Source: Blastococcus saxobsidens | Lineage (GTDB): Bacteria; Actinomycetota; Actinomycetes; Mycobacteriales; Geodermatophilaceae | Assembly: GCF_002938435.1 (NCBI RefSeq) | Contig: NZ_POQT01000001.1 | Span: 186,001-250,000 of the forward strand | DNA length: 64,000 bases | Direction: 5' to 3' | Shown here: piece by piece, positions 1-64,000 of the stretch | Layout of the letters: the number at the start of each line of letters is the position of its first letter | How positions within the stretch are numbered: position 1 is the stretch's first letter | Position numbers and translations under genes: made by a program | The notes under the pieces: generated by a model | What the model saw: the letters and a program-made list of their open reading frames with translations, nothing else | The model's database searches: none | What the model was told of the DNA's origin: nothing

Positions 1-322
1 AGGCGCGCACGATGTTGCGGGCGCTGAGGAACGTGTCGTTGGGCCAGTCCGACATGCCGCCGTAGACCTTGGTGGCCAGGACCGTCTTCTCGCGGCGCTC
101 CCCGCCCTGGGCGAACCAGCTGCCGAGCACCTCCTCGGTGCGGCCCTTGCCGGCGTCGAAGCCGTAGACGTTGGCCGTGTCGAAGAAGTTGATGCCCTCG
201 TCCAGCGCGCGGTCCATGATCGCGTGGGAGTCGGCCTCGGCCGTCTTCCAGCCGAAGTTCATGGTTCCCAGGCACAGCCTGGAGACCTGCAGGCCGCTGC
301 GACCCAGGTGCGTGTACTCCAT
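1..322 (-). CDS. Aldo/keto reductase (C-terminus beyond window edge)
   Basis: NADPH-dependent aldo/keto reductase of the bacterial YajO/Tas-like type, reducing carbonyls in the cytosol; the substrate is unknown. Only the first 107 residues are in the window. They show the first barrel strand LQVSRLCLGTMNFG, the catalytic Asp and Tyr in FFDTANVYG and the catalytic Lys in VLATKVYGG; the catalytic His should lie past the edge. The ATG at 322 is followed at once by the family's conserved EYTHLGRSG opening. The gene diverges from the thioesterase gene with only 27 bases between starts. CAGGGT ends 7 bases before the ATG and could be the -10 of a leaderless transcript. Confidence 0.9.
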   Translation of the reverse strand, partial: MEYTHLGRSGLQVSRLCLGTMNFGWKTAEADSHAIMDRALDEGINFFDTANVYGFDAGKGRTEEVLGSWFAQGGERREKTVLATKVYGGMSDWPNDTFLSARNIVRA

Positions 323-349
323 GGGAACCACCCTGGCACCCTGTTCGCC

Positions 350-1183
350 GTGTCGCAGACCGATGGACCTCCGCCCGCGCCCACCTCGGCGTTCGACACC
401 GCGACCGACGTCCGCCGGTCCGAGGGCGGCGGGCTCGTCGCCGAGCTCGATCCGGGGTGGGACATCGGCGGCGGCATCCTCAACGGCGGGTACCTGCTGG
501 CGGTCGTCGGCCGGGCCGCGGTCCTGGAGAGCCCGCACGCGCACCCGGTCGCGCTGTCGGCCAGCTACCTGCGCGCGCCCGCCGCCGGTCCGGCGACGCT
601 GACCGTCCTCCCGGGTCCGGCCGGCCGCACGCTGGCCCACTCGCTCGTCACGCTGTCCGACGACGGCGGCCCCGCCCTCACGGTCCAGGCCACGACGGCG
701 ACGCTCACCTCCACGACGTCGGAGTACTCCCACCCGATGCCCGACGTCCCGCCCGTCGAGGAGTGCTTCTCCGTCGCCGAGCACCGCGACCTCGCGCCCC
801 CCGGCGTGCAGGTGCCGGGGCTGTCGCTGCGCGTGGACACCCGTCTCGACATCGCCACCGCGGGATGGGCGTTCGGGCAGCCCTCGGGCGAGCCCGTCCT
901 GCGGGCGTGGATGCGGTTCACCGACGGCCGCGAGCCCGACCCGCTCGCGCTCCTGACCTTCGGCGACGCCCTCCCGCCCACCAGCTTCGCGATGGGCAAC
1001 CTGGGCTGGGCGCCGACGGTCCAGCTGCAGGTGCTCGTCCGTGCCCTGCCGGCACCCGGCTGGTGCCTGGTCGAGGCCCGTTCCAGCGAGATCTCCGGCG
1101 GCTGGGTCGACGAGGACTACCGGATCTGGGACTCCACCGGCCGGCTGGTCGCGCAGAGCCGTCAGCTCGCGCGCTCGCCCTGA
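350..1183 (+). CDS. Acyl-CoA thioesterase family protein (double hotdog)
   Basis: Putative acyl-CoA thioesterase of the TesB-like double-hotdog group, hydrolysing acyl-CoA to free acid and CoA; the chain specificity cannot be read. The protein has 277 residues, normal for the family. The first hotdog carries ILNGGYLLAV (about residues 43-52), and the C-terminal hotdog ends with FAMGNLGWAPTVQLQ and a DEDYRIWDSTGRLVAQSRQ tail typical of TesB-like proteins. I chose GTG 350 because the open frame upstream overlaps the divergent aldo/keto reductase and has no family similarity. CACCCT ends 7 bases before the GTG, so the mRNA may be leaderless. A strong hairpin follows at 1305. Confidence 0.8.
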   Translation: MSQTDGPPPAPTSAFDTATDVRRSEGGGLVAELDPGWDIGGGILNGGYLLAVVGRAAVLESPHAHPVALSASYLRAPAAGPATLTVLPGPAGRTLAHSLVTLSDDGGPALTVQATTATLTSTTSEYSHPMPDVPPVEECFSVAEHRDLAPPGVQVPGLSLRVDTRLDIATAGWAFGQPSGEPVLRAWMRFTDGREPDPLALLTFGDALPPTSFAMGNLGWAPTVQLQVLVRALPAPGWCLVEARSSEISGGWVDEDYRIWDSTGRLVAQSRQLARSP

Positions 1184-1304
1184 TGACCGACCGCGGCACA
1201 GCACCGGCGTGGTGGCCGAGCATGCGGTGGTGCGCCCGCCGGCCGGAGCCGTTCCCGTCGCGGAAGGCTGACCAGGGCCCTCCCCGATGATCAGGGGACC
1301 TGAT

Positions 1305-1351
1305 CGTTCCGGGTCCCCCTCGCGGTCGACCACGAGGGAGGACCCGGAACG
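1305..1351. terminator. Bidirectional hairpin between convergent genes
   Basis: A 12-bp stem (CGTTCCGGGTCC with its complement) continues after a one-base bulge into 6 more pairs around an 11-base loop. It lies between the thioesterase stop at 1183 and the convergent TetR stop at 1367. It has no U-tract, as is usual for actinobacterial intrinsic terminators. A second small hairpin, GATCAGG-GGA-CCTGATC, lies immediately upstream at about 1289-1305. Confidence 0.65.
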
Positions 1352-1366
1352 GTGAGGGAGGACGGG

Positions 1367-1987
1367 TCAGGGCTTCGGTAGGTCGACGTCGCCGGTCAGG
1401 TACCGCTGGACGGTGGGGCCGACCGCCGCCACGATCGACTCCGGTGACGCCGACGCCAGCGGCTCCACCCGGAGCACGTACCGGGCCATGACCAGCCCGA
1501 TCAGCTGGGAGGCGGCCAGCGAGCCCCGGGCCTCGCGCTCGGCGGCCGGCAACCCCAGGGTGCCGACCACCCGCCGCAGGATCTGGGAGACGAGGAACTC
1601 CCGCAGCAGCCGGGCGGTCCACTCGTTGGTCACCGCGGAGCGGACCAGCGCCAGCGCCGCCGGCCGCATCGGGCCGTCCCACACCCGCAGCAGCAGCCGG
1701 ACGACGTTCTCGCCCAGGTTCTCCGTGCCGCCGGCCAGTACCTCGGGCAGCAGCTCCGCGGGGTTCGCCGGCGCCTCGATCGCGGCCAGGAAGAGCTTGT
1801 CCTTGTTGCCGAAGTAGTGGTGGACGAGCGCGGGGTCGACGCCGGCGGCGGTGGCGATCTGGCGGATGGTGGCGCCGTCGAACCCGCGCTCGGCGAACGC
1901 GGCGCGGGCGGCGGCCAGGACGGCGTTCCGGGTGTCGGGGCTGCCCGGGCGTCGTCCGGTCCGTCGGCGGGGTTGCGCGGTGCTCAG
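1367..1987 (-). CDS. TetR/AcrR family transcriptional regulator, probable CTG start
   Basis: One-component repressor, probably controlling the ABC exporter genes in front of it. The helix-turn-helix is at about residues 39-60 (ATIRQIATAAG...VHHYFGNKDKLF) and is followed by a TetR_C ligand domain, 206 residues in all. No ATG, GTG or TTG exists between the permease stop and the helix-turn-helix. The best start is CTG 1987, in a CTGA overlap with the permease stop and 7 bases after GGAGGAGGA, which is a normal coupled arrangement except for the codon. Likely autoregulated through the TTGAGTT repeats at 3489-3526. The family call is secure; the start is inferred. Confidence 0.85.
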   Translation of the reverse strand: MSTAQPRRRTGRRPGSPDTRNAVLAAARAAFAERGFDGATIRQIATAAGVDPALVHHYFGNKDKLFLAAIEAPANPAELLPEVLAGGTENLGENVVRLLLRVWDGPMRPAALALVRSAVTNEWTARLLREFLVSQILRRVVGTLGLPAAEREARGSLAASQLIGLVMARYVLRVEPLASASPESIVAAVGPTVQRYLTGDVDLPKP

Positions 1988-2757
1988 TCGGTCCTCCTCC
2001 GCAGGGTGCCCGCCGCCAGGGCGAGGGCGAGCAGGGCGGCGCCGGCGACGACGCCGACGTCGGTCCACATCGTGCCCGTCGCCTCCGCCGAGCGCCCGAG
2101 CTCGCCGAGGGCCTCGACCGCGTAGGTCAGCGGGAGCGCGTCGCTGATCGCCTGCAGCCACCCGGCCATCTGCTCGCGGGGCAGGAGCAGTCCGCAGAGG
2201 AAGAACTGCGGCAGCACGATCACCGGCATGAACTGCACGGCCTGGAACTCGCTGCGGGCGAAGGCGCTGGCCAGCAGGCCGAGGGCGACACCCAGCACCG
2301 CGTCGACGACGGCGATCAGCACGACCAGCCGCACCGGCCCGGCGACGTCCAGGTCGTAGAGCGTGGTGGCCACCGTGACGGTCACGACCGCCTGCAGCGC
2401 CGCCGCGAGCCCGAAGGCGAGGCCGTAGCCGAGCAGCAGGTCCAGCCGCGACAGCGGAGTGGTGAGCAGCCGCTCCAGCGTCCCGGAGGTGCGTTCCCGC
2501 AGCATCGCGATGCTGGTGACCAGGAACATCACGACGAAGGGGAAGACGCCGAGCATCGTCAGCCCGACCCGGTCGAAGGTGCCCGGCTGCCCCGGTGCGG
2601 TGGGCAGGTCGCGCCACAGCAGGTGCAGCACCCCGAGCAGCAGGCTGGGCAGGATCAGCATCATCGCGATCGTGCGGTGGTCGTGCCGCAGCTGGCGCAG
2701 CACGCGGCCGGTGGTCGCCAGCGCGAGGCGTGCGCTGAGGTGCTGGGTGGTGCTCAT
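1984..2757 (-). CDS. ABC-2 type transporter permease
   Basis: Integral membrane subunit of a drug- or lipid-type ABC-2 exporter, 257 residues with six predicted membrane segments. An N-terminal cytoplasmic helix precedes TM1 (IAMMLILPSLLLGVLHLLW). The family feature IAMLRERTSGTLERLLTTP follows TM2, and VLPQFFLCGLLLP precedes the last pair of helices. It overlaps the ATPase stop by 4 bases (ATGA), and its own stop overlaps the TetR start, so the three genes form one translationally coupled operon. The substrate cannot be deduced. Confidence 0.9.
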   Translation of the reverse strand: MSTTQHLSARLALATTGRVLRQLRHDHRTIAMMLILPSLLLGVLHLLWRDLPTAPGQPGTFDRVGLTMLGVFPFVVMFLVTSIAMLRERTSGTLERLLTTPLSRLDLLLGYGLAFGLAAALQAVVTVTVATTLYDLDVAGPVRLVVLIAVVDAVLGVALGLLASAFARSEFQAVQFMPVIVLPQFFLCGLLLPREQMAGWLQAISDALPLTYAVEALGELGRSAEATGTMWTDVGVVAGAALLALALAAGTLRRRTD

Positions 2758-3473
2758 GCCGTCACTCCTTCGCGGGCGCGGACGACGTTCAGGAACGCCT
2801 CCTCCAGGTCGTGCGAGCGGCCGTCGGTGCGCAGCTGGGCCGGGGTGGTGTCGGCGAGCAGGGCGCCGTCGCGCAGGAGGAGGAGCCGGTCGCACCGGGC
2901 GGCCTCGTCCATGACGTGGCTGGAGACGACGAGGGTCGCGCCGGCGCGCGCCAGTGCGTGGAACCGGTCCCACAGCTCGACCCGCAGCACCGGGTCCAGA
3001 CCGACCGTCGGCTCGTCGAGCACCAGGAGCTCGGGAGCGCCGACGAGGGCGCAGGCGAGGGAGGCGCGGCCGCGCTGGCCGCCGGAGAGGTCGGCGACCA
3101 ACTGCCCGGCGGCATCCCGCAGGCCGACGTCGGCGACGGCGGCGTCGGCCTCCGCGACTCCGCGCCCGTACAGCGCGGCGAAGTAGCGGACGTTCTCCCG
3201 CACCGTCAGGTCGGCGTAGACGCTGGGCGCCTGGGTGACGTAGCCGACCCTGGACCGCAGGGTGGGGGAGCCGGCCGGGTGACCCAGCACGTCGACGGTT
3301 CCGGAGCGGACGCGCTGGACCCCGACGATCGCGCGCATCAGCGTGCTCTTCCCGCTGCCGCTGGGCCCGAGCAGGCCGGTCACCTCCCCGGCCGGGACGG
3401 AGAACGTGAGACCGGGGAGGACGCGGCGCCTCCCGCGGTCGACGACGAGATCGGTGACGGTGATGGCGTCCAT
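2754..3473 (-). CDS. ABC transporter ATP-binding protein (exporter)
   Basis: Nucleotide-binding subunit partnering the downstream ABC-2 permease, 239 residues. Walker A GPSGSGKST (about residues 36-44), signature LSGGQRGRA, Walker B LLVLDEPTVGLDP and switch-His SSHVMDEA are all intact. The C-terminal DLEEAFLNVVRAREG matches drug-exporter (DrrA/CcmA-like) ATPases. ATG 3473 was chosen because GGGAGCG precedes it. First gene of the exporter-TetR operon, behind the 3489-3526 repeat operator. Confidence 0.92.
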   Translation of the reverse strand: MDAITVTDLVVDRGRRRVLPGLTFSVPAGEVTGLLGPSGSGKSTLMRAIVGVQRVRSGTVDVLGHPAGSPTLRSRVGYVTQAPSVYADLTVRENVRYFAALYGRGVAEADAAVADVGLRDAAGQLVADLSGGQRGRASLACALVGAPELLVLDEPTVGLDPVLRVELWDRFHALARAGATLVVSSHVMDEAARCDRLLLLRDGALLADTTPAQLRTDGRSHDLEEAFLNVVRAREGVTA

Positions 3474-3488
3474 GACGCGCTCCCAGGA

Positions 3489-3526
3489 GAACTCAACGGC
3501 TGATAAACTCAACGCTAGGTGAGTTC
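3489..3526 (-). promoter_or_regulatory. Probable TetR operator: three TTGAGTT/TGAGTTC half-sites
   Basis: Upstream of the ABC-TetR operon the strand carries AACTCAACG twice with a 16-base period (about 3490 and 3506), then TGAGTTC at 3520-3526 in inverted orientation to GAACTCA at 3489. This arrangement sits 16 bases before the ATPase ATG, where a repressor would block transcription. Repeat positions are read directly; assignment to the operon's own TetR protein is inference. Confidence 0.55.
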
Positions 3527-3603
3527 TTCGTCCGACGTCAAGGGAGCCCGTCGCCGTCGCCCGTTGCTGTCCGGGCGGCGTGGGTCCACGCGGACCCCCG
3601 CCG

Positions 3604-4572
3604 TCAGGACAGCGTGGCGGCGAGGGCCCGGCCGAGCGCGGCGCCCGAGGCCCACGCGCTCTCCACCTTCGAGGGTGCGTGCCACCCGTCACCGCACAGG
3701 CCGATCCCGTCGACGAGCGCGAACGGCTCGTCGCGGGGAGCCGCCGGCTTCGCGGACGACCAGCGGTGCACGTGGGTCCAGTCGGGATCGGCGTGCATCC
3801 CGAGCACCGACCGGACGGCGCCCACCACCTCTGGCACGGCGGCGTCCGGATGGGCGAGGTGCCGCGCGGCCAGGTCGGGCGTCGTGTGGGCCACGAGGAC
3901 GGGCGCGCCGTCGCCCCGGCGGTCCCCGTCGTCGGCGATCCACTCCAGCACCGGTGAGTCGTTCACGAAGACGCCGTGCAGGTCGGCCGGCCAGCGGCGC
4001 GAGGACCACCCGAGCACGACGGCGAGGGTCGGTCGCCATTCCTCCGCCGCGGCCTCCCGGGCGAGGGCGCTCGCCGGGTCCAGCAGGCGCCCGGCCTGGG
4101 AGCCGGGCATGGCGAGTGCCACGGCCGGCACGCGGGCGCCGTCGACGACCGGCCCCGGCGTCACCTGCCGCACGGTGTGCTGGGAGGAGACGGTCAGCCC
4201 GGTCGCGAGGTCCTCGACGAGGCTGCGGAGACCGGCGGGTGCTCCGTAGCGCAGCGGGCCCGTGGTCCTCCGCCGGAGGCCGTCCGGCCCCGCGACCGCG
4301 AACGTGTCCGTCCAGGGCCGGGCCAGGCCACGGGTCACCCAGTCGCCGACCACGCCGGCGAAGGGGGAGTCCGCGCCGGCGGTCAGGTACGAGGCGCCCA
4401 GGTCGACCGGGCGGCCGTGGATCGTGCGCGACGACATCCGCCCGCCGGGCCGGCGGCCCCGGTCCAGCACGCGGACGGTGACACCGGCCCCGGCCAGGGC
4501 GCGTGCGCACGAGAGCCCGGCGATGCCGGCCCCGACGACGGTCACGGGTGCATCCAGCGTCTGATCGGCCAC
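3604..4572 (-). CDS. FAD-dependent amine-oxidase/renalase-like oxidoreductase
   Basis: Flavoprotein of the NAD(P)/FAD-dependent renalase-like group; the substrate is unknown. The dinucleotide-binding VVGAGIAGLSCARAL lies at about residues 12-26, the RRPGGRMSS motif follows the second strand, and the C-terminus has the FAD-closing LCGDGWHAPSKVESAWASG. The 322-residue length is normal. GTG 4572 was chosen because CAGGAT lies exactly 6 bases upstream (leaderless pattern); the upstream ATG in the same frame would run past the start of the divergent methyltransferase. Confidence 0.82.
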   Translation of the reverse strand: MADQTLDAPVTVVGAGIAGLSCARALAGAGVTVRVLDRGRRPGGRMSSRTIHGRPVDLGASYLTAGADSPFAGVVGDWVTRGLARPWTDTFAVAGPDGLRRRTTGPLRYGAPAGLRSLVEDLATGLTVSSQHTVRQVTPGPVVDGARVPAVALAMPGSQAGRLLDPASALAREAAAEEWRPTLAVVLGWSSRRWPADLHGVFVNDSPVLEWIADDGDRRGDGAPVLVAHTTPDLAARHLAHPDAAVPEVVGAVRSVLGMHADPDWTHVHRWSSAKPAAPRDEPFALVDGIGLCGDGWHAPSKVESAWASGAALGRALAATLS

Positions 4573-4578
4573 GGCTCG

Positions 4579-4584
4579 ATCCTG
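4579..4584 (-). promoter_or_regulatory. -10 hexamer CAGGAT, leaderless oxidoreductase promoter
   Basis: CAGGAT on the minus strand ends 6 bases before GTG 4572, so the transcript would begin at or next to the start codon. It faces the similar CAGAAT element of the divergent gene at 4614-4619. Confidence 0.4.
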
Positions 4585-4613
4585 CGGGCTCCGGCCGCCC
4601 GGTGCCCACCCGG

Positions 4614-4619
4614 CAGAAT
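4614..4619 (+). promoter_or_regulatory. -10 hexamer CAGAAT, leaderless methyltransferase promoter
   Basis: CAGAAT ends 6 bases before GTG 4626, and no Shine-Dalgarno sequence is present. The spacing matches the other probable leaderless starts in the window. Confidence 0.4.
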
Positions 4620-4625
4620 CGCGAC

Positions 4626-5432
4626 GTGTCCGCACCCGTCCTGATCACCGACCCGGCCGATCCCCGCGTGGCCGACTTCCGCGACCTCAAGGCGGGCGAC
4701 CGGCCGGCGGGCACCCCGCGTGGCACCGGGCCGGTGATCGTGGAGGGCGTGCCGGCGGTCGAGCGCCTCCTGGCCTCGCCGTACCGCGTCCGCGCCGTCT
4801 TCGGCGTGCCGGGCCGGGTGGCGGCGCTGGAGCTGCCCGCGGACGTGCCCGCCTACGAGGCGGACAAGTGGGTGCTGTCGGAGGTGATCGGGTTCCGGCT
4901 CACCCGGGGTGTCGTCGCCTCGGCCGACCGCCGCCCCCCGGCCGAGCTGGACGCCCTGCTGGCCGGACCGGATCCCGCGGCACCGCGACGGCTGGCCGTC
5001 CTGGAGGCGCTGAACGACGCGGAGAACCTGGGCTCGATCGCGCGGTCCGCGGTTGCGCTCGGGGTGGACGGGGTGCTGCTGGACCCGCGGTGCGCCGATC
5101 CGCTCTACCGGCGCTCGGTGCGCGTCTCGATGGGGCACGTGCTGTCGCTGCCGTTCGCGGTGCTGCCCGAGTGGCCCGGCGGTCTCACCCGGCTGCACGA
5201 GGCCGGCTACCTCACGGTCGCGCTGACCCCGGCTGCGGACGCGGTGGACCTCGACGACGTCGATCCGCGGGCCCATCCGCGCACCGCGGTGCTCCTCGGC
5301 GCCGAGGGGCCGGGGCTCACCGTCGAAGCGCAGCAGGCCGCCCGCGTGCGCGCCCGCATCCCGATGCGCGCCGGCGTCGACTCGCTGGGGGTGGCGGCCG
5401 CCGCGGCGGTCGCCTTCGCCACCCTCCGCTGA
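4626..5432 (+). CDS. TrmH/SpoU-family RNA 2'-O-methyltransferase
   Basis: SPOUT-class methyltransferase expected to 2'-O-methylate rRNA or tRNA with S-adenosylmethionine. The protein has 268 residues: an N-terminal substrate-binding domain (about 1-105, including PVIVEGVPAVERLL) and a SpoU catalytic domain. Motif 1 is ALNDAENLGSIARSA, motif 2 LLGAEGPGL and motif 3 IPMRAGVDSLGVAAAAAV. In motif 3 the usual Asn (SLNV) is Gly, so SAM binding or activity could be altered. Start GTG 4626 is supported by a -10 element and by the divergent partner gene. The target nucleotide cannot be inferred. Confidence 0.85.
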   Translation: MSAPVLITDPADPRVADFRDLKAGDRPAGTPRGTGPVIVEGVPAVERLLASPYRVRAVFGVPGRVAALELPADVPAYEADKWVLSEVIGFRLTRGVVASADRRPPAELDALLAGPDPAAPRRLAVLEALNDAENLGSIARSAVALGVDGVLLDPRCADPLYRRSVRVSMGHVLSLPFAVLPEWPGGLTRLHEAGYLTVALTPAADAVDLDDVDPRAHPRTAVLLGAEGPGLTVEAQQAARVRARIPMRAGVDSLGVAAAAAVAFATLR

Positions 5433-5457
5433 CGGCCCCCTGTGAGGAGGCCTCCGA

Positions 5458-5931
5458 CTAGCCGCGCAGGGAGAAGCGGGCGAGGATCGTCCGGGCCTCC
5501 TCGGCGTGGGCCGGGTTGCACATCACGTCGTAGCGGCTGGCGGTGATCTGGCTGGTGCTGGTGAAGTCCCGCTTGCCCTGCGTCGCCGCGTACCCCATCC
5601 CGCCGAAGGCGGCACCGAACGCCAGGCCGATGAGCAGGCCGGTCAGCACCGAGCCCACCCAGTTGGCGCCGTCCTCGGCGAAGATGCCCAGCAGCAGGCC
5701 GACGAACAGACCCCACCAGGCGCCGCCGGCTGCACCGGCCGCCACGGCGCGGCCCAGGCTCATCCGGCCGGTCACCTTCTCGATCATCCGCAGGTCGGTG
5801 CCGATGATCGTCACGTTCTCCACGGCGAACTTCTCGTCGGAGAGGTGGTCGACGGCGGCCTGCGCCCGCTCGTAGCTGTCGTAGGAACCCACCTGGACGC
5901 CGCCCAGAGGCATCGACACGGAAGCACTCAT
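5458..5931 (-). CDS. General stress protein 17M-domain (YflT-like) membrane protein
   Basis: Small stress-associated protein of the GSP17M/YflT family; no biochemical role is established. Residues 12-55 hold the conserved soluble part (QVGSYDSYERAQAAVDHL, then VTIIGTDLRMIEKV). Two glycine-rich membrane hairpins follow (AAGAAGGAWWGLFVGLLLG and LTGLLIGLAFGAAFGGMG), and the C-terminal stretch is polar. 157 residues from ATG 5931; an internal ATG at 5913 is an alternative start. An oxidative-stress-type promoter is suggested just upstream, which fits the family. Confidence 0.85.
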   Translation of the reverse strand: MSASVSMPLGGVQVGSYDSYERAQAAVDHLSDEKFAVENVTIIGTDLRMIEKVTGRMSLGRAVAAGAAGGAWWGLFVGLLLGIFAEDGANWVGSVLTGLLIGLAFGAAFGGMGYAATQGKRDFTSTSQITASRYDVMCNPAHAEEARTILARFSLRG

Positions 5932-5939
5932 GCCCGGTC

Positions 5940-5965
5940 AACTACCCGGCCGGGCGGGCTGTTCC
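5940..5965 (-). promoter_or_regulatory. Candidate SigR/SigH-type promoter (GGAAC-N18-GTT)
   Basis: Reading the minus strand, GGAAC (5965-5961) is followed after exactly 18 bases by GTT (5942-5940), the known consensus of the thiol-oxidative-stress sigma factors SigR (Streptomyces) and SigH (mycobacteria). It ends only 8 bases before ATG 5931, implying a leaderless or nearly leaderless mRNA. A single match in GC-rich DNA is weak evidence. Confidence 0.35.
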
Positions 5966-5967
5966 AC

Positions 5968-7803
5968 TCAGACCAGGCTGTCGGCCCATGCACGGTGCAG
6001 CCCGGCGAACCGGCCGGCGCCGCCGACCAGGTCCGCCGGCGTGCCGTCCTCGACGATCCGCCCGTCCTCCATGACCAGAACGCGGTCGGCGAACTCCACC
6101 GTGCTGAGCCGGTGGGCGATGATCAGGGCCGTCCGGTCGGCCAGGAGGGTCCGCAGGCCACGCTGCACCAGCCGTTCGCTCGGCACGTCCAGCGAGCTGG
6201 TCGCCTCGTCGAGGATGAGCACGGCCGGATCGGCCAGGAACGCCCGGGCGAAGCTCACCAGCTGCCGCTGACCGGCCGAGAGCCGCCCACCCCGCCGGTG
6301 GACGTCGGTGTCGTAGCCGTCGGGCAGCGCGGCGATGAACTCGTGCGCCCCGATGGCGCGGGCGGCGGCCTCCACCTCGACGCGGGTTGCCCCGGGGCGG
6401 CCGAACGCGATGTTGTCGGCGATCGTGCCGGAGAACAGGAAGCTCTCCTGGGTCACCATCACCACCGCGCGGCGCAGGTCGGTGTCGGTCAGGCGGTCCA
6501 GGGGCACCCCGTCGAGGCGCACCTCACCGGCCGTCGGGTCGTAGAACCGGGCCACCAGCCGGGCCAGGGTCGACTTGCCCGCGCCGGTGGCCCCGACCAG
6601 CGCCACCGTCTGCCCGGCCGGCACGGTCAGCCGCAGCTCCGGGAGCACGACCCGGTCGGTGTAGCCGAAACGGACCCCGTCGAGCACGAGCTCCCCGGCC
6701 GGCTCGCCCAGCGACACCGGGTCGCTCGGCTCCGGCACGGTGGGCCGCTCCTCCAGCACCCCGGACAGCTTCTCCAGCGCCGCCGTCGCCGACTGGTAGG
6801 AGTTGTAGAACATGGCGACGTCCTGCAGCGGGTCGAAGAAACGGCGCAGGTAGAGCAGGAACGCCACGAGGGTGCCGATGGCCAGCCCACCGTCGATGAC
6901 CCGCGCCGCCCCGATGCCGAGCACCGCAACGCTCACCAGGTTCCCGATCAGGGTCACCGCCGGGATGAAGACGGCGATCAGCCAGAAGGCCCGGTGGTGG
7001 GCACGCCGGTTGTCCTCGTCGAGGGCGGCGTACAGGGCGTCGTTGCGCGGCTCGCGGCGGAAGGCCTGCACCGCCCTGATGCCGCCGAACGTCTCGGTGA
7101 ACTGGACGATGAGCGCGGCGATGGTCTCCCGGGTGCGCCGGTAGGCCGCGGTGGAGTTGCGCTGGAACCAGCGGGCCACGAAGAACAGCGCCGGGAACCC
7201 GAGGAGCGCGACCAGCCCCAGTGGCAGGTCGAGCACCAGCAGCACGACGCCGATGGTGACGACGCTGAACAGCGCGGTGACCAGGCTGTCCAGCCCCTCG
7301 TCGAGCAGCTCGGCGAGCGCCTCGACGTCGCTGGTCAGCCGGCTGATGGTCTTGCCGGAGGTGTAGCGCTCGTGGAACGACAGCGGCAGCCGCTGCACGT
7401 GCCGGAACACCTGCCGGCGCAGGGCCAGCAGCACCGCCTGCCCCATCCGCCCGGAGCGGGTGAGGAACACGTAGCGCAGGCCGGTGTCCACCAGCGCCGC
7501 TCCGACCATCGCCCCGGCGATCCAGATCAGCGGCCACGGATCGGACCGCTCGACCAGCGCCGGGACGGCGACGTCGATGCCGATGCCGACGAGCAGCGGG
7601 CCGGCCAGCCAGGCGGCGTTCTGGACCAGGATGGTCAGCAGCAGACCCCACAGCGTGCGCCGGTGCGGGCGCAGCAGCTCGCGCAGCAGCCGCCGGGAGC
7701 GGGCGCGCAGGAAGACGCCGGCGCCGGCCGACAGCTCCTCGGTGTCCTCCGTGGCGACGCCGCGCCACTGCTGCTCGGCCGGCGGGGGAGCGGCGGTGGT
7801 CAT
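5968..7803 (-). CDS. ABC exporter half-transporter, catalytic-site subunit (BmrD/TM288-like)
   Basis: Fused membrane and ATPase half-transporter of 611 residues. Six membrane helices (about 50-340) include the coupling segment LPLSFHERYTSGKTISRL; Walker A is GATGAGKST, Walker B VLILDEATSSLD (catalytic Glu present) and the switch-His IIAHRLSTVEF. The signature is LSAGQ instead of LSGGQ. The upstream gene overlaps it by 4 bases and encodes a partner with Asp in place of the catalytic Glu. Together they fit the heterodimeric exporters TM287/288, BmrCD and LmrCD, with one degenerate ATP site. The substrate is unknown; family members export drugs or lipids. Confidence 0.92.
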   Translation of the reverse strand: MTTAAPPPAEQQWRGVATEDTEELSAGAGVFLRARSRRLLRELLRPHRRTLWGLLLTILVQNAAWLAGPLLVGIGIDVAVPALVERSDPWPLIWIAGAMVGAALVDTGLRYVFLTRSGRMGQAVLLALRRQVFRHVQRLPLSFHERYTSGKTISRLTSDVEALAELLDEGLDSLVTALFSVVTIGVVLLVLDLPLGLVALLGFPALFFVARWFQRNSTAAYRRTRETIAALIVQFTETFGGIRAVQAFRREPRNDALYAALDEDNRRAHHRAFWLIAVFIPAVTLIGNLVSVAVLGIGAARVIDGGLAIGTLVAFLLYLRRFFDPLQDVAMFYNSYQSATAALEKLSGVLEERPTVPEPSDPVSLGEPAGELVLDGVRFGYTDRVVLPELRLTVPAGQTVALVGATGAGKSTLARLVARFYDPTAGEVRLDGVPLDRLTDTDLRRAVVMVTQESFLFSGTIADNIAFGRPGATRVEVEAAARAIGAHEFIAALPDGYDTDVHRRGGRLSAGQRQLVSFARAFLADPAVLILDEATSSLDVPSERLVQRGLRTLLADRTALIIAHRLSTVEFADRVLVMEDGRIVEDGTPADLVGGAGRFAGLHRAWADSLV

Positions 7804-9584
7804 CGGGCCACCTCCGTCAGCTCGCTGCCCTGCGCCAGCAGGTCGCGGTAGGCGGGCACCGTGGCCAGCAGCTCGCTGTGGGTGCCGACGGCGGCGATCC
7901 GGCCGCCGGCCAGCAGCGCCACCCGGTCGGCCAGCAGCACCGTCGAGGCGCGGTGCGCGACGACCAGCGCCGTGGTGCCGGCGAGCACCTCCCGCAGCGC
8001 CCGCTCCACCAGCGCCTCGGTGTGCACGTCGAGCGCGGAGAGGGGGTCGTCGAGCACGAGCACCGAGGGGCGCCCCAGCACCGCGCGGGCCAGGGCCAGC
8101 CGCTGCCGCTGACCGCCGGACAGCGAGAGCCCCTGCTCGCCGATCCGGGTGTCCAGGCCCCACGGCAGGTCGTGCACGAACTGCGCCTGCGCCACCCGCA
8201 GCGCCTCGGCGACGGCGTCGTCCCCGGCGTCCGGCCGGCCCAGGGTGAGGTTCTCCCGGACGCTCATCGAGAACAGCGTCGCGTCCTCGAAGGCGGTGGC
8301 CACCACGCTGCGCAGCTGGGCGAGCGGGAGGTCGCGGACGTCGGAGCCGTCGACGGTGATCCGGCCCCCGGAGGCGTCGTGCAGGCGGGGGACCAGCGCG
8401 GTCAGCGTGGTCTTGCCGGACCCGGTCGCCCCGACGAGCGCGACGGTCTCACCGGGCCGGAGGTCGAGGTCCACGCCGTCGAGCACCGGCTCGGCCGAGC
8501 CCGGGTAGGTGAACCGGACACCCTCGAAGCGCAGCCGGGCCGGGGTGCCGACGACGGCGGGCCGCACACCCGGGCGGTCGGCGACGGTCACCGGGGCGTC
8601 CAGCAGCTCGCCGACGCGGTCGCAGGCGCTGGCCGTCTCCTGGGCGAAGGCGAACAGGAAGCCCAGCGACAGGATCGGCCAGAGCAGCACGGTGAACAGC
8701 GCGACGAAGGCGACCAGCCCGCCGATGGTGAGCGCGCCGCTGCTGACCGCCATCGCGCCGCCCACCAGGATCATCGCCAGCGTGATCTGGGGGTGCAGCT
8801 CGAACAGGCACCACAGCAGGGCGAGGGTGCGCACCTTGTCCAGCTCCAGCCGGCGCAGCTGCGTCGCCTTCGCGTCGTAGCGGTCGAAGACCAGGCCGCT
8901 GCGGCCCAGCGACTTCACCACGCGGATGCCCTGGACGGCCTCCTCGACGTCGGTGGTCAGCTCCCCCTGCTGGTCCTGCACGCGCCGGGACTCGGTGTTG
9001 TAGCGGCGCTCCCACCGCATGCCCAGCACGGTCAGCGGCACGGTGGTGGCCGCCACGGCCAGCCCCAGCGGCCAGTAGGTGACCAGGAGCAGGGCCAGGA
9101 CGACGACGCACGTGATCAGGTTGACCACCAGGAACACCGCGGCGAAGCCGACGAAGCGGCGGATGGTGGACATGTCCGTCGTCGCCCGTGAGAGCAGCTG
9201 GCCGGACGCCCAGCGGTCGTGGAAGCCGACCGGCAGCCGCTGCAGGCGCTGGTACAGCGCGTCGCGCAGGTCGCGCTCGAGCTGCAGGCAGCTGCGGTTC
9301 ATGGCCACGCGCCGGACGAAGAACAGCGCGGCCTCGGCCACCCCGAACAGCAGGGCCAGGCCGAGGAGGGGGACCAGGGCCGACCGGTCGCCCTCGGCGA
9401 TCGGGCCGTCCACCACGGCGGCGGTGACCAGCGGTAGGGCGAGCTGGGCCAGCGTGGCCAGCAGGGCGGCGCCGAAGGTGAGCGCGATGAGCCCGCGGTA
9501 GGGCCGGGCGAAGGGCCACAGGCGGGCGAGCGCGGACAGCTTCCCCGCGCCGTCGGGACCGGGGGAGTGCGCGGCGTCGTCCAT
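7800..9584 (-). CDS. ABC exporter half-transporter, degenerate-site subunit (BmrC/TM287-like)
   Basis: First gene of the exporter pair, 594 residues. The membrane domain begins FARPYRGLIALTFGAALLAT and has the coupling helix LPVGFHDRWASGQLLSRATTD. Walker A is GATGSGKTT and the signature LSLSGGQRQR is intact, but Walker B reads VLVLDDPLSALD: the catalytic Glu is Asp, as in TM287 and BmrC. Switch-His VAHRAST is present. ATG 9584 was chosen over the longer frame because the alignable domain starts soon after it. The stop overlaps the partner's ATG (ATGA), so the two subunits should be made in equal amounts. Confidence 0.92.
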   Translation of the reverse strand: MDDAAHSPGPDGAGKLSALARLWPFARPYRGLIALTFGAALLATLAQLALPLVTAAVVDGPIAEGDRSALVPLLGLALLFGVAEAALFFVRRVAMNRSCLQLERDLRDALYQRLQRLPVGFHDRWASGQLLSRATTDMSTIRRFVGFAAVFLVVNLITCVVVLALLLVTYWPLGLAVAATTVPLTVLGMRWERRYNTESRRVQDQQGELTTDVEEAVQGIRVVKSLGRSGLVFDRYDAKATQLRRLELDKVRTLALLWCLFELHPQITLAMILVGGAMAVSSGALTIGGLVAFVALFTVLLWPILSLGFLFAFAQETASACDRVGELLDAPVTVADRPGVRPAVVGTPARLRFEGVRFTYPGSAEPVLDGVDLDLRPGETVALVGATGSGKTTLTALVPRLHDASGGRITVDGSDVRDLPLAQLRSVVATAFEDATLFSMSVRENLTLGRPDAGDDAVAEALRVAQAQFVHDLPWGLDTRIGEQGLSLSGGQRQRLALARAVLGRPSVLVLDDPLSALDVHTEALVERALREVLAGTTALVVAHRASTVLLADRVALLAGGRIAAVGTHSELLATVPAYRDLLAQGSELTEVAR

Positions 9585-9634
9585 GGCACCGCACACGCTA
9601 GAGGCAGGTACTGACGCTGGCGAAGGAGTTTCGC

Positions 9635-10534
9635 TCAGCGGTTGCGGCGAACCCCGAACACGATGTCCTCCCACGCGGGGATGCGGGCGCGCGGGTCCTC
9701 GTCGTCGCCGTCGCCGCCGTTGTGGCCGAGGACGACGGTGTCGTGCTCGGCCACCTCGTCGAGCAGGGCCGCCATCGCGTCGTCGTCCGGCGTGCCGTCG
9801 GGGGCGTGCACGTCACGGACGTGCTCGTCGGCCGGCTGGGCCAGGGCGTGCGGCACCGGGGCCGGCTCGGGGACGGGCTCGGGGTCGGGGACCACCTGCA
9901 CCGGCCGGCCACGCGGGGCGGGCGCCACCTCGGGGACGACCCGCACCAGGCGGGTGCCCTCGGCGAAGTCGGTCGTCGCCGCGTCCGAGGGGGTGACGGT
10001 GCGCGAGGGCAGGTCGAAGCGCCACCGGGTGGTGCCGGACTTCTCGCCGGCCCGCCACGCGCCGGTGACGGCCCAGGAGCCGTCGTCGCCGCGGAAGGCG
10101 TCCCAGCGGACGGCGTCGATGTCGGTGTCGATCAGCCGGAGGCGCTCGATCATGAACTGCTGCAGCGCCACGCCGGGCGCGCTCTCCGACAGCCGCACCC
10201 GGGCCTCGCGGGCCTGGTCGGCCACCCGCTCCCGCTCCTGCAGGACCGGGTGGGCGAACCGCATGATCCGCTCGACCCGCGTCCCGGAGGACGCGGCCAC
10301 CTGCTCGGGCGTCTCGCCGGCCCGGATGCGGGACTGGATCACCCGCGGCGGCAGCTCGGTGCCCATGTCGACGTCGATCTGGATCAGCCGCCGGGCATCG
10401 CCGCGGGCGGCCGCGCGGACGCGGTCGTCGACGGGCAGCTCGAACTTCTCGCCGTCGGCGCCGTCCGGGCCGTCGGCCATCAGGATCAGGTTCTTCCCGT
10501 CCTCGGAGAGCGCCACGAGGCGCAGCGTGCGCAT
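9635..10534 (-). CDS. sepH: Septation protein SepH (DUF3071)
   Basis: Actinobacterial cell-division protein that in Streptomyces and mycobacteria binds FtsZ and promotes its assembly. The N-terminal DUF3071 domain begins MRTLRLVALSEDGKNLIL, with a helix-turn-helix around RIRAGETPEQVAASSGTRVE (about 78-97). A middle domain contains AVRWDAFRGDDGSWAVTGAW, and the proline-rich acidic C-terminus ends RARIPAWEDIVFGVRRN, the conserved tail. 299 residues from ATG 10534; an in-frame ATG 7 codons upstream is less likely. Confidence 0.93.
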   Translation of the reverse strand: MRTLRLVALSEDGKNLILMADGPDGADGEKFELPVDDRVRAAARGDARRLIQIDVDMGTELPPRVIQSRIRAGETPEQVAASSGTRVERIMRFAHPVLQERERVADQAREARVRLSESAPGVALQQFMIERLRLIDTDIDAVRWDAFRGDDGSWAVTGAWRAGEKSGTTRWRFDLPSRTVTPSDAATTDFAEGTRLVRVVPEVAPAPRGRPVQVVPDPEPVPEPAPVPHALAQPADEHVRDVHAPDGTPDDDAMAALLDEVAEHDTVVLGHNGGDGDDEDPRARIPAWEDIVFGVRRNR

Positions 10535-10780
10535 GGGGCGGCCTCCTGCAGGCATCGGGGGCGGGCAGATCGCCGGGCCCGGCCCCCGAGGCTATCCGGG
10601 GACGGCGGGCACCGCGCGCAGGCCGCCCGGCGTGGCGCGGTGCGGAGGCGTGGCGCAGGTCCCTCCCGCGGGGGGTGCGGAAGCGGGCTTTCCACGCCGA
10701 TGACAGCCCTGACACACAACCGCAACGAGCGCCCGGCACGGTGGAGGGCTCCGCGGACCACCCCGAGCCGAGGAGGCGCG
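10535..10780. other. Intergenic region between divergent sepH and S9 peptidase genes
   Basis: 246 bases with no credible gene. AGGAGG at 10771-10776 is the ribosome-binding site of the peptidase gene, 4 bases before its ATG. Apart from GC-rich inverted repeats near 10570-10640 I see no clear promoter hexamers or operator. Confidence 0.5.
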
Positions 10781-12709
10781 ATGGCCAGCCCGGTGACCTC
10801 CCGGCGGACGGCCGTGCCCGCAGGGCTCGCCGCCGGCGTCCCCGGGCCGTCGATGCCGGCGCTCGAGGCGCTCGCGCCGCCCGAGACGCTGGCCGCGGAC
10901 GTCCGTGCCGCCATCTCCGCCATCGCCGGCGCGACCGGTGTCTGGTGCCCCGCCCCGGCGCCGGACGGGCGCCGCATCGCCTACGTCTCCGACCGGTCGG
11001 GCCTGCCCCGCCTGGAGGTCGCCGACCTCGACGGGCTCGCCCCTCCCGCGGTGCTCTCCGACCCCGACCAGGAGGTCATCTCCGTCACCTGGTCCCCCGA
11101 CGGCGAGTGGCTGGCCTACCTGGTGAGCCCCGGCGGCTCCATCTGCGCCGAGCTGCACGCGGTGCGCCCCGACGGAACCGGGCACCGCGTGCTCGCCGGC
11201 GCCGATCCCCGGGCCACCGTCTTCGCCGGCTGCTGGGCCGGACCCGGCCACTACGCCTGCTCGATCGCGCCCGGGAACGGGCCGGACGCCGACGTCGTGC
11301 TCGTCGACGTCGTCGCCGGGGAGCTGCGCACGCTCGCCTCCGGTGGCTTCCTGTCGGTCACCGCGGTCTCCGCCGACCACCGCACCGTGCTCGCCCGCCG
11401 TGGGCCACGGGCCTTCCGCCACGTCGTGGTCATCGACGTCGCCACCGGTGTGCAGCGCCGGGCGATCCGGCTGGACGCCCCCGGAGGCATCGCCTCCGAG
11501 GACGGCCGGTTCCGCGGCGACGGGCGCGCCGTGCTGGTCCGCGCCGCCCTCCCGGGCCCGCCCGGCACCGACCGCGCCGGCCTGGTGGAGGTGCCGGTGG
11601 ACGACGACGGCGTGCCCTCGGCCGGCCGCCGCGTCCTGTACCGGCCGGATGCCGACCTCGACGGCTACGCGCTGCGTCCGGACGGCACCGTGCTGGCGCT
11701 GTGGACCCGCGGCGGGACCAGCCAGCTGTGGGTGCACGCCTTCTCCGACGGCGCGCTCGTCCGCGAGCTGGCGCTGCCCGAACCGGTGCTGTCCGGCTGG
11801 GCGCCGCTGTCCGGCGGCGCCGCGGTCGTCGCCGAGCTCAGCGGCCCGCGCGCGCCCCGCGGGCTCTGGCGGGTGCCGCTGGACGGGAACGGCGCCGCGG
11901 AGCCGCTGGCCTGCACCCCGGCCCGCCCCGATCCCCGGCTGCTCGTCGAACCGGTGCTGCACGAGTACGTGGCGCCCGACGGGATGCCGCTGTCCGGCTG
12001 GCTCTACACCCCGCGCGGGACGCCGGGGCCGAACCGCACCGTGGTCAGCTTCCACGGCGGACCCGAGGGGCAGGAGCGCCCCTCCTGGTCGCCGGTCACC
12101 CAGTCGCTGGTCGCCGCGGGGCTGACGGTCTTCGCGCCCAACGTCCGCGGCTCCGGCGGCTTCGGGCGTGCCTTCATGACCGCCGACGACGGCCCGGCCC
12201 GGGAGGCCTCGTTCGCCGACGTCCGCACCACCGTCGACGAGCTGGTGATCGCCGGGATCGCCGCACCCGGCCGGATCGGCGCCCACGGCTGGTCCTACGG
12301 CGGCTACCTGACGCTCGTCGCGCTGACCCGCTGGCCCGAGCTCTTCGCCGCGGGGGCTTCACTGGCGGGCATGAGCGACCTGCGGACCTTCTTCGCCGGT
12401 ACCGAGCCGTGGATGGCGGCGGCGTCGGTGACCGAGTACGGCGATCCGGTGACCGATCGCGACATGCTGGCCGCGATCTCGCCGATGACCGCGCTGGACC
12501 GGGTCACCGCCCCGGTGCTGCTCGCCCACGGGGACCGGGACACCAACGTGCCGGTCGCCGAGTCGGTGCAGGCGCACCAGGCGCTGCAGGCCCGCGGCGC
12601 GTGCAGCGACCTGCTGCTCTTCGCCGGCGAGGGTCACGCCGTCGTCGGCCGGGAGAACGTGGTGGAGCTCGGCCGCCGCCTGGCCGCCTGGTTCGATCGT
12701 TGGCTGTGA
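10781..12709 (+). CDS. S9-family serine peptidase (prolyl oligopeptidase/acylaminoacyl-peptidase type)
   Basis: Cytosolic-type peptidase of 642 residues, with no signal peptide. Residues about 45-390 form a WD/beta-propeller-like domain (repeats such as APDGRRIAYVSDRSGLPRLEV and SPDGEWLAYLV). The C-terminal alpha/beta-hydrolase carries the nucleophile Ser in GWSYGGYLT, the Asp in HGDRDTNVP and the His in EGHAVVG. Strong AGGAGG ribosome-binding site. Its stop overlaps the start of the ATP-grasp gene (GTGA), so the products are translationally coupled and may act in one pathway, perhaps processing a peptide-like ligation product. Confidence 0.9.
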   Translation: MASPVTSRRTAVPAGLAAGVPGPSMPALEALAPPETLAADVRAAISAIAGATGVWCPAPAPDGRRIAYVSDRSGLPRLEVADLDGLAPPAVLSDPDQEVISVTWSPDGEWLAYLVSPGGSICAELHAVRPDGTGHRVLAGADPRATVFAGCWAGPGHYACSIAPGNGPDADVVLVDVVAGELRTLASGGFLSVTAVSADHRTVLARRGPRAFRHVVVIDVATGVQRRAIRLDAPGGIASEDGRFRGDGRAVLVRAALPGPPGTDRAGLVEVPVDDDGVPSAGRRVLYRPDADLDGYALRPDGTVLALWTRGGTSQLWVHAFSDGALVRELALPEPVLSGWAPLSGGAAVVAELSGPRAPRGLWRVPLDGNGAAEPLACTPARPDPRLLVEPVLHEYVAPDGMPLSGWLYTPRGTPGPNRTVVSFHGGPEGQERPSWSPVTQSLVAAGLTVFAPNVRGSGGFGRAFMTADDGPAREASFADVRTTVDELVIAGIAAPGRIGAHGWSYGGYLTLVALTRWPELFAAGASLAGMSDLRTFFAGTEPWMAAASVTEYGDPVTDRDMLAAISPMTALDRVTAPVLLAHGDRDTNVPVAESVQAHQALQARGACSDLLLFAGEGHAVVGRENVVELGRRLAAWFDRWL

Positions 12710-14181
12710 GCGGGGAGCTGTTCGCCGGATACCCACCTGTGCGCACCGACGAGGCCGTCGGTCCGGACGGCCGGCCGCGCAGCGGGTGGGTGTCGCTGGC
12801 GGCTGCCCTGGAGCGGATCGGCCGCGACGGGCTGGCCGACGCCGACACCGAGCTGGCCGCGCGCCGCGAGGCGCTCGGCGTCGCCACGTCGGTGTGGGTG
12901 GACGGCCGGCAGGAGCTGCGCCCGGTCCCCATGGACCCCGTCCCCCGGCTGGTCGGGGCGCGGAGCTGGGCGACGCTGTCGGCCGGCATCGTGCAGCGGC
13001 ACCGTGCGCTGGACGCCTTCCTCGCCGACGCCTACCGGCCGGCCGGACGCCGCCGCGGCGACGCCGACCGCGCCGCCGAGATCGTGCGGGCCGGCGTGCT
13101 CCCGGGGTGGGCGGTCGAGCACAGCCCGGGGCGGGATCCCGAGTCGGTCTCCCGGGCGTGGCCCGGTCAGCGACGGGCGACCGTGGCGGCCACCGACGTC
13201 GTGCGGTCGACGGACGGCCGATGGGTCGTGGTCCGGGACAACCTGCAGGTGCCCTCGGGCATCGGCTACGCGCTGGCCAACCGCGACAGCGCCCGAACGG
13301 TGACGCCGGAGCTGTTCGGCGCCGTCGGGCGGCCGGTCGCCGACCCCGCCGAGGCGATCCCGCTGCTGGCCCGGGCGCTGGCCGACGCCGCACCGCCCGG
13401 GACCCCGGGTGCGCCGCGGATCGCGCTCCTCACCCAGGGCGAGTCCGACGGCGCGTGGTTCGAGCACCAGGTGCTGGCCGCCGCCCTCGACGTGCCGCTG
13501 GTCCGCGCCGGTGACCTGTGGCCGCGCGGCGACGGCGGTCTCGAGGCGGCCGTCGGCGGGCAGCGGGTGCCGGTGGACGTGCTGTACCGGCGCTTCGACG
13601 ACGCGACCTCCGGCGCGTACCGGATCGGTGCCGACGTGCCGCTGGACGTGGCCCTCACCGAGGCGGTCCGGGCGGGACGCCTGGGGCTGGCGAACGTGCC
13701 GGGCAACGGCGTGGCCGACGACGCCGCCGGCTACGCCTGGGTGCCCTCCATGGTCCGGTTCTACCTGGGCGAGGAGCCGCTGCTCGACTCCGTCCCGGCC
13801 TGGGTGCTGGCCGATCCCGCGGCGTGGGCGGAGGTGCGTGGCCGGCTGCACGAGCTCGACGTCGAGGAGGTCGCGGGGTACGGCGGGCGGCGGATCGTGC
13901 ACGGCCCCGCCTGCTCCGCCGCCGAGCTCGAGGCGCTGTGCCGCGAGATCGCCGCGGCCCCGCACCGTTTCGTGGCACGGGAGCCGCTGGAGCCCTCGAC
14001 CGTCCCCACCCTGGCCGACGGCGTGCTGCGCCCCCGCGCCGTGGACCTCCGGGTGTTCTCGGTGGCCGGCGCGACGACGTCCGTGCTGCCGCTGGCCCTG
14101 ACCCGGGTGGCCCCCGAGGAGGGACCGGGCCGGCCGGGAGTGCCGGGCGGCGGCAGCAAGGACACCTGGCTGCTGGGCTGA
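12706..14181 (+). CDS. Circularly permuted type 2 ATP-grasp protein
   Basis: Putative ATP-dependent carboxylate-amine ligase of the CP_ATPgrasp (DUF404/DUF407) class; these are thought to make small peptide-like compounds, products unknown. 491 residues beginning SGELFAGYPPVRTDEAVGP. Recognisable segments include VVRDNLQVPSGIGYALANRD, RIALLTQGESDGAWFEHQ, VDVLYRRFDD, GRLGLANVPGNGVADD, WVPSMVRFYLGEE and a C-terminal VDLRVFSVAG. Usual partners are an alpha-E (DUF403) protein and a transglutaminase-like protein; neither is present here, and an S9 peptidase is coupled instead. GTG 12706 is fixed by the 4-base overlap. Confidence 0.88.
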   Translation: MSGELFAGYPPVRTDEAVGPDGRPRSGWVSLAAALERIGRDGLADADTELAARREALGVATSVWVDGRQELRPVPMDPVPRLVGARSWATLSAGIVQRHRALDAFLADAYRPAGRRRGDADRAAEIVRAGVLPGWAVEHSPGRDPESVSRAWPGQRRATVAATDVVRSTDGRWVVVRDNLQVPSGIGYALANRDSARTVTPELFGAVGRPVADPAEAIPLLARALADAAPPGTPGAPRIALLTQGESDGAWFEHQVLAAALDVPLVRAGDLWPRGDGGLEAAVGGQRVPVDVLYRRFDDATSGAYRIGADVPLDVALTEAVRAGRLGLANVPGNGVADDAAGYAWVPSMVRFYLGEEPLLDSVPAWVLADPAAWAEVRGRLHELDVEEVAGYGGRRIVHGPACSAAELEALCREIAAAPHRFVAREPLEPSTVPTLADGVLRPRAVDLRVFSVAGATTSVLPLALTRVAPEEGPGRPGVPGGGSKDTWLLG

Positions 14182-14193
14182 CCCGTCCGCGGA

Positions 14194-16878
14194 TCAGCCG
14201 GCGGGGCGGCTTCGCAGCCGGGGGGAGCGGATCCGGACCAGGGTGCCCTCGGGGCTGGGCGTCGCGGTCACGTCGGCGAACGCGCTCATCAGCGTCGAGC
14301 CGCGGCCACGGTCCATGCTGGGCACCCGCTCGCGCCACTGGCCGTGGTCGCGCACCGTGATCTCGACCTGCTCGTCGCTCACCCGGGCGGCGACGTCGAT
14401 CACCGGCACGACCGGGTCCTGGGCGTGCTCGATCGCGTTGCTCGCCGCCTCGCAGGCAGCCAGCAGGAGGTCGTAGGACTGGTCGGGGTCCACCCCTGCA
14501 CCCGCCATCAGGGCCCGCAGCCGGCGACGGACCACCGGGATCGAGGCGAGCTCCGCGGGCAGCCGCCACTCCACGGCGTGCGGGTCCCCGGACCGGAGCG
14601 CCGGCGCCTGGCCGCCCTGGGCCTCGGGCTCGGGCCGGGTCACGGGGAGGGCGGGCACGGGCACGGTCGGCAGCGGGTCCCGGACGGGGTCCGGGGCCGC
14701 GTCCGGCAGGGGCACGGAGGGCGGGAGCGCCCGGCCGCCGGCGCGCTCCAGCACGACGCGCACGCGGGCCAGCAGCTCCGCGGCCCGGAACGGCTTGGCC
14801 AGGTAGTCGTCGGCGCCCGCCTGCAGGCCCTCGACGGAGGCCTCCTGGCCGGCCCGGGCGGTCAGCATGATCACCGGGACGGGACGGGTGACCGGGTCCG
14901 CCCGCAGCGCGCGCAGCAGCTCGAAGCCGTCGACGCGCGGCATCATCACGTCGGTCAGCACCAGGTCCGGCATCCGGGCGGCGACGGCGGCCAGTGCCTC
15001 CTCGCCGTTGGCGGTGGTGCGCACCGAGTAGTGCGGTGCGAGCAGGCGGGTGAGGTACGCCCGCATGTCGGCGTTGTCGTCGACGACCAGCACCGTGGCG
15101 CCGTCGGAGCCGCCGGTCTCCTCGTCCCGGGGGCGGGCCGTGTCGTCCTCCCAGCTGGCCGCCTCGCCGCGCGCGGCCTCCGACGGGACCGCCGTCGGAC
15201 CGTCCGCCTCGGTGTCGGGCGCACCGAAGGGCAGGGTGACGGTGAACGTGCTGCCGCGACCGGGCTCGCTCACGACGGCGACCGAGCCGCCGTGCAGCAC
15301 GGTCAGCTCGTGCACCATCGCCAGGCCGATCCCGGAGCCCTCGCGGGTGCGGGCCGTGGCCCCGCTGACGCGGTGGAAGCGCTGGAAGAGGTTCGGCAGC
15401 TCCTCGGCCACGATGCCGACGCCGGTGTCGGACACCGCCAGCGAGAACGAGTCGCCCTCGTCCCGCAGCGTCACGTCGATCCCGCCGACGAACGTGTACT
15501 TGACCGCGTTGGCCAGCAGGTTGACGACGATCTTCTCCCACATGCGGGGATCGACGTGGGCGGGCCGCTCCAGCGGGGGGCAGTCGACGGTCAGCCGCAG
15601 CCCGGCGCGCTCGGCGGCGGAGCGGAAGATGCCGGCGAGCTCGGCGGTGAACGTGGTGACGTCCGTCCGCACCCGGACGGGGGTCACCCGCCCGGCCTCG
15701 ATGCTGGCGAAGTCGAGCAGGTCGTTGACCAGCCGCTGCAGGCGCCGGCCGTTGCGCATCGCCAGCTCCAGCTGCTCGCGCACGTCCGGCGGCAGGGGGT
15801 GGGGGCTGCTCTCCAGGACGTCGCCGATGGGACCCAGGAGCAGGGTCAGCGGCGTGCGCAGCTCGTGGCTGACGTCGGAGAAGAAGGTCGTCTTCGCGCG
15901 GTCCAGCTCGGCGAGGGACTCGGCCCGCCGCCGCTCGGACTCGAACGCGCGGATGTTCACGACCACACCGGCGAACTGGCCGGCCACGAGCTCGTAGAAG
16001 GACCGGTATTCGGCGTCCAGCGCGCGGTTGGGGCTCCTGCCGGCGAGCAGCAGGCCCAGCGGCTCGCCGTCCCGGGTGGCGGTGAGCGGGAGCACCACCG
16101 CGTCGGTCACCCGGTCACCGAAGGGGCCGCCGGTGACGTCCAGCCCGGCGACGACGCCGGTCAGCTCGGCCTCGCTGCCGGCGGTGTCCGGCAGCAGGCG
16201 GGCGTCGCAGCCCACGGTCGCGACGCGGCGGAACCCGGGCTCGCCGGGCGCGGAGAGGTACACGGCTGCGAAGGGGACGTCCAACGCGCCCGCCTCGAGC
16301 GCGCGGCACATCGCCGCCACCGTCTCCTGCTCGTCGCCGAGCCGGCTGCCGACGGTGGCCAGGTCGTGCAGGAGCTGTTGCCGCCGCTCGCCGAGGATCT
16401 GGCCGGTTACCTCGGTGCAGACGCCGTGCATGCCCGCGACCCGGCCCTCGTCGTCGAACGCGGGCGCGTGCGAGACGGTGAAGTAGGTCTCCTCGACGTA
16501 CCCGGATCGCTCGAGCCGGAGGAGCAGGCCGGGCAGCCACGACGCCTCGAGCGTCGTCATGGCGCGGGCGATGGGTGGGCCCAGCGCATCCCACCCCTCG
16601 GCGAGGGTGACGCGGATGTCCTCGCCGATCGCGGGGTGCTTGGCGCCGATGAACGGCGCGTACGCGTCGTTGTAGAACTGGGTGAACTCGGGGCCCCAGG
16701 TGAGCACCATGGGGAATCTGGAGACCAGGAGGGTTCGGACGGCGTGGCAGAGCCCCGCCGGCCACGAGTCGACCGGCCCGACAGGACTGGCGGCCCAGTC
16801 GTAGGCGGCCATCAGCCGGCCGGCCTCGCCGCCGGCGGCGAACAGATCGGTGCCGGGACCCGATGCGTCGGGGACCAC
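14194..16878 (-). CDS. Hybrid sensor histidine kinase with receiver and C-terminal RsbW-like ATPase domain
   Basis: Multi-domain signalling protein of about 894 residues with no membrane helices. Order: PAS-like domain (about 40-150), GAF (about 160-310), HisKA with the phospho-His in FFSDVSHELRTPL, HATPase_c (N-box NLLANAVKYT, GSGIGLAMVHEL), receiver (VLVVDDNADM and phospho-Asp in LVLTDVMMPRVDG, conserved Lys in LAKPF), a proline-rich linker, and a second small HATPase resembling RsbW/SpoIIAB anti-sigma kinases (LLLAACEAASNAIEHA). GTG 16878 was chosen because GGAGG lies 5 bases upstream; a GTG at 16932 lacks a ribosome-binding site. The fused anti-sigma-like module suggests output through partner switching. 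Confidence 0.88.
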   Translation of the reverse strand: MVPDASGPGTDLFAAGGEAGRLMAAYDWAASPVGPVDSWPAGLCHAVRTLLVSRFPMVLTWGPEFTQFYNDAYAPFIGAKHPAIGEDIRVTLAEGWDALGPPIARAMTTLEASWLPGLLLRLERSGYVEETYFTVSHAPAFDDEGRVAGMHGVCTEVTGQILGERRQQLLHDLATVGSRLGDEQETVAAMCRALEAGALDVPFAAVYLSAPGEPGFRRVATVGCDARLLPDTAGSEAELTGVVAGLDVTGGPFGDRVTDAVVLPLTATRDGEPLGLLLAGRSPNRALDAEYRSFYELVAGQFAGVVVNIRAFESERRRAESLAELDRAKTTFFSDVSHELRTPLTLLLGPIGDVLESSPHPLPPDVREQLELAMRNGRRLQRLVNDLLDFASIEAGRVTPVRVRTDVTTFTAELAGIFRSAAERAGLRLTVDCPPLERPAHVDPRMWEKIVVNLLANAVKYTFVGGIDVTLRDEGDSFSLAVSDTGVGIVAEELPNLFQRFHRVSGATARTREGSGIGLAMVHELTVLHGGSVAVVSEPGRGSTFTVTLPFGAPDTEADGPTAVPSEAARGEAASWEDDTARPRDEETGGSDGATVLVVDDNADMRAYLTRLLAPHYSVRTTANGEEALAAVAARMPDLVLTDVMMPRVDGFELLRALRADPVTRPVPVIMLTARAGQEASVEGLQAGADDYLAKPFRAAELLARVRVVLERAGGRALPPSVPLPDAAPDPVRDPLPTVPVPALPVTRPEPEAQGGQAPALRSGDPHAVEWRLPAELASIPVVRRRLRALMAGAGVDPDQSYDLLLAACEAASNAIEHAQDPVVPVIDVAARVSDEQVEITVRDHGQWRERVPSMDRGRGSTLMSAFADVTATPSPEGTLVRIRSPRLRSRPAG

Positions 16879-17008
16879 GCTCACCTCCGGCGGGGGACGA
16901 GGATCGACGGCAGCTGCGGACGGGATGTGCACCGGCGGGAGGCGACGGGGCTCCGACGTCCAGGGACGAGCACGGTACCGACGTCTCCTGGGTGCCTGGC
17001 GGAGGCCG

Positions 17009-19332
<2,324 letters not shown>

Positions 19333-19538
19333 CTCGCATGCTCCTCTGCGCGCGGGACTGCATACGCCCGTGGGGGCGCACGATTGCCTGCCGACCCTAG
19401 GCCGTCGTCCACGGCCAGGCACACGGGGGGCCGCGTGGATGCCGCCCGACGCGCGTGCCCGCCGCTGACGGCCTCGTCGGCGCGAACCGCTGGGCGCCCG
19501 TCCGAGCCGGGGGCGGCGGCCGGTGGAACCATGGCGGC

Positions 19539-20186
19539 GTGCCCGACCTCGCCCGCATGCGCCGCGACTACGACGCCGGCCGCTTCTCGGAGGACGACCT
19601 CGCGCCCACGTGGCACGAGCAGTTCGACCGCTGGTTCGCCGACTCCGTCGCCGCCGGACTGCCCGAGCCCAACGCCGTCGTCGTCGCCACGGCCGACGCC
19701 GACGGTGCGCCGGACGCCCGCATCGTGCTGATGAAGGGCTACGACACCTCGGGGTTCGTGTTCGGCACCAGCTACGCCTCGACCAAGGGCGCCCAGCTGG
19801 CGGTGAACCCGCGGGCGGCACTGGTCTTCCCCTGGCACGCGATGCAGCGCCAGGTGCGGGTGGCCGGCCGGGTGGAGCGCATCGGTGGGACGGCCTCCGA
19901 CGGGCTCTGGGACCCCCGCCCGCGCGGCGCCCAGCTCGCGGCGGCGGCGTCGGTGCAGTCGACGGTCGTCGGCTCCCGCGAGGAGCTCGCCGAACGGGTG
20001 CGGCTGCTCGACGCCCAGACGCCGGAGGGGCCGCTGCCCCGGCCGGCGGCCTGGGGTGGGTACCGCGTGGTCCCCGAGCGGGTGGAGTTCTGGCAGGGCG
20101 GCGGCGACCGGCTGCACGACCGGCTGCGGTTCGTGCTCGACGAGGCCGAGGGTGGCGGCTGGATCGTCCAGCGGCTCGCCCCGTGA
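19539..20186 (+). CDS. pdxH: Pyridoxamine 5'-phosphate oxidase
   Basis: FMN enzyme oxidising pyridoxamine or pyridoxine 5'-phosphate to pyridoxal 5'-phosphate. 215 residues: RRDYDAGRFSEDDLAPTW at the N-terminus, PDARIVLMKGYDTSGFVFGT (FMN and substrate strand), FPWHAMQRQVRVAG, and the C-terminal signature VVPERVEFWQGGGDRLHDR. GTG 19539 gives the usual family length and has AACCAT 6 bases upstream; an in-frame ATG at 19455 would add 28 unconserved residues. The stop overlaps the GTG of the MFS gene, so the two are coupled. Confidence 0.94.
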   Translation: MPDLARMRRDYDAGRFSEDDLAPTWHEQFDRWFADSVAAGLPEPNAVVVATADADGAPDARIVLMKGYDTSGFVFGTSYASTKGAQLAVNPRAALVFPWHAMQRQVRVAGRVERIGGTASDGLWDPRPRGAQLAAAASVQSTVVGSREELAERVRLLDAQTPEGPLPRPAAWGGYRVVPERVEFWQGGGDRLHDRLRFVLDEAEGGGWIVQRLAP

Positions 20187-21553
20187 GCCCTCCGCAGGAC
20201 CCGCAGGACCCGCTGGACCCGGTCGACCCGGTCGAGGGCGGCCGCGCGATCGAGGAGCCGGTCCCCGAGCCGGTGCGCCGTCGCCGCGGCTGGGCCGTCG
20301 ACACGACCCCGCTGCGGATCCCCGCCTACCGGCGGCTCTTCGGCGGGGTGGCGCTGACGATGATCGGCCAGCAGATGACGCTGGTCGCCGTCCCGTTCCA
20401 GGTCTACGCGCTGACCGGCGACAGCTTCTTCGTGGGCGTGACGTCGCTGGTCGCGCTCGTCCCGCTGATGGTGTTCGGGCTGCTCGGCGGTGCGATCGCC
20501 GACGTCATGGACCGGCGGCGGCTGATGCTGATCACCTCGACCGGCGCTGCCGTCACCAGTGCGCTGCTCGCCGTCCAGGCGCTCCTGCCCGGCGGCGGCG
20601 ACCTCGCGCTGCTGTGGGTCCTGACCGCCTTCGTGTCGGGCTTCGCCGCGGTGAACCAGCCCGCCCGCAGCGCCGCCATCCCCGCCGTCGTCGGGATCCC
20701 GCTGGTGCCGGCGGCCAACGCGCTGGCGATGACCGTGCGGCAGGTGGGCGTGATCGCCGGGCCGCTGCTGGCCGGCGTGCTGATCGCCAGCGGCGAGCTG
20801 TTCCTCACCTACGTCATCGACGCGGTCGGCTTCCTCGTCGCGGCGCTGCTGCTGCGCGGTCTGCCGGCGCTGCCGCCCGGCGGCCGGGCCGGGGTGGTGC
20901 GGCTGGGCGCCGCGGTGCGCGGCGTGGGGGAGGGCTTCGCCTTCCTGCGCACCCAGCCGGTCCTGCTGATGACCTTCGTCGTCGACGTCATCGCGATGCT
21001 CTTCGCCTGGCCCCAGGCGGTGTTCCCGGAGCTGGAGGCCACCCGCTTCGCCGGTTCGCCGAACGCCCTGGGCTGGCTGTTCGCCGGGGTCTCGATCGGC
21101 GCGCTGGTCATGGGGCTCACGTCGGGCTGGGTGTCACGGATGGACCGGCAGGGCGCGGCCGTCCTCGTCGCGATCGTGGTGTGGGGCGTGGCGATCATCG
21201 GGTTCGGCTACGCGGGCTCGCTGTGGCTGGCGGTGCTCTTCCTCGCCGTCGCCGGGGCCGGCGACATGGTCAGCGCGGTGCTGCGGTCCTCGATGCTGCA
21301 GCTGGCCGCCCCCGACGACATGCGCGGGCGCATGCAGGGCGTCTTCCTGGTGGTCGTGGCCGGCGGCCCGCGGCTCGGTGACCTGCGGGCGGGGGCGCTG
21401 GCCAGCGCCGCCGGGGTGACCGTCGCGATGGTGTCGGGCGGGGTCGTGGTCGTGCTGGCGATGGTCGCCGTCGCCCTGCTCGTCCCGTCGTTCTGGCTCT
21501 TCAGCGCCTCGCGCTCGGCGGTGGACACCGACAGCGCTGCTTCGGGAAAGTAG
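20183..21553 (+). CDS. MFS transporter (enterobactin-exporter-like)
   Basis: Major facilitator superfamily protein with about 12 membrane helices, 456 residues. The N-terminus is a soluble, DP-rich low-complexity stretch (PQDPQDPLDPVDPV) of about 35 residues before TM1. GGAIADVMDRRRLMLITSTG is the MFS loop 2-3 motif, and SAVLRSSMLQLAAPDDMRGR before the late helices matches the MFS_3/EntS group. It starts inside the pdxH stop (GTGA). The substrate cannot be inferred; siderophore or drug export is typical of the group. Confidence 0.88.
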   Translation: MSPPQDPQDPLDPVDPVEGGRAIEEPVPEPVRRRRGWAVDTTPLRIPAYRRLFGGVALTMIGQQMTLVAVPFQVYALTGDSFFVGVTSLVALVPLMVFGLLGGAIADVMDRRRLMLITSTGAAVTSALLAVQALLPGGGDLALLWVLTAFVSGFAAVNQPARSAAIPAVVGIPLVPAANALAMTVRQVGVIAGPLLAGVLIASGELFLTYVIDAVGFLVAALLLRGLPALPPGGRAGVVRLGAAVRGVGEGFAFLRTQPVLLMTFVVDVIAMLFAWPQAVFPELEATRFAGSPNALGWLFAGVSIGALVMGLTSGWVSRMDRQGAAVLVAIVVWGVAIIGFGYAGSLWLAVLFLAVAGAGDMVSAVLRSSMLQLAAPDDMRGRMQGVFLVVVAGGPRLGDLRAGALASAAGVTVAMVSGGVVVVLAMVAVALLVPSFWLFSASRSAVDTDSAASGK

Positions 21554-21567
21554 CGCCCCGATCGGCC

Positions 21568-21604
21568 GTCCGGACGACGACTTCCCCGGGGTCGGGGTCC
21601 GGAC
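21568..21604. terminator. Hairpin between convergent MFS and udgX genes
   Basis: GTCCGGAC (21568-21575) recurs as its own reverse complement at 21597-21604, enclosing a GC-rich 21-base loop in the 57-base gap between two converging stops. There is no U-tract. Confidence 0.4.
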
Positions 21605-21610
21605 CCGCCC

Positions 21611-22294
21611 TCAGGCGAGCGCGCGAGCGACCACGGTCAGGTCGGCGACGAGGGTGGCGTAGGCGGCGTCCCGGGCCTCGTCGGGCGTGCGCAGGATCGC
21701 CGACGGGTGGGTGGTGGCGAGGATCCAGGTCTGGTGCGGGGCGTCCTCGTCCTGGTCGGCCTCCGGCAGCGCGGCCTCGGCGGCGCGCACGCCCGGCGGC
21801 GTCCACGGCATCAGCTGCCCGTGCTCGCGGGTGATCCGGAACGACGGCGAGATCAGCGACTTCGCCGCGGTCGCGCCGAGCGCCACGACCACCTCCGGCT
21901 GCAGGACGGCGAACTCCGCCTCCAGCCACGGCCGGCAGGCCCGCAGGTGCTCGGCGCCCGGCGTCTGGTGGATGCGCCGCTTGCCCTTGAGCGTGTGGCC
22001 GAAGTGCTTGACGGCGTTGGTCACGTACGCCGTCGCGCGGTCGATCCCGGCGTCGCCGAGCGCCTTGTCCAGCAGCCGTCCGGCCGGGCCGACGAACGGC
22101 TCGCCCTTCCGGTCCTCCTGGTCGCCGGGCTGCTCGCCGACCAGCACGACCCGGGCCGTCTCGGGGCCCTCGCCGAAGACCGTCTGGGTGGTGTCCTGCC
22201 ACAGCTCGCACGCCCGGCAGCCGGCCGCGGCGCTGCGCAGCTGCTCCAGGTCGACACCGGTGGGTGGCTGCGCCACGCCGTCGCGCTCGCTCAT
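21611..22294 (-). CDS. UdgX-family uracil-DNA binding/glycosylase protein
   Basis: Family 4-like uracil-DNA glycosylase of the UdgX class, known in Mycobacterium smegmatis to form an irreversible covalent bond with uracil sites through a His in the KRRIH loop. 227 residues. Motif 1 is GEQPGDQEDRKGEPFVGPAG, the Fe-S ligand region begins CRACELWQDT, the diagnostic KRRIHQTP loop is present, and motif 3 is ATTHPSAILR. ATG 22294 gives the normal length. The role is uracil repair or protection; presence of the covalent-type loop is directly visible. Confidence 0.93.
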   Translation of the reverse strand: MSERDGVAQPPTGVDLEQLRSAAAGCRACELWQDTTQTVFGEGPETARVVLVGEQPGDQEDRKGEPFVGPAGRLLDKALGDAGIDRATAYVTNAVKHFGHTLKGKRRIHQTPGAEHLRACRPWLEAEFAVLQPEVVVALGATAAKSLISPSFRITREHGQLMPWTPPGVRAAEAALPEADQDEDAPHQTWILATTHPSAILRTPDEARDAAYATLVADLTVVARALA

Positions 22295-22474
22295 GGCCCG
22301 ATGACACCGCACCGGCGCGCTCCCCGCGAGGCGACGGGTTCGCCGTCCGTTCACCCGCGGCCGGCAGCGTCCACGCGGGTCCGGCGGGCGGCCCGCCCGA
22401 GGGGAGTACCGGTACGGGACAGGTCCGGAGCACCGCTAAGGTCCGGAGCGGGTCCCACGACGGCAGGAGGACAG

Positions 22475-23392
22475 GTGCTCGAGTTCGACGGGCTCCGCAA
22501 GAGCTACGGCGCGAACCAGGTGCTCGACGACGTCGGCTTCACGGTGCAGCCGGGATCGATGTTCGGGTTCTGCGGCTCCAACGGCGCGGGCAAGACCACC
22601 ACGATGCGCATCGCCATGGGCCTGGTCGTGCCCGAGGCCGGCGAGGTCCGCTGGCAGGGGCGCCCGCTGGACCAGCGGACCCGCCGCCGGGTCGGCTACA
22701 TGCCGGAGGAGCGCGGGCTCTACCCGAAGATGAAGGTCGGGGAGCAGATCACCTACTTCGCCCGGCTGCACGGCCTGGATGCCGCCGCCGCGGCCCGCGC
22801 CTCCGCGGAGTGGGTGGAGCGGCTGGGCCTCGGTGCCCGCCGCGGCGACGCCGTCGAGAAGCTGTCGCTGGGCAACCAGCAGCGCGTCCAGCTGGCCGCC
22901 GCGCTGGTGAGCCGGCCCGAGGTGCTGATCCTCGACGAGCCGTTCTCCGGCCTCGACCCCGTCGGCGTCGACTCGCTCGCCGAGGCGCTGCTGAGTCAGG
23001 TCCGGACCGGCGTTCCCGTCGTCTTCTCCAGCCACCAGCTGGACCTCGTGGAACGGCTGTGCGACTCCGTCGGCATCCTCGCCCGGGGGCGCATGGTCGC
23101 CACCGGGACCGTGGAGGAGCTTCGCCGCCGGGAGGCCGGCCGGCTGCTGCGGGTCGTGGTGCCGGACGCCGCGCCCGGCTGGGCGGCCGCGCTGCCCGGG
23201 ACCCGGGTGGTGTCCGAGCAGGCCGGGGACACGCTGCTCGAGCTCCCCGACGGGGCCGACGACCAGGCGGTGCTGGCCGCCGCGCTGCGCACCGGGCGGG
23301 TGACGCACTTCGCCTGGCGCGAACCCACCCTGGTCGAGCTGTTCCGCGGCGCGGTCGCCGACCCGCGCACCGACGAGGAGGTGGCGGCGTGA
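22475..23392 (+). CDS. ABC transporter ATP-binding protein (NatA-like)
   Basis: ATPase of an ABC-2 exporter, 305 residues with a C-terminal accessory domain (about 215-305). Walker A is GSNGAGKTT (about 35-43), Q-loop region YMPEERGLYPKMKV, signature LSLGNQQRV, Walker B VLILDEPFSGLDP and switch-His SSHQLD. The GTG start is set by AGGAGG at 22465-22470. It overlaps the permease gene by 4 bases. The combination resembles NatAB-type sodium or drug efflux pumps. Confidence 0.92.
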   Translation: MLEFDGLRKSYGANQVLDDVGFTVQPGSMFGFCGSNGAGKTTTMRIAMGLVVPEAGEVRWQGRPLDQRTRRRVGYMPEERGLYPKMKVGEQITYFARLHGLDAAAAARASAEWVERLGLGARRGDAVEKLSLGNQQRVQLAAALVSRPEVLILDEPFSGLDPVGVDSLAEALLSQVRTGVPVVFSSHQLDLVERLCDSVGILARGRMVATGTVEELRRREAGRLLRVVVPDAAPGWAAALPGTRVVSEQAGDTLLELPDGADDQAVLAAALRTGRVTHFAWREPTLVELFRGAVADPRTDEEVAA

Positions 23393-24588
23393 GTGCGCCC
23401 AGCAGCACCGAGCGCGGCCCGGGCAGCGGCGAGCTGGTCCGGCTCGTCGCCGGCCGGGAGATCTCCACCCGGCTGCGGGACAAGAACTTCCTCGTCGGCC
23501 TGGGCGTCACCATCCTGCTGCTGCTCGGGCTCCTGTTCTTCCAGGTGCTCATGAGCTCCGGGAGCGACGAGCGGCGACTCGGCATCGTGGGGGACGGCTC
23601 CGCGGTGGCCGCCGCCGTCGAGGCGCAGGGCGAGGCGGTCGGTGTCGACGTCACGGTCGTGGAGCTGGACGACGAGGACGCCGCCCGCGCCGCGGTGGAG
23701 GCCGGGGAGGTCGACGGCGCGCTGCTGGCGTCCGGGCCGGCGCCCGAGCTCCTCCTCCGGGACCGCAGCCCGACCATGGAGGCGGTCGTGAACGCCGCCG
23801 TCGCCGGCATCGCGGTCGCCGAGCAGCTGGCCGAGGCCGGCGTCGACCTCGCGGCCGTGCCCGAGGTGGAGGTCACCGCGCTGAGCGGTGAGGACGACGA
23901 GGCCGAGCAGGAGCAGGTCCTCGTCGCGATCATCGGCGTGGTCCTGCTCTACGGCCTGCTGATCATGTTCGGCCAGTTCATCGCGCAGGGCGTGGTGGAG
24001 GAGAAGTCCAGCCGGGTGGTCGAGCTGCTGCTCGCGACCATGCGCCCCTGGCAGCTGCTGGCCGGCAAGATCATCGGCCTGGGCGTCCTGGGCCTGGCGC
24101 AGATCGTGATCATCGGCGTCATCGGCGTCGCCGGGGCGCTGGCCTTCGACCTCGTCGCGGTGCCGGGGGACCTCGTCGGCACGGTGGTCTCGGTGGTCCT
24201 CTGGTTCGTCCTCGGCTACGCGTTCTACGCGGCGATCTTCGCCATGGCGGCGTCGCTGGTCAGCCGGCAGGAGGACCTCGGCAGCGTGCTCACCCCGATG
24301 ATCCTGCTGCTGGTGGTCGGCTTCTTCATCGGCCTCCAGGCCGCGTCGGACCCCGCGGGCACGATGGCCGTGGTCACGTCCTACGTGCCCGGTCTGTCTC
24401 CACTGGTCATGCCGGTCCGGCAGGCCGCCGGGGAGGTCGCGGTCTGGGAGATCGCCGTCGCCGTCGTCATCATGCTGGTGGCGATCGTCGCGGCGGTCCG
24501 GATCGGCGGGCGGATCTACGCCGGCGCGCTGCTGCGCACGAGCGGGAAGACCAGGCTGCGGGAGGCGCTGGAGGCCGGGCGCGGCTGA
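23389..24588 (+). CDS. ABC transporter permease (NatB-like)
   Basis: Membrane partner of the preceding ATPase, 399 residues. One N-terminal helix (FLVGLGVTILLLLGLLFFQV) is followed by an extracytoplasmic domain of about 130 residues rich in Asp, Glu and Ala. Five or six helices then follow, beginning QVLVAIIGVVLLYGLLIMFG, with the motif VVEEKSSRVVELLL that marks NatB/YhaP-like ABC-2 permeases. GTG 23389 overlaps the ATPase stop. The transported substrate is unknown; sodium efflux is one known role of the family. Confidence 0.9.
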   Translation: MSAPSSTERGPGSGELVRLVAGREISTRLRDKNFLVGLGVTILLLLGLLFFQVLMSSGSDERRLGIVGDGSAVAAAVEAQGEAVGVDVTVVELDDEDAARAAVEAGEVDGALLASGPAPELLLRDRSPTMEAVVNAAVAGIAVAEQLAEAGVDLAAVPEVEVTALSGEDDEAEQEQVLVAIIGVVLLYGLLIMFGQFIAQGVVEEKSSRVVELLLATMRPWQLLAGKIIGLGVLGLAQIVIIGVIGVAGALAFDLVAVPGDLVGTVVSVVLWFVLGYAFYAAIFAMAASLVSRQEDLGSVLTPMILLLVVGFFIGLQAASDPAGTMAVVTSYVPGLSPLVMPVRQAAGEVAVWEIAVAVVIMLVAIVAAVRIGGRIYAGALLRTSGKTRLREALEAGRG

Positions 24589-24626
24589 CCCGGTTGGCCG
24601 TAACCGACCCGGGGTAGCCGCGCCGC

Positions 24627-25607
24627 ATGGGCATGCAGCTGGGCTACACGATGATGACGGAGCAGGCCGGGCCGAAGGACCTCGTCGGCCACGTGGTGGG
24701 GGCGGAGGAGGTCGGGTTCGACTTCGCCGTCAGCAGCGACCACTACTTCCCGTGGCTGGACGAGATGGGTCACTCGCCGAACGCGTGGGTGACCCTCGGG
24801 GCGGCGGCGCAGGCGACCAGCCGCATCCCGCTGATGACCTACGTGACCTGCCCGATCTTCCGCTACCACCCGGTCGTGGTGGCCCAGCAGGCCGCGACGC
24901 TGCAGATCCTGTCCGGTGGCCGGTTCACCCTGGGCCTGGGTGCGGGCGAGAACCTCAACGAGCACGTCGTCGGCGCCGGCTGGCCGCCGGCCGACGTCCG
25001 CCACGAGATGATCATGGAGGCGCTGCAGATCATCCGGGACCTGTTCGACGGCGAGGGCCACACCAACTTCCGCGGCGAGCACTTCGACGTCGAGTCGGCC
25101 AAGCTCTGGGACCTCCCGGACACGCGGGTACCCATCGGCTTCGCCGCCGGCGGGAAGCAGGCGGCCACCATCGCCGGTGAGCTCGCCGACGTGCTGGTCG
25201 CGACCGATCCGCTGTCCGAGCTGGTGGAGGCCTTCGAGGCGGCCGGGGGCGCGGGGAAGCCGAAGGTCGCCCAGATGCCGATCAGCTACGGCACCGACAA
25301 GGCGGCCGCCGTGACCCGGGCCCACAGCCTGTTCCGCTGGTTCGGCCTCGGCTGGAAGGTGAACGCCGAGCTGCCCGGGCCGAGCGCCTTCGACGCGGCG
25401 AGCTCGTTCGTCCGCGAGGAGGACGTCGAGGGCAGCATCCCGTGCGGGGACGACGTCGAGGCCGTGATCGAGAGCGCCAAGGAGTACGCGGACGCCGGCT
25501 TCACCCACCTGGCCCTCGTGCAGATCGGCGGGGACCAGCAGCAGCCCTACCTGGAGTGGACGCGGGACCGCCTGCTGCCGGCCTGGCGCGAGGCGTTCGG
25601 GAGCTGA
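24627..25607 (+). CDS. LLM-class F420-dependent oxidoreductase (TIGR03557-like)
   Basis: Luciferase-like TIM-barrel enzyme of the F420-dependent glucose-6-phosphate dehydrogenase-related group, 326 residues. The opening MGMQLGYTMMTEQAGP, the VSSDHYFPWLDEMGHSPNAW segment, PIFRYHPVVVAQQAATLQIL and RFTLGLGAGENLNEHVVG are characteristic. TAGCCG lies 6 bases before the ATG and there is no clear ribosome-binding site, so a leaderless transcript is possible. The substrate is not known for this subfamily. Confidence 0.88.
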   Translation: MGMQLGYTMMTEQAGPKDLVGHVVGAEEVGFDFAVSSDHYFPWLDEMGHSPNAWVTLGAAAQATSRIPLMTYVTCPIFRYHPVVVAQQAATLQILSGGRFTLGLGAGENLNEHVVGAGWPPADVRHEMIMEALQIIRDLFDGEGHTNFRGEHFDVESAKLWDLPDTRVPIGFAAGGKQAATIAGELADVLVATDPLSELVEAFEAAGGAGKPKVAQMPISYGTDKAAAVTRAHSLFRWFGLGWKVNAELPGPSAFDAASSFVREEDVEGSIPCGDDVEAVIESAKEYADAGFTHLALVQIGGDQQQPYLEWTRDRLLPAWREAFGS

Positions 25608-25735
25608 CGGGCGCGCCGTCGTCGGGGGCCGGGACAGCTGATCGGGTGACCGATCGGCTCCCGGCCGCTCCCTTGGGGTGAGGTGGCGCCGCAGGGGGCA
25701 GCGCAGGGGGCCCTGCGGCCCTGATCATCGGCGGC

Positions 25736-26596
25736 ATGACCGAGGACCTCGACGTGCGGCTGCGGCGGCTGCTCGCCTCCGATGACGCCGATGCGCTCAT
25801 CGACCTCGGCTGCGATCTCGCCGACGCCGGCCGGCAGGCCGACGCCGAGGCGTGCTTCCGTCGCGCGTTCGACCTCGGCGACAGCGTCGCCGCCTACAAC
25901 CTCGGCAACTCGCTCGCCGCGCAGGACCGCTGGGAGGAGGCGGTCGACGCCTACGAGATCGCGCTGCGCGGCGGCGAGGCCGACGCCTGGCGCAACCTCG
26001 GCCTGGTGCTGGAGGACCTCGGCGACCTGGCCGGTGCCATGCGCGCCTACCGGGGTGCCGCGGCCGCCGGCGACCTCGAGGGCGGTCTGCAGCTGGCCTT
26101 CCTGCTGCGCGACCAGGGCGAGCGGGAGCAGGCCATGGCGGTGGCCGAGGAGTTCGCCGCGGCCGGCGACGAGGAGGCCGCCGCCGTCGTCGCCTGCTGG
26201 CGCTGGTGCTCCAGCCTGGACCCGTCGCTCGAGGCGGACCTGCGCGCCGGGCAGCACCACTTCCCGGCCGCCCGCGCCGACCTCGCGCACCTGCTGCGCG
26301 AGACCGGCCGCTCGGCCGAGGCGCGCTCGGTGCTCGAGCGCGGCGCGAAGCTGGGGGAGCAGGTGGCCTGGCTGCCGCTGGGCAACCTCTACCGCGAGGA
26401 GCTGGGCGACGAGGAGGCCGCCGAGGAGGCCTACCGCAGCGGCATCGCCGCCGGGGACCCGTACTGCCACCAGAACCTGGCGGTATTGCTGGCCGATCGC
26501 GGGGACCTCGAGGGCGCCGTCGAGCAGTTCCGCCTGGGAGCCGCAGCCGGGGACCAGCTGGCCGCCCAGTGCCTGCAGGAGCTCGAGCGCGACTGA
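25736..26596 (+). CDS. TPR/Sel1-like repeat protein
   Basis: Cytosolic repeat protein of 286 residues, with no enzyme domain. At least six helical pairs of about 35 residues are visible, for example [96 protein letters not shown] and [20 protein letters not shown]. It is probably a protein-interaction scaffold. It sits upstream of ppc, but 94 bases and a separate promoter lie between them. GATCAT 7 bases before the ATG is a possible -10. Confidence 0.82.
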
Positions 26597-26678
26597 CGGC
26601 GGACCCCGAGTCCCGCCCGTCGCGAGCACCGGGTGGGATTCGGGGCGGGGCCGTAGCCTCCCCGTCACACGAGGGTCG

Positions 26679-26684
26679 GATACT
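26679..26684 (+). promoter_or_regulatory. -10 hexamer GATACT, leaderless ppc promoter
   Basis: GATACT ends 6 bases before GTG 26691, and no Shine-Dalgarno sequence intervenes. This fits a leaderless ppc mRNA with the start codon at +1. Confidence 0.45.
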
Positions 26685-26690
26685 GCACGT

Positions 26691-29490
<2,800 letters not shown>

Positions 29491-29498
<8 letters not shown>

Positions 29499-30600
29499 GC
29501 ACTGGTTCCTCCGGCGCCGGCCCGTGCCCGACGGCGAGCTGCGGGTGGCGGTCAGCGGCGCGGAGATCCGGGAGGCGGCGCTGTCGCTGGGGATGTCGCC
29601 CGAGGCGCTGGCGCCCGCGGTGCACGACCCGCGGTTGCGCGTGCTGGTGGACGGGGGGCAGGCCGCGGCGCTCGTGCGCCGGCAGTGGCACCCCGAGGGC
29701 TTCGCCGAGGCGGTGGTGCTGCGGCGGTCGGGGGTGCCGCTGGAGCACCCGGCCGTGCGAGCGCTGGCCATGGGCTGGGGCTGCGCCCAGGTGCGGCACG
29801 GCAGCACCGACCGGTGCCGCGCCGTCGTCGGCCCCGGCGAGGGCTCAGCCCTGGCCGACCGGTTCCGCTACCTCGCGGCGCTGGCGGCCAGCCGGGTGGA
29901 GATCGCCGTCGGGCTGGCCCGCGACAGCGGCGAGGAGCGGACCAAGGACGACGGCAGCCCCTCGCTGGCCGCCGACGAGGCCGCGCACGCCGCTGCGGTG
30001 GACGTGCTGGGGGCGCTCGGGGTCACCGTGCTGAGCGAGGAGCGCCGCGACAGCCCGGTCACCGCCTCCGACCCGTGGATCGTGCTCGACCCGCTCGACG
30101 GCACCGGCAACTTCTCCGCGGGCATGCCGCCGTGGGCGTTCTCGGCGGCCCTGGTGCACGACGGGGTCCCGGTGGCGGGCCTGGTGGCGGACCTGGCCTC
30201 GGGCCGGCGGTGGACGGGCGTGCACGGGATCGGTGCCGAGCGGGACGGGGTGCCGATCGCGCCCCGGCCGGGCAGCACCGTCGTCGTCCCCAGCGGGCCG
30301 TCCGGGCAGACGGTCGCCGTGCCGTCGACGGTCCGGCGGATCCGGGTGACCGGCTGCACCGCGGTGGACCTGTGCCTGGTGGCCGACGGCGCGGCGGCGG
30401 CATGGCACGACCTGGACCGCAGCGGCACCCACGTGCACGACGTCGCCGGCGGCCTCGGGGTGCTGCTGGCCGCCGGCGGGGCCGCTCTCGACCCGGCCGG
30501 CCGGCCGCTGCGGCTGGAGCCCGACACCGAGGCGAAGATCCGGTTCGCCGCCGCCTCCTCGACGTCGGAGGCGGAGGCGCTGATCCGCGCGGTCGGCTAG
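29491..30600 (+). CDS. Inositol-monophosphatase-family protein with extra N-terminal domain
   Basis: Mg2+-dependent sugar- or nucleotide-phosphate phosphatase of the IMPase/CysQ superfamily; the substrate is unknown. Residues about 125-369 hold the catalytic domain: [15 protein letters not shown], metal-binding Glu in VLSEERRD, the hallmark [10 protein letters not shown] and the C-terminal metal Asp in [16 protein letters not shown]. The first 120 residues ([19 protein letters not shown]..., [10 protein letters not shown]) are an extension I do not recognise. GTG 29491 overlaps ppc by 8 bases, implying coupling. Its TAG stop lies within a CTAG palindrome shared with the converging reductase gene. 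Confidence 0.8.
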
Positions 30601-32009
30601 CTCCCGGCGGCCGCGGCGCGGGCGGCGGCCAGCAGCGACTCCCGCTCGTGCATCGTGGTGCGGGCCCGCCCGCGGGTGGCGCCGAGGGACTGCTCGGCGG
30701 CGTCGATCGCTCGCCAGTTCTCCAGCAGCAGCGGTTCCGCGCCGCGGGCCTGCAGCGTCGCCACGAGGTCGTCGACCGGTCCGCGCACCAGCAGCGTGCC
30801 GTCCGCGGCGTCGGCCAGCAGCCCGGCGATCGTCTCCCGCGCGTCGTGCTTGTTGTGCCCGACCACCCCGGTCGGGCCCCGCTTGATCCAGCCGGCCACG
30901 TACTCCCCGGGGGAGGGGTGGCCGTCGCGCAGCACCCGCCCGGCCTCGTTCGCGACCGTCCCCGAGCGCTCGTCCACGGGCAGCCCCGGCAGCGGCGTGC
31001 CCCGGTAGCCGACCGAGCGCACCACGAGGTCGGCGGGGACGACCTCCAGCTCGCCGGTACCCACGGCCCGGCCGTCGCCGTCGACCGCGGTGCGCTCCAC
31101 CTCGACGCCGGTCACCCGGTCGGTGCCGAGCAGCCGCACCGGGCGGCGGAAGAAGCGCAGCCGCAGCCGCACGCGACCGGCCGTGGCGGTGTGGTCGGCC
31201 CAGCCGCGGAGGACGGCGAGGTTGCGGCTGACGTTCCGGTCGGCGGCCGCCCGCTCCTCGCTGCCGGGGTCGAGCTCCAGCTCGGCCGGGTCGACCAGCA
31301 CGGTCGCGTCGGCCAGCCCGTCGAGCTCGCGCAGTTCCTGGGTCGTGAAGGTGGCCTGCGCGGGGCCGCGCCGGCCGAGCACGGTGACCTCCTCGATCGG
31401 CGCCGCGGCGAGCGCGTCGAGCACGTGCTGCGGCATGTCGGTGGGCTCCAGCTCGGCGGCGGTGCGGGCCAGGACCCGGCCGACGTCGAGGGCGACGTTG
31501 CCGACCCCGACCACCACCGCGGAGCGGGCGCCGGCGAGCGCGGCCTCCACCCGCCCGCGGTCGGCGTCGGGGTGGCCGCAGTACCAGGAGACGAACTCGG
31601 TGGCGGCCAGGCTGCCCGGGAGGTCCTCGCCCTCGATGCCCAGCTGCCGGTCCAGCGCGGCACCGTAGGTGTAGACGACGGCGTCGACGTGCCGCCGGAG
31701 CTCGTCGAGCGTGATGTCGGTGCCGATCTCGACGTTGCCGACGAACCGGACCAGCGGGTGGTCGAGGCTGCGGTGCAGCGTGTCCCGGATGGCGCGCATC
31801 TTCGGGTGGTCGGGCGCGATGCCGTGGCGCACCAGCCCGAACGGCGTCGGCAGCCGGTCGATGAGGTCGATCGCGACCGGGACGTCGCTCTGCCGGGTCA
31901 GGGCATCGGCGGCGAAGATCCCGGCCGGTCCGGCGCCGATGACCGCCACGCGCAGGGGATGGGCGGACGAGGGGGGAGGGGGAGTTCCGTCGTCGGCCAC
32001 GACTGGCAT
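30597..32009 (-). CDS. NADPH-ferredoxin reductase (FprA-like, adrenodoxin-reductase family)
   Basis: FAD flavoprotein passing electrons from NADPH to ferredoxins, for example for P450s. 470 residues. FAD-binding VAVIGAGPAGIFAADAL (about 22-38), then DRLPTPFGLVRHGIAPDHP, the NADP site VVVGVGNVALDVGRVLART, RRGPAQATFTTQELREL, and the second FAD motif GEYVAGWIKRGPTGVVGHNK. This is the architecture of M. tuberculosis FprA. ATG 32009 precedes a short Pro/Ser-rich lead-in. The gene converges with the IMPase gene, sharing the CTAG stop. Confidence 0.9.
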   Translation of the reverse strand: MPVVADDGTPPPPSSAHPLRVAVIGAGPAGIFAADALTRQSDVPVAIDLIDRLPTPFGLVRHGIAPDHPKMRAIRDTLHRSLDHPLVRFVGNVEIGTDITLDELRRHVDAVVYTYGAALDRQLGIEGEDLPGSLAATEFVSWYCGHPDADRGRVEAALAGARSAVVVGVGNVALDVGRVLARTAAELEPTDMPQHVLDALAAAPIEEVTVLGRRGPAQATFTTQELRELDGLADATVLVDPAELELDPGSEERAAADRNVSRNLAVLRGWADHTATAGRVRLRLRFFRRPVRLLGTDRVTGVEVERTAVDGDGRAVGTGELEVVPADLVVRSVGYRGTPLPGLPVDERSGTVANEAGRVLRDGHPSPGEYVAGWIKRGPTGVVGHNKHDARETIAGLLADAADGTLLVRGPVDDLVATLQARGAEPLLLENWRAIDAAEQSLGATRGRARTTMHERESLLAAARAAAAGS

Positions 32010-32082
32010 CCTGGCCCCGCCGGAGCCGCTCCACCAGAGCTGGCGTCCGATCGGCCCATCCCCGTCGCCCCAGGAGGCACCC

Positions 32083-32391
32083 GTGCCCGTCGTCGTCGTC
32101 GCCACGATCACCCCACGGCCGGACGCGGTGGACGCCGTCCGGGAGGCCATCCTGGCCGCGGTCCCGAAGGTGCACGCCGAGCCCGGCTGCGAGCTGTACG
32201 CCCTGCACGAGGGCGACGGCGTCTTCGTCATGGTGGAGCGGTGGGAGAGCCCGGACGCGCTCCGGGCGCACGGCAAGGCGGAGGCGCTGACCACGCTGGG
32301 GGCGGCACTGGCCGACAAGCTGGCGGCTCCGCCGGACGTGCGCCGGCTCTCGGCGCTGCCGGCCGGCGACCCGGACAAGGGCGCCGTCTGA
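32083..32391 (+). CDS. Antibiotic biosynthesis monooxygenase (ABM) domain protein
   Basis: Small ferredoxin-like fold protein of 102 residues, putative quinol monooxygenase of the YgiN type. VVVVATITPRPDAVDAVREA starts the fold; EPGCELYALHEGDGVFVMVERWES is the core beta strand pair with the Trp-Glu typical of the family. GTG 32083 has AGGAGG 5 bases upstream (from about 32072). Stands alone and diverges from fprA. The natural substrate is unknown; these domains often dimerise. Confidence 0.85.
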   Translation: MPVVVVATITPRPDAVDAVREAILAAVPKVHAEPGCELYALHEGDGVFVMVERWESPDALRAHGKAEALTTLGAALADKLAAPPDVRRLSALPAGDPDKGAV

Positions 32392-32412
32392 CCTGCTCCG
32401 GCGCGGGGTGGC

Positions 32413-33246
32413 TCAGCGGCAGGCGTGGTTGCGGTCGAGGTCGTCCGGCACGTACTGGGTGAGCTCCACCTCGCCGTCGGGCACCAGCGGTGACCGCTCG
32501 CAGGCCGCCACGGCGCCGCTGAGCGACGTCGCGCCGGCCAGCCAGCTGGGCAGACCGGCCAGCGGGCTGTCGTCGGGCACCTCGCCGACTATCTGGGCCC
32601 ACTGGTAGCCGGTCGAGTACAGGCCGACCCGGCCGTCCTCGTCGGTCAGGTACTCGGCCATGCCCTCGAGGGCGGCGCGGTTGCGGGCGCGTGCGTCGTC
32701 GGACCCGGTCTGCCAGGTGTTCATCGTCTCCACGTCCAGCCACCACGTGTAGCGCTGCGGCCGGCTGTCCAGCCGGGCCGCCCGCGCCGCGGGACGGAAG
32801 AAGGCCTCGACGCTGGTGCGTGCCCGCTCCCAGCCGTACTGCCACGAGCAGGCCATCGAGTTGCCGCCGTCGCACCGTCCGTAGGGCGTCTCGCCGCCGG
32901 AGGGCCAGGTGACGACCTGGTCGCGCAGCTGACCGGGGTTGGCGGTGTTGAGGTACAGCTGCAGCGCCGGCTGGCCGGGGACCACGCCGGAGGAGCCGGC
33001 CGCCCACGTCAGCTGGTCGGCCAGGCACGGGTTGGTCCGGGTGGCCAGGCCACCGTTGACCCCGACGACGGCGAACGCGGCGTCGTCCGGCAGGTCCGTG
33101 CCGCACTGCGGGTGGGAGACGTCGTACCCGACGGTCCGCAGGAAGCCGGAGGTCTCCACGGGGGCAGCCGTCGCCGTCGCCGGAGCACCGAGCAGGGCGG
33201 CGCCGACGGCGAGAGCGGGGACCACCCATCGTGATGCCGATCTCAT
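32413..33246 (-). CDS. Secreted protein with glycosidase-like barrel, function unknown
   Basis: Exported protein of 277 residues with a Sec signal peptide (MRSASRWVVPALAVGAALLG, cleavage near ATAAP). The mature part begins GFLRTVGYDVSHPQCG and contains FAVVGVNGGLATRTNPCLAD, LQLYLNTANPGQLRD, YTWWLDVETMNTWQTG and VGLYSTGYQWAQIVG. The Asp/Glu-bearing strand ends (YDVSHPQ, WLDVETM) look like GH25/DUF1906 TIM barrels, suggesting cell-wall glycan action. Six or more Cys residues suggest disulfides. The family identity is inferred from pattern only. It is transcribed away from the ABM gene. Confidence 0.7.
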   Translation of the reverse strand: MRSASRWVVPALAVGAALLGAPATATAAPVETSGFLRTVGYDVSHPQCGTDLPDDAAFAVVGVNGGLATRTNPCLADQLTWAAGSSGVVPGQPALQLYLNTANPGQLRDQVVTWPSGGETPYGRCDGGNSMACSWQYGWERARTSVEAFFRPAARAARLDSRPQRYTWWLDVETMNTWQTGSDDARARNRAALEGMAEYLTDEDGRVGLYSTGYQWAQIVGEVPDDSPLAGLPSWLAGATSLSGAVAACERSPLVPDGEVELTQYVPDDLDRNHACR

Positions 33247-33304
33247 CGTGGCGCGAACGTACACGCCGGAGCCGGGTGCCAGCCGGGTGCCGGCGATGCC
33301 TTGA

Positions 33305-34114
33305 TCAGACCGCCTGGCAGACCGGGCACCAGTGCAGGTTGCGGCCCACCATGACCTGCGTACGCACCTCCGTGCCGCAGATCCGGCAGGGGAGACCGGT
33401 GCGCCGGTACACGTAGTGCGCGTCCTCGCGGCGAACGGCACCGCTGCGCCGCGACCGGTCCTCGGGGCGGGTGGTGACGATCCGGCCCATCCGGACACCG
33501 GCCCGCATCAGGGTGACCAGGTCGGCCCACATGGCGGCCCAGAGGTCGGCGTCGACCTGGCGACCGGGCCGGAAGGGGGACACCCGGTGCCGGAAGAGGA
33601 TCTCCGCCCGGTAGACGTTCCCGACGCCGGCCAGCACGGCCTGGTCCATGATCAGCGCGCCGATCGCCGTCCGGCTGGCGGAGATGCGACGGAGGGCCGC
33701 GGCTCCGTCGGCGCGGGGGCGCAGCGGGTCGGGACCGAGGCGGTCGAGGATGCGGTCCACCTCGGGGGCGGGGAGCACCTCGCAGGCGGTGGGTCCGCGC
33801 AGGTCGGTCCACACGCCGGCGCCATCGGGACCGTCGGCCTCCCAGCGCATCCGCAGCGCTCCCCGGGGGGGCGGCGGCATGCCCGCACCCGTGGTGAAGG
33901 AGCCGTAGAGGCCCAGGTGCACGTGCAGGTGGTCGCCGCCGAAGCGGGCGAACAGGTGCTTGCCGTAGGAGAAGACCTCGTCCAGCACCCGACCGTCGAG
34001 CAGCGCGGCGCCGGCGTCGAACCGGCCCTGCGGGCTGGTGACGTGCACCGGTCGGCCGGCGAACAGGATCGACTGCTCCCGCGCGAGGCGGAACAGGGTG
34101 TGGCCCTCGGGCAT
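33305..34114 (-). CDS. nei: Fpg/Nei-family DNA glycosylase (endonuclease VIII-like)
   Basis: Bifunctional base-excision glycosylase/AP lyase for oxidised bases. 269 residues. The N-terminus MPEGHTLFRLA gives catalytic Pro2 and Glu3 (the PEGHT form marks actinobacterial Nei2-like proteins). The Lys in FSYGKHLFARF, the H2TH segment QAVLAGVGNVYRAEILFRH and the C-terminal zinc finger (CRICG ... CPVC) are intact. TAGGCT on the same strand ends exactly 6 bases before the ATG, so the mRNA is probably leaderless. The choice of Nei over Fpg rests on PEGHT and is fairly safe. Confidence 0.92.
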   Translation of the reverse strand: MPEGHTLFRLAREQSILFAGRPVHVTSPQGRFDAGAALLDGRVLDEVFSYGKHLFARFGGDHLHVHLGLYGSFTTGAGMPPPPRGALRMRWEADGPDGAGVWTDLRGPTACEVLPAPEVDRILDRLGPDPLRPRADGAAALRRISASRTAIGALIMDQAVLAGVGNVYRAEILFRHRVSPFRPGRQVDADLWAAMWADLVTLMRAGVRMGRIVTTRPEDRSRRSGAVRREDAHYVYRRTGLPCRICGTEVRTQVMVGRNLHWCPVCQAV

Positions 34115-34120
34115 CCGCGC

Positions 34121-34126
34121 AGCCTA
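34121..34126 (-). promoter_or_regulatory. -10 hexamer TAGGCT, leaderless nei promoter
   Basis: TAGGCT (AGCCTA on the plus strand) ends 6 bases before ATG 34114, the same hexamer and spacing as at metG and galU. Confidence 0.55.
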
Positions 34127-34149
34127 GGTCGCCGCCCGGACCGGTCCGC

Positions 34150-34470
34150 TCAGTGGGCGGCGGTCGCCAGGCCGAAGTGCGGCCGGTCCGCCGGGGCCAC
34201 GAGATCGGTCGTCTCGGGGTGCTGCTGGATGTAGTGCCGGACGAAGGAGCAGTAGGGGAGCACGGTCAGACCCCGCTCGCGGGCAGCGGTGAGGACGCCG
34301 GCGACCAGCGCCTTCCCGATGCCCTGGCCGCCCAGGGAGGGGTCCACCTCGGTGTGCGGGAGCGTCATCTGGCCGTTCTCGACGTGGTAGCTGGCCAGAC
34401 CGACGACTCGCTCGCCCTGCCGGACCTCGAAGCGCCCCTTCTCGGGGACGTCGACCACTGTCGTCTCCAT
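34150..34470 (-). CDS. Small GNAT-like N-acetyltransferase (YidJ/Gcn5 CG type)
   Basis: 106-residue member of the minimal GNAT subfamily (Acetyltransf_CG). The acetyl-CoA loop is HTEVDPSLGGQGIGKALVAG, preceded by GLASYHVENGQM and followed by GLTVLPYCSFVRHYIQQHPE. ATG 34470 has GGAAGGTGGG upstream; the GTG within that sequence is rejected. Acyl acceptor unknown. Confidence 0.87.
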   Translation of the reverse strand: METTVVDVPEKGRFEVRQGERVVGLASYHVENGQMTLPHTEVDPSLGGQGIGKALVAGVLTAARERGLTVLPYCSFVRHYIQQHPETTDLVAPADRPHFGLATAAH

Positions 34471-34654
34471 GCTGCGACCCACCTTCCGTCATCCCCGGCG
34501 TCGTTGCCGGAGCGCGACGTTCGTCGTAGCACCGTAACCCTGGGGAGCAGCGTCGTCGCTCTTCTGCGCCGACGAGTCGGGTCCGGCCGGGGTTCCCGGG
34601 CGGCCACCCGATAGCCTCTCGGGCGTCGGTCGGGGGCGCGTCGAGTGCGCCCAG

Positions 34655-34727
34655 GCCCCCGTAGCTCAGGGGATAGAGCATCGGTTTCCTAAACCGTGTG
34701 TCGCAGGTTCGAATCCTGCCGGGGGCA
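34655..34727 (+). tRNA. tRNA-Arg (anticodon CCU)
   Basis: 73-nt cloverleaf. Acceptor GCCCCCG pairs with CGGGGGC plus discriminator A; the D arm has GCTC/GAGC, the anticodon loop is TTCCTAA with anticodon CCT (reads AGG), and the T arm contains GGTTCGAATCC. CCA is not encoded. A TAGCCT-like -10 lies about 40 bases upstream. Confidence 0.97.
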
Positions 34728-34742
34728 CCGCAGTCGTGGACG

Positions 34743-34790
34743 GGGTGGGTGGCAGCCGCACCACCTCGGGTGGAACCGCGCCGCCCACCC
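34743..34790 (+). terminator. Imperfect hairpin downstream of tRNA-Arg
   Basis: GGGTGGGTGGC (34743-34753) pairs with GCCGCCCACCC (34780-34790), one pair being a wobble, 16 bases after the tRNA 3' end; a smaller CCACCT/GGGTGG stem nests inside. Possible terminator of the tRNA transcript. The remaining bases to 34909 hold nothing else I can support. Confidence 0.4.
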
Positions 34791-34909
34791 GCGCGTTGGA
34801 CGTCGAGGCAGCGCGTCCGCGCCGACCCACCCCCGTCGAAGAGAGCCATGAGCACAAGTCACAGAACCCAGGCCGCGCACCCCACCTCCGGTGAGCAGGT
34901 GCGCGGCCG

Positions 34910-36316
34910 GTGACGGAAGTGCTCACCCTGCTGCTGGGCGTGCTGGTGGTCCTGGCGATCACCGCGGTGACCGCGTACTTCGTGGCCCAGGAGTTCGCCT
35001 ACATGGCGGTCGACCGCTCGGCGCTGGCCGTCGGTGCCCAGGGCGGTGACACCGCGGCCGAGCGGGCGCTGGGGGTCACCCGCCGCACCTCGTTCATGCT
35101 GTCCGGCGCGCAGCTGGGCATCACCGTCACCGGGCTGCTGGTCGGGTACGTCGCCGAGCCGCTGATCGGCCGGTCCCTGGGCGCGATGCTGGGCGGCGTG
35201 GGCATCCCGACCGCCGTGAGCGTCGGCATCGGTGCCGTGCTGGCGCTGCTGTTCTCCACGGTCGTGCAGATGCTGTTCGGGGAGCTGCTGCCGAAGAACC
35301 TCGCCATCGCCCGGCCGGAGCCGGTCGCCCGCCGGCTGGCCGCGTCGACGACCGTGTACCTGAAGGTCTTCGGCTGGCTGATCACGGTGTTCGACCAGGC
35401 GTCGAACATGCTGCTGCGGGCGTTGCGGATCGAGCCGGTGCACGACGTCGAGCACGCCGCGACCGCCCGCGACCTGGCGTACATCGTCGAGGAGTCCCGC
35501 GAGCGCGGGGACCTCCCCGAGGAGCTGTCGATGATGCTCGACCGCATCCTCGACTTCCCGCACCGCGACGTCGGGCACGCGATGATCCCGAGACCCCGGG
35601 TGGGCACCGTCGCCGACACCGACACCATCGACCACCTGCGCGAGCTGATGACCTCCGGGCACTCCCGCTACCCGGTGCTGGAGACCGGGACGGGTGACGT
35701 CGTCGGTGTCGTCCACCTGGCCGACGTCCTGACCACCCGGCAGCCGGGAGCCGCGCCGGTGACGGCCATCGCCCGCGAGAGCCTGGTCCTCTCCACGTTC
35801 ACCCCGCTGCCCGACGCGCTCGGCCAGCTCGCCGGGTCGGACAACCAGATGGCCTGCGTGATCGACGAGTACGGCGGATTCGCCGGCGTCCTCACGCTGG
35901 AGGACCTCGCCGAGGAACTGGTCGGGGAGATCACCGACGAGCACGACACCGAGCACCCCGAGTACGTGCCCGTGGAGGGTGACGGCGTGTGGGAGATGCC
36001 CGGGGACGTCCACATGGACGAGGTCGAGCGCGCCCTGGGGGTCGACCTGCCGAGGGGCGACTTCGAGACCGTCGCCGGCCTGGTCATCGCCGTCTCCGGG
36101 ACCCTGCCCGAGCCCGGGACGGAACTGACCGTCGAGCTGCCCCCAGATCCCGGTGACCTCGTCCACGAGGACCAGCCCACCGCGCGCCTGCTCCACCTGC
36201 AGGTGCTCGCCGTGGAGCGGCACGTGCCGTCCCGGGTGCGCCTGGAACTCCCCGACCGCGCGAGGACGACCGGCGGGTCCGGTTCGGCCCCGGCAGCCGA
36301 GGAGGGGACCCGATGA
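34910..36316 (+). CDS. CNNM/CorC-type membrane protein with CBS domains (hemolysin family)
   Basis: Putative Mg2+/Co2+ transporter of 468 residues. The DUF21 membrane domain is at about 1-190 (four helices, QEFAYMAVDRSALAVG, MLSGAQLGITVTGLLVGYVAEP, GELLPKNLAIARPEP). A CBS pair follows at about 215-335 (MIPRPRVGTV, HSRYPVLE, GVVHLADVL, CVIDEYGGFAGVLTLEDLAEELVGEI), then a CorC_HlyC domain to about 440 and a Gly/Ala-rich tail. GTG 34910 is the earliest sensible start. A 4-base ATGA overlap couples it to the second CNNM gene, as is common in actinobacteria. Confidence 0.9.
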   Translation: MTEVLTLLLGVLVVLAITAVTAYFVAQEFAYMAVDRSALAVGAQGGDTAAERALGVTRRTSFMLSGAQLGITVTGLLVGYVAEPLIGRSLGAMLGGVGIPTAVSVGIGAVLALLFSTVVQMLFGELLPKNLAIARPEPVARRLAASTTVYLKVFGWLITVFDQASNMLLRALRIEPVHDVEHAATARDLAYIVEESRERGDLPEELSMMLDRILDFPHRDVGHAMIPRPRVGTVADTDTIDHLRELMTSGHSRYPVLETGTGDVVGVVHLADVLTTRQPGAAPVTAIARESLVLSTFTPLPDALGQLAGSDNQMACVIDEYGGFAGVLTLEDLAEELVGEITDEHDTEHPEYVPVEGDGVWEMPGDVHMDEVERALGVDLPRGDFETVAGLVIAVSGTLPEPGTELTVELPPDPGDLVHEDQPTARLLHLQVLAVERHVPSRVRLELPDRARTTGGSGSAPAAEEGTR

Positions 36317-37338
36317 GCGACAACCCGTGGGTGGTCGTCGTCGCCACCGTGGTGATCGTCGCGCTGAGCGCGTTCTTCGTGGCGGTGGAGTTCGCCGCGC
36401 TGGCCGCCAAGCGGCACCGGTTGGAGGAGGCCGCGCCGAGCAGCCGGTCCGCCCGTGCGGCGCTGCGCAACTCCTCGGAGCTGACGCTGCTGCTGGCCGG
36501 CTCGCAGCTGGGCATCACCGCGGCCACCCTGGCGCTCGGTGCGATCAGCAAGCCGGCGGTGCACCACTGGCTCACGCCGCTGTTCGGGTCGTGGGGGCTG
36601 CCCCTGGTGGCCGCGGACGTCGTCGGCTTCGTCCTCGCGCTGCTGGTGGTGACGTTCATCCACCTGGTGGTCGGGGAGATGGCCCCCAAGTCGTGGGCGA
36701 TCGCGCACCCGGAGCGCTCGGCCACCCTGCTGGCGGCACCCATGCGGGCGTTCATGGCGGTGTTCCGGCCGCTGCTGCGGGCGCTCAACGCGGCCGCGAA
36801 CGCCATCCTGCGCCGGGCCGGGGTCGAGCCGTCCGACGAGCTCGCCGTCGGGCACAGCCCGGACGCGCTGCGCCACCTGGTGGAGCACTCGGCCAACGTG
36901 GGTGCCCTGGACGCGAGCTTCTCCGAGCAGATCTCCGTGGCGCTGGAGCTCGAGCGGCTCACCGTCCGGGAACTGCTCGGCTCCGGTTCCCGCCCGACCG
37001 GCGTCCGCGCCGCCGCGACCGTCGGCGAGGTGCGCGGGGAGACCCACCGCTCCGGTCACCTGCGGATCCTGCTCGGCGCGGCCGCGGGCGAGCAGCTCAC
37101 CGGCGTGGTCCACGTCCGCGACACCCTCACCGCACCCGACGAGGCACCGGCGGCTCCCTTCGCCCGCCCGGTGTTCGCCCTGGCCGCCGGCACCACCGTG
37201 CACGCGGCGCTCAAGTCGATGCGCGAGACGCGCAACCACCTGGCCGTCGTCACCGACGGCGGTGCGGTCGTCGGCGTCGTCACGCTGGCCGACGTGCTCC
37301 GCCGGCTGTTCCCCCGGTCCGCCGCTCCGGCGGCCTGA
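36313..37338 (+). CDS. CNNM-type membrane protein with degenerate CBS region
   Basis: Second DUF21 protein, 341 residues, presumably acting with the preceding one. The membrane domain (about 1-175) has FFVAVEFAALAAKRHRLEE, LLLAGSQLGITAATLALGAI and HLVVGEMAPKSWAIAHPE. The CBS part is short and diverged (LLGSGSRPTGV, LTGVVHVRDTL, HLAVVTDGGAVVGVVTLADV), and the CorC_HlyC domain is missing. It starts within the stop of its partner. The paired full-length and shortened arrangement suggests a hetero-oligomer, an inference from operon structure. Confidence 0.9.
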   Translation: MSDNPWVVVVATVVIVALSAFFVAVEFAALAAKRHRLEEAAPSSRSARAALRNSSELTLLLAGSQLGITAATLALGAISKPAVHHWLTPLFGSWGLPLVAADVVGFVLALLVVTFIHLVVGEMAPKSWAIAHPERSATLLAAPMRAFMAVFRPLLRALNAAANAILRRAGVEPSDELAVGHSPDALRHLVEHSANVGALDASFSEQISVALELERLTVRELLGSGSRPTGVRAAATVGEVRGETHRSGHLRILLGAAAGEQLTGVVHVRDTLTAPDEAPAAPFARPVFALAAGTTVHAALKSMRETRNHLAVVTDGGAVVGVVTLADVLRRLFPRSAAPAA

Positions 37339-37360
37339 CCACCGGCGCCCGGACAGCAGT

Positions 37361-37391
37361 GCGGCCGGGCCCCGGATCGGGGCCCGGCCGC
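37361..37391. terminator. Perfect 13-bp terminator hairpin
   Basis: GCGGCCGGGCCCC pairs perfectly with its complement around the loop GGATC, between the converging CNNM (37338) and GlsB-like (37418) stops. No U-tract; probably a bidirectional terminator. Confidence 0.75.
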
Positions 37392-37417
37392 AGCAGGGGT
37401 TCGCCGGCGGCGTGCGC

Positions 37418-37681
37418 TCAGTGCACCGAGCGGTTGCGAGAGCCGGCGATCCCCTCCGCGACGCCGATGAGCAGCACCGCGGCGATCACCGCCACGACGA
37501 AGCCGAGCACGTTGAGCTCGAAGATGTCCCCGGTGCCCAGCAGGTTGGCGACGACGCCCCCGATCACCGAGCCCACGAGGCCAAGCAGCAGGGTCGCGAC
37601 GATGCCCAGGTTCTGCTTCCCGGGCTTGAGGAGGCGCGCGAGCGCGCCGATGATGAGGCCGGCGACGAGGAATCCGATCAT
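37418..37681 (-). CDS. GlsB/YeaQ/YmgE-family stress membrane protein
   Basis: 87-residue protein with three membrane helices and the family pattern MIGFLVAGLIIGALARLLKP, LGIVATLLLGLVGSVIGGV and VLGFVVAVIAAVLLIGVAEG; also called transglycosylase-associated protein, though no enzymatic role is shown. Homologues are induced by acid or general stress. ATG 37681 is the natural start; longer frames upstream lack similarity. Confidence 0.9.
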   Translation of the reverse strand: MIGFLVAGLIIGALARLLKPGKQNLGIVATLLLGLVGSVIGGVVANLLGTGDIFELNVLGFVVAVIAAVLLIGVAEGIAGSRNRSVH

Positions 37682-38068
37682 GGCCTCACAGATGCCTGAG
37701 GGCCGACGGCGACAAACGCCCACTGCGCGTCGGTGGCCTCCGGATCGGCGGCCCCCTCGATCGGTCCGGCAGCAGCCGACCGGACGACGGTGCACCGGTG
37801 GGGATCCCGACGCCGGATGAACGCGTCGGTGGTGCGTGCGGCCCGGTCGGGAGGCCAGCCCGCCGAGGCCCGGTGCCCGAGGACGGACGGTCAGCGGGAA
37901 GCCGCGCTGCGCCTCGCGGGGGTCGACCGTGGGTGCTCCGGGCGACGGCGGATGCGCCGGTGAGCCGGCCACGCCGGGAACGCACTGCGTGATCGCTCAA
38001 GCTGCGCGTTCACCCGGTCGATGGAGTGCAGGTCAGCACCTCGTCGAACGGAAAGCAGAGCAGCCACC
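37682..38068. other. 387-base intergenic region upstream of LuxR-type regulator
   Basis: Only low-quality overlapping open frames occur here; none resembles a protein. The left part is the leader of the divergent GlsB-like gene. The right part holds a possible FliA-type promoter (37996-38022) for the regulator and a weak purine-rich ribosome-binding site (about 38050-38060). Nothing else is evident. Confidence 0.5.
37996..38022 (+). promoter_or_regulatory. Possible FliA (sigma-28)-type promoter
   Basis: CTCA at 37996-37999 is followed after 17 bases by GTCGAT (38017-38022). The flagellar sigma promoter described in the motile actinobacterium Actinoplanes is CTCA-N15-17-GCCGAA. The -35 matches fully and the -10 matches 4 of 6. 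It lies 46 bases before GTG 38069. Speculative. Confidence 0.25.
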
Positions 38069-38779
38069 GTGTCCAGCCCGATGCCCGGCACCACCCGCGG
38101 AGCGATCCGCGTCCTGATCCTCGCCGACGCTCCGGTGCTGCGCCGCGGTCTGGTCGGCATGGTGGACGAGACCGCCGGGCTCCTGGCGGTCAGCGCCCCC
38201 GGTGAGCCGCGCCGCGCCCTGACGCTGGCCGAGTCCGCCCGCCCCGACGCCGTCATCGTCGAGCTCGGTGCCGGCCGCGCCGCCACGCTCAGCGCCTGCC
38301 GCGACCTGCGCCGCCGCTACCCGACGCTGGCCATCGTCGCCGTCGCCGTGTCCGCCGACCCCGCCGTGGTGAACGAGTCCCTGGCCGCCGGTGTGCGCGG
38401 CTACCTGCTGATGAACACCTCGTCCACGCTCCTGGGCTGGGCGATCCTCGCCGCCCGCGCCGGCCGCACCGTCGTCGACCCGCAGATCCGCCGCGGTGAG
38501 ACCGACGGCGTGCCCGAATCGCGCGAGCTGGTGCTCGAGGTGCCGCTGACGCGCCGGGAGTCCGACGTGCTCGACGAGCTGGTGAAGGGCCAGTCCAACC
38601 GCTCGATCGGCCAGAACCTGTTCATCTCCGAGGACACCGTGAAGTCCCACGTGAAGGCGATCCTGCGCAAGCTGGGCGCCCGCGACCGGTCGCACGCGGT
38701 GTCCCTGGTGCTCAAGGCCCGCGGGCCGGCCTGCACCTGCGGCGCGCACGCGCCGGCCGAGGTCCCCGCCGAGGTCTGA
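38069..38779 (+). CDS. LuxR-family response regulator with atypical receiver
   Basis: 236-residue DNA-binding regulator. The receiver-like domain is at about 10-130 (IRVLILADAPVLRRGLVGMV). At the phospho-acceptor position the strand reads DAVIVELGAG, with Glu instead of Asp, so it probably is not phosphorylated normally. The C-terminal LuxR domain is intact (LTRRESDVLDELVKGQSNRS, LFISEDTVKSHVKAILRKLG). Cys residues and HAPAEVPAEV form a short tail. No histidine kinase is adjacent, so it looks like an orphan, constitutively active or ligand-controlled regulator. GTG 38069 starts just before the receiver; the ribosome-binding site is weak. Confidence 0.85.
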   Translation: MSSPMPGTTRGAIRVLILADAPVLRRGLVGMVDETAGLLAVSAPGEPRRALTLAESARPDAVIVELGAGRAATLSACRDLRRRYPTLAIVAVAVSADPAVVNESLAAGVRGYLLMNTSSTLLGWAILAARAGRTVVDPQIRRGETDGVPESRELVLEVPLTRRESDVLDELVKGQSNRSIGQNLFISEDTVKSHVKAILRKLGARDRSHAVSLVLKARGPACTCGAHAPAEVPAEV

Positions 38780-38822
38780 CCGCACCCGGGATCCGGCACG
38801 GGCGCTCCCGCCTGCGGGCAGG

Positions 38823-38828
38823 GACCAT
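38823..38828 (+). promoter_or_regulatory. -10 hexamer GACCAT, possible leaderless sirtuin promoter
   Basis: GACCAT ends 6 bases before GTG 38835 and no ribosome-binding site is present; same geometry as other starts in the window. Confidence 0.35.
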
Positions 38829-38834
38829 GGGGGC

Positions 38835-39692
38835 GTGACCCTCGCACCTCCCGCCACCGCGGGGACCGGCGCCTCGGTGGACGCGCTGGCCGACCTCGTG
38901 GCCGACGGCGACGTCGTGGTGCTCTCCGGCGCCGGGCTGTCGACCGACTCGGGGATCCCCGACTACCGGGGCGCCACCGGCAGCCTCCGCCGGCACACCC
39001 CCATGACCTACCAGACCTTCACCCGTGACCCTCGCGGTCGGCACCGGTACTGGGCGCGCAGCTTCGTCGGCTGGCGGCAGATGCGGGCCGCCCGTCCCAA
39101 CGACGGCCACCGGTCGGTGGCGGAGCTGCAATCCGCAGGGCTGCTCCGGGGGGTCATCACGCAGAACGTCGACGGCCTGCACCAGGCCGGCGGCGCCCGG
39201 GACGTCGTCGAGCTGCACGGCGGCCTCGACCGCACCGTCTGCCTCGGCTGCGGCGACGTCGCCGACCGTGCGGCGCTCGACGAACGGCTGCAGGCGGTCA
39301 ACCCCGGCTTCGGCCCGCGGGTCGACGAGATCAACCCCGACGGCGACGCCGAGCTGCCCGACGCGGTGCTCGACGGCTTCGTGATGGTCGACTGCCTGGC
39401 CTGTGGCGAGGACCTGCTGAAGCCCGACGTCGTGTTCTTCGGCGAGACGGTGCCCCGCGACCGGGTCGACTCCTGCTTCGCCCTGGTCGAGGAGGCCGGC
39501 GGCCTGCTCGTGCTGGGCTCCTCCCTGTCGGTCATGAGCGGCTACCGGTTCGTGCTGCGCGCGGCCAAGCTCGGCATCCCGGTCGGGATCGTCAACGTCG
39601 GACCGACGCGCGGGGACGCCAAGGCCGACGTGCGGGTCGACGCCCCGCTCGGCCAGGTCCTGCCGGCGCTCGCGGCCCGCCTGGCCGGATGA
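38835..39692 (+). CDS. Sir2-family NAD-dependent protein deacetylase
   Basis: Sirtuin removing acyl groups from protein lysines with NAD+. 285 residues, class II/SIRT4-like by length. NAD-binding VVLSGAGLSTDSGIPDYRG, ITQNVDGLHQAGG, catalytic His in VELHGGLDRTVC, zinc Cys pairs CLGC and CLAC, KPDVVFFGETVPRDRV, and LGSSLSVMSGYRFV. The stop overlaps the next gene's ATG by 4 bases. The preferred acyl type is not inferable. Confidence 0.93.
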   Translation: MTLAPPATAGTGASVDALADLVADGDVVVLSGAGLSTDSGIPDYRGATGSLRRHTPMTYQTFTRDPRGRHRYWARSFVGWRQMRAARPNDGHRSVAELQSAGLLRGVITQNVDGLHQAGGARDVVELHGGLDRTVCLGCGDVADRAALDERLQAVNPGFGPRVDEINPDGDAELPDAVLDGFVMVDCLACGEDLLKPDVVFFGETVPRDRVDSCFALVEEAGGLLVLGSSLSVMSGYRFVLRAAKLGIPVGIVNVGPTRGDAKADVRVDAPLGQVLPALAARLAG

Positions 39693-40324
39693 GCCGCGAG
39701 GTCGAGCCGACCGACGACGGCCGGTACGTCGTCGTGGACGGCCGCCGCTGGCGGACCGCCGACCCGGCGCTGCCCGACGACGTGCCGACCCGGCTGCTGC
39801 ACCACCTGGGCGTGGCCCGCTCGGCGGTGCGCACGGCCGCCGGGGACGACGCCGCGGTCGCCGCCGCCCGCGCCCGGGTGCAGCTGGCCAAGACCGGCCT
39901 GGGGGAGCGCGGGCCGGCGTGGTGGCGAAAGGACCTCCCTGCCCCCCCACCGCTCGCACGCTCGCGGCGGGCCCCTGCAGGAAGGCCACGGCTGATCCGG
40001 CGGGCAACGGCGCGTTCGGTCACGATGGTGGGCGATGCAGACCTTCGTGCCGGTGGCCGACTTCGCCGACAGCGCGCGGCTGCTGGACTCCCCGCGGCTG
40101 GGCAAGCAGCGGGTGGAGACCCTGCAGATCCTGCGAGCGCTCGAGCTCCCCGACTACGGCTGGGCGAGCCATCCCGCCGTCCTCATGTGGAAGGGCCGCA
40201 CCCCGGCGCTGGTCGCCTACGGGCTGGCGATGGCCAGGGTCTGGCGCGAGCGCGGCTTCGCCGACACCACCGAGGCGCAGATCGGCGAGTTCGCCCCCGA
40301 GGTGATCGGCCGGTCGCAGGCTGA
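39689..40324 (+). CDS. Conserved hypothetical protein with repeat-altered C-terminus
   Basis: ATG 39689 overlaps the sirtuin stop (ATGA), so translation is coupled. The first 79 residues (EVEPTDDGRYVVVDGRRWR ... RARVQLAKTGLGERGPAWW) look like a small conserved actinobacterial protein of about 100 residues. At Lys81 the frame enters repeat copy A and becomes low-complexity (DLPAPPPLARSRRAPAG), then runs on antiphase through 290 bases of the next gene to a stop at 40324. The natural C-terminus and stop appear lost to the repeat. Function unknown; only the N-terminal part is convincing. Confidence 0.55.
   Translation: MSREVEPTDDGRYVVVDGRRWRTADPALPDDVPTRLLHHLGVARSAVRTAAGDDAAVAAARARVQLAKTGLGERGPAWWRKDLPAPPPLARSRRAPAGRPRLIRRATARSVTMVGDADLRAGGRLRRQRAAAGLPAAGQAAGGDPADPASARAPRLRLGEPSRRPHVEGPHPGAGRLRAGDGQGLARARLRRHHRGADRRVRPRGDRPVAG
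39928..39988 (+). repeat. Dispersed hairpin repeat, family 1, copy A
   Basis: About 60 bases: outer arms CCTCCCTGC and GCAGGAAGG, with inner ACCGCTCGCACGCTCGCGGC. Shares its central core almost exactly with copy C. It lies inside the 3' part of the gene starting at 39689. Confidence 0.75.
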
Positions 40325-40949
40325 GCTGGCGGCGGCCGGCCTGCTGCCCTCCTGGATCGGCAACGAGGCGCTGCACCTGTCGCACCGGTCCAACCTGGTC
40401 GCCAAGGACCCGGAGTTCTACCGCGGCCGCTTCGCCGAGCTGTTCGGCCCCGAGCCGGACGACCTGCCCTACCTCTGGCCGGGGCCGGACGACGTGCCCC
40501 CGCGGCCCGAGCCCCAGGGTGTGCGGGTCTGGGTGGCGCGGCCGCGGTCGCACAACGAGCTGGGCGCGTGCCTGGCCGCCGGCGTGGTCGGGCTCGGCAC
40601 GCAGTCGGGGATCGACGTCGACGCCACCGGACTGGACCCCGCCGAGCTGCGCGCGCTGTCGAAGGAGATCTCCGGGCGCCGGCCGGCCAAGGACCTCCGC
40701 CAGCTGTCGGCCTTCCTCGACGAGGTGCGACCGGGTGACCGGATCGGCCTGCCCGTCGAGCACGGGGCCGGGCTGCTGATGGGCGAGGTGGTGGGCGACT
40801 ACCTCTTCCAGGGGCGCGAGCTGCTGCCGCACCGGCGACCGGCGCGCTGGGAGCGGGTGGTGCCGCGGGCGGCCGCCCGGCCGCCCGCGACCCTCCAGGA
40901 CCCCCGCGCGCTCTTCCAGGTCACCCTCGACCCGGCGGTGCTGGACTAG
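40035..40949 (+). CDS. MSMEG_6728-like protein: pyrimidine-dimer-glycosylase-like domain plus C-terminal reader-like domain
   Basis: 304 residues. Residues 1-150 match the T4 endonuclease V-like Pyr_excise group (MQTFVPVADFADSARLLDSP, LGKQRVETLQILRALEL, HPAVLMWKGRTPALVAYGLAM, SHRSNLVAKDPEFYRGRF). After a Pro-rich linker, residues about 160-290 (VRVWVARPRSHNELGACLAAG, RQLSAFLDEVRPGDRIGLPV, LLMGEVVGDYLFQGREL) resemble the PUA/EVE-like N-terminal domains found on Mrr-type restriction proteins, which read modified bases. Presumed cytosolic DNA repair or surveillance protein; the fusion is seen, the function inferred. Its stop overlaps the converging thioesterase. Confidence 0.72.
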   Translation: MQTFVPVADFADSARLLDSPRLGKQRVETLQILRALELPDYGWASHPAVLMWKGRTPALVAYGLAMARVWRERGFADTTEAQIGEFAPEVIGRSQAELAAAGLLPSWIGNEALHLSHRSNLVAKDPEFYRGRFAELFGPEPDDLPYLWPGPDDVPPRPEPQGVRVWVARPRSHNELGACLAAGVVGLGTQSGIDVDATGLDPAELRALSKEISGRRPAKDLRQLSAFLDEVRPGDRIGLPVEHGAGLLMGEVVGDYLFQGRELLPHRRPARWERVVPRAAARPPATLQDPRALFQVTLDPAVLD

Positions 40950-41370
40950 CCGCAAAGCCGTTCAGCGGCACGTTCTGCAGCCGCACCTGGCCGCGGGCGA
41001 CGAGCTTGCCGTCCTCGGCGCGGGTCAGCTGCACCAGCCAGAGCTGCTGGGTGCGGCCCTGCTGGATCGGCTCGGCGACGACGTCGAGCCGGCCGCCGGT
41101 CGTGCTGCGGACGAAGTCGGTGTTGTTGTTGACCCCGACGGCGAACTGGCCGTGCTCCTGGACGGCCACGCTGGCGCCGACGCTGGCGGCGGACTCGATC
41201 ACGGCGCTGTACAGGCCTCCGTGGACCACGCCCCACGGGGTGTGGTGGTCGGGCCCGACGTCGACGTGCCCGCTGACCCGGGTGCCGCTCGCCTCGGCGA
41301 TCTCGAAGCCCATCGCCGCGACGAACGCCCCGCCGGCCGTCAGGTCCACGGGCGGGCGGTCGGCGCTCAC
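40921..41370 (-). CDS. PaaI-family hotdog thioesterase
   Basis: Small single-hotdog acyl-CoA thioesterase, 149 residues. GHVDVGPDHHTPWGVVHGGLY carries the hotdog helix start (HGG), followed by SAVIESAASVGASVAV and NNTDFVRSTTGGRLDVVAEP. GTG 41370 overlaps the stop of the VOC gene (GTGA). The last 9 codons overlap the 3' end of the converging gene. Substrate unknown; PaaI relatives act on phenylacetyl-type thioesters. Confidence 0.88.
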   Translation of the reverse strand: MSADRPPVDLTAGGAFVAAMGFEIAEASGTRVSGHVDVGPDHHTPWGVVHGGLYSAVIESAASVGASVAVQEHGQFAVGVNNNTDFVRSTTGGRLDVVAEPIQQGRTQQLWLVQLTRAEDGKLVARGQVRLQNVPLNGFAASPAPPGRG

Positions 41371-41726
41371 GAGTCCCACACCAGGCAGAACGGGTGCCCG
41401 ACCGGGTCGGCGTAGACGCGGAAGTCGCCCCCGCCACCGGGCAGCTTCCGCGCGCCCAGCGCCAGCACCTTCGGCTCGGCCTCCTCGATGTCGGCGACCC
41501 GCACGTCGAGGTGGAACTGCTGCGGCCGGCCCGGATCCGGCCAGTCCGGCGGCTGGAGGTCGGGGGCCTGCTGGAAGGCCAGCCGGTAGCCGGCGCCGGT
41601 GAGGACCACCCAGTCGTCGCCGGGACCGCCCTTGCTGATCTCCATGCCGAGCAGGCCGGCGTAGAAGCCGGCCAGGGCGTGCGCGTCAGGCGCGTCGATC
41701 ACGACGGAGTGGAGTTGACCGATCAT
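41367..41726 (-). CDS. VOC-superfamily (glyoxalase/dioxygenase fold) protein
   Basis: 119-residue protein with paired beta-alpha-beta units: IGQLHSVVIDAPDAHALAGF and YAGLLGMEISKGGP, then QQFHLDVRVADIEEAEPKVL and FRVYADPVGHPFCLVWD. Only some metal ligands are recognisable (His in LHSVV and FHLDV, Asp/His near the end). Coupled to the PaaI thioesterase. ATG 41726 is preferred; a second in-frame ATG lies 9 bases upstream. Substrate unknown. Confidence 0.85.
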   Translation of the reverse strand: MIGQLHSVVIDAPDAHALAGFYAGLLGMEISKGGPGDDWVVLTGAGYRLAFQQAPDLQPPDWPDPGRPQQFHLDVRVADIEEAEPKVLALGARKLPGGGGDFRVYADPVGHPFCLVWDS

Positions 41727-41832
41727 GCGACCCATCCTCACCTGGCGGCCGGGCGGCCGACAGCCCGGACCCGGCACGGGACCGCTGCGATCCGGCCACG
41801 GCCCCCGCCTGCGGTCGATCGAGCGCGTGCCG

Positions 41833-41838
41833 CAGGAT
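41833..41838 (+). promoter_or_regulatory. -10 hexamer CAGGAT, possible leaderless ybaK promoter
   Basis: CAGGAT ends exactly 6 bases before ATG 41845; identical hexamer and spacing to the element at 4579-4584. Confidence 0.4.
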
Positions 41839-41844
41839 CGGGGC

Positions 41845-42549
41845 ATGCCCGACCTCCCCGCGCCCGCTCTCGGCTCGCTGACCTGGCTGCCGGCCGCCGA
41901 CCGCCCGGACCTGGTGGCGGCCCCGGTGGCCAGCGCGCTGGCCGTCCTCGACGGCCCGGCGTGGGTCGCCGAGATCGACGACGACCTGGCCGACACCGCC
42001 GCCTTCACCGAGGCGTACGGGGTGCCGCTGGAGGCCTCGGCCAACTGCGTCGTCGTCGCCGCCCGCCGCGCCGGGGAGACCACGCTGGCCGCCTGCCTCG
42101 TGCTCGCCACCACGCGGGCGGACGTCAACGGGCTGGTGCGCCGGCACCTGGGTGCGCGGAAGGCGTCGTTCGCACCGCAGGACGTCGCGGTCGCCGAGAG
42201 CGGCATGGCCTACGGCGGCATCACCCCGGTCGGCCTGCCCGCGTCCTGGCCGCTGCTGGTCGACGCGGGCGTCGCGGCGGCCGACCTGGTGGTCATCGGC
42301 TCGGGCACGCGCGGCAGCAAGCTGGCGGTCCCGGGCTCGCTGCTGGCGGCGCTGCCGGCCGCCGAGGTGCTCGAGGGCCTCGGTCAGCCGCTGCCGGACG
42401 AGGCCCCCTCGCCACCGCCGGCCCAGCCGCTGCGCGTGCGCCGGGCCCCGGACGACAGCGACGTGGGATGGGGCGAGCGGCCCTCCGACGTCTCCGACGA
42501 CGACCGTCGCTACCTCGAGGACCGGCCCCCGCACTGGGGCAGCGACTGA
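41845..42549 (+). CDS. YbaK/EbsC-family aminoacyl-tRNA deacylase
   Basis: Putative trans-editing enzyme clearing mischarged tRNA, 234 residues. The YbaK domain spans about 30-175: EASANCVVVAARRAGETTLA, ACLVLATTRADVNGLVRRHL, GARKASFAPQDVAVAESGMA, GGITPVGLPASWPLLVD and IGSGTRGSKLAVPGSLL, with the substrate-pocket Lys and Gly-rich GGITPVGLP typical of the family. An acidic, Pro-rich tail of about 50 residues follows. The stop abuts the mscL stop at a TGATCA palindrome. Confidence 0.85.
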   Translation: MPDLPAPALGSLTWLPAADRPDLVAAPVASALAVLDGPAWVAEIDDDLADTAAFTEAYGVPLEASANCVVVAARRAGETTLAACLVLATTRADVNGLVRRHLGARKASFAPQDVAVAESGMAYGGITPVGLPASWPLLVDAGVAAADLVVIGSGTRGSKLAVPGSLLAALPAAEVLEGLGQPLPDEAPSPPPAQPLRVRRAPDDSDVGWGERPSDVSDDDRRYLEDRPPHWGSD

Positions 42550-43002
42550 TCAAGGACCCTCCTGCTCCCCGCCACTCGCAGGCTCGCGGCGGGGCCCTGC
42601 AGGAGGGCCGTTCCAGTGCGTTCCTCCCTGCTGGGTGCGCAGCAGGTCGCGGATCTCCACCAGCAGCTCCACCTCGGTGGGCGCGATCGGACCGGGTTCC
42701 TCGCCCTGCACGCGCCGCTCCAGCAGCCGGTGCAGCGGCATGACCACGAGGAAGTAGAGGACCGCCGCGGTCAGCACGAAGGTGATCAGCTGGCTGACGA
42801 ACGCCCCCCAGGTGAAGGTCTGCCCGTTGACCACGAACGTGCCGCCCAGTTCGCCGCCGCCGCCCAGCACCGCGATGAGCGGGGTGAGGAACGACTCGGC
42901 GAACCCGTTCACCAGCATCGTGAACGCCGAGCCGATGACGACCGCGACGGCGAGGTCCACGACGTTGCCGCGGAACAGGAAGTCCTTGAAGCCCTTCAGC
43001 AC
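42550..43002 (-). CDS. mscL: Large-conductance mechanosensitive channel MscL
   Basis: Homopentameric osmotic safety valve of the inner membrane, 150 residues from GTG 43002. N-terminal amphipathic LKGFKDFLFRGNVVDLAVAV and TM1 VVIGSAFTMLVNGFAESFLT, a periplasmic loop (GGGGELGGTFVVNGQTFTW), TM2 AFVSQLITFVLTAAVLYFLV, and the C-terminal helix TEVELLVEIRDLLR. A GTG 6 codons upstream is less consistent with the family start. The last 19 residues (GPPAGPRREPASGGEQEGP) are encoded by repeat copy B rather than native sequence, which is unusual. Confidence 0.94.
   Translation of the reverse strand: MLKGFKDFLFRGNVVDLAVAVVIGSAFTMLVNGFAESFLTPLIAVLGGGGELGGTFVVNGQTFTWGAFVSQLITFVLTAAVLYFLVVMPLHRLLERRVQGEEPGPIAPTEVELLVEIRDLLRTQQGGTHWNGPPAGPRREPASGGEQEGP
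42551..42610 (+). repeat. Dispersed hairpin repeat, family 1, copy B
   Basis: Outer arms CCCTCCTGC and GCAGGAGGG pair fully around the inner GCCACTCGCAGGCTCGCGGC. Encodes the C-terminal tail of MscL on the minus strand and starts 2 bases after the ybaK stop. Confidence 0.8.
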
Positions 43003-43047
43003 CTGACCATCCAGCCACACCCGCGCCCGGCCCGCTCGGGCGGCCGG

Positions 43048-43674
43048 TCAGGGTGGTGGCAGGCTGATGGTGAGCGTCGCCTCCGCCGACGCCGCGGCGA
43101 GGCGGGCCGCGGTGCCGGCGTCCACGGCGAGCAGCAGCAGACCGGCACCCGGGTCCGCCACGTCCGCCCGGCCGGGGGCGGCCAGGACGAGCGCCCCGGC
43201 GGCGACCCGCTCCGCGACCGCGGTGCCGCCCGCGGTGGCCAGCACGTCGACCCGGTCGCCGGCGCGGACCAGCGCGGTCACCGCCAGGTCGGCCAGCCGC
43301 ACGGGGGCTGCCACCTGACCCTCGGGCAGCAGTGCGGTCAGCCCGGCCCCGACCAACCGGGCGTCGGTCAGCGGCTCACCGCGGCGCACCCCCGCGGCCA
43401 GCACCCGGTGCTCGAGCAGCTCGGGCCGCTCCACCACGCCGTCGGGCACCACGTCGGGCGGGACGGCCGCCACGGTCAGGTGCCCCGCGGCCAGCTGCGT
43501 GCCGGCGGGGAGATCGGCGACCGCCACCACCACCGGGACCGCGGCGGGTCCACCGACCCCGGCAGGGGCCGGGTCCGGCTGGAGCGCGAGCACCAGGGCA
43601 AGGCTGACGAGGAGCCCGGCGGCTCCGCGGCGGGCGAGATGGACGGGTGACCGGGACCGGCGCAGACGCGGCAT
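43048..43674 (-). CDS. SAF-domain (CpaB/RcpC-like) protein
   Basis: 208 residues. An N-terminal basic stretch precedes one membrane helix (GAAGLLVSLALVLALQP), followed by an exported SAF domain (VVVAVADLPAGTQLAAGHLT, HRVLAAGVRRGEPLTDARL) and an RcpC-type C-terminal part (VRAGDRVDVLATAGGTAVAE). CpaB homologues help assemble Flp/Tad pili, but no other tad genes are in the window. ATG 43674 has no strong ribosome-binding site. Pilus involvement is inferred only from the domain. Confidence 0.8.
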   Translation of the reverse strand: MPRLRRSRSPVHLARRGAAGLLVSLALVLALQPDPAPAGVGGPAAVPVVVAVADLPAGTQLAAGHLTVAAVPPDVVPDGVVERPELLEHRVLAAGVRRGEPLTDARLVGAGLTALLPEGQVAAPVRLADLAVTALVRAGDRVDVLATAGGTAVAERVAAGALVLAAPGRADVADPGAGLLLLAVDAGTAARLAAASAEATLTISLPPP

Positions 43675-43679
43675 GCGCC

Positions 43680-43712
43680 GACCCTGCCCGGCGCGGGTGC
43701 GCGGGCAGGGTC
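43680..43712 (-). terminator. 11-bp perfect hairpin downstream of fmdB-like gene
   Basis: GACCCTGCCCG pairs with CGGGCAGGGTC around an 11-base loop, in the gap between the fmdB-like stop (43769) and the SAF gene start (43674). Probably ends the fmdB transcript. Confidence 0.6.
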
Positions 43713-43768
43713 GTCGCGGCGTTCTGTGGACCCGGTGCGCCCCTGTGGACGGGGCGCTCAGCCGAGCG

Positions 43769-44095
43769 TCAGTTGGCTGCCTTGGCCGTGCTGCCGGAGG
43801 TCGACGACGGCGTGCTGCTGGTCGAGGAGCTCGAGGAGCTGTCCTTGGCCGCCGCCGGGGTCGGGGTGGACGGCGTCGACGAGCTGCTCGGGGTGTCCGA
43901 GGAGCTGCTGCCCTTGCGGCTGTCGGTGCGGTAGAAGCCCGATCCCTTGAAGACCACGCCCACCGATCCGTAGACCTTGCGCACCGCGGCGCCGCACTCG
44001 GGGCACTCGGCGACCGGCGCGTCGGTGAAGGACTGCACGACCTCGAACTGGTGCTTGTCCTCGGGGTTGGTGCAGGCGTACTGGTAGGTGGGCAC
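43769..44095 (-). CDS. FmdB-family zinc-ribbon protein
   Basis: 108 residues. The N-terminal FmdB zinc ribbon begins PTYQYACTNPEDKHQFEVVQ and has the second Cys pair in VAECPECGAAVRKV, then VVFKGSGFYRTDSR. The remaining 45 residues are a Ser/Thr/Pro low-complexity tail ending SGSTAKAAN. GTG 44095 is preceded by GGGAG. The upstream region carries a CIRCE-like inverted repeat, suggesting HrcA control. Biological role unknown. Confidence 0.88.
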   Translation of the reverse strand: MPTYQYACTNPEDKHQFEVVQSFTDAPVAECPECGAAVRKVYGSVGVVFKGSGFYRTDSRKGSSSSDTPSSSSTPSTPTPAAAKDSSSSSSTSSTPSSTSGSTAKAAN

Positions 44096-44132
44096 TGCGG
44101 TGGTCTCCCTGGTCGAGCAGAAGAAATCGGGG

Positions 44133-44159
44133 CTGGCACTCGACCCCGTCGACTGCCAA
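44133..44159 (-). promoter_or_regulatory. CIRCE-like (HrcA) operator upstream of fmdB-like gene
   Basis: Minus strand reads TTGGCAGTC-N9-GAGTGCCAG. The CIRCE consensus is TTAGCACTC-N9-GAGTGCTAA; each arm matches 7 of 9, the spacer is exactly 9 and the symmetry is kept except for one C/G pair. It lies 37 bases before GTG 44095, between promoter and ribosome-binding site, as in groESL operons. Confidence 0.6.
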
Positions 44160-44258
44160 TGATGCGTCATGCGAGGACCGTCCGTCACCTGTGTCGCCGC
44201 GCACGCTCCCGGAGGAGGGCGTTCCGCGCGTCCTGCTCGACCACGAGGAGGACCCGGG

Positions 44259-45788
44259 TCAGCGGCCGAGGTGCCGGTAGCGGTGCAGCCGGGTGCGGAA
44301 GCGCTCGGTGTCGTCGCGGCCCAGCAGCCCGGCCAGCTCCTCGCCGAGCACCCGGCCCAGCCGCTGGCAGAAATCCGTGGGCTCGTCCGCAGCGTCGGGC
44401 CGCTCCGGCACCACGCGGTCGACGATCCCCGCCCGCCACAGGTCGGTGGCCCGCACGCCCTGGTTCGCCGCCATCTCGTCGGCGCGGTCGACGGTGCGGT
44501 GCACGATCGCCGAGGCGCCCTCCGGGGGCAGCGGGCCCAGCCAGCCGTTGGCCGCGGCCAGCACCCGGTCGGCCGGGACGAGCGCCAGCGCGCCGCCACC
44601 GGTGCCCTGCCCGAGCAGCACCGCCAGCGTCGGCGCCTTGAGCACCACCAGGTCGTGCAGGCAGCGCGCGATCTCCCCGGCCAGCCCGCCCTCCTCCGCC
44701 TCGCGGGAGAGGGCCGCCCCCGGGGTGTCGATCAGCGTCACCAGCGGCAGCCGCAGCTGCTCGGCCAGGTGCATGCCGCGGCGGGCCTCCCGCAGGGCGG
44801 CCGGGCCCAGCGGCGCCGACATCGACTGCCCGCGCCGGTCCTGACCCAGGACGACGCAGGGTGCGCCGGCGAAGCGGGCCAGCGCCAGCAGCAGCCCCGG
44901 GTCCTTCTCGCCGGCGCCGGTGCCCGACAGGCCCACCACGTCGGTGGCCGCGGTGCGCAGCAGCCGCCGCACGCCGGGGCGGTCCTCCCGCCGCGACGCG
45001 GTGACGACGTCCCACGCGCTGCGCCCGTCCTCCGGGTCGTCGGCGTCCCTGCCGTCGTCCTCCGTGGGGCGCTCGGCGTCCCGGACGTCGACGTGCCACG
45101 TCTGCCGGGCGGAGAGCACCCGCAGCGCCCGGTCGGCGAGGTCGGCGACCTCCTCGTGCGGGACGACGGCGTCGATGAGCCCGTGCTCGGCCAGGTTCTC
45201 GGCGGTCTGCACGCCCTCGGGGAACGGCTCGCCGTACAGCGCCTCGAACACCCGCGGCCCGAGGAAGCCGATCGAGGCACCGGGCTCGGCGATGGTGACG
45301 TGACCGAGGGAGCCCCAGGAGGCCAGGACGCCGCCGAAGGTGGGGTTGCGCAGGTAGACCAGGTACGGCAGCCCGGCCTCCTTGTGCCGGGCGATCGCGG
45401 CGGTGATGCCGATCATCTGCAGGAAGGCGACGGTGCCCTCCTGCATGCGCGTCCCGCCGGAGACCGGGGCGGCCAGCAGCGGCAGGCCCTCGTCGGTGGC
45501 CCGCTCGACCGCGGCGATGAGCCGCTCGGCGGCCGCGACGCCGATGGAGCCGGCCAGGAAGCCGAACTCCCCGGCCACGACCGCGACCCGGCGGCCGCGC
45601 AGCCGGCCCCCCCCGGTGATGACCGACTCGTCCTGGCGGGACTTCTCCGCCGCCCGGGCGAGCTCGCCGGCGTAGTCCTCTCCGACCTCCCGCGGCGGGA
45701 TGGGGGAGTCCCACGACTGCCACGACCCGGGATCGAGGACGAGGTCGCGCAGGGCGCGGGCGTCCAGGCGGGCGGGGCGGTCGCTCAC
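44259..45788 (-). CDS. Fused AccD/AccA-type carboxyltransferase
   Basis: 509-residue acyl-CoA carboxyltransferase or decarboxylase-type protein. The N-terminal half is AccD-like (VAGEFGFLAGSIGVAAAERL, APVSGGTRMQEGTVAFLQM, ATFGG-type NPTFGGVLASWGSLGHVTIA, GFLGPRVFEALYGEPFPEG). The C-terminal half is AccA-like (TLIDTPGAALSREAEEGGLA, LLGQGTGGGALALVPADRV, LGPLPPEGASAIVHRT). The AccD zinc-ribbon Cys residues are absent. No biotin carrier or biotin carboxylase gene is adjacent. Coupled to the CoA-transferase by a GTGA overlap, so a CoA-ester decarboxylation or carboxylation step is likely. Confidence 0.88.
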   Translation of the reverse strand: MSDRPARLDARALRDLVLDPGSWQSWDSPIPPREVGEDYAGELARAAEKSRQDESVITGGGRLRGRRVAVVAGEFGFLAGSIGVAAAERLIAAVERATDEGLPLLAAPVSGGTRMQEGTVAFLQMIGITAAIARHKEAGLPYLVYLRNPTFGGVLASWGSLGHVTIAEPGASIGFLGPRVFEALYGEPFPEGVQTAENLAEHGLIDAVVPHEEVADLADRALRVLSARQTWHVDVRDAERPTEDDGRDADDPEDGRSAWDVVTASRREDRPGVRRLLRTAATDVVGLSGTGAGEKDPGLLLALARFAGAPCVVLGQDRRGQSMSAPLGPAALREARRGMHLAEQLRLPLVTLIDTPGAALSREAEEGGLAGEIARCLHDLVVLKAPTLAVLLGQGTGGGALALVPADRVLAAANGWLGPLPPEGASAIVHRTVDRADEMAANQGVRATDLWRAGIVDRVVPERPDAADEPTDFCQRLGRVLGEELAGLLGRDDTERFRTRLHRYRHLGR

Positions 45789-46984
45789 GAGCCGGAGCCG
45801 CTCAGCCAGGCGCGGATCGCGTCGCCGTCGGCCCCGAGCACCGGGGGAGCGGTGTGCTCCCGGCGGGTGGTCTCGGTCTCGCCGTCCGCCGAGGGGGCGA
45901 AGAAGCGCAGTGGCGGCCCGGGCAGCTGCACCCGGCCGAGGGTGGCGTGGTCGACGTCGACCAGCAGTCCCTGGGAGAGGGTCTGGTCCCAGCCGTAGAC
46001 CTCGTCGACGGTGCGCACCTTGCCCGCGGGGATGCCCGCGGCGTCGAGCCGGGCCAGCAGGTCCTCCGCGGCGATGCCGGCGAACGCGTCCTCGAGCAGG
46101 GCGATGACCCGGTCCCGGTTCTCGACCCGCTCCCCGTTGGTCTCCATCCCCGGCGCGGCGGGGTCCAGGCCGAACTCCGTGCACAGCCGCCGCCACAGCG
46201 ACTCCGAGCCGCAGGACAGCTGCACGCTGCCACCGGAGCAGCGGAACAGCCCGTACGGGGCGATCGAGGGGTGGTGGTTGCCCTGCGCGGAGCCGACCTT
46301 GCCGGCCACCGTCCACGCCGTCCCCTGGAAGGCGTGCACGCCGACGATCGCCGCGAGCAGCGAGGTGCGCACGACCTGGCCGCGCCCGGTCCGCTCCCGC
46401 TCGTGCAGCGCCGCGAGCACGCCGTAGGCGCCGTACATGCCGGCCAGCAGATCACCGATCGGGACGCCGACCCGCTGCGGGTCCTCCGGGCCCGACCCGG
46501 TGAGCGACATCAGGCCGGCCTCGCCCTGCGCGATCTGGTCGTACCCTGCCCGGCCGCCCTCGGGACCGTCGTGGCCGAAGCCGCTGATCGACAGCTGGAC
46601 CAGGCGCGGGTTGAGCTCGGCCAGCACGTCGGTGCCGAAGCCGAGGCGGGTCAGCGTGCCGGGACGGAAGTTCTCCAGCAGCACGTCGGCCCGGCGCAGC
46701 AGCTCCGTCAGCACGGTGGCGTCCCCCTCGTCCTTGAGGTCGAGGGTGATGGACTCCTTGTTGCGGTTGGCCGACAGGAAGTACGTGGACTCCCGGTGGG
46801 TCTGGTCGGGGAGGGCTGGAGGCTGCACGAACGGCGGACCCCAGCCCCGGGTGTCGTCACCGGTGCCCGGGCTCTCCACCTTGATCACCCGCGCGCCGAG
46901 GTCGCCCAGCATCATCGCCGCGTGCGGCCCGGCCAGGGCGCGGGTCAGGTCGACGACGAGGATGCCGTCGAGTGGCCCGGTCAT
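45785..46984 (-). CDS. CaiB/BaiF family CoA-transferase
   Basis: Class III CoA-transferase moving CoA between carboxylic acids, 399 residues. The N-terminal VVDLTRALAGPHAAMMLGDL and GARVIKVESPGTGDDTRGWG, then NRNKESITLDLKD and DVLLENFRPGTLTRLGFG. The catalytic Asp is in GGRAGYDQIAQGEAGLMSLTG-type sequence (GYDQIAQGEAG). The C-terminus has GIPAGKVRTVDEV and DHATLGRVQLPGPPLRF. ATG 46984 has GGGAG 7 bases upstream. Middle gene of the carrier-transferase-carboxyltransferase operon. Confidence 0.93.
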   Translation of the reverse strand: MTGPLDGILVVDLTRALAGPHAAMMLGDLGARVIKVESPGTGDDTRGWGPPFVQPPALPDQTHRESTYFLSANRNKESITLDLKDEGDATVLTELLRRADVLLENFRPGTLTRLGFGTDVLAELNPRLVQLSISGFGHDGPEGGRAGYDQIAQGEAGLMSLTGSGPEDPQRVGVPIGDLLAGMYGAYGVLAALHERERTGRGQVVRTSLLAAIVGVHAFQGTAWTVAGKVGSAQGNHHPSIAPYGLFRCSGGSVQLSCGSESLWRRLCTEFGLDPAAPGMETNGERVENRDRVIALLEDAFAGIAAEDLLARLDAAGIPAGKVRTVDEVYGWDQTLSQGLLVDVDHATLGRVQLPGPPLRFFAPSADGETETTRREHTAPPVLGADGDAIRAWLSGSGS

Positions 46985-47001
46985 GGTGTCTCCCATCGGG
47001 G

Positions 47002-48342
47002 TCACAGCCAGCCGGGGACGACGAACACCAGCCAGGCCAGGAGCGGCCCGACGGCGACGACGATGGTGGCGTAGCCGAGGATCTGCTTGTAGAAGCGGTC
47101 CTTGTCGACGTCCTGTGCCGCAGCCAGGACGAGCGCGCCGTTCGTGGAGAAGGGGCTCACGTCGACGATGGTCGAGGCCACGGACAGGGCGACCACCACA
47201 CCCACGGCGCTGATGGCCCCCGCTTCCAGGAACGGAACCGCGAGCAGGATGGCGACACCGATGATCGCGGTCGACGACGCGAACGCCGACACCACCCCGC
47301 CGATGTAGGCCAGGAGGAGCGCGATGACGAGCGGCACCCCGAGCCCGATGACGGCGTCGCCGACGTAGTCGATGGTGCCGGCCTCCTGGAGGACGGACAC
47401 GAACGTGAGGACGCCGGCGATGAGGAGCACGGTCGACCAGCTGATCTGGCTCACCGCCCCCTTGTGCTGCGCGGCCGAGAACAGCGCGAGGACGACGGCG
47501 ACGGTGATGGCCACGAAACCGATGTCGAGATCGAACGCCAGCGCCAGGACGGCGACCACGACCAGCCCGACGAGCGTGAGGATCTGCTCGAAGCGGACCG
47601 GCCGGGGTGCGGACGAGGGGCCGTGCCCGGCGGTGTCGTCGCCGCTGTCCCCGCCGACCGCCGAGCCGTGCCCGCGGACGACCGTGCCGTGCGCGGCGTG
47701 CTCGGCGTGCTCGAGCGGCTGTGCGACGACCTTCCGGCCGATGAGCTTGCGCCCCCCCAGCACGAAGAACAGCACGAGCGCGATGGCGATGTTGAAGAAG
47801 AGCGCCCCGAGGAAGACCGCCAGCGGGCTGCTCGGCAGGCCCTCGCCCTCGACGATGGTGTTGACCGTGACGCCGTAGACGCTGATCGGCGAGAAGCCGC
47901 CGCCCTGGGCGCCGTGGATGACCATCATGCCCATCAGCAGGGGGCTGATGTCGTGGCGTGCGGCGAACGTGAGCGCGATCGGCGCGATGATCGCCACCGC
48001 CGCCGGTGACAGGGCCCCGATCGCCGTGAGCACCGCGGTGACGAAGAACATGATCCACGGGATCGCCGCGACGTGGCCGCCGACGAGCTTCACCGCTCCG
48101 CGGACCAGCAGGTCGACGGTGCCGTTGTTCTGGGCGATCGCGAACAGGTAGGTGACGCCGATCAGCGTCAGCACCAGCCCGGCCGGGAAGCCGGCGATGA
48201 TGTCGTCCGTCGTCAGGCCCACCGACAGCGTGCCGACGACGAAGGCGGCGACGAAGGCCAGCGCCCCCATGTTGATCGGCAGGATCGTCGCGATCGCGAA
48301 GATCACGACGAGGGCCAGGATGGTGATGATCTCAGCGGACAC
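47002..48342 (-). CDS. MatC-like dicarboxylate carrier (SLC13/ion transporter superfamily)
   Basis: Membrane carrier of 446 residues with about 11 helices. The N-terminal half resembles MatC_N malonate carriers (LPINMGALAFVAAFVVGTLS, FAIAQNNGTVDLLVRGAVK, TAIGALSPAAVAIIAPIALT, MMVIHGAQGGGFSPISVYG). A His-rich cytoplasmic loop (EHAEHAAHGTVVRGHG) links to the C-terminal half with VDVSPFSTNGALVLAAA. GTG 48342 lies 5 bases after GGAAG. It begins the operon with the CoA-transferase 17 bases downstream, so the imported acid is probably the one activated. Malonate is a guess from the name family. Confidence 0.85.
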   Translation of the reverse strand: MSAEIITILALVVIFAIATILPINMGALAFVAAFVVGTLSVGLTTDDIIAGFPAGLVLTLIGVTYLFAIAQNNGTVDLLVRGAVKLVGGHVAAIPWIMFFVTAVLTAIGALSPAAVAIIAPIALTFAARHDISPLLMGMMVIHGAQGGGFSPISVYGVTVNTIVEGEGLPSSPLAVFLGALFFNIAIALVLFFVLGGRKLIGRKVVAQPLEHAEHAAHGTVVRGHGSAVGGDSGDDTAGHGPSSAPRPVRFEQILTLVGLVVVAVLALAFDLDIGFVAITVAVVLALFSAAQHKGAVSQISWSTVLLIAGVLTFVSVLQEAGTIDYVGDAVIGLGVPLVIALLLAYIGGVVSAFASSTAIIGVAILLAVPFLEAGAISAVGVVVALSVASTIVDVSPFSTNGALVLAAAQDVDKDRFYKQILGYATIVVAVGPLLAWLVFVVPGWL

Positions 48343-48468
48343 GGTCACTTCCACGGCGTCGGGGGACAGGGCCGCTCCACTGTGACAGCGACCGGCCGGT
48401 AGCGCCTGCCCGTCGTCCGGGCGACTTCCCCGCAGCGACCTCGAACCGCTGGTCCACCGGCCGCTGGC

Positions 48469-48474
48469 TAGGCT
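48469..48474 (+). promoter_or_regulatory. -10 hexamer TAGGCT, leaderless galU promoter
   Basis: TAGGCT ends 6 bases before ATG 48481, with no ribosome-binding site; the same element as at nei and metG. Confidence 0.6.
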
Positions 48475-48480
48475 GCCGCC

Positions 48481-49398
48481 ATGTCGACCCCCAGCACCCG
48501 ACCGGCGCGCAAGGCGGTCATCCCCGTGGCGGGGATGGGCACCCGGTTCCTCCCGGCGACCAAGGCCGTGCCCAAGGAGCTGCTCCCGGTCGTCGACCGA
48601 CCGGCGCTGCAGTACATCGTCGAGGAGGCCGCGCGCGCCGGCCTGCCCGAGGTGCTGATGGTCACCGGCCGGAACAAGGCCGCCATCGAGGACTTCTTCG
48701 ACCGCACCCCGGAGCTGGAGGCGGCCCTGGAGAAGAAGGGCGACGCCGGCCGGATCGCCGCCGTGCAGGAGTCCACCGACGTCGCGCAGGTGCACTTCGT
48801 CCGCCAGGGCGAGGCCCGCGGGCTCGGGCACGCCGTCCTCCAGGCCGCCGCCTTCGTCGGGGACGAGCCGTTCGCCGTCCTGCTGGGCGACGACCTCATC
48901 GACGCCCGCGACCACCTGCTCGAGCAGATGCTGGCCGTCCAGGCCGAGCACGGCGGATCGGTGATCGCACTGCTCGACGTCGGCCCGGAGAACATCGACA
49001 AGTACGGCGCGGTCGCCATCGAGGAGGACACCCAGGAGGGCGTCGTCACGATCACCGGCCTGGTCGAGAAGCCCCCGGTCGAGGAGGCGCCGAGCAGCCT
49101 GGCCATCATCGGCCGCTACGTGCTCTCCCCGGAGATCTTCGCGGTGCTGAGGGAGACCGCCCCCGGCCGGGGTGGCGAGATCCAGCTGACCGACGCGCTG
49201 GCCACGCTCGTCGAGCGCGGGGAGCCCGTGCACGGCGTGGTCTTCGACGGCCGCCGCTACGACACCGGCGACAAGCTGGACTACCTCAAGGCCGTCGTCC
49301 GGCTGGCCGCCGAGCGCGACGACCTGGGCCCGGCGCTGCGCTCCTGGCTGCGCGACTTCGTCACCGAGCTGCCCGCCGAGGGCGCGTCGCCGTCCTGA
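48481..49398 (+). CDS. galU: UTP-glucose-1-phosphate uridylyltransferase
   Basis: Makes UDP-glucose from UTP and glucose-1-phosphate for glycan synthesis. 305 residues. Nucleotide-binding IPVAGMGTRFLPATKAVPKE, substrate segments QYIVEEAARAGLPEVL and VHFVRQGEARGLGHAVL, FAVLLGDDLIDA with the metal Asp, GLVEKPPVEEAPSSLAIIG, and GEIQLTDALATLVERG. ATG 48481 is fixed by the -10 spacing. First gene of the galU-glp-rimJ-glpR cluster; a hairpin at 49425-49470 follows. Confidence 0.96.
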   Translation: MSTPSTRPARKAVIPVAGMGTRFLPATKAVPKELLPVVDRPALQYIVEEAARAGLPEVLMVTGRNKAAIEDFFDRTPELEAALEKKGDAGRIAAVQESTDVAQVHFVRQGEARGLGHAVLQAAAFVGDEPFAVLLGDDLIDARDHLLEQMLAVQAEHGGSVIALLDVGPENIDKYGAVAIEEDTQEGVVTITGLVEKPPVEEAPSSLAIIGRYVLSPEIFAVLRETAPGRGGEIQLTDALATLVERGEPVHGVVFDGRRYDTGDKLDYLKAVVRLAAERDDLGPALRSWLRDFVTELPAEGASPS

Positions 49399-49424
49399 CC
49401 GGCGCGCGTCAGGGCACGATCGGA

Positions 49425-49470
49425 CCACGGCGCCGAGCCGGGGCCCCATCCGGTCCCGCCGGCGCCGTGG
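49425..49470 (+). terminator. 11-bp hairpin between galU and glp
   Basis: CCACGGCGCCG (49425-49435) pairs perfectly with CGGCGCCGTGG (49460-49470), enclosing 24 GC-rich bases. It may end the galU transcript or attenuate into glp; there is no U-tract. Confidence 0.5.
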
Positions 49471-49514
49471 GAGCCGGCGCCGGACAGCGGCACGGCGGGA
49501 CGACGGTGGTGAGG

Positions 49515-50963
<1,449 letters not shown>

Positions 50964-50972
50964 CCCCGCGCC

Positions 50973-51605
50973 GTGACCGAGCCGCTGCTGCACCCGGGCT
51001 GGCCGGCCCGCCTGTCCTCCGGGCCGGTGGAGCTGCACCCCCTGCGGCGGCGCGACGCCGCGGAGTGGAGCCGGGTGCGGCTGGCCAACGAGCGCTGGCT
51101 GAGCCCGTGGGAGCCGACGTCGTCGCTGCCGTGGACGGCGCGGCACACGCCGGCGGCCTACCGGGCCATGCGGCGCACGGTCGCCCGCCGCGCGCGGCTG
51201 GGGACGTCGCTGCCGTTCGCCGTCCGGGTGGACGGGCGGCTGGCCGGGCAGGTGACCATCGACAACGTCGTGCGCGGTGCGCTGCGGGCCGGTTACCTCG
51301 GCTACTGGATCGACCAGGACGTGGCCGGCCGCGGGGTCGCGTCGCTGGCCGTCGCCATGGTCTGCGACCACGCGTTCGGACCGGTCGGGCTGCACCGGCT
51401 GGAGGCCGACATCCGGCCGGAGAACATGCCCAGCCAGCGGCTCGCGGAACGTCTCGGTTTCCAGCGGGAGGGCCTGCGCCGGCGGTACCTGGACATCGAC
51501 GGCGACTGGCGCGACCACCTGGCGTACGCGCTGCTCGCCGAGGATGCGCCCGGCGGCGTGCTGGCCCGCTGGCGGCGGATGTCGCCAGGTCGACCGGTCG
51601 ACTGA
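50973..51605 (+). CDS. RimJ/RimL-family GNAT N-acetyltransferase
   Basis: 210-residue acetyltransferase of the ribosomal-protein N-alpha type. VELHPLRRRDAAEWSRVRLA, RLGTSLPFAVRVDGRLAGQV, AGYLGYWIDQDVAGRGVASLAV (acetyl-CoA loop) and GLHRLEADIRPENMPSQRL, RLGFQREGLRRRYLDIDGDW are classic. GTG 50973 is 9 bases after the glp stop. The substrate is unproven; the position between glp and glpR is conserved in actinobacteria. Confidence 0.9.
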   Translation: MTEPLLHPGWPARLSSGPVELHPLRRRDAAEWSRVRLANERWLSPWEPTSSLPWTARHTPAAYRAMRRTVARRARLGTSLPFAVRVDGRLAGQVTIDNVVRGALRAGYLGYWIDQDVAGRGVASLAVAMVCDHAFGPVGLHRLEADIRPENMPSQRLAERLGFQREGLRRRYLDIDGDWRDHLAYALLAEDAPGGVLARWRRMSPGRPVD

Positions 51606-51784
51606 TCGGCTCGACGACATAGCACGGGCGGTGATCGCCGTGCGGGTGGCAGTGGCCGACACGCCGTCTCCTGTCACACCGGTCCCACACCGATCAGCGA
51701 CACGCCCGCGCGCCTCCCCGACGGCGGCCCTCCGGCTGCTTAGCCTCGCCTGGCGAGTGACTGATGTGACAGGTGGTGTTCGGT

Positions 51785-52516
51785 ATGGGTTCGGGCGTGC
51801 TCTTGGCCGCTCTGGTCGTGCTGTGGTTCGTCGTGCTGGTCCCCATGGTGGTGACCCGCGGCGACGCGGACGGCCGGGTGGAGGCAGCGGACGGTGGCCG
51901 GACGCTGCAGCGGCGCAGGTCGGTCGACACCGTCCGGCACGCGGCGACCGAGCGGGTCGAGATCGACCGCGAGGTGCTGCGCACCACCGGTGAGCTGAAG
52001 GTGGACGTGCACGCGCTGCGTCGCCGGGCCCTCGGGGGCCTGGTGCTGCTCGCGCTCGCCTCCCTGGCGGGCGCGCTGCTGCTGACGCCGTGGCTGTGGA
52101 TCGCACAGGCCTTCTTCAGCGTGGCCACCGTCGGTTACGTGCTCGTGCTGCGGAAGGTGGCCCGTCGCGAGCGGTTGGCCGCCCGCCGCGCCGCCCGGGC
52201 CGCCGCCCGCGCGGCCATGCGGGCTCCGGCCCGCCCCGTCGCTGCCCCGGCGCCCGTCCAGCGGACCGCTCCGCCGGCCGAGGTGCATCCGCCGGCCGAG
52301 GTGCACGAGACGGTGGCCCAGAGTGGCCTGCCGAGCCTGCCGCACCCGAGCGTGCCGCTGGCCGCGGTGCACACGCTGCGTCCGGGCCGGGTCGTCGCGG
52401 CCCGCACCCCGGCGCCCGTGGGCTGGCAGAACAGCGCCGTCGTCGGCCTGGACGACGACGACATCGGTTTCGCCGACATCGACGAGTACCGGCCGGCACG
52501 GGTGGCCAACGCCTGA
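51785..52516 (+). CDS. glpR: Cell-division membrane protein GlpR/SepX
   Basis: 243-residue membrane protein, the presumed receptor for Glp (GlpR in Corynebacterium, SepX in Streptomyces). TM1 is SGVLLAALVVLWFVVLVPMV at the N-terminus; a linker with VEAADGGRTLQRRRSVDTV follows, then TM2-TM3 (GLVLLALASLAGALLLTPW, IAQAFFSVATVGYVLVL), an Arg/Ala-rich cytoplasmic helix, a Pro-rich disordered part, and the acidic C-terminus DDDDIGFADIDEYRPARV. ATG 51785 has AGGTGGTG upstream; an in-frame GTG lies 12 bases earlier. Identity rests on synteny plus architecture. Confidence 0.8.
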   Translation: MGSGVLLAALVVLWFVVLVPMVVTRGDADGRVEAADGGRTLQRRRSVDTVRHAATERVEIDREVLRTTGELKVDVHALRRRALGGLVLLALASLAGALLLTPWLWIAQAFFSVATVGYVLVLRKVARRERLAARRAARAAARAAMRAPARPVAAPAPVQRTAPPAEVHPPAEVHETVAQSGLPSLPHPSVPLAAVHTLRPGRVVAARTPAPVGWQNSAVVGLDDDDIGFADIDEYRPARVANA

Positions 52517-52518
52517 GG

Positions 52519-52574
52519 AAACACCCCCTGCCCCCCACCGCTCGCACGCTCGCGGCGGGACCCCGCAGGGGGCC
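52519..52574 (+). repeat. Dispersed hairpin repeat, family 1, copy C
   Basis: Arms CCCCCTGC and GCAGGGGG pair fully; the core is identical to copy A (ACCGCTCGCACGCTCGCGGC). It begins 3 bases after the glpR stop and precedes the tRNA-Ala promoter, so it may serve as a terminator here. Confidence 0.8.
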
Positions 52575-52609
52575 GGCGCCCCGGTGGTGGCGTCGGGGGA
52601 CGGGACCGC

Positions 52610-52615
52610 TAAACT
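52610..52615 (+). promoter_or_regulatory. -10 hexamer TAAACT of tRNA-Ala promoter
   Basis: TAAACT ends 11 bases before the tRNA 5' end. No convincing -35 is visible in the GC-rich sequence upstream. Confidence 0.45.
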
Positions 52616-52626
52616 CGTCTCTCGAA

Positions 52627-52700
52627 GGGGCTGTGGCGCAGTCCGGTAGCGCACCTCGTTCGCATCGAGGGGGTCAGGGGTTCAACTCCCCTCAGCTCCA
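52627..52700 (+). tRNA. tRNA-Ala (anticodon CGC)
   Basis: 74-nt cloverleaf. Acceptor GGGGCTG pairs with CAGCTCC (one G-U), discriminator A; the anticodon stem CCTCG/CGAGG holds loop TTCGCAT with anticodon CGC (reads GCG); the T arm contains GGGGTTCAACTCCCC. CCA is not encoded. Confidence 0.97.
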
Positions 52701-52711
52701 CCCTGAAGACC

Positions 52712-52741
52712 GAAGGCCGGACCCGAACGGGTCCGGCCTTC
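52712..52741 (+). terminator. 13-bp tRNA terminator hairpin
   Basis: GAAGGCCGGACCC pairs perfectly with its complement around GAAC, 12 bases after the tRNA; the trailing CGTCGTT is mildly U-rich. Confidence 0.8.
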
Positions 52742-52822
52742 GTCGTTCCCGCACGCGGGACGGCCGACGTCGTCGACGTCCGGGCTGGCGCTCCCCGCCG
52801 GGCGAGGTGAGCGCGCCACGGC

Positions 52823-54352
52823 TCAGAACCAGGAGGAGAACCACATCCGCTGCAGCCACTCGCCGTGGGACAGCGGGCTGCCGGTGAGCACCGGCCAGAA
52901 GAAGACGAAGGTCGCGACGACGACGCCCACGTAGAGGCACGCGGCTCCCAGCCCCACCCGCCGGCGCTCCCACGACATGCCCGGCCGGCCCACGACGTCC
53001 TGCAGCACCAGGGCGACGGCGAGCACGAAGAACGGCAGCGCCGGGGCGATGTAGAAGATGAACATCGTCCGGTCGAGGTTGACGAACCAGGTGAGCCAGC
53101 CGGCCGCGATGCCCACGGCGACGGGGACCGCGGCGGGGTCGCGGCGGGCGGCGATCCGCCAGGCCAGCCACAGCGAGGCGGGCGCGAAGAGCAGCCACAG
53201 CGTCGGCGTCCCGACCATGAGGATGTAGCGCACCACCTGCTCGCCCTGGTCGTCGACGAGTCCCTGCGGGTTCCAGAGCAGGATCGGCCGGCCGTTGACC
53301 AGCCAGGACCAGGGGCCGGACTCCCACGGGTGCGGCGAGGAGAGCCCGTTGTGGAAGCTCAGCCACTCCGCGTGCTGGTGCCACAGCGAGCGCACCGCGT
53401 CGGGGATCCACGGGAACGCCGTCTCGGGGTTCTGCTGCGCCCAGGCCTTGCCCTGCGACGTCTCACCGAGGAACCAGCCGGTGAAGCTGGCCACGTAGGT
53501 GAGGACCGGCACGACGGCCAGCGCCCACACCGCGCCCGGCAGGCCCCGGCGCGCCGCCGTCCGGGTCGGCCGGCGGACGCCCGCCTCGCGCCAGGCGGCG
53601 CGGTCCCAGAACAGCGACGCGATCGCGAAGCAGGCGAGGAACCAGACGCCGCTCCACTTCACCGCGCAGGCGGCGCCGAACAGCACACCGGCGGCGATCC
53701 GCCAGCCGCGCGGCCCCAGCCGGAACCCGGCGTCCCGAACGGCGCCTGCCGCCCGGACCCGGGCGCGCACCACGTCGCGGTCGACCACCAGGCAGCTGAC
53801 GGCGGCCAGCACCAGCACCTGCAGGAAGACGTCCAGCAGGCCGATCCGGGACAGCGTGAACGCGAAGCCGTCGGCCAGCAGCAGCACCCCGGCGAACAGG
53901 CCGACCAGCGTGGAGCCGGTGAGCCGGCGGGCCAGCCGGAAGAGCAGCACGACCGACACCGCGCCGGCGACCGCCGACGGGAAGCGCCAGCCGAACGAGT
54001 CGTACCCGAACAGCTGCTCGCCGAGCGCGATGAACCACTTGCCCAGCGGGGGGTGGACGATGAACGTGTACCCGCGGTTGTACTCGAAACCCCAGGTCAG
54101 CAGCTCGCGAGCCTCGGGCGGGTAGTACGCCTCGTCGAAGAGGAGGTCGCGCGGGTAGCCGATGCCGACCAGCCGCACGGCGAGGGCGACGACGCCCAGG
54201 ACCGCCGCGACGAGCCACCCGGTGCGGCGGTCGGTGGCCGGCGGCACGGGATCGGTGCGACGGCGGGGGAACGGTACGCGGCGCGCCCGCAGGCCCGGGT
54301 GCTGCGGATCCTGCGGGTCCCGCTCGGCCCGTTCGGGAGCCAGCACCGCCAT
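52823..54352 (-). CDS. pmt: Protein O-mannosyltransferase (PMT family)
   Basis: Polytopic transferase moving mannose from a polyprenyl phosphate carrier to secreted proteins. 509 residues, about 11 helices. After TM1 (GWLVAAVLGVVALAVRLVG) the catalytic Asp-Glu lies in PRDLLFDEAYYPPEARELL; YTFIVHPPLGKWFIALGEQL is the PMT loop motif, followed by SFGWRFPSAVAGA and ACAVKWSGVWFLACFA. ATG 54352. Divergent from rsmI with repeat copy D between, the same relative order as M. tuberculosis Rv1002c-Rv1003. Confidence 0.93.
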   Translation of the reverse strand: MAVLAPERAERDPQDPQHPGLRARRVPFPRRRTDPVPPATDRRTGWLVAAVLGVVALAVRLVGIGYPRDLLFDEAYYPPEARELLTWGFEYNRGYTFIVHPPLGKWFIALGEQLFGYDSFGWRFPSAVAGAVSVVLLFRLARRLTGSTLVGLFAGVLLLADGFAFTLSRIGLLDVFLQVLVLAAVSCLVVDRDVVRARVRAAGAVRDAGFRLGPRGWRIAAGVLFGAACAVKWSGVWFLACFAIASLFWDRAAWREAGVRRPTRTAARRGLPGAVWALAVVPVLTYVASFTGWFLGETSQGKAWAQQNPETAFPWIPDAVRSLWHQHAEWLSFHNGLSSPHPWESGPWSWLVNGRPILLWNPQGLVDDQGEQVVRYILMVGTPTLWLLFAPASLWLAWRIAARRDPAAVPVAVGIAAGWLTWFVNLDRTMFIFYIAPALPFFVLAVALVLQDVVGRPGMSWERRRVGLGAACLYVGVVVATFVFFWPVLTGSPLSHGEWLQRMWFSSWF

Positions 54353-54366
54353 GCCGCCAGGGTAGT

Positions 54367-54417
54367 GAAAGGACCCGCCTGCCCCCGGCACTCGCCCGGG
54401 GACCCTGCAGGCGCGCC
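54367..54417 (+). repeat. Dispersed hairpin repeat, family 1, copy D (short variant)
   Basis: Arms CCGCCTGC and GCAGGCGCG pair, with the middle shortened (GGCACTCGCCCGGGGACC). It ends 30 bases before GTG of rsmI and begins 15 bases upstream of the pmt ATG, so it lies inside the shared promoter region. Confidence 0.65.
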
Positions 54418-54434
54418 TCCGACGACCGCCGTGA

Positions 54435-54440
54435 CAGGCT
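54435..54440 (+). promoter_or_regulatory. -10 hexamer CAGGCT, leaderless rsmI promoter
   Basis: CAGGCT ends 6 bases before GTG 54447; no ribosome-binding site is present. Only 17 bases separate it from repeat copy D. Confidence 0.45.
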
Positions 54441-54446
54441 CGACGG

Positions 54447-55286
54447 GTGAGCGGACGGCTGGTGCTGGGCGGGGCACCCCTCGGGCAGCCCGGCGACGTG
54501 GGCCCGCGGCTGCGCGCGGTGATGGCCACGGCCGACGTCCTCGCCGTCGAGGACACCCGCCGCCTGCACCGGCTGGCCGCCGACCTCGAGGTCACCTTCA
54601 CCGGCCGCATCGTCACCTTCCACGAGTCGGTGGAGCAGGCGCGGCTCCCCGGCCTCCTGGCCGCCCTCGCCGACGGCGCGACGGTGCTGCTGCTCACCGA
54701 TGCAGGCATGCCGTCGGTGTCCGACCCCGGCTACACGCTGGTGCGGGCCGCCATCGACGCCGGCATCGGGGTCACGTCGGTGCCCGGCCCGTCCGCCGTC
54801 ACCACCGCGCTCGCGGTGTCCGGGCTGCCGGTGGACCGGTTCTGCTTCGAGGGGTTCCTGCCGCGGCGGTCGGGGGAGCGGCGGTCGCTGTTCACCGCGC
54901 TGGCCGACGAGCGCCGCACGATGGTGTTCTTCGAGTCCCCGCACCGGCTGGCCGACGCGCTCGCCGACGCCGCCGCCGTGCTGGGCGAGGACCGCGCGGC
55001 CGCCGTCTGCCGGGAGCTGACCAAGACCTACGAGGAGATCCGCCGCGGCGGGCTGGCCGAGCTCGCAGTGTGGGCGGCCGAGGGCGTGAAGGGCGAGATC
55101 ACCCTCGTGGTCGCCGGCGCGCCGGAGCGCGTGGTGGAGCTGTCCGGGCCGGAGATCGCCGCCGCCGTCGCCGCGGAGGAGGCCGCCGGGGTCACCCGCA
55201 AGGACGCGATCCGCGCCGTCGTCACCCGGACCGGACTGCCCAAGCGGACCGTCTTCGACGCCGTCGTCGCCGCCAAGACCCCCTGA
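54447..55286 (+). CDS. rsmI: 16S rRNA (cytidine1402-2'-O)-methyltransferase
   Basis: Ribose-methylates C1402 of 16S rRNA. 279 residues. VLGGAPLGQPGDVGPRLRAV and VLAVEDTRRLHRLA at the start, then VTFHESVEQARLPGLL, LLLTDAGMPSVSDPGYTLV (SAM site), PGPSAVTTALAVSGLPVDRF, FEGFLPRRSGERR and FFESPHRLADALA. The C-terminal helical extension ends KRTVFDAVVAAK. Start GTG 54447 is supported by the -10 element. A long palindrome begins 5 bases after the stop. Confidence 0.95.
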   Translation: MSGRLVLGGAPLGQPGDVGPRLRAVMATADVLAVEDTRRLHRLAADLEVTFTGRIVTFHESVEQARLPGLLAALADGATVLLLTDAGMPSVSDPGYTLVRAAIDAGIGVTSVPGPSAVTTALAVSGLPVDRFCFEGFLPRRSGERRSLFTALADERRTMVFFESPHRLADALADAAAVLGEDRAAAVCRELTKTYEEIRRGGLAELAVWAAEGVKGEITLVVAGAPERVVELSGPEIAAAVAAEEAAGVTRKDAIRAVVTRTGLPKRTVFDAVVAAKTP

Positions 55287-55291
55287 CTCTC

Positions 55292-55350
55292 GGCATGGGA
55301 AGCGATCCATGCGTCTTGGGCGCCGAGATACATGGATCGCTTCCCATGCC
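55292..55350. repeat. Dispersed palindrome, family 2, copy 1
   Basis: A perfect 20-bp stem (outer arm GGCATGGGAAGCGAT, then inner CCATG) encloses a 19-base loop containing TTGGGCGCCGAGA. It closely resembles copy 2 at 56379-56437. The pair flanks the DUF559 gene. Confidence 0.85.
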
Positions 55351-55362
55351 TTGAGCGGGCGG

Positions 55363-56325
55363 TCAGATCGCACGGAGCTGGGCCACGCGGGCGCGGTAGA
55401 CCTCCAGGATCCTGGCGCGTACACCCTCCGGGTCGCGGATCACGTCCGCGTAGGTGAAGCGGAGCACCACCCATCCCAGAGCAGCCAACTCCCGATCGCG
55501 GGCGAGATCCCTCTGGCGGTCCTCGGGCGAGGTGTGGTGCTTCGCGCCGTCGAGTTCCACCGCGAGCATGGCTTCCGGCCAGGCGCGGTCCAGAACGACT
55601 CGGCGGTCGCGCAGCTGAATCGGGAGCTGGCCGGTGCTGCGCGGTAGCGAGGGGTGTCGGAAGACGTTCAGCACACCGTGTGCCTCGAGCTCGCTCTGGC
55701 ACCCGTCGTCGATGAGGTCGAGGGTCTGGAGCAACAGCCGTCGTCCGCCCACGTTGGGCCGGTCGGCGAGCGCATCGCGGAGGAGCGCCACCGTCGTCAG
55801 CCCTTGGCGGGTGATGTCGAGGGCGAGCGGACGACGTTCGCCCACCGGGAGCAATGGCCATGAGTCGACGATCGCCCGCGGCAATGTCGTGACCAGGAGC
55901 CCGCGACGTTGAACGCACTGCTCGGAGGTGGGGTCGAAGCGCAGGCGGCGGTGCACGACGAGTCCCTGCGACCCCGCGCGGCGGATGCCGTGGTCGACCG
56001 TGAGATGTACGGGGTGCTCGAACGCGCGGACGCCCCAGACGGCGAGCGCCGTCGTGTGGCTCAGCGCCGCTTCAGGTCCGGCGTGCAAGAGGGCAGCACG
56101 CAGGAGCATCACCTCGCTGTCGGTGGTGCCGCGCAGCCGGTAGACGTGCGGGAAGACGCGGACGAGGTTCTTCCGGCCCACGTGCCCGTCGAGGACGAGG
56201 GCCGGCACGCGCTGGAGCAGTTGGCGCCGCGTGGCCAAGCCGTCATTGCGGTCGAGCACTTCTCGGATCACCGGTCGCCAGTCCACGCCGGGAGACTGCT
56301 GTGTTCGACGGTGCGGTGGGGCCAT
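55363..56325 (-). CDS. AbiEi-like antitoxin/DUF559 endonuclease-domain protein
   Basis: 320 residues. The N-terminal part (about 15-100: IREVLDRNDGLATRRQLLQR, VYRLRGTTDSEVMLLRAALL, AALSHTTALAVWGV) matches the AbiEi-type antitoxin winged helix. The C-terminal 110 residues resemble DUF559/Vsr-like nuclease domains (LPIQLRDRRVVLDRAWPEAM, LAVELDGAKHHTSPEDRQRD, LAALGWVVLRFTYADVIRDP), with the Glu, His, Asp and Lys expected of a PD-(D/E)XK site. No toxin partner is adjacent. Base composition is visibly less GC-rich than its neighbours, suggesting transfer. It is flanked by the two family 2 palindromes. Confidence 0.82.
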   Translation of the reverse strand: MAPPHRRTQQSPGVDWRPVIREVLDRNDGLATRRQLLQRVPALVLDGHVGRKNLVRVFPHVYRLRGTTDSEVMLLRAALLHAGPEAALSHTTALAVWGVRAFEHPVHLTVDHGIRRAGSQGLVVHRRLRFDPTSEQCVQRRGLLVTTLPRAIVDSWPLLPVGERRPLALDITRQGLTTVALLRDALADRPNVGGRRLLLQTLDLIDDGCQSELEAHGVLNVFRHPSLPRSTGQLPIQLRDRRVVLDRAWPEAMLAVELDGAKHHTSPEDRQRDLARDRELAALGWVVLRFTYADVIRDPEGVRARILEVYRARVAQLRAI

Positions 56326-56378
56326 GAAGCCAGATCTGTGGACAGCGCTGCGCCGCAAACGAAGGACGGTCGCACTCG

Positions 56379-56437
56379 GGCATGGGAAGCGATACACCCG
56401 TTCTGGGCGCCGAGACGGGTGTATCGCTTCCCATGCC
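56379..56437. repeat. Dispersed palindrome, family 2, copy 2
   Basis: Perfect 22-bp stem with the same outer arm GGCATGGGAAGCGAT but inner arm ACACCCG instead of CCATG; the opposite arm changes to match. The 15-base loop TTCTGGGCGCCGAGA is nearly the same as copy 1. It ends 5 bases before the corA stop. Confidence 0.85.
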
Positions 56438-56441
56438 TGGG

Positions 56442-57563
56442 TCAGAGCCAGCCGTTGCGCTTGAAGCCGCGGTACAGCAGCACGATGGCGGTGAGGATGA
56501 CCAGCAGCACCGCCGGGTACCCCCACCTCTCGTCCAGCTCAGGCATGTACTCGAAGTTCATGCCGTAGATCCCGGCGATGGCCGTGGGGACGGCGATGAT
56601 GCCGGCGTAGGCGGAGATCTTGCGCATGTCCTCGTTGTCGGCCATCTGCGTGCGGGCCAGGGAGGCCTGCAGGATCGAGGTGAGCAGCTCGTCGAGCCCG
56701 GACACCTGGTCGCGCACCCGGATGGCGTGGTCGAAGACGTCCCGGAAGTAGGAGCGCATGGCCTCGGGGACGACGTCGACGGGCCGCTCGGCCAGCTTCT
56801 GCAGCGGCACCTCGAGCGGGGACACCGCCCGCCGCAGCGACATCAGCTCGCGCTTCAGCTGGTACAGCCGGCCGACGTCGTCCGTGCGCTCGGGGCTGAA
56901 CACCGACGCCTCGAGCTCCTCGACGTCCTCCTCGACCGCGCCGGCGACCTCGACGAAGGTGTCCACCACCAGGTCGGCGACGGCGTAGAGCACCGCGGCC
57001 GACCCGAGGCACAGCAGGTCCCGCTGCTCCTCCAGCCGGTGCCGCAGGTCGGCCAGGCCGCTGTGCTCCCCGTGCCGGACGGTGATGACGTACCGCTCGG
57101 CCAGGAAGACCATCACCTCGCCGGTGTCCACGACCTCGCTGGTCGCGGTCAGCTCCTCGTGCTCGATGTAGGTGGCCGTCTTCAGCACCATGAACAGGGC
57201 GTCGTCGTACCGCTCGAGCTTGGGCCGCTGGTGGGCGTACACGGCGTCCTCGACGGCGAGGGGGTGCAGGTCGTACTCCTCGGCGATGGTGCCGAGCTCC
57301 TCCCCGGTGGGGGCGTACAGCCCCAGCCAGACGAAGCCACCGCGCTCCTCGGCCACCCGCAGCGCGTCCTCGGGCCGCACCGGCTCCTGGCGCCGGCCGT
57401 CGACGTAGACCGCGCAATCGACGACGGCGGCGGTGCCGTCGGGCCGGCTGGAGGTGCGGCGCGGACGTCCCGCCGGCCGGGGCCGCAGGGTCGCCCGTGC
57501 GCCCGGTGGTGTCTCCGACGGGAGTTCCAGCGGCGCGACGGGGGGCGTCTCACCGGTGCTCAT
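56442..57563 (-). CDS. corA: CorA-family magnesium/cobalt transporter
   Basis: Pentameric divalent cation channel, 373 residues. The first 45 are a Pro/Arg-rich extension. The cytoplasmic funnel (about 50-305) includes VWLGLYAPTGEELGTIAEEY, LHPLAVEDAVYAHQRPKLER and the long helix HAIRVRDQVSGLDELLTSIL. TM1 ends in the signature YGMNFEYMPEL, followed by TM2 YPAVLLVILTAIVLLYRGF and a basic tail. ATG 57563 has GAGGAGG upstream. Confidence 0.95.
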   Translation of the reverse strand: MSTGETPPVAPLELPSETPPGARATLRPRPAGRPRRTSSRPDGTAAVVDCAVYVDGRRQEPVRPEDALRVAEERGGFVWLGLYAPTGEELGTIAEEYDLHPLAVEDAVYAHQRPKLERYDDALFMVLKTATYIEHEELTATSEVVDTGEVMVFLAERYVITVRHGEHSGLADLRHRLEEQRDLLCLGSAAVLYAVADLVVDTFVEVAGAVEEDVEELEASVFSPERTDDVGRLYQLKRELMSLRRAVSPLEVPLQKLAERPVDVVPEAMRSYFRDVFDHAIRVRDQVSGLDELLTSILQASLARTQMADNEDMRKISAYAGIIAVPTAIAGIYGMNFEYMPELDERWGYPAVLLVILTAIVLLYRGFKRNGWL

Positions 57564-57661
57564 CTCGGTACCTCCTCGGAGCCTGGGCGGATAGCAGCGT
57601 AGGCGCGCGACCCCTCCCCACCACGTGCCGACGTGCGCCGCACGGCCGGCGCCGGCGGAGA

Positions 57662-57681
57662 CCTCACCCCACGGGGTGAGG
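57662..57681. other. Short perfect hairpin in the corA/membrane-protein divergent region
   Basis: CCTCACCC-CACG-GGGTGAGG is an 8-bp perfect stem about 100 bases upstream of both divergent starts. It could be an operator or an RNA element; nothing else in the 200-base gap is recognisable apart from the AAGGAG ribosome-binding site of the next gene. Confidence 0.4.
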
Positions 57682-57763
57682 GACCGACGCGCGGCACTCC
57701 AGCCGGAGGTGGGCGACGCCGTCCTTCCCGGGGACAGCGTCCACCGGTCAAGGAGCTCAGCAC

Positions 57764-58444
57764 GTGGCGACCAGCGTCCTCGACGTCCGCGACACCATCG
57801 CCCCGCCGCACGTCCGCGTGCCGCGGGTCGGCGATGCGCCGGGTGCGACGGAGGCCGTCGCCCGCCTGCGCTGGGTGCCGCTGAACGCGCTCGCGGCCGG
57901 TCTGCTGGCCGTGCTGCAGGCGGTCGGCCTGCTCGCCGTCGGCCTGACGCAGATCGACGGCGTCCTCTCCGCAGCGGTCCGCCCGCCCGGCCTGGTGGTC
58001 GTCGGCGGTCTGGTGGCGCTGGCCGGCTGGATCGTGCTCTCCGCCGGTGGGGGCGCCGCGCTGATCGACGGCGCCAGCCGCCGCCTGGTGGTGCGCACGT
58101 CCGCGGTCGAGCTGGCCGTCGTCGCGCTCGCCGGGGCGGCCGCGGTCGTCGTCCCCGTCCCGGGGGCGCTGACCGCCGGGCTGCCGCTGCCGCTGGTCTT
58201 CGCCGTCGCCGTCTCGCTGCCGGTCACCAAGCTGCTGCTCGCCGACTCCGCGTCAGCGCGGCGCTGGGTGGCCCAGGGCCCGCGGGTCCGCGTCCGCCAG
58301 GGTCCGGACCCCGTCGCTGGGCACCGGGTGCTGTGCACGCTCACCCTGGGCGTCATCGCGCTCGGCCTGAGCGGGCTGGCCCTGCTCACCCCGGTCCCGA
58401 ACCCCGTGGACGCGCCCGCGTCCAGCGTCGTCTATCACCCCTGA
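57764..58444 (+). CDS. Hypothetical membrane protein
   Basis: 226 residues with about five predicted membrane segments (NALAAGLLAVLQAVGLLAVG, GLVVVGGLVALAGWIVLSAG, AVELAVVALAGAAAVVVPVP, LTAGLPLPLVFAVAVSLPV, HRVLCTLTLGVIALGLSGLALL) and a soluble N-terminus of about 35 residues. I do not recognise the family. GTG 57764 has AAGGAG 8 bases upstream. Position between corA and metG in the conserved region gives no function. Confidence 0.75.
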   Translation: MATSVLDVRDTIAPPHVRVPRVGDAPGATEAVARLRWVPLNALAAGLLAVLQAVGLLAVGLTQIDGVLSAAVRPPGLVVVGGLVALAGWIVLSAGGGAALIDGASRRLVVRTSAVELAVVALAGAAAVVVPVPGALTAGLPLPLVFAVAVSLPVTKLLLADSASARRWVAQGPRVRVRQGPDPVAGHRVLCTLTLGVIALGLSGLALLTPVPNPVDAPASSVVYHP

Positions 58445-58492
58445 TCGAGCGCCCCACCCGCCCGCGCGGGCGACCCCGAGGAGCAGGCCGCC

Positions 58493-58498
58493 TAGGCT
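58493..58498 (+). promoter_or_regulatory. -10 hexamer TAGGCT, leaderless metG promoter
   Basis: TAGGCT ends 6 bases before GTG 58505, with no Shine-Dalgarno sequence between; the same element as at galU and nei. Confidence 0.6.
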
Positions 58499-58504
58499 TC
58501 CCCC

Positions 58505-60304
58505 GTGAGTGATCGGCACATCCTGACCGCAGTCGCCTGGCCCTACGCGAACGGGCCGCGGCACATCGGCCACGTCTCGGGCTTCGGCGTCCCCTCCGAC
58601 GTCTTCAGCCGCTACCACCGGATGGCCGGTGACCGGGTGCTGATGGTCAGCGGGACCGACGAGCACGGCACCCCGATCACGGTCGCCGCCGACGCCGAGG
58701 GCATCACGCCCCGGCAGATCGCCGACCGCAACAACCGGATCATCGTGGGCGACCTGCAGTCGCTCGGGCTGAGCTACGACCTGTTCACCCGGACGACGAC
58801 GGCCAACCACGCCGCCGTCAGCCAGGAAATCTTCCTGGGCCTGCTGAAGAACGGTTACGTCTTCCCGAAGACGACGCTCGGCGCGATCAGCCCGTCGACC
58901 GGCCGCACGCTGCCCGACCGCTACATCGAGGGCACCTGCCCGATCTGCGGGTACGACGGCGCCCGCGGCGACCAGTGCGACAACTGCGGCAACCAGCTCG
59001 ACCCCATCGACCTGATCAACCCGGTGAGCAAGATCAACGGCGAGACGCCGAAGTTCGTCGAGGAGGAGCACTACTTCCTCGACCTGCCGGCCTTCACCCG
59101 GGCGCTGGGCGACTGGCTGGCCACCCGCAAGAGCTGGCGCCCGAACGTCCTCAACTTCAGCGTCAACCTGCTGGAGGACCTCAAGCCGCGCAGCTACACC
59201 CGCGACATCGACTGGGGTGTGCCGGTGCCGCTGGACGGCTGGCGCGACCGGCCGGACAAGCGCATCTACGTCTGGTTCGACGCCGTCGTCGGCTACCTCT
59301 CGGCGTCGATCGAGTGGGCCCGCCGGTCCGGTGACCCGGACGCCTGGCGCCAGTGGTGGCAGACGCCGGAGTCCGACGCCTACTACTTCATGGGCAAGGA
59401 CAACATCGTCTTCCACTCCGAGATCTGGCCGGCCCAGCTCCTCGGCTACAACGGCGAGGGTGACAAGGGCGGCGCGGCGGGCTCCCTCGGGCGGCTGAAC
59501 CTGCCCACCGAGGTGGTCTCCAGCGAGTTCCTGACCATGGAGGGCCGCAAGTTCTCCAGCAGCCGCCAGATCGTCATCTACGTCCGGGACTTCCTCGCCC
59601 GCTACGACGCGGACGCGCTGCGGTACTTCATCGCCGTCGCCGGGCCGGAGAACCAGGACACCGACTTCACCTGGTCGGAGTTCCGCCGCCGCAACAACGA
59701 CGAGCTGGTGGCCGGCTGGGGCAACCTGGTCAACCGCAGCGTCTCGATGGCGGCCAAGAACGTCGGCGCCGTACCGACGCCGGGGGAGCTCACCGACGAC
59801 GACCGGACCCTGCTGGCGACGACGTCCGGCGCGTTCGGCCCCATCGGCGACCTGCTGTCCCGGAACCGGCAGAAGGCCGCGATCGGCGAGGCCATGCGGG
59901 TGGTCGGCGAGGCGAACAAGTACCTGTCGGACCAGGCGCCGTGGAAGCTCAAGGAGGACCCGGCCCGCCGGGACACCGTGCTGCACACCGCGCTGCAGGC
60001 GATCAAGGACTGCAACGCCCTGCTCACCCCCTTCCTCCCGCACTCCGCGCAGCAGGTGCACGAGCTGCTCGGCGGCACCGGGACCTGGTCGGTGGCGCCG
60101 CGGATCGACGAGGTCACCGACCTGGACGACGGCTCGCCGTACCCGATCATCACCGGCGACTACGAGCAGGGGCAGGCCGTCTGGGCCTCCACGCCGCTGG
60201 CCGCGCCGGGGACGCCGCTCGCGCCCCCGAAGCCGATCTTCACCAAGCTCGACGAGTCGGTCGTCGCCGACGAGATCCGGCGCCTGGAGGACGACGGCGC
60301 ATGA
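58505..60304 (+). CDS. metG: Methionyl-tRNA synthetase
   Basis: Charges tRNA-Met. 599 residues, class I. The HIGH motif is in [12 protein letters not shown] (about residues 17-28), GTDEHGTPI is the acceptor side, and the connective-peptide zinc Cys are in [18 protein letters not shown]. The tRNA-site [14 protein letters not shown] and the KMSKS equivalent RKFSSSRQI follow, then the anticodon domain ([20 protein letters not shown]). The C-terminal dimerisation domain is absent, as in related actinobacteria. Its stop overlaps tatD (ATGA). Leaderless GTG start. Confidence 0.97.
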
Positions 60305-61194
60305 GCAGGTCGGCTGCTTCCCGGGCCAACCGCCGCGGCGAGCCGCCGCCGTCCCCCGAGCCGCTGCCGGCGCCGGCGCCGGACAGCCACACTCACCTGG
60401 ACATCGTGCTGGGGGAGCGCCCGGCGGACGGCGAGCACGGCGAGTGGGCCGCCGAGGAGGCCGTCGACGCGGAGATCGCCGCCGCCGAGGCGGTCGGCAT
60501 CCCGCGGCTGGTGCAGGTGGGGGTCGACGTCGCCTCCTCCCGGTGGTCGGCCGAGCTGGCCGCCCGGCACCCGAACGTGCTGGCCGCCGTCGCGCTCCAC
60601 CCCAACGAGGCGGGGGAGGGCAGGGCCACCGAGGAGGCGCTGGCCGAGATCGACCGGCTGGCCGCGCTGCCGCGGGTGCGCGCGGTGGGGGAGACGGGGC
60701 TCGACCGCTACCGCACCGGCCCCGAGGGCTGGGCGGCGCAGGAGCAGTCCTTCCGGGCGCACATCCGCATCGCCAAGCGGCACGGCGTCGCGCTGGTCAT
60801 CCACGACCGGGACGCCCACGAGGAGATCTTCCGCGTGCTGGAGGACGAGGGCGCCCCGGAGCGCACGGTCTTCCACTGCTTCTCCGGGGACCCGGTCTTC
60901 GCCAAGGCCTGCGTCGAGCGCGGGTACGTGCTCTCCTTCGCCGGCACGCTGACCTTCGGCAACGCGGGTTACCTGCGGGAGGCCGCGGTCATCACCCCCG
61001 TCGGCCAGCTGCTGGTCGAGACCGACTCGCCCTTCCTCACCCCGGTCCCGCACCGTGGTCGCCCCAACGCCTCGCGGCTGGTCCCGCACACGGTCCGTGC
61101 GCTGGCCGAGGTCACCGGGGTCGAGCTGACCGAGCTGTGCCACGCGCTCACCGCCACTGCGGAGCGCGTCTTCGGCTCGTGGCACGAGAAATAG
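60301..61194 (+). CDS. tatD: TatD-family metal-dependent hydrolase/DNase
   Basis: TIM-barrel nuclease of the TatD/YcfH type, 297 residues. Metal ligands in [43 protein letters not shown] and [17 protein letters not shown] are present; the motif order is normal. The first 25 residues are a Pro/Arg-rich extension. Coupled to metG by a 4-base overlap, as in the M. tuberculosis metS-tatD pair. Its physiological role (DNA repair or RNA processing) is unsettled. Confidence 0.94.
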
Positions 61195-61262
61195 GTCGGG
61201 CTCAACGGAAATAGCGGTGGGCACGTGGCCGCCGGGTCGTCCGGAGGACGACAATCAACACC

Positions 61263-62102
61263 GTGGGTCGCCTCATCGCCGTCGTCCTCTTCGTCGCACT
61301 CCTCGTGCCGGGGGTGCTGCTGGCCCGTGCCTGGGGCCTGGCGTCCGGGCAGCGGGCCGTCGCCTCGGGCGCCGTGGAACTGGCCGAGCCGACCCCGGAG
61401 GGCGTCACCGTCCTGCGGCGGCAGGCCGCGCACGGACGGCGCCTGCGACTCCTCGGCCTGGTGCTCGGGGTCGCCGGCATCCTGGTCAGCGTGGTGCTCC
61501 TGGCGGAGGCCTCGGTCTTCCTGTGGGTGCCGATCCTGGTCGTGGGGCTCCTGGCCGGCGTGCTGCTGGCCGAGGCGACCCGCCCCCGCCCTCGGTGGGC
61601 CCTCAGTGCGCCACCCCGCCGTCCGCGGCTCCGCGAGCTCGTCTCCGGCTGGCTGGTCTGGACGATGCGCGCGGTCGTGCTCGCCGAGCTGGCCATGACC
61701 GCGGTCATGTGGCGCGACGGCGATCTGGGCGGACCAGTGGTCTGGGCGGTGGCCGGCGTGCCGCTGGTGGCCTGGCTGACGGCGGAGGTGGCCCTGCTGC
61801 GGGTGCTGGTGCGACCGCTGCCGGCGGAGGGGGCGGACGTCCCGGTGGACGAGGCCCTGCGCACCTGGACGGCGCACCTGGTCACCGCCGCCGCCAGCGT
61901 GACGGCGCTCCTGCCGTTCGGCACCCTGCTGCTCCGCGCCGGTCTCGAGCTCGGGGACCAGGTGACCCAGAGCTTCGACGTGCTGCCCGTGGGCCTGGTG
62001 GCCGGTGGCTTCTCGGCGCTGGCCGCCGGGCTGGCCGTGGGCGTCTTCCTGCTGGGCTGGCTGCGGCCGGTCCGGTCCACGGCTCCGGCGCTGGCGAACT
62101 GA
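61263..62102 (+). CDS. Hypothetical polytopic membrane protein
   Basis: 279 residues with about seven hydrophobic segments: LIAVVLFVALLVPGVLLARA at the N-terminus, LGLVLGVAGILVSVVLLAEA, FLWVPILVVGLLAGVLLAEA, WTMRAVVLAELAMTAVMW, VVWAVAGVPLVAWLTAEVAL, LVTAAASVTALLPFGTLLL and GGFSALAAGLAVGVFLLGWL. No family recognised. GACAAT ends 7 bases before GTG 61263 (possible leaderless). Lies between tatD and rpfB; no evidence links it to resuscitation. Confidence 0.75.
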   Translation: MGRLIAVVLFVALLVPGVLLARAWGLASGQRAVASGAVELAEPTPEGVTVLRRQAAHGRRLRLLGLVLGVAGILVSVVLLAEASVFLWVPILVVGLLAGVLLAEATRPRPRWALSAPPRRPRLRELVSGWLVWTMRAVVLAELAMTAVMWRDGDLGGPVVWAVAGVPLVAWLTAEVALLRVLVRPLPAEGADVPVDEALRTWTAHLVTAAASVTALLPFGTLLLRAGLELGDQVTQSFDVLPVGLVAGGFSALAAGLAVGVFLLGWLRPVRSTAPALAN

Positions 62103-62455
62103 CCCGGCGGGGCGCTCCTGCCCCGATCAGCGCATCCCACGCCGTGGGCTTGCTCACGCCGCTACGGGCGTCGAAATGCTCGCAACTCCCGCCCCACCCG
62201 GCACGGCGGTAACACAGCGCATCGGCGCGCCCACACGGTGCATTTACCGAGCTCTGCTTCACTCCTTGTGCACCAAAGCCATGCGCAGTGTGTTCGTTAT
62301 CGTGTCGTGATCGACAGCCGGGGTGGAGGACGACCCGGGTGGCGCTCGCCGGAGCCTGGCTCCGGTCGGCTGCCGCTCGAGCCGGTATCCGCGACCGGGC
62401 CGCTCCGGCGGTCTGGGTGCCCTCCTGCCCGGAACCCGGACCCCCTGGAAGTGCC
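62103..62455 (+). other. Long leader/promoter region upstream of rpfB
   Basis: 353 bases with no credible gene; open frames reading into rpfB lack similarity before GTG 62456. A less GC-rich patch (62225-62310) is the likely promoter, with TATCGT-like -10 near 62297. A CCGGAG-CCTGG-CTCCGG hairpin lies near 62350. A single GGTAAC half-site (62218-62223) recalls MtrA sites. I could not identify a known riboswitch. Confidence 0.5.
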
Positions 62456-63547
62456 GTGCGCCGCTCCCTGCAGTTCAGCCTCTTCGCCCTCGTGCTCCTC
62501 GGACTCGTGGGCGGGACGCTCGCCTTCTTCATCGCCCAGAAGTCCGTGACGATCACCGTCGACGGGCAGACCCGCAGCGTCGGCACCTACGCCGACACCG
62601 TGGGTGAGGTGCTGGAGGACGAGGGGCTGGCCCTGGCCGCCCACGACGTGGTCCTCCCGTCGCCCGACGCGGCGGTCGGTGACGGCGACGCCGTGGTCCT
62701 CAACCGGGCCCGCCCGCTGGAGCTCACGGTCGACGGCGTCTCGCGCGAGGTGTACGTGACCGCGCTGTCGGTCGAGGAGGCGCTGGACCAGCTCGGGATG
62801 CGCGCCGACGGCCTGGTGCTGTCGGCCAGCCGCGGCGAGCGCCTGCCGCTCGAGGGCATGGCGCTCACCGTCACGACCCCCAAGGACGTCGTGCTGGTCG
62901 CCGACGGCCAGGAGCGCGTCGTCACCACGACCGCCGCCACGGCCGGGGACCTGCTGGCCGAGCAGGGGATCGCGCTCAGCGGGACCGACCGCACCAGCCT
63001 GCGCCTGGAGCAGGGGCTGCTCAACCGCATGCGCCTGCAGGTCTTCCGCGTGCAGATCTCGGAGATCACCGAGACGAGCGCCGTCCCGTACGGCCGGGTC
63101 GAGACCGAGGACGACGCCGCCTTCCAGGGCGAGAAGAAGGTCACCACCAAGGGCGTGGACGGCGAGCAGCGGACCACCTTCCGCGTGACCGTCGTCGACG
63201 GCCAGGAGACCGGTCGCGAGACGCTGTCGACGACCGTCACCCGCGAGCCGGTCGACGAGCAGGTCACCGTGGGCACCAAGGCCCGCCCGGCCAACAAGCC
63301 GGCCGCCGACGGGCTCAACTGGGCCGCGCTGGCCAACTGCGAGTCCGGCGGACGGCCGAACGCGGTCAGCTCGACCGGCAAGTACCGGGGCATGTACCAG
63401 TTCTCCACGAGCACCTGGGCCTCCGTCGGCGGCACCGGTGACCCGGCCGCGGCCTCAGCGGACGAGCAGACGTACCGTGCGCAGCAGCTGTACGACCGCT
63501 CCGGCGCCGGGCAGTGGCCGCACTGCGGGTCCCGCCTGTTCAACTGA
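62456..63547 (+). CDS. rpfB: Resuscitation-promoting factor RpfB
   Basis: Secreted or membrane-anchored peptidoglycan hydrolase that promotes growth from dormancy. 363 residues. N-terminal membrane helix [20 protein letters not shown]; three DUF348 ubiquitin-like repeats (about 30-190: [60 protein letters not shown]); G5 domain (about 190-275: [19 protein letters not shown]); and the Rpf catalytic domain from [13 protein letters not shown] with the Glu, [17 protein letters not shown] and GQWPHCG. GTG 62456 follows GGAAG. Syntenic with Rv1009. Confidence 0.96.
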
Positions 63548-63557
63548 TCGGATCCCC

Positions 63558-64000
63558 CTGAGCACGACACCCGAGCAGGCCGACGGGCTGCTGGGCCCCG
63601 CCGCCATCCGCGAGCTGGCCCAGCAGCTCGATCTGCGTCCCACCAAGACCCTCGGGCAGAACTTCCTGCACGACGCCAATACGATCCGGCGGATCGTGCG
63701 CACCGCCGAACTGCGCCCCGAGGACATCGTCCTGGAGATCGGGCCCGGTCTCGGGTCCCTCACCCTCGGCCTGCTGCCGGCCGCCGCCCGGGTGATCGCG
63801 GTGGAGATCGATCCCCGGCTCGCCGCACTCCTGCCGACGACGGTCGCCGCCCGCCGGCCCGATCTCGCCGACCGGCTCACCGTCGTGGAGGCCGACGCGC
63901 TGCGGATCACCGAGCTGCCCGGCCCGCCGCCGACGGCGCTGGTGGCCAACCTGCCCTACAACATCGCAGTGCCCGTGCTGCTGAACATGCTCGAGCTGCT
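63558..64000 (+). CDS. rsmA: 16S rRNA (adenine1518/1519-N6)-dimethyltransferase, truncated by window edge
   Basis: KsgA/RsmA dimethylates two adenines near the 3' end of 16S rRNA. Only the first part is in the window. [20 protein letters not shown] is the conserved opening, the SAM motif is [11 protein letters not shown], then [14 protein letters not shown] and the motif IV NLPYNIA. In frame no ATG, GTG or TTG lies between the rpfB stop and this region; CTG 63558, 10 bases after the stop, is the nearest start candidate. A GTG at 63477 would overlap rpfB by 71 bases. Same order as Rv1009-Rv1010. Confidence 0.93.

Follow-up and report, generated by a model that had tools for sequence, protein, structure and literature searches.

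The AbiEi-DUF559 nuclease gene located between rsmI and corA in the window (the whole stretch of 64,000 nucleotides of Blastococcus DNA that was analysed) and the two palindromes flanking it probably form a selfish, homing-like mobile cassette, whose predicted nuclease would recognise its own palindrome and whose lone palindromes are dispersed elsewhere in the genome. The basis is comparative and includes matched bracketing of the gene, dispersal of the palindromes, presence and absence of the gene, solo-palindrome versus cassette states of the same site, conflict between gene tree and species tree, and the protein fold. From these we infer that the protein binds and cuts its own palindrome, as well as the repair route outlined below. 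The unit appears to be a previously undescribed type of selfish mobile DNA, because it departs from RAYT/REPIN systems and homing endonucleases in their defining traits and no precedent was found in the open-licence PMC literature, where titles and the starts of abstracts gave no description of palindromes around DUF559 genes, which is weak evidence of absence.

Architecture of the cassette

Two near-identical 59-nt palindromes flanking an AbiEi/DUF559 gene had been described in the initial annotation, and all three were found at the following coordinates.

54447-55286, plus strand: ORF that we take to be rsmI, following the initial annotation; its stop codon is the left cassette edge; found in 23/23 loci of the genus
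55292-55350, no strand: palindrome 1, 59 nt; lies where rsmI and the nuclease gene converge, on the 3' side of the latter
55363-56325, minus strand: AbiEi-DUF559 nuclease gene; the protein, read from the ATG at 56325, has 320 aa, with an AbiEi-like part at the N terminus and a Vsr/EDxHD-like domain at the C terminus
56379-56437, no strand: palindrome 2, 59 nt; on the upstream side of the nuclease gene, 54 nt from its start, and separated from the end of corA by 4 nt
56442-57563, minus strand: ORF, presumably a corA-like transporter gene; its stop codon is the right cassette edge; match in 23/23 genomes of the genus

The stop codon of the nuclease gene lies 12 nt from the end of palindrome 1, and the gene is indeed less GC-rich at third positions than corA (0.80 in its ORF versus 0.97). 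Palindromes 1 and 2 share the arms GGCATGGGAAGCGAT and the loop TGGGCGCCGAGA, while their inner stems differ and yet pair inside each copy, as had been claimed; from the outside inwards, the 59 nt comprise the arm GGCATGGGAAGCGAT, the inner stem and a centre of 7-13 nt. The 14-mer arm GCATGGGAAGCGAT was found at four sites in the window against 0.23 expected, a number reached by 0/100 shuffles (the search tolerated at most 2 mismatches, and all four sites are exact).

A search for further copies, which the annotation had called for, found 17 palindromes by the exact left arm in the window genome (G000, one of the 23 genomes of the genus that were compared), 15 of which are away from the nuclease gene. 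The 14-mer left arm has 17 sites on one strand and 14 on the other, 14 of the 17 palindromes have both 10-mer arms exact and are all equal in span, and the reversed-pattern control gave 0 in this genome. When 16 of the 17 copies are aligned (the remaining one has an indel), no variation is seen in positions 1 to 15 of the 5' arm and almost none in the 3' arm. Across the 26 pairs of this alignment, 93% of cells are paired and 18 cells are changed on both sides, compared with a shuffle mean of 10.5 (18 is reached by 2/500 shuffles, and slid partners give at most 8). The inner stems of 29 copies from G000, G001 and G002 take mainly two forms, with a TGC or a CCC core, and some of these copies carry one form per arm; judging from their sequences, these mixed arms look as if arms had been swapped between copies. 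A known structured RNA family was considered and rejected, because Rfam gave only microRNA-like chance matches, namely four matches up to E 1 in window positions 55000-56700, all to microRNA-precursor models under the gathering score, and no match at 15 other loci. As for the hairpin-bordered mobile gene cassette proposed in the annotation, the mobile cassette is supported by the comparisons below, but a working hairpin is not required, because a dimer on two symmetric half-sites would equally explain the arms.

The only Pfam domains of the window protein are PF04480 (DUF559) and PF18741 (MTES_1575), and it also matches AbiEi profiles in PADLOC. Its AlphaFold model (310 residues, mean pLDDT 95.8), compared by Foldseek and VIA-align, has the fold of an AbiEi fused to a Vsr/EDxHD nuclease domain. 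The nuclease residues (conserved acidic residues and His) are invariant across the aligned DUF559-type proteins; in this alignment, 3/72 references (L045, L065, and L098) are left out, the window gene stands for its own copy L050, and L037 is used with a corrected gene start. No Y1 (HUH) transposase domain was found in the window protein by Pfam or fold comparison, and the best candidate for the trans-acting enzyme that the annotation had suggested looking for is the bracketed gene itself, with its predicted AbiEi-like DNA-binding part and Vsr/EDxHD fold. The domains of the supposed phage-defence-like pair are present, but a defence role is without support. Besides the AbiEi profiles of PADLOC, PADLOC and NCBIfam gave weak partial matches to large anti-phage proteins over the nuclease domain, which are far under the NCBIfam cut-offs, and the label of a defence system was rejected because no system was found. 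The plasmid search gave two weak matches and the phage search none. No AbiEii nucleotidyltransferase toxin gene lies beside the nuclease gene, the neighbours being rsmI and corA in 23/23 loci.

Presence and absence among relatives

Among the 23 genomes, the rsmI-corA locus holds a DUF559-type gene in 21, a lone palindrome in G012 and a short gene remnant in G019. The window-type (A-type) gene is present there in eight genomes, with GGCATrGG palindromes on both sides in each, and the other seven proteins are 68-71% identical to that of the window. The other 13 genes are distant, with 24-30% identity to the window protein (12 aligned), and most of them have quite different palindrome pairs. In a separate observation, the 386-bp rsmI-corA gap of G019 (L040) was seen to contain a remnant of the C-terminal end of a DUF559-type gene, which represents a decaying cassette. 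The A-type gene lies at rsmI-corA in 14 of 15 GTDB loci, and new locations are therefore rare.

The closest relative of the window genome, G009, carries a different gene at rsmI-corA. The two are sisters (94.6% identity over four proteins). In G000, one exact pattern finds 14 palindromes alongside the A-type gene, and in G009 (assembly 91% complete), which has another gene, it finds 0. In a FastTree tree, the G000 A-type protein falls together with a Geodermatophilus protein, and G004 and G005 do not form a sister pair in the species tree, although their A-type proteins share 94% identity; as far as these sequences go, the gene tree is at odds with the species tree. DNA identity between G004 and G005 is 92-98% in the gene windows, 81-91% at the edge, 77-91% in rsmI, and 78-93% in corA (windows near the far ends of the fetched stretch, at 62-77%, are left out). 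Their likeness stops about 17 nt past the palindrome on the right, the left edge is not sharp, and the contrast between the gene and the corA side is small.

Comparison of empty sites in close relatives had been suggested in the annotation, and it revealed solo palindromes versus cassettes (in G017, as well as in G012 at rsmI-corA) and a dispersed site that is empty in G009. At one junction, the order is palindrome-gene-palindrome in G006 and G010; only one palindrome is found in G017, and G007 carries a lone palindrome of the A-type. The single palindrome of G017 differs from the two copies of G010 at 1 and 3 of 58 positions, and its flanks are 91-92% identical to those of G010. The junction of one dispersed G000 copy was found in 22/23 genomes, where G000, G008, and G020 hold their own A-type palindrome, four genomes a different element, and 15 nothing, G009 included. 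Inspection of these 22 genomes by eye revealed neither a base-exact empty allele nor, at the G000 site, a clear target-site duplication of the kind left by a DDE insertion sequence or MITE.

Two further observations were made at this junction, which lies between convergent genes. L173, L176, and L183 (from G021, G004, and G019) contain a different imperfect hairpin, CCCCTCTGCCCCC ... TGCAGAG and close variants, which is probably another dispersed element. L175 (G005) contains a GTGCGC-type palindrome in a 192-nt gap, both ends of which repeat CGCCGCGGCTAG, possibly a target duplication or a duplicated gene end.

Some palindrome positions are old, since loops are conserved at same-type shared sites (12 pairs, with 0/5000 resamples as alike). 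Because the other palindrome type was found at the same junction in G004, G007 or G008 for 5/8 G002 sites, concerted re-typing of old palindromes in place was considered. It was rejected as the main reading, since different-type pairs at the same junction have loops that resemble each other no more than expected at random (15 pairs, p = 0.24; in both sets, a few pairs have only one flank in common), and independent arrival at the same spots, or whole replacement, fits better. It was also observed that L208 (G004) and L243 (G008) carry the same palindrome inverted at an orthologous junction, suggesting that palindromes can flip in place. Taken between species, these comparisons show mobility both of the gene with its palindromes and of lone palindromes.

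The main rival explanation, which we regard as possible but unlikely, is RAYT-like, in which a nuclease tamed by the host would mobilise the palindromes themselves, perhaps via a single-stranded hairpin, and the gene would be a passenger fixed at one place. The near-constant length of the dispersed lone palindromes, the pairing and both-side changes across the 26 aligned pairs, the A-type gene being mostly at one locus, the dispersed sites empty in some genomes and filled in others, and the palindrome inverted at an orthologous site are all consistent with it. However, the gene does come and go with one palindrome remaining, its tree departs from the species tree, and no Y1/HUH domain is present, while symmetric dimer half-sites or template-switch correction could give paired changes without a hairpin.

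Palindrome positions and gene-palindrome pairing

Of the 17 window-genome palindromes, 15 stand alone, mostly right after stop codons. According to a home-made gene caller, 74 dispersed copies from six genomes (including 11 of the 28 in G008) comprise 36 at convergent, 34 at tandem, and 3 at divergent junctions and 1 inside a called gene, and neighbouring gene 3' ends lie within 40 nt of dispersed copies in 98/106 cases, with a median of 11. For comparison, all junctions in the window are 12 convergent, 33 tandem, and 13 divergent. Such positions would suit bidirectional terminators or insulators under selection, with the DUF559 genes merely lying between two of them. This is nevertheless improbable: neither an intrinsic terminator (GC hairpin followed by a T run) nor its U tract was found in 55200-56500, the 14-mer arm in the window genome occurs in palindromes only, and termination needs neither a sequence common to both sides of a gene yet different between subfamilies nor presence and absence between close species.

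A-type palindromes were found by exact pattern in 8/8 A-type genomes, with 1 to 28 each. Outside the cassette they occur in 7/8 A-type genomes versus 4/15 others (Fisher p = 0.008, the cassettes' own copies being left out); the copies in G015, G019, G020, G021, G022 and about half of those in G008 are counted by pattern only. Among the A-type genomes, no copy was found in G021 beyond the two of its cassette, and G015 has one elsewhere, while four genomes have palindromes and no A-type gene (7 in G001, 8 in G002, 1 in G019, and 13 in G022). Dispersal is not universal across palindrome types, as one B-type pattern has 1 copy in 23 genomes and the CGAACTCGTGGC family has 1-5 copies in 15/23 genomes, some of which are the cassette's own pair. 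In L244 (G007), two identical CGAACTCGTGGC palindromes (1961-2055 and 3562-3656), which are 1.6 kb apart and have about 20 identical flanking bases, bracket a gene that is sigma-factor-like by eye and its neighbour, with no DUF559 gene. The annotation had held that abundant palindromes unrelated to such genes would speak against a cassette, and this is half the case here, since palindromes also occur away from such genes, yet palindrome and gene types are linked.

Of 75 DUF559-type loci, 56 have 5' and 3' flanks that match each other (score >=18), including 19 of the 21 at rsmI-corA, where G003 and G001 fall short, and 37 of the 54 elsewhere; the other 19 gave no clear match, two of them being at rsmI-corA. 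In the controls, 3/1500 mismatched flank pairs match, and 2/239 other genes have matching flanks. For this test, 3 of 83 loci had no gene model and 5 of the remaining 80, with a profile score <90, were dropped; the 60 non-rsmI loci were picked by genome, not by flank (59 of 128 PF04480 matches and one other). The palindromes differ from one DUF559 subfamily to another but are alike on the two sides of a gene, and in a second subfamily the outer arm GTGCGC is kept, the inner stem varies between species, and a gene often has the same palindrome on either side. A scan of GTDB with the A-type alignment covered 53 loci, of which 36 pass the flank test, which here used larger flank windows without a null of its own; at least 9 of the 53 are contigs of genus-set genomes. 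All 15 loci that are at least 62% identical pass (Blastococcus, Geodermatophilus, Modestobacter, and Trujillonella), one of which, L123, has no hairpin pair printed. Two other genes, both in G008, are bracketed by A-type copies, encoding an alpha/beta-hydrolase (L234:1053-1979) and a glycosyltransferase-9 (L239:1067-1999); they are possible cargo, or merely reflect dense copies.

Compared crosswise between loci, pairs with both loci at rsmI-corA being left out, palindrome likeness is at background where the proteins are less than 60% identical; the threshold is reached by 8% of pairs when protein identity is 60-70% and by 34% when it is >=70%. Among 18 A-type loci, the more similar the proteins, the more alike the palindromes tend to be (Mantel rho 0.29, p = 0.014), and Blastococcus TF02A-26 has two A-type genes with differing palindromes. 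This rise would also be expected if the palindromes were mere operators of an AbiEi-like regulator, with regulon sites drifting along with the regulator, and proteins with the AbiEi fold do bind long inverted repeats located upstream of the gene that encodes them, as described in PMC7319586. Such a role alone is very improbable: the sites follow stop codons, with divergent promoters at only 3/74, one pattern gives 14 copies in G000 versus 0 in G009, the nuclease residues are invariant, and the loops at different-type shared junctions are only randomly alike, so that the sites look replaced, not drifted. Chance or ordinary repeats, in which another transposase spreads the palindromes and DUF559 genes are common hitchhikers, would accommodate the four genomes with palindromes but no A-type gene and the two bracketed ordinary genes, but are hardly credible, because each DUF559 subfamily has its own palindrome, alike on both sides, and therefore no single outside enzyme explains them.

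Proposed mechanism and comparison with known systems

AbiEi is known to bind 23-bp inverted repeats. In the proposed homing-like cassette, the AbiEi-like part would bind its own palindrome as two symmetric half-sites of about 23 bp, the 5' palindrome would double as an autorepression operator, and the Vsr/EDxHD domain would cut or nick at the bound palindrome. A cut at a lone or other-type palindrome would then be repaired by copying from the cassette or another copy, which may put the gene into sites already holding a palindrome, carry lone palindromes to the 3' ends of other genes, and maintain the likeness of the flanking pair; recombination between the flanking palindromes would drop the gene and leave one palindrome. 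Since the palindromes on both sides of the gene are intact, the enzyme would need to leave its own cassette uncut, which sets it apart from a classic homing gene. Points against the homing reading are the rare new locations, the intact flanks, the 19/75 loci without a clear match, the scarcity of copies in G021 and G015, the single copy found with one B-type pattern, the four genomes with palindromes but no A-type gene, the two bracketed ordinary genes in G008, the small corA contrast between G004 and G005, and the lack of an identified target-site duplication at the one junction compared.

In our judgement, it is evenly balanced whether this is a new class of selfish DNA, in which an antitoxin-type DNA-binding domain joined to a homing-type nuclease self-represses and homes through one palindrome of about 58 bp, with a fast-changing palindrome per gene lineage and successive types taking over the same gene-end niches across a bacterial family. 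If true, the 3' ends of ordinary genes would be written and rewritten by competing elements. DUF559 proteins, which are annotated as having unknown function, would gain a testable substrate in the palindrome beside each gene, and the many natural pairs of nuclease and matching palindrome with changed specificity would be useful for reading the recognition code. The findings also suggest a second origin of genome-wide palindromes of the REPIN-like kind, here with an unrelated enzyme, and would tie the AbiEi antitoxin fold to mobile-element biology.

The cassette works like RAYT/REPIN systems and homing endonucleases and is a member of neither, having no Y1 domain and an uninterrupted supposed target. 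As in RAYT/REPIN systems, a nuclease-type gene lies beside copies of a palindrome dispersed singly in extragenic DNA (for the A-type, copies are elsewhere in 7/8 genomes), gene and palindrome types correspond, and palindromes also occur without the gene. In contrast to them, the enzyme here has an AbiEi-Vsr/EDxHD fold and not Y1/HUH, and the gene comes and goes with one palindrome remaining. REP sequences are short (20-40 nt) tagged hairpins, often in inverted doublets, according to PMC3733652 and PMC3116915, whereas the copies here do not take this form and are single 57-59-nt palindromes.

With EDxHD homing endonucleases (I-Bth0305I) and Vsr-like nucleases, the protein shares the predicted nuclease fold with conserved acidic and His residues, and, as for the former, the gene is present or absent at one site among relatives. 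A homing gene interrupts its own target so that the occupied allele escapes cutting; here, a free-standing gene lies between two intact copies of the putative target, and an AbiEi DNA-binding part and a dispersed palindrome family are added. Unlike the AbiE type IV antitoxin AbiEi (and Rv2827c), the protein has no adjoining AbiEii toxin gene and is fused to a nuclease, and its repeat recurs at the 3' end of the gene and at dispersed sites. IS200/IS605 elements and the palindromic miniature elements derived from them, as covered in PMC3116915, likewise have one gene between two similar palindromic ends and non-autonomous palindromes; they differ in their Y1 transposase, absent here by Pfam and fold, and the palindromes described here are long and nearly perfect, with the same type found at either end.
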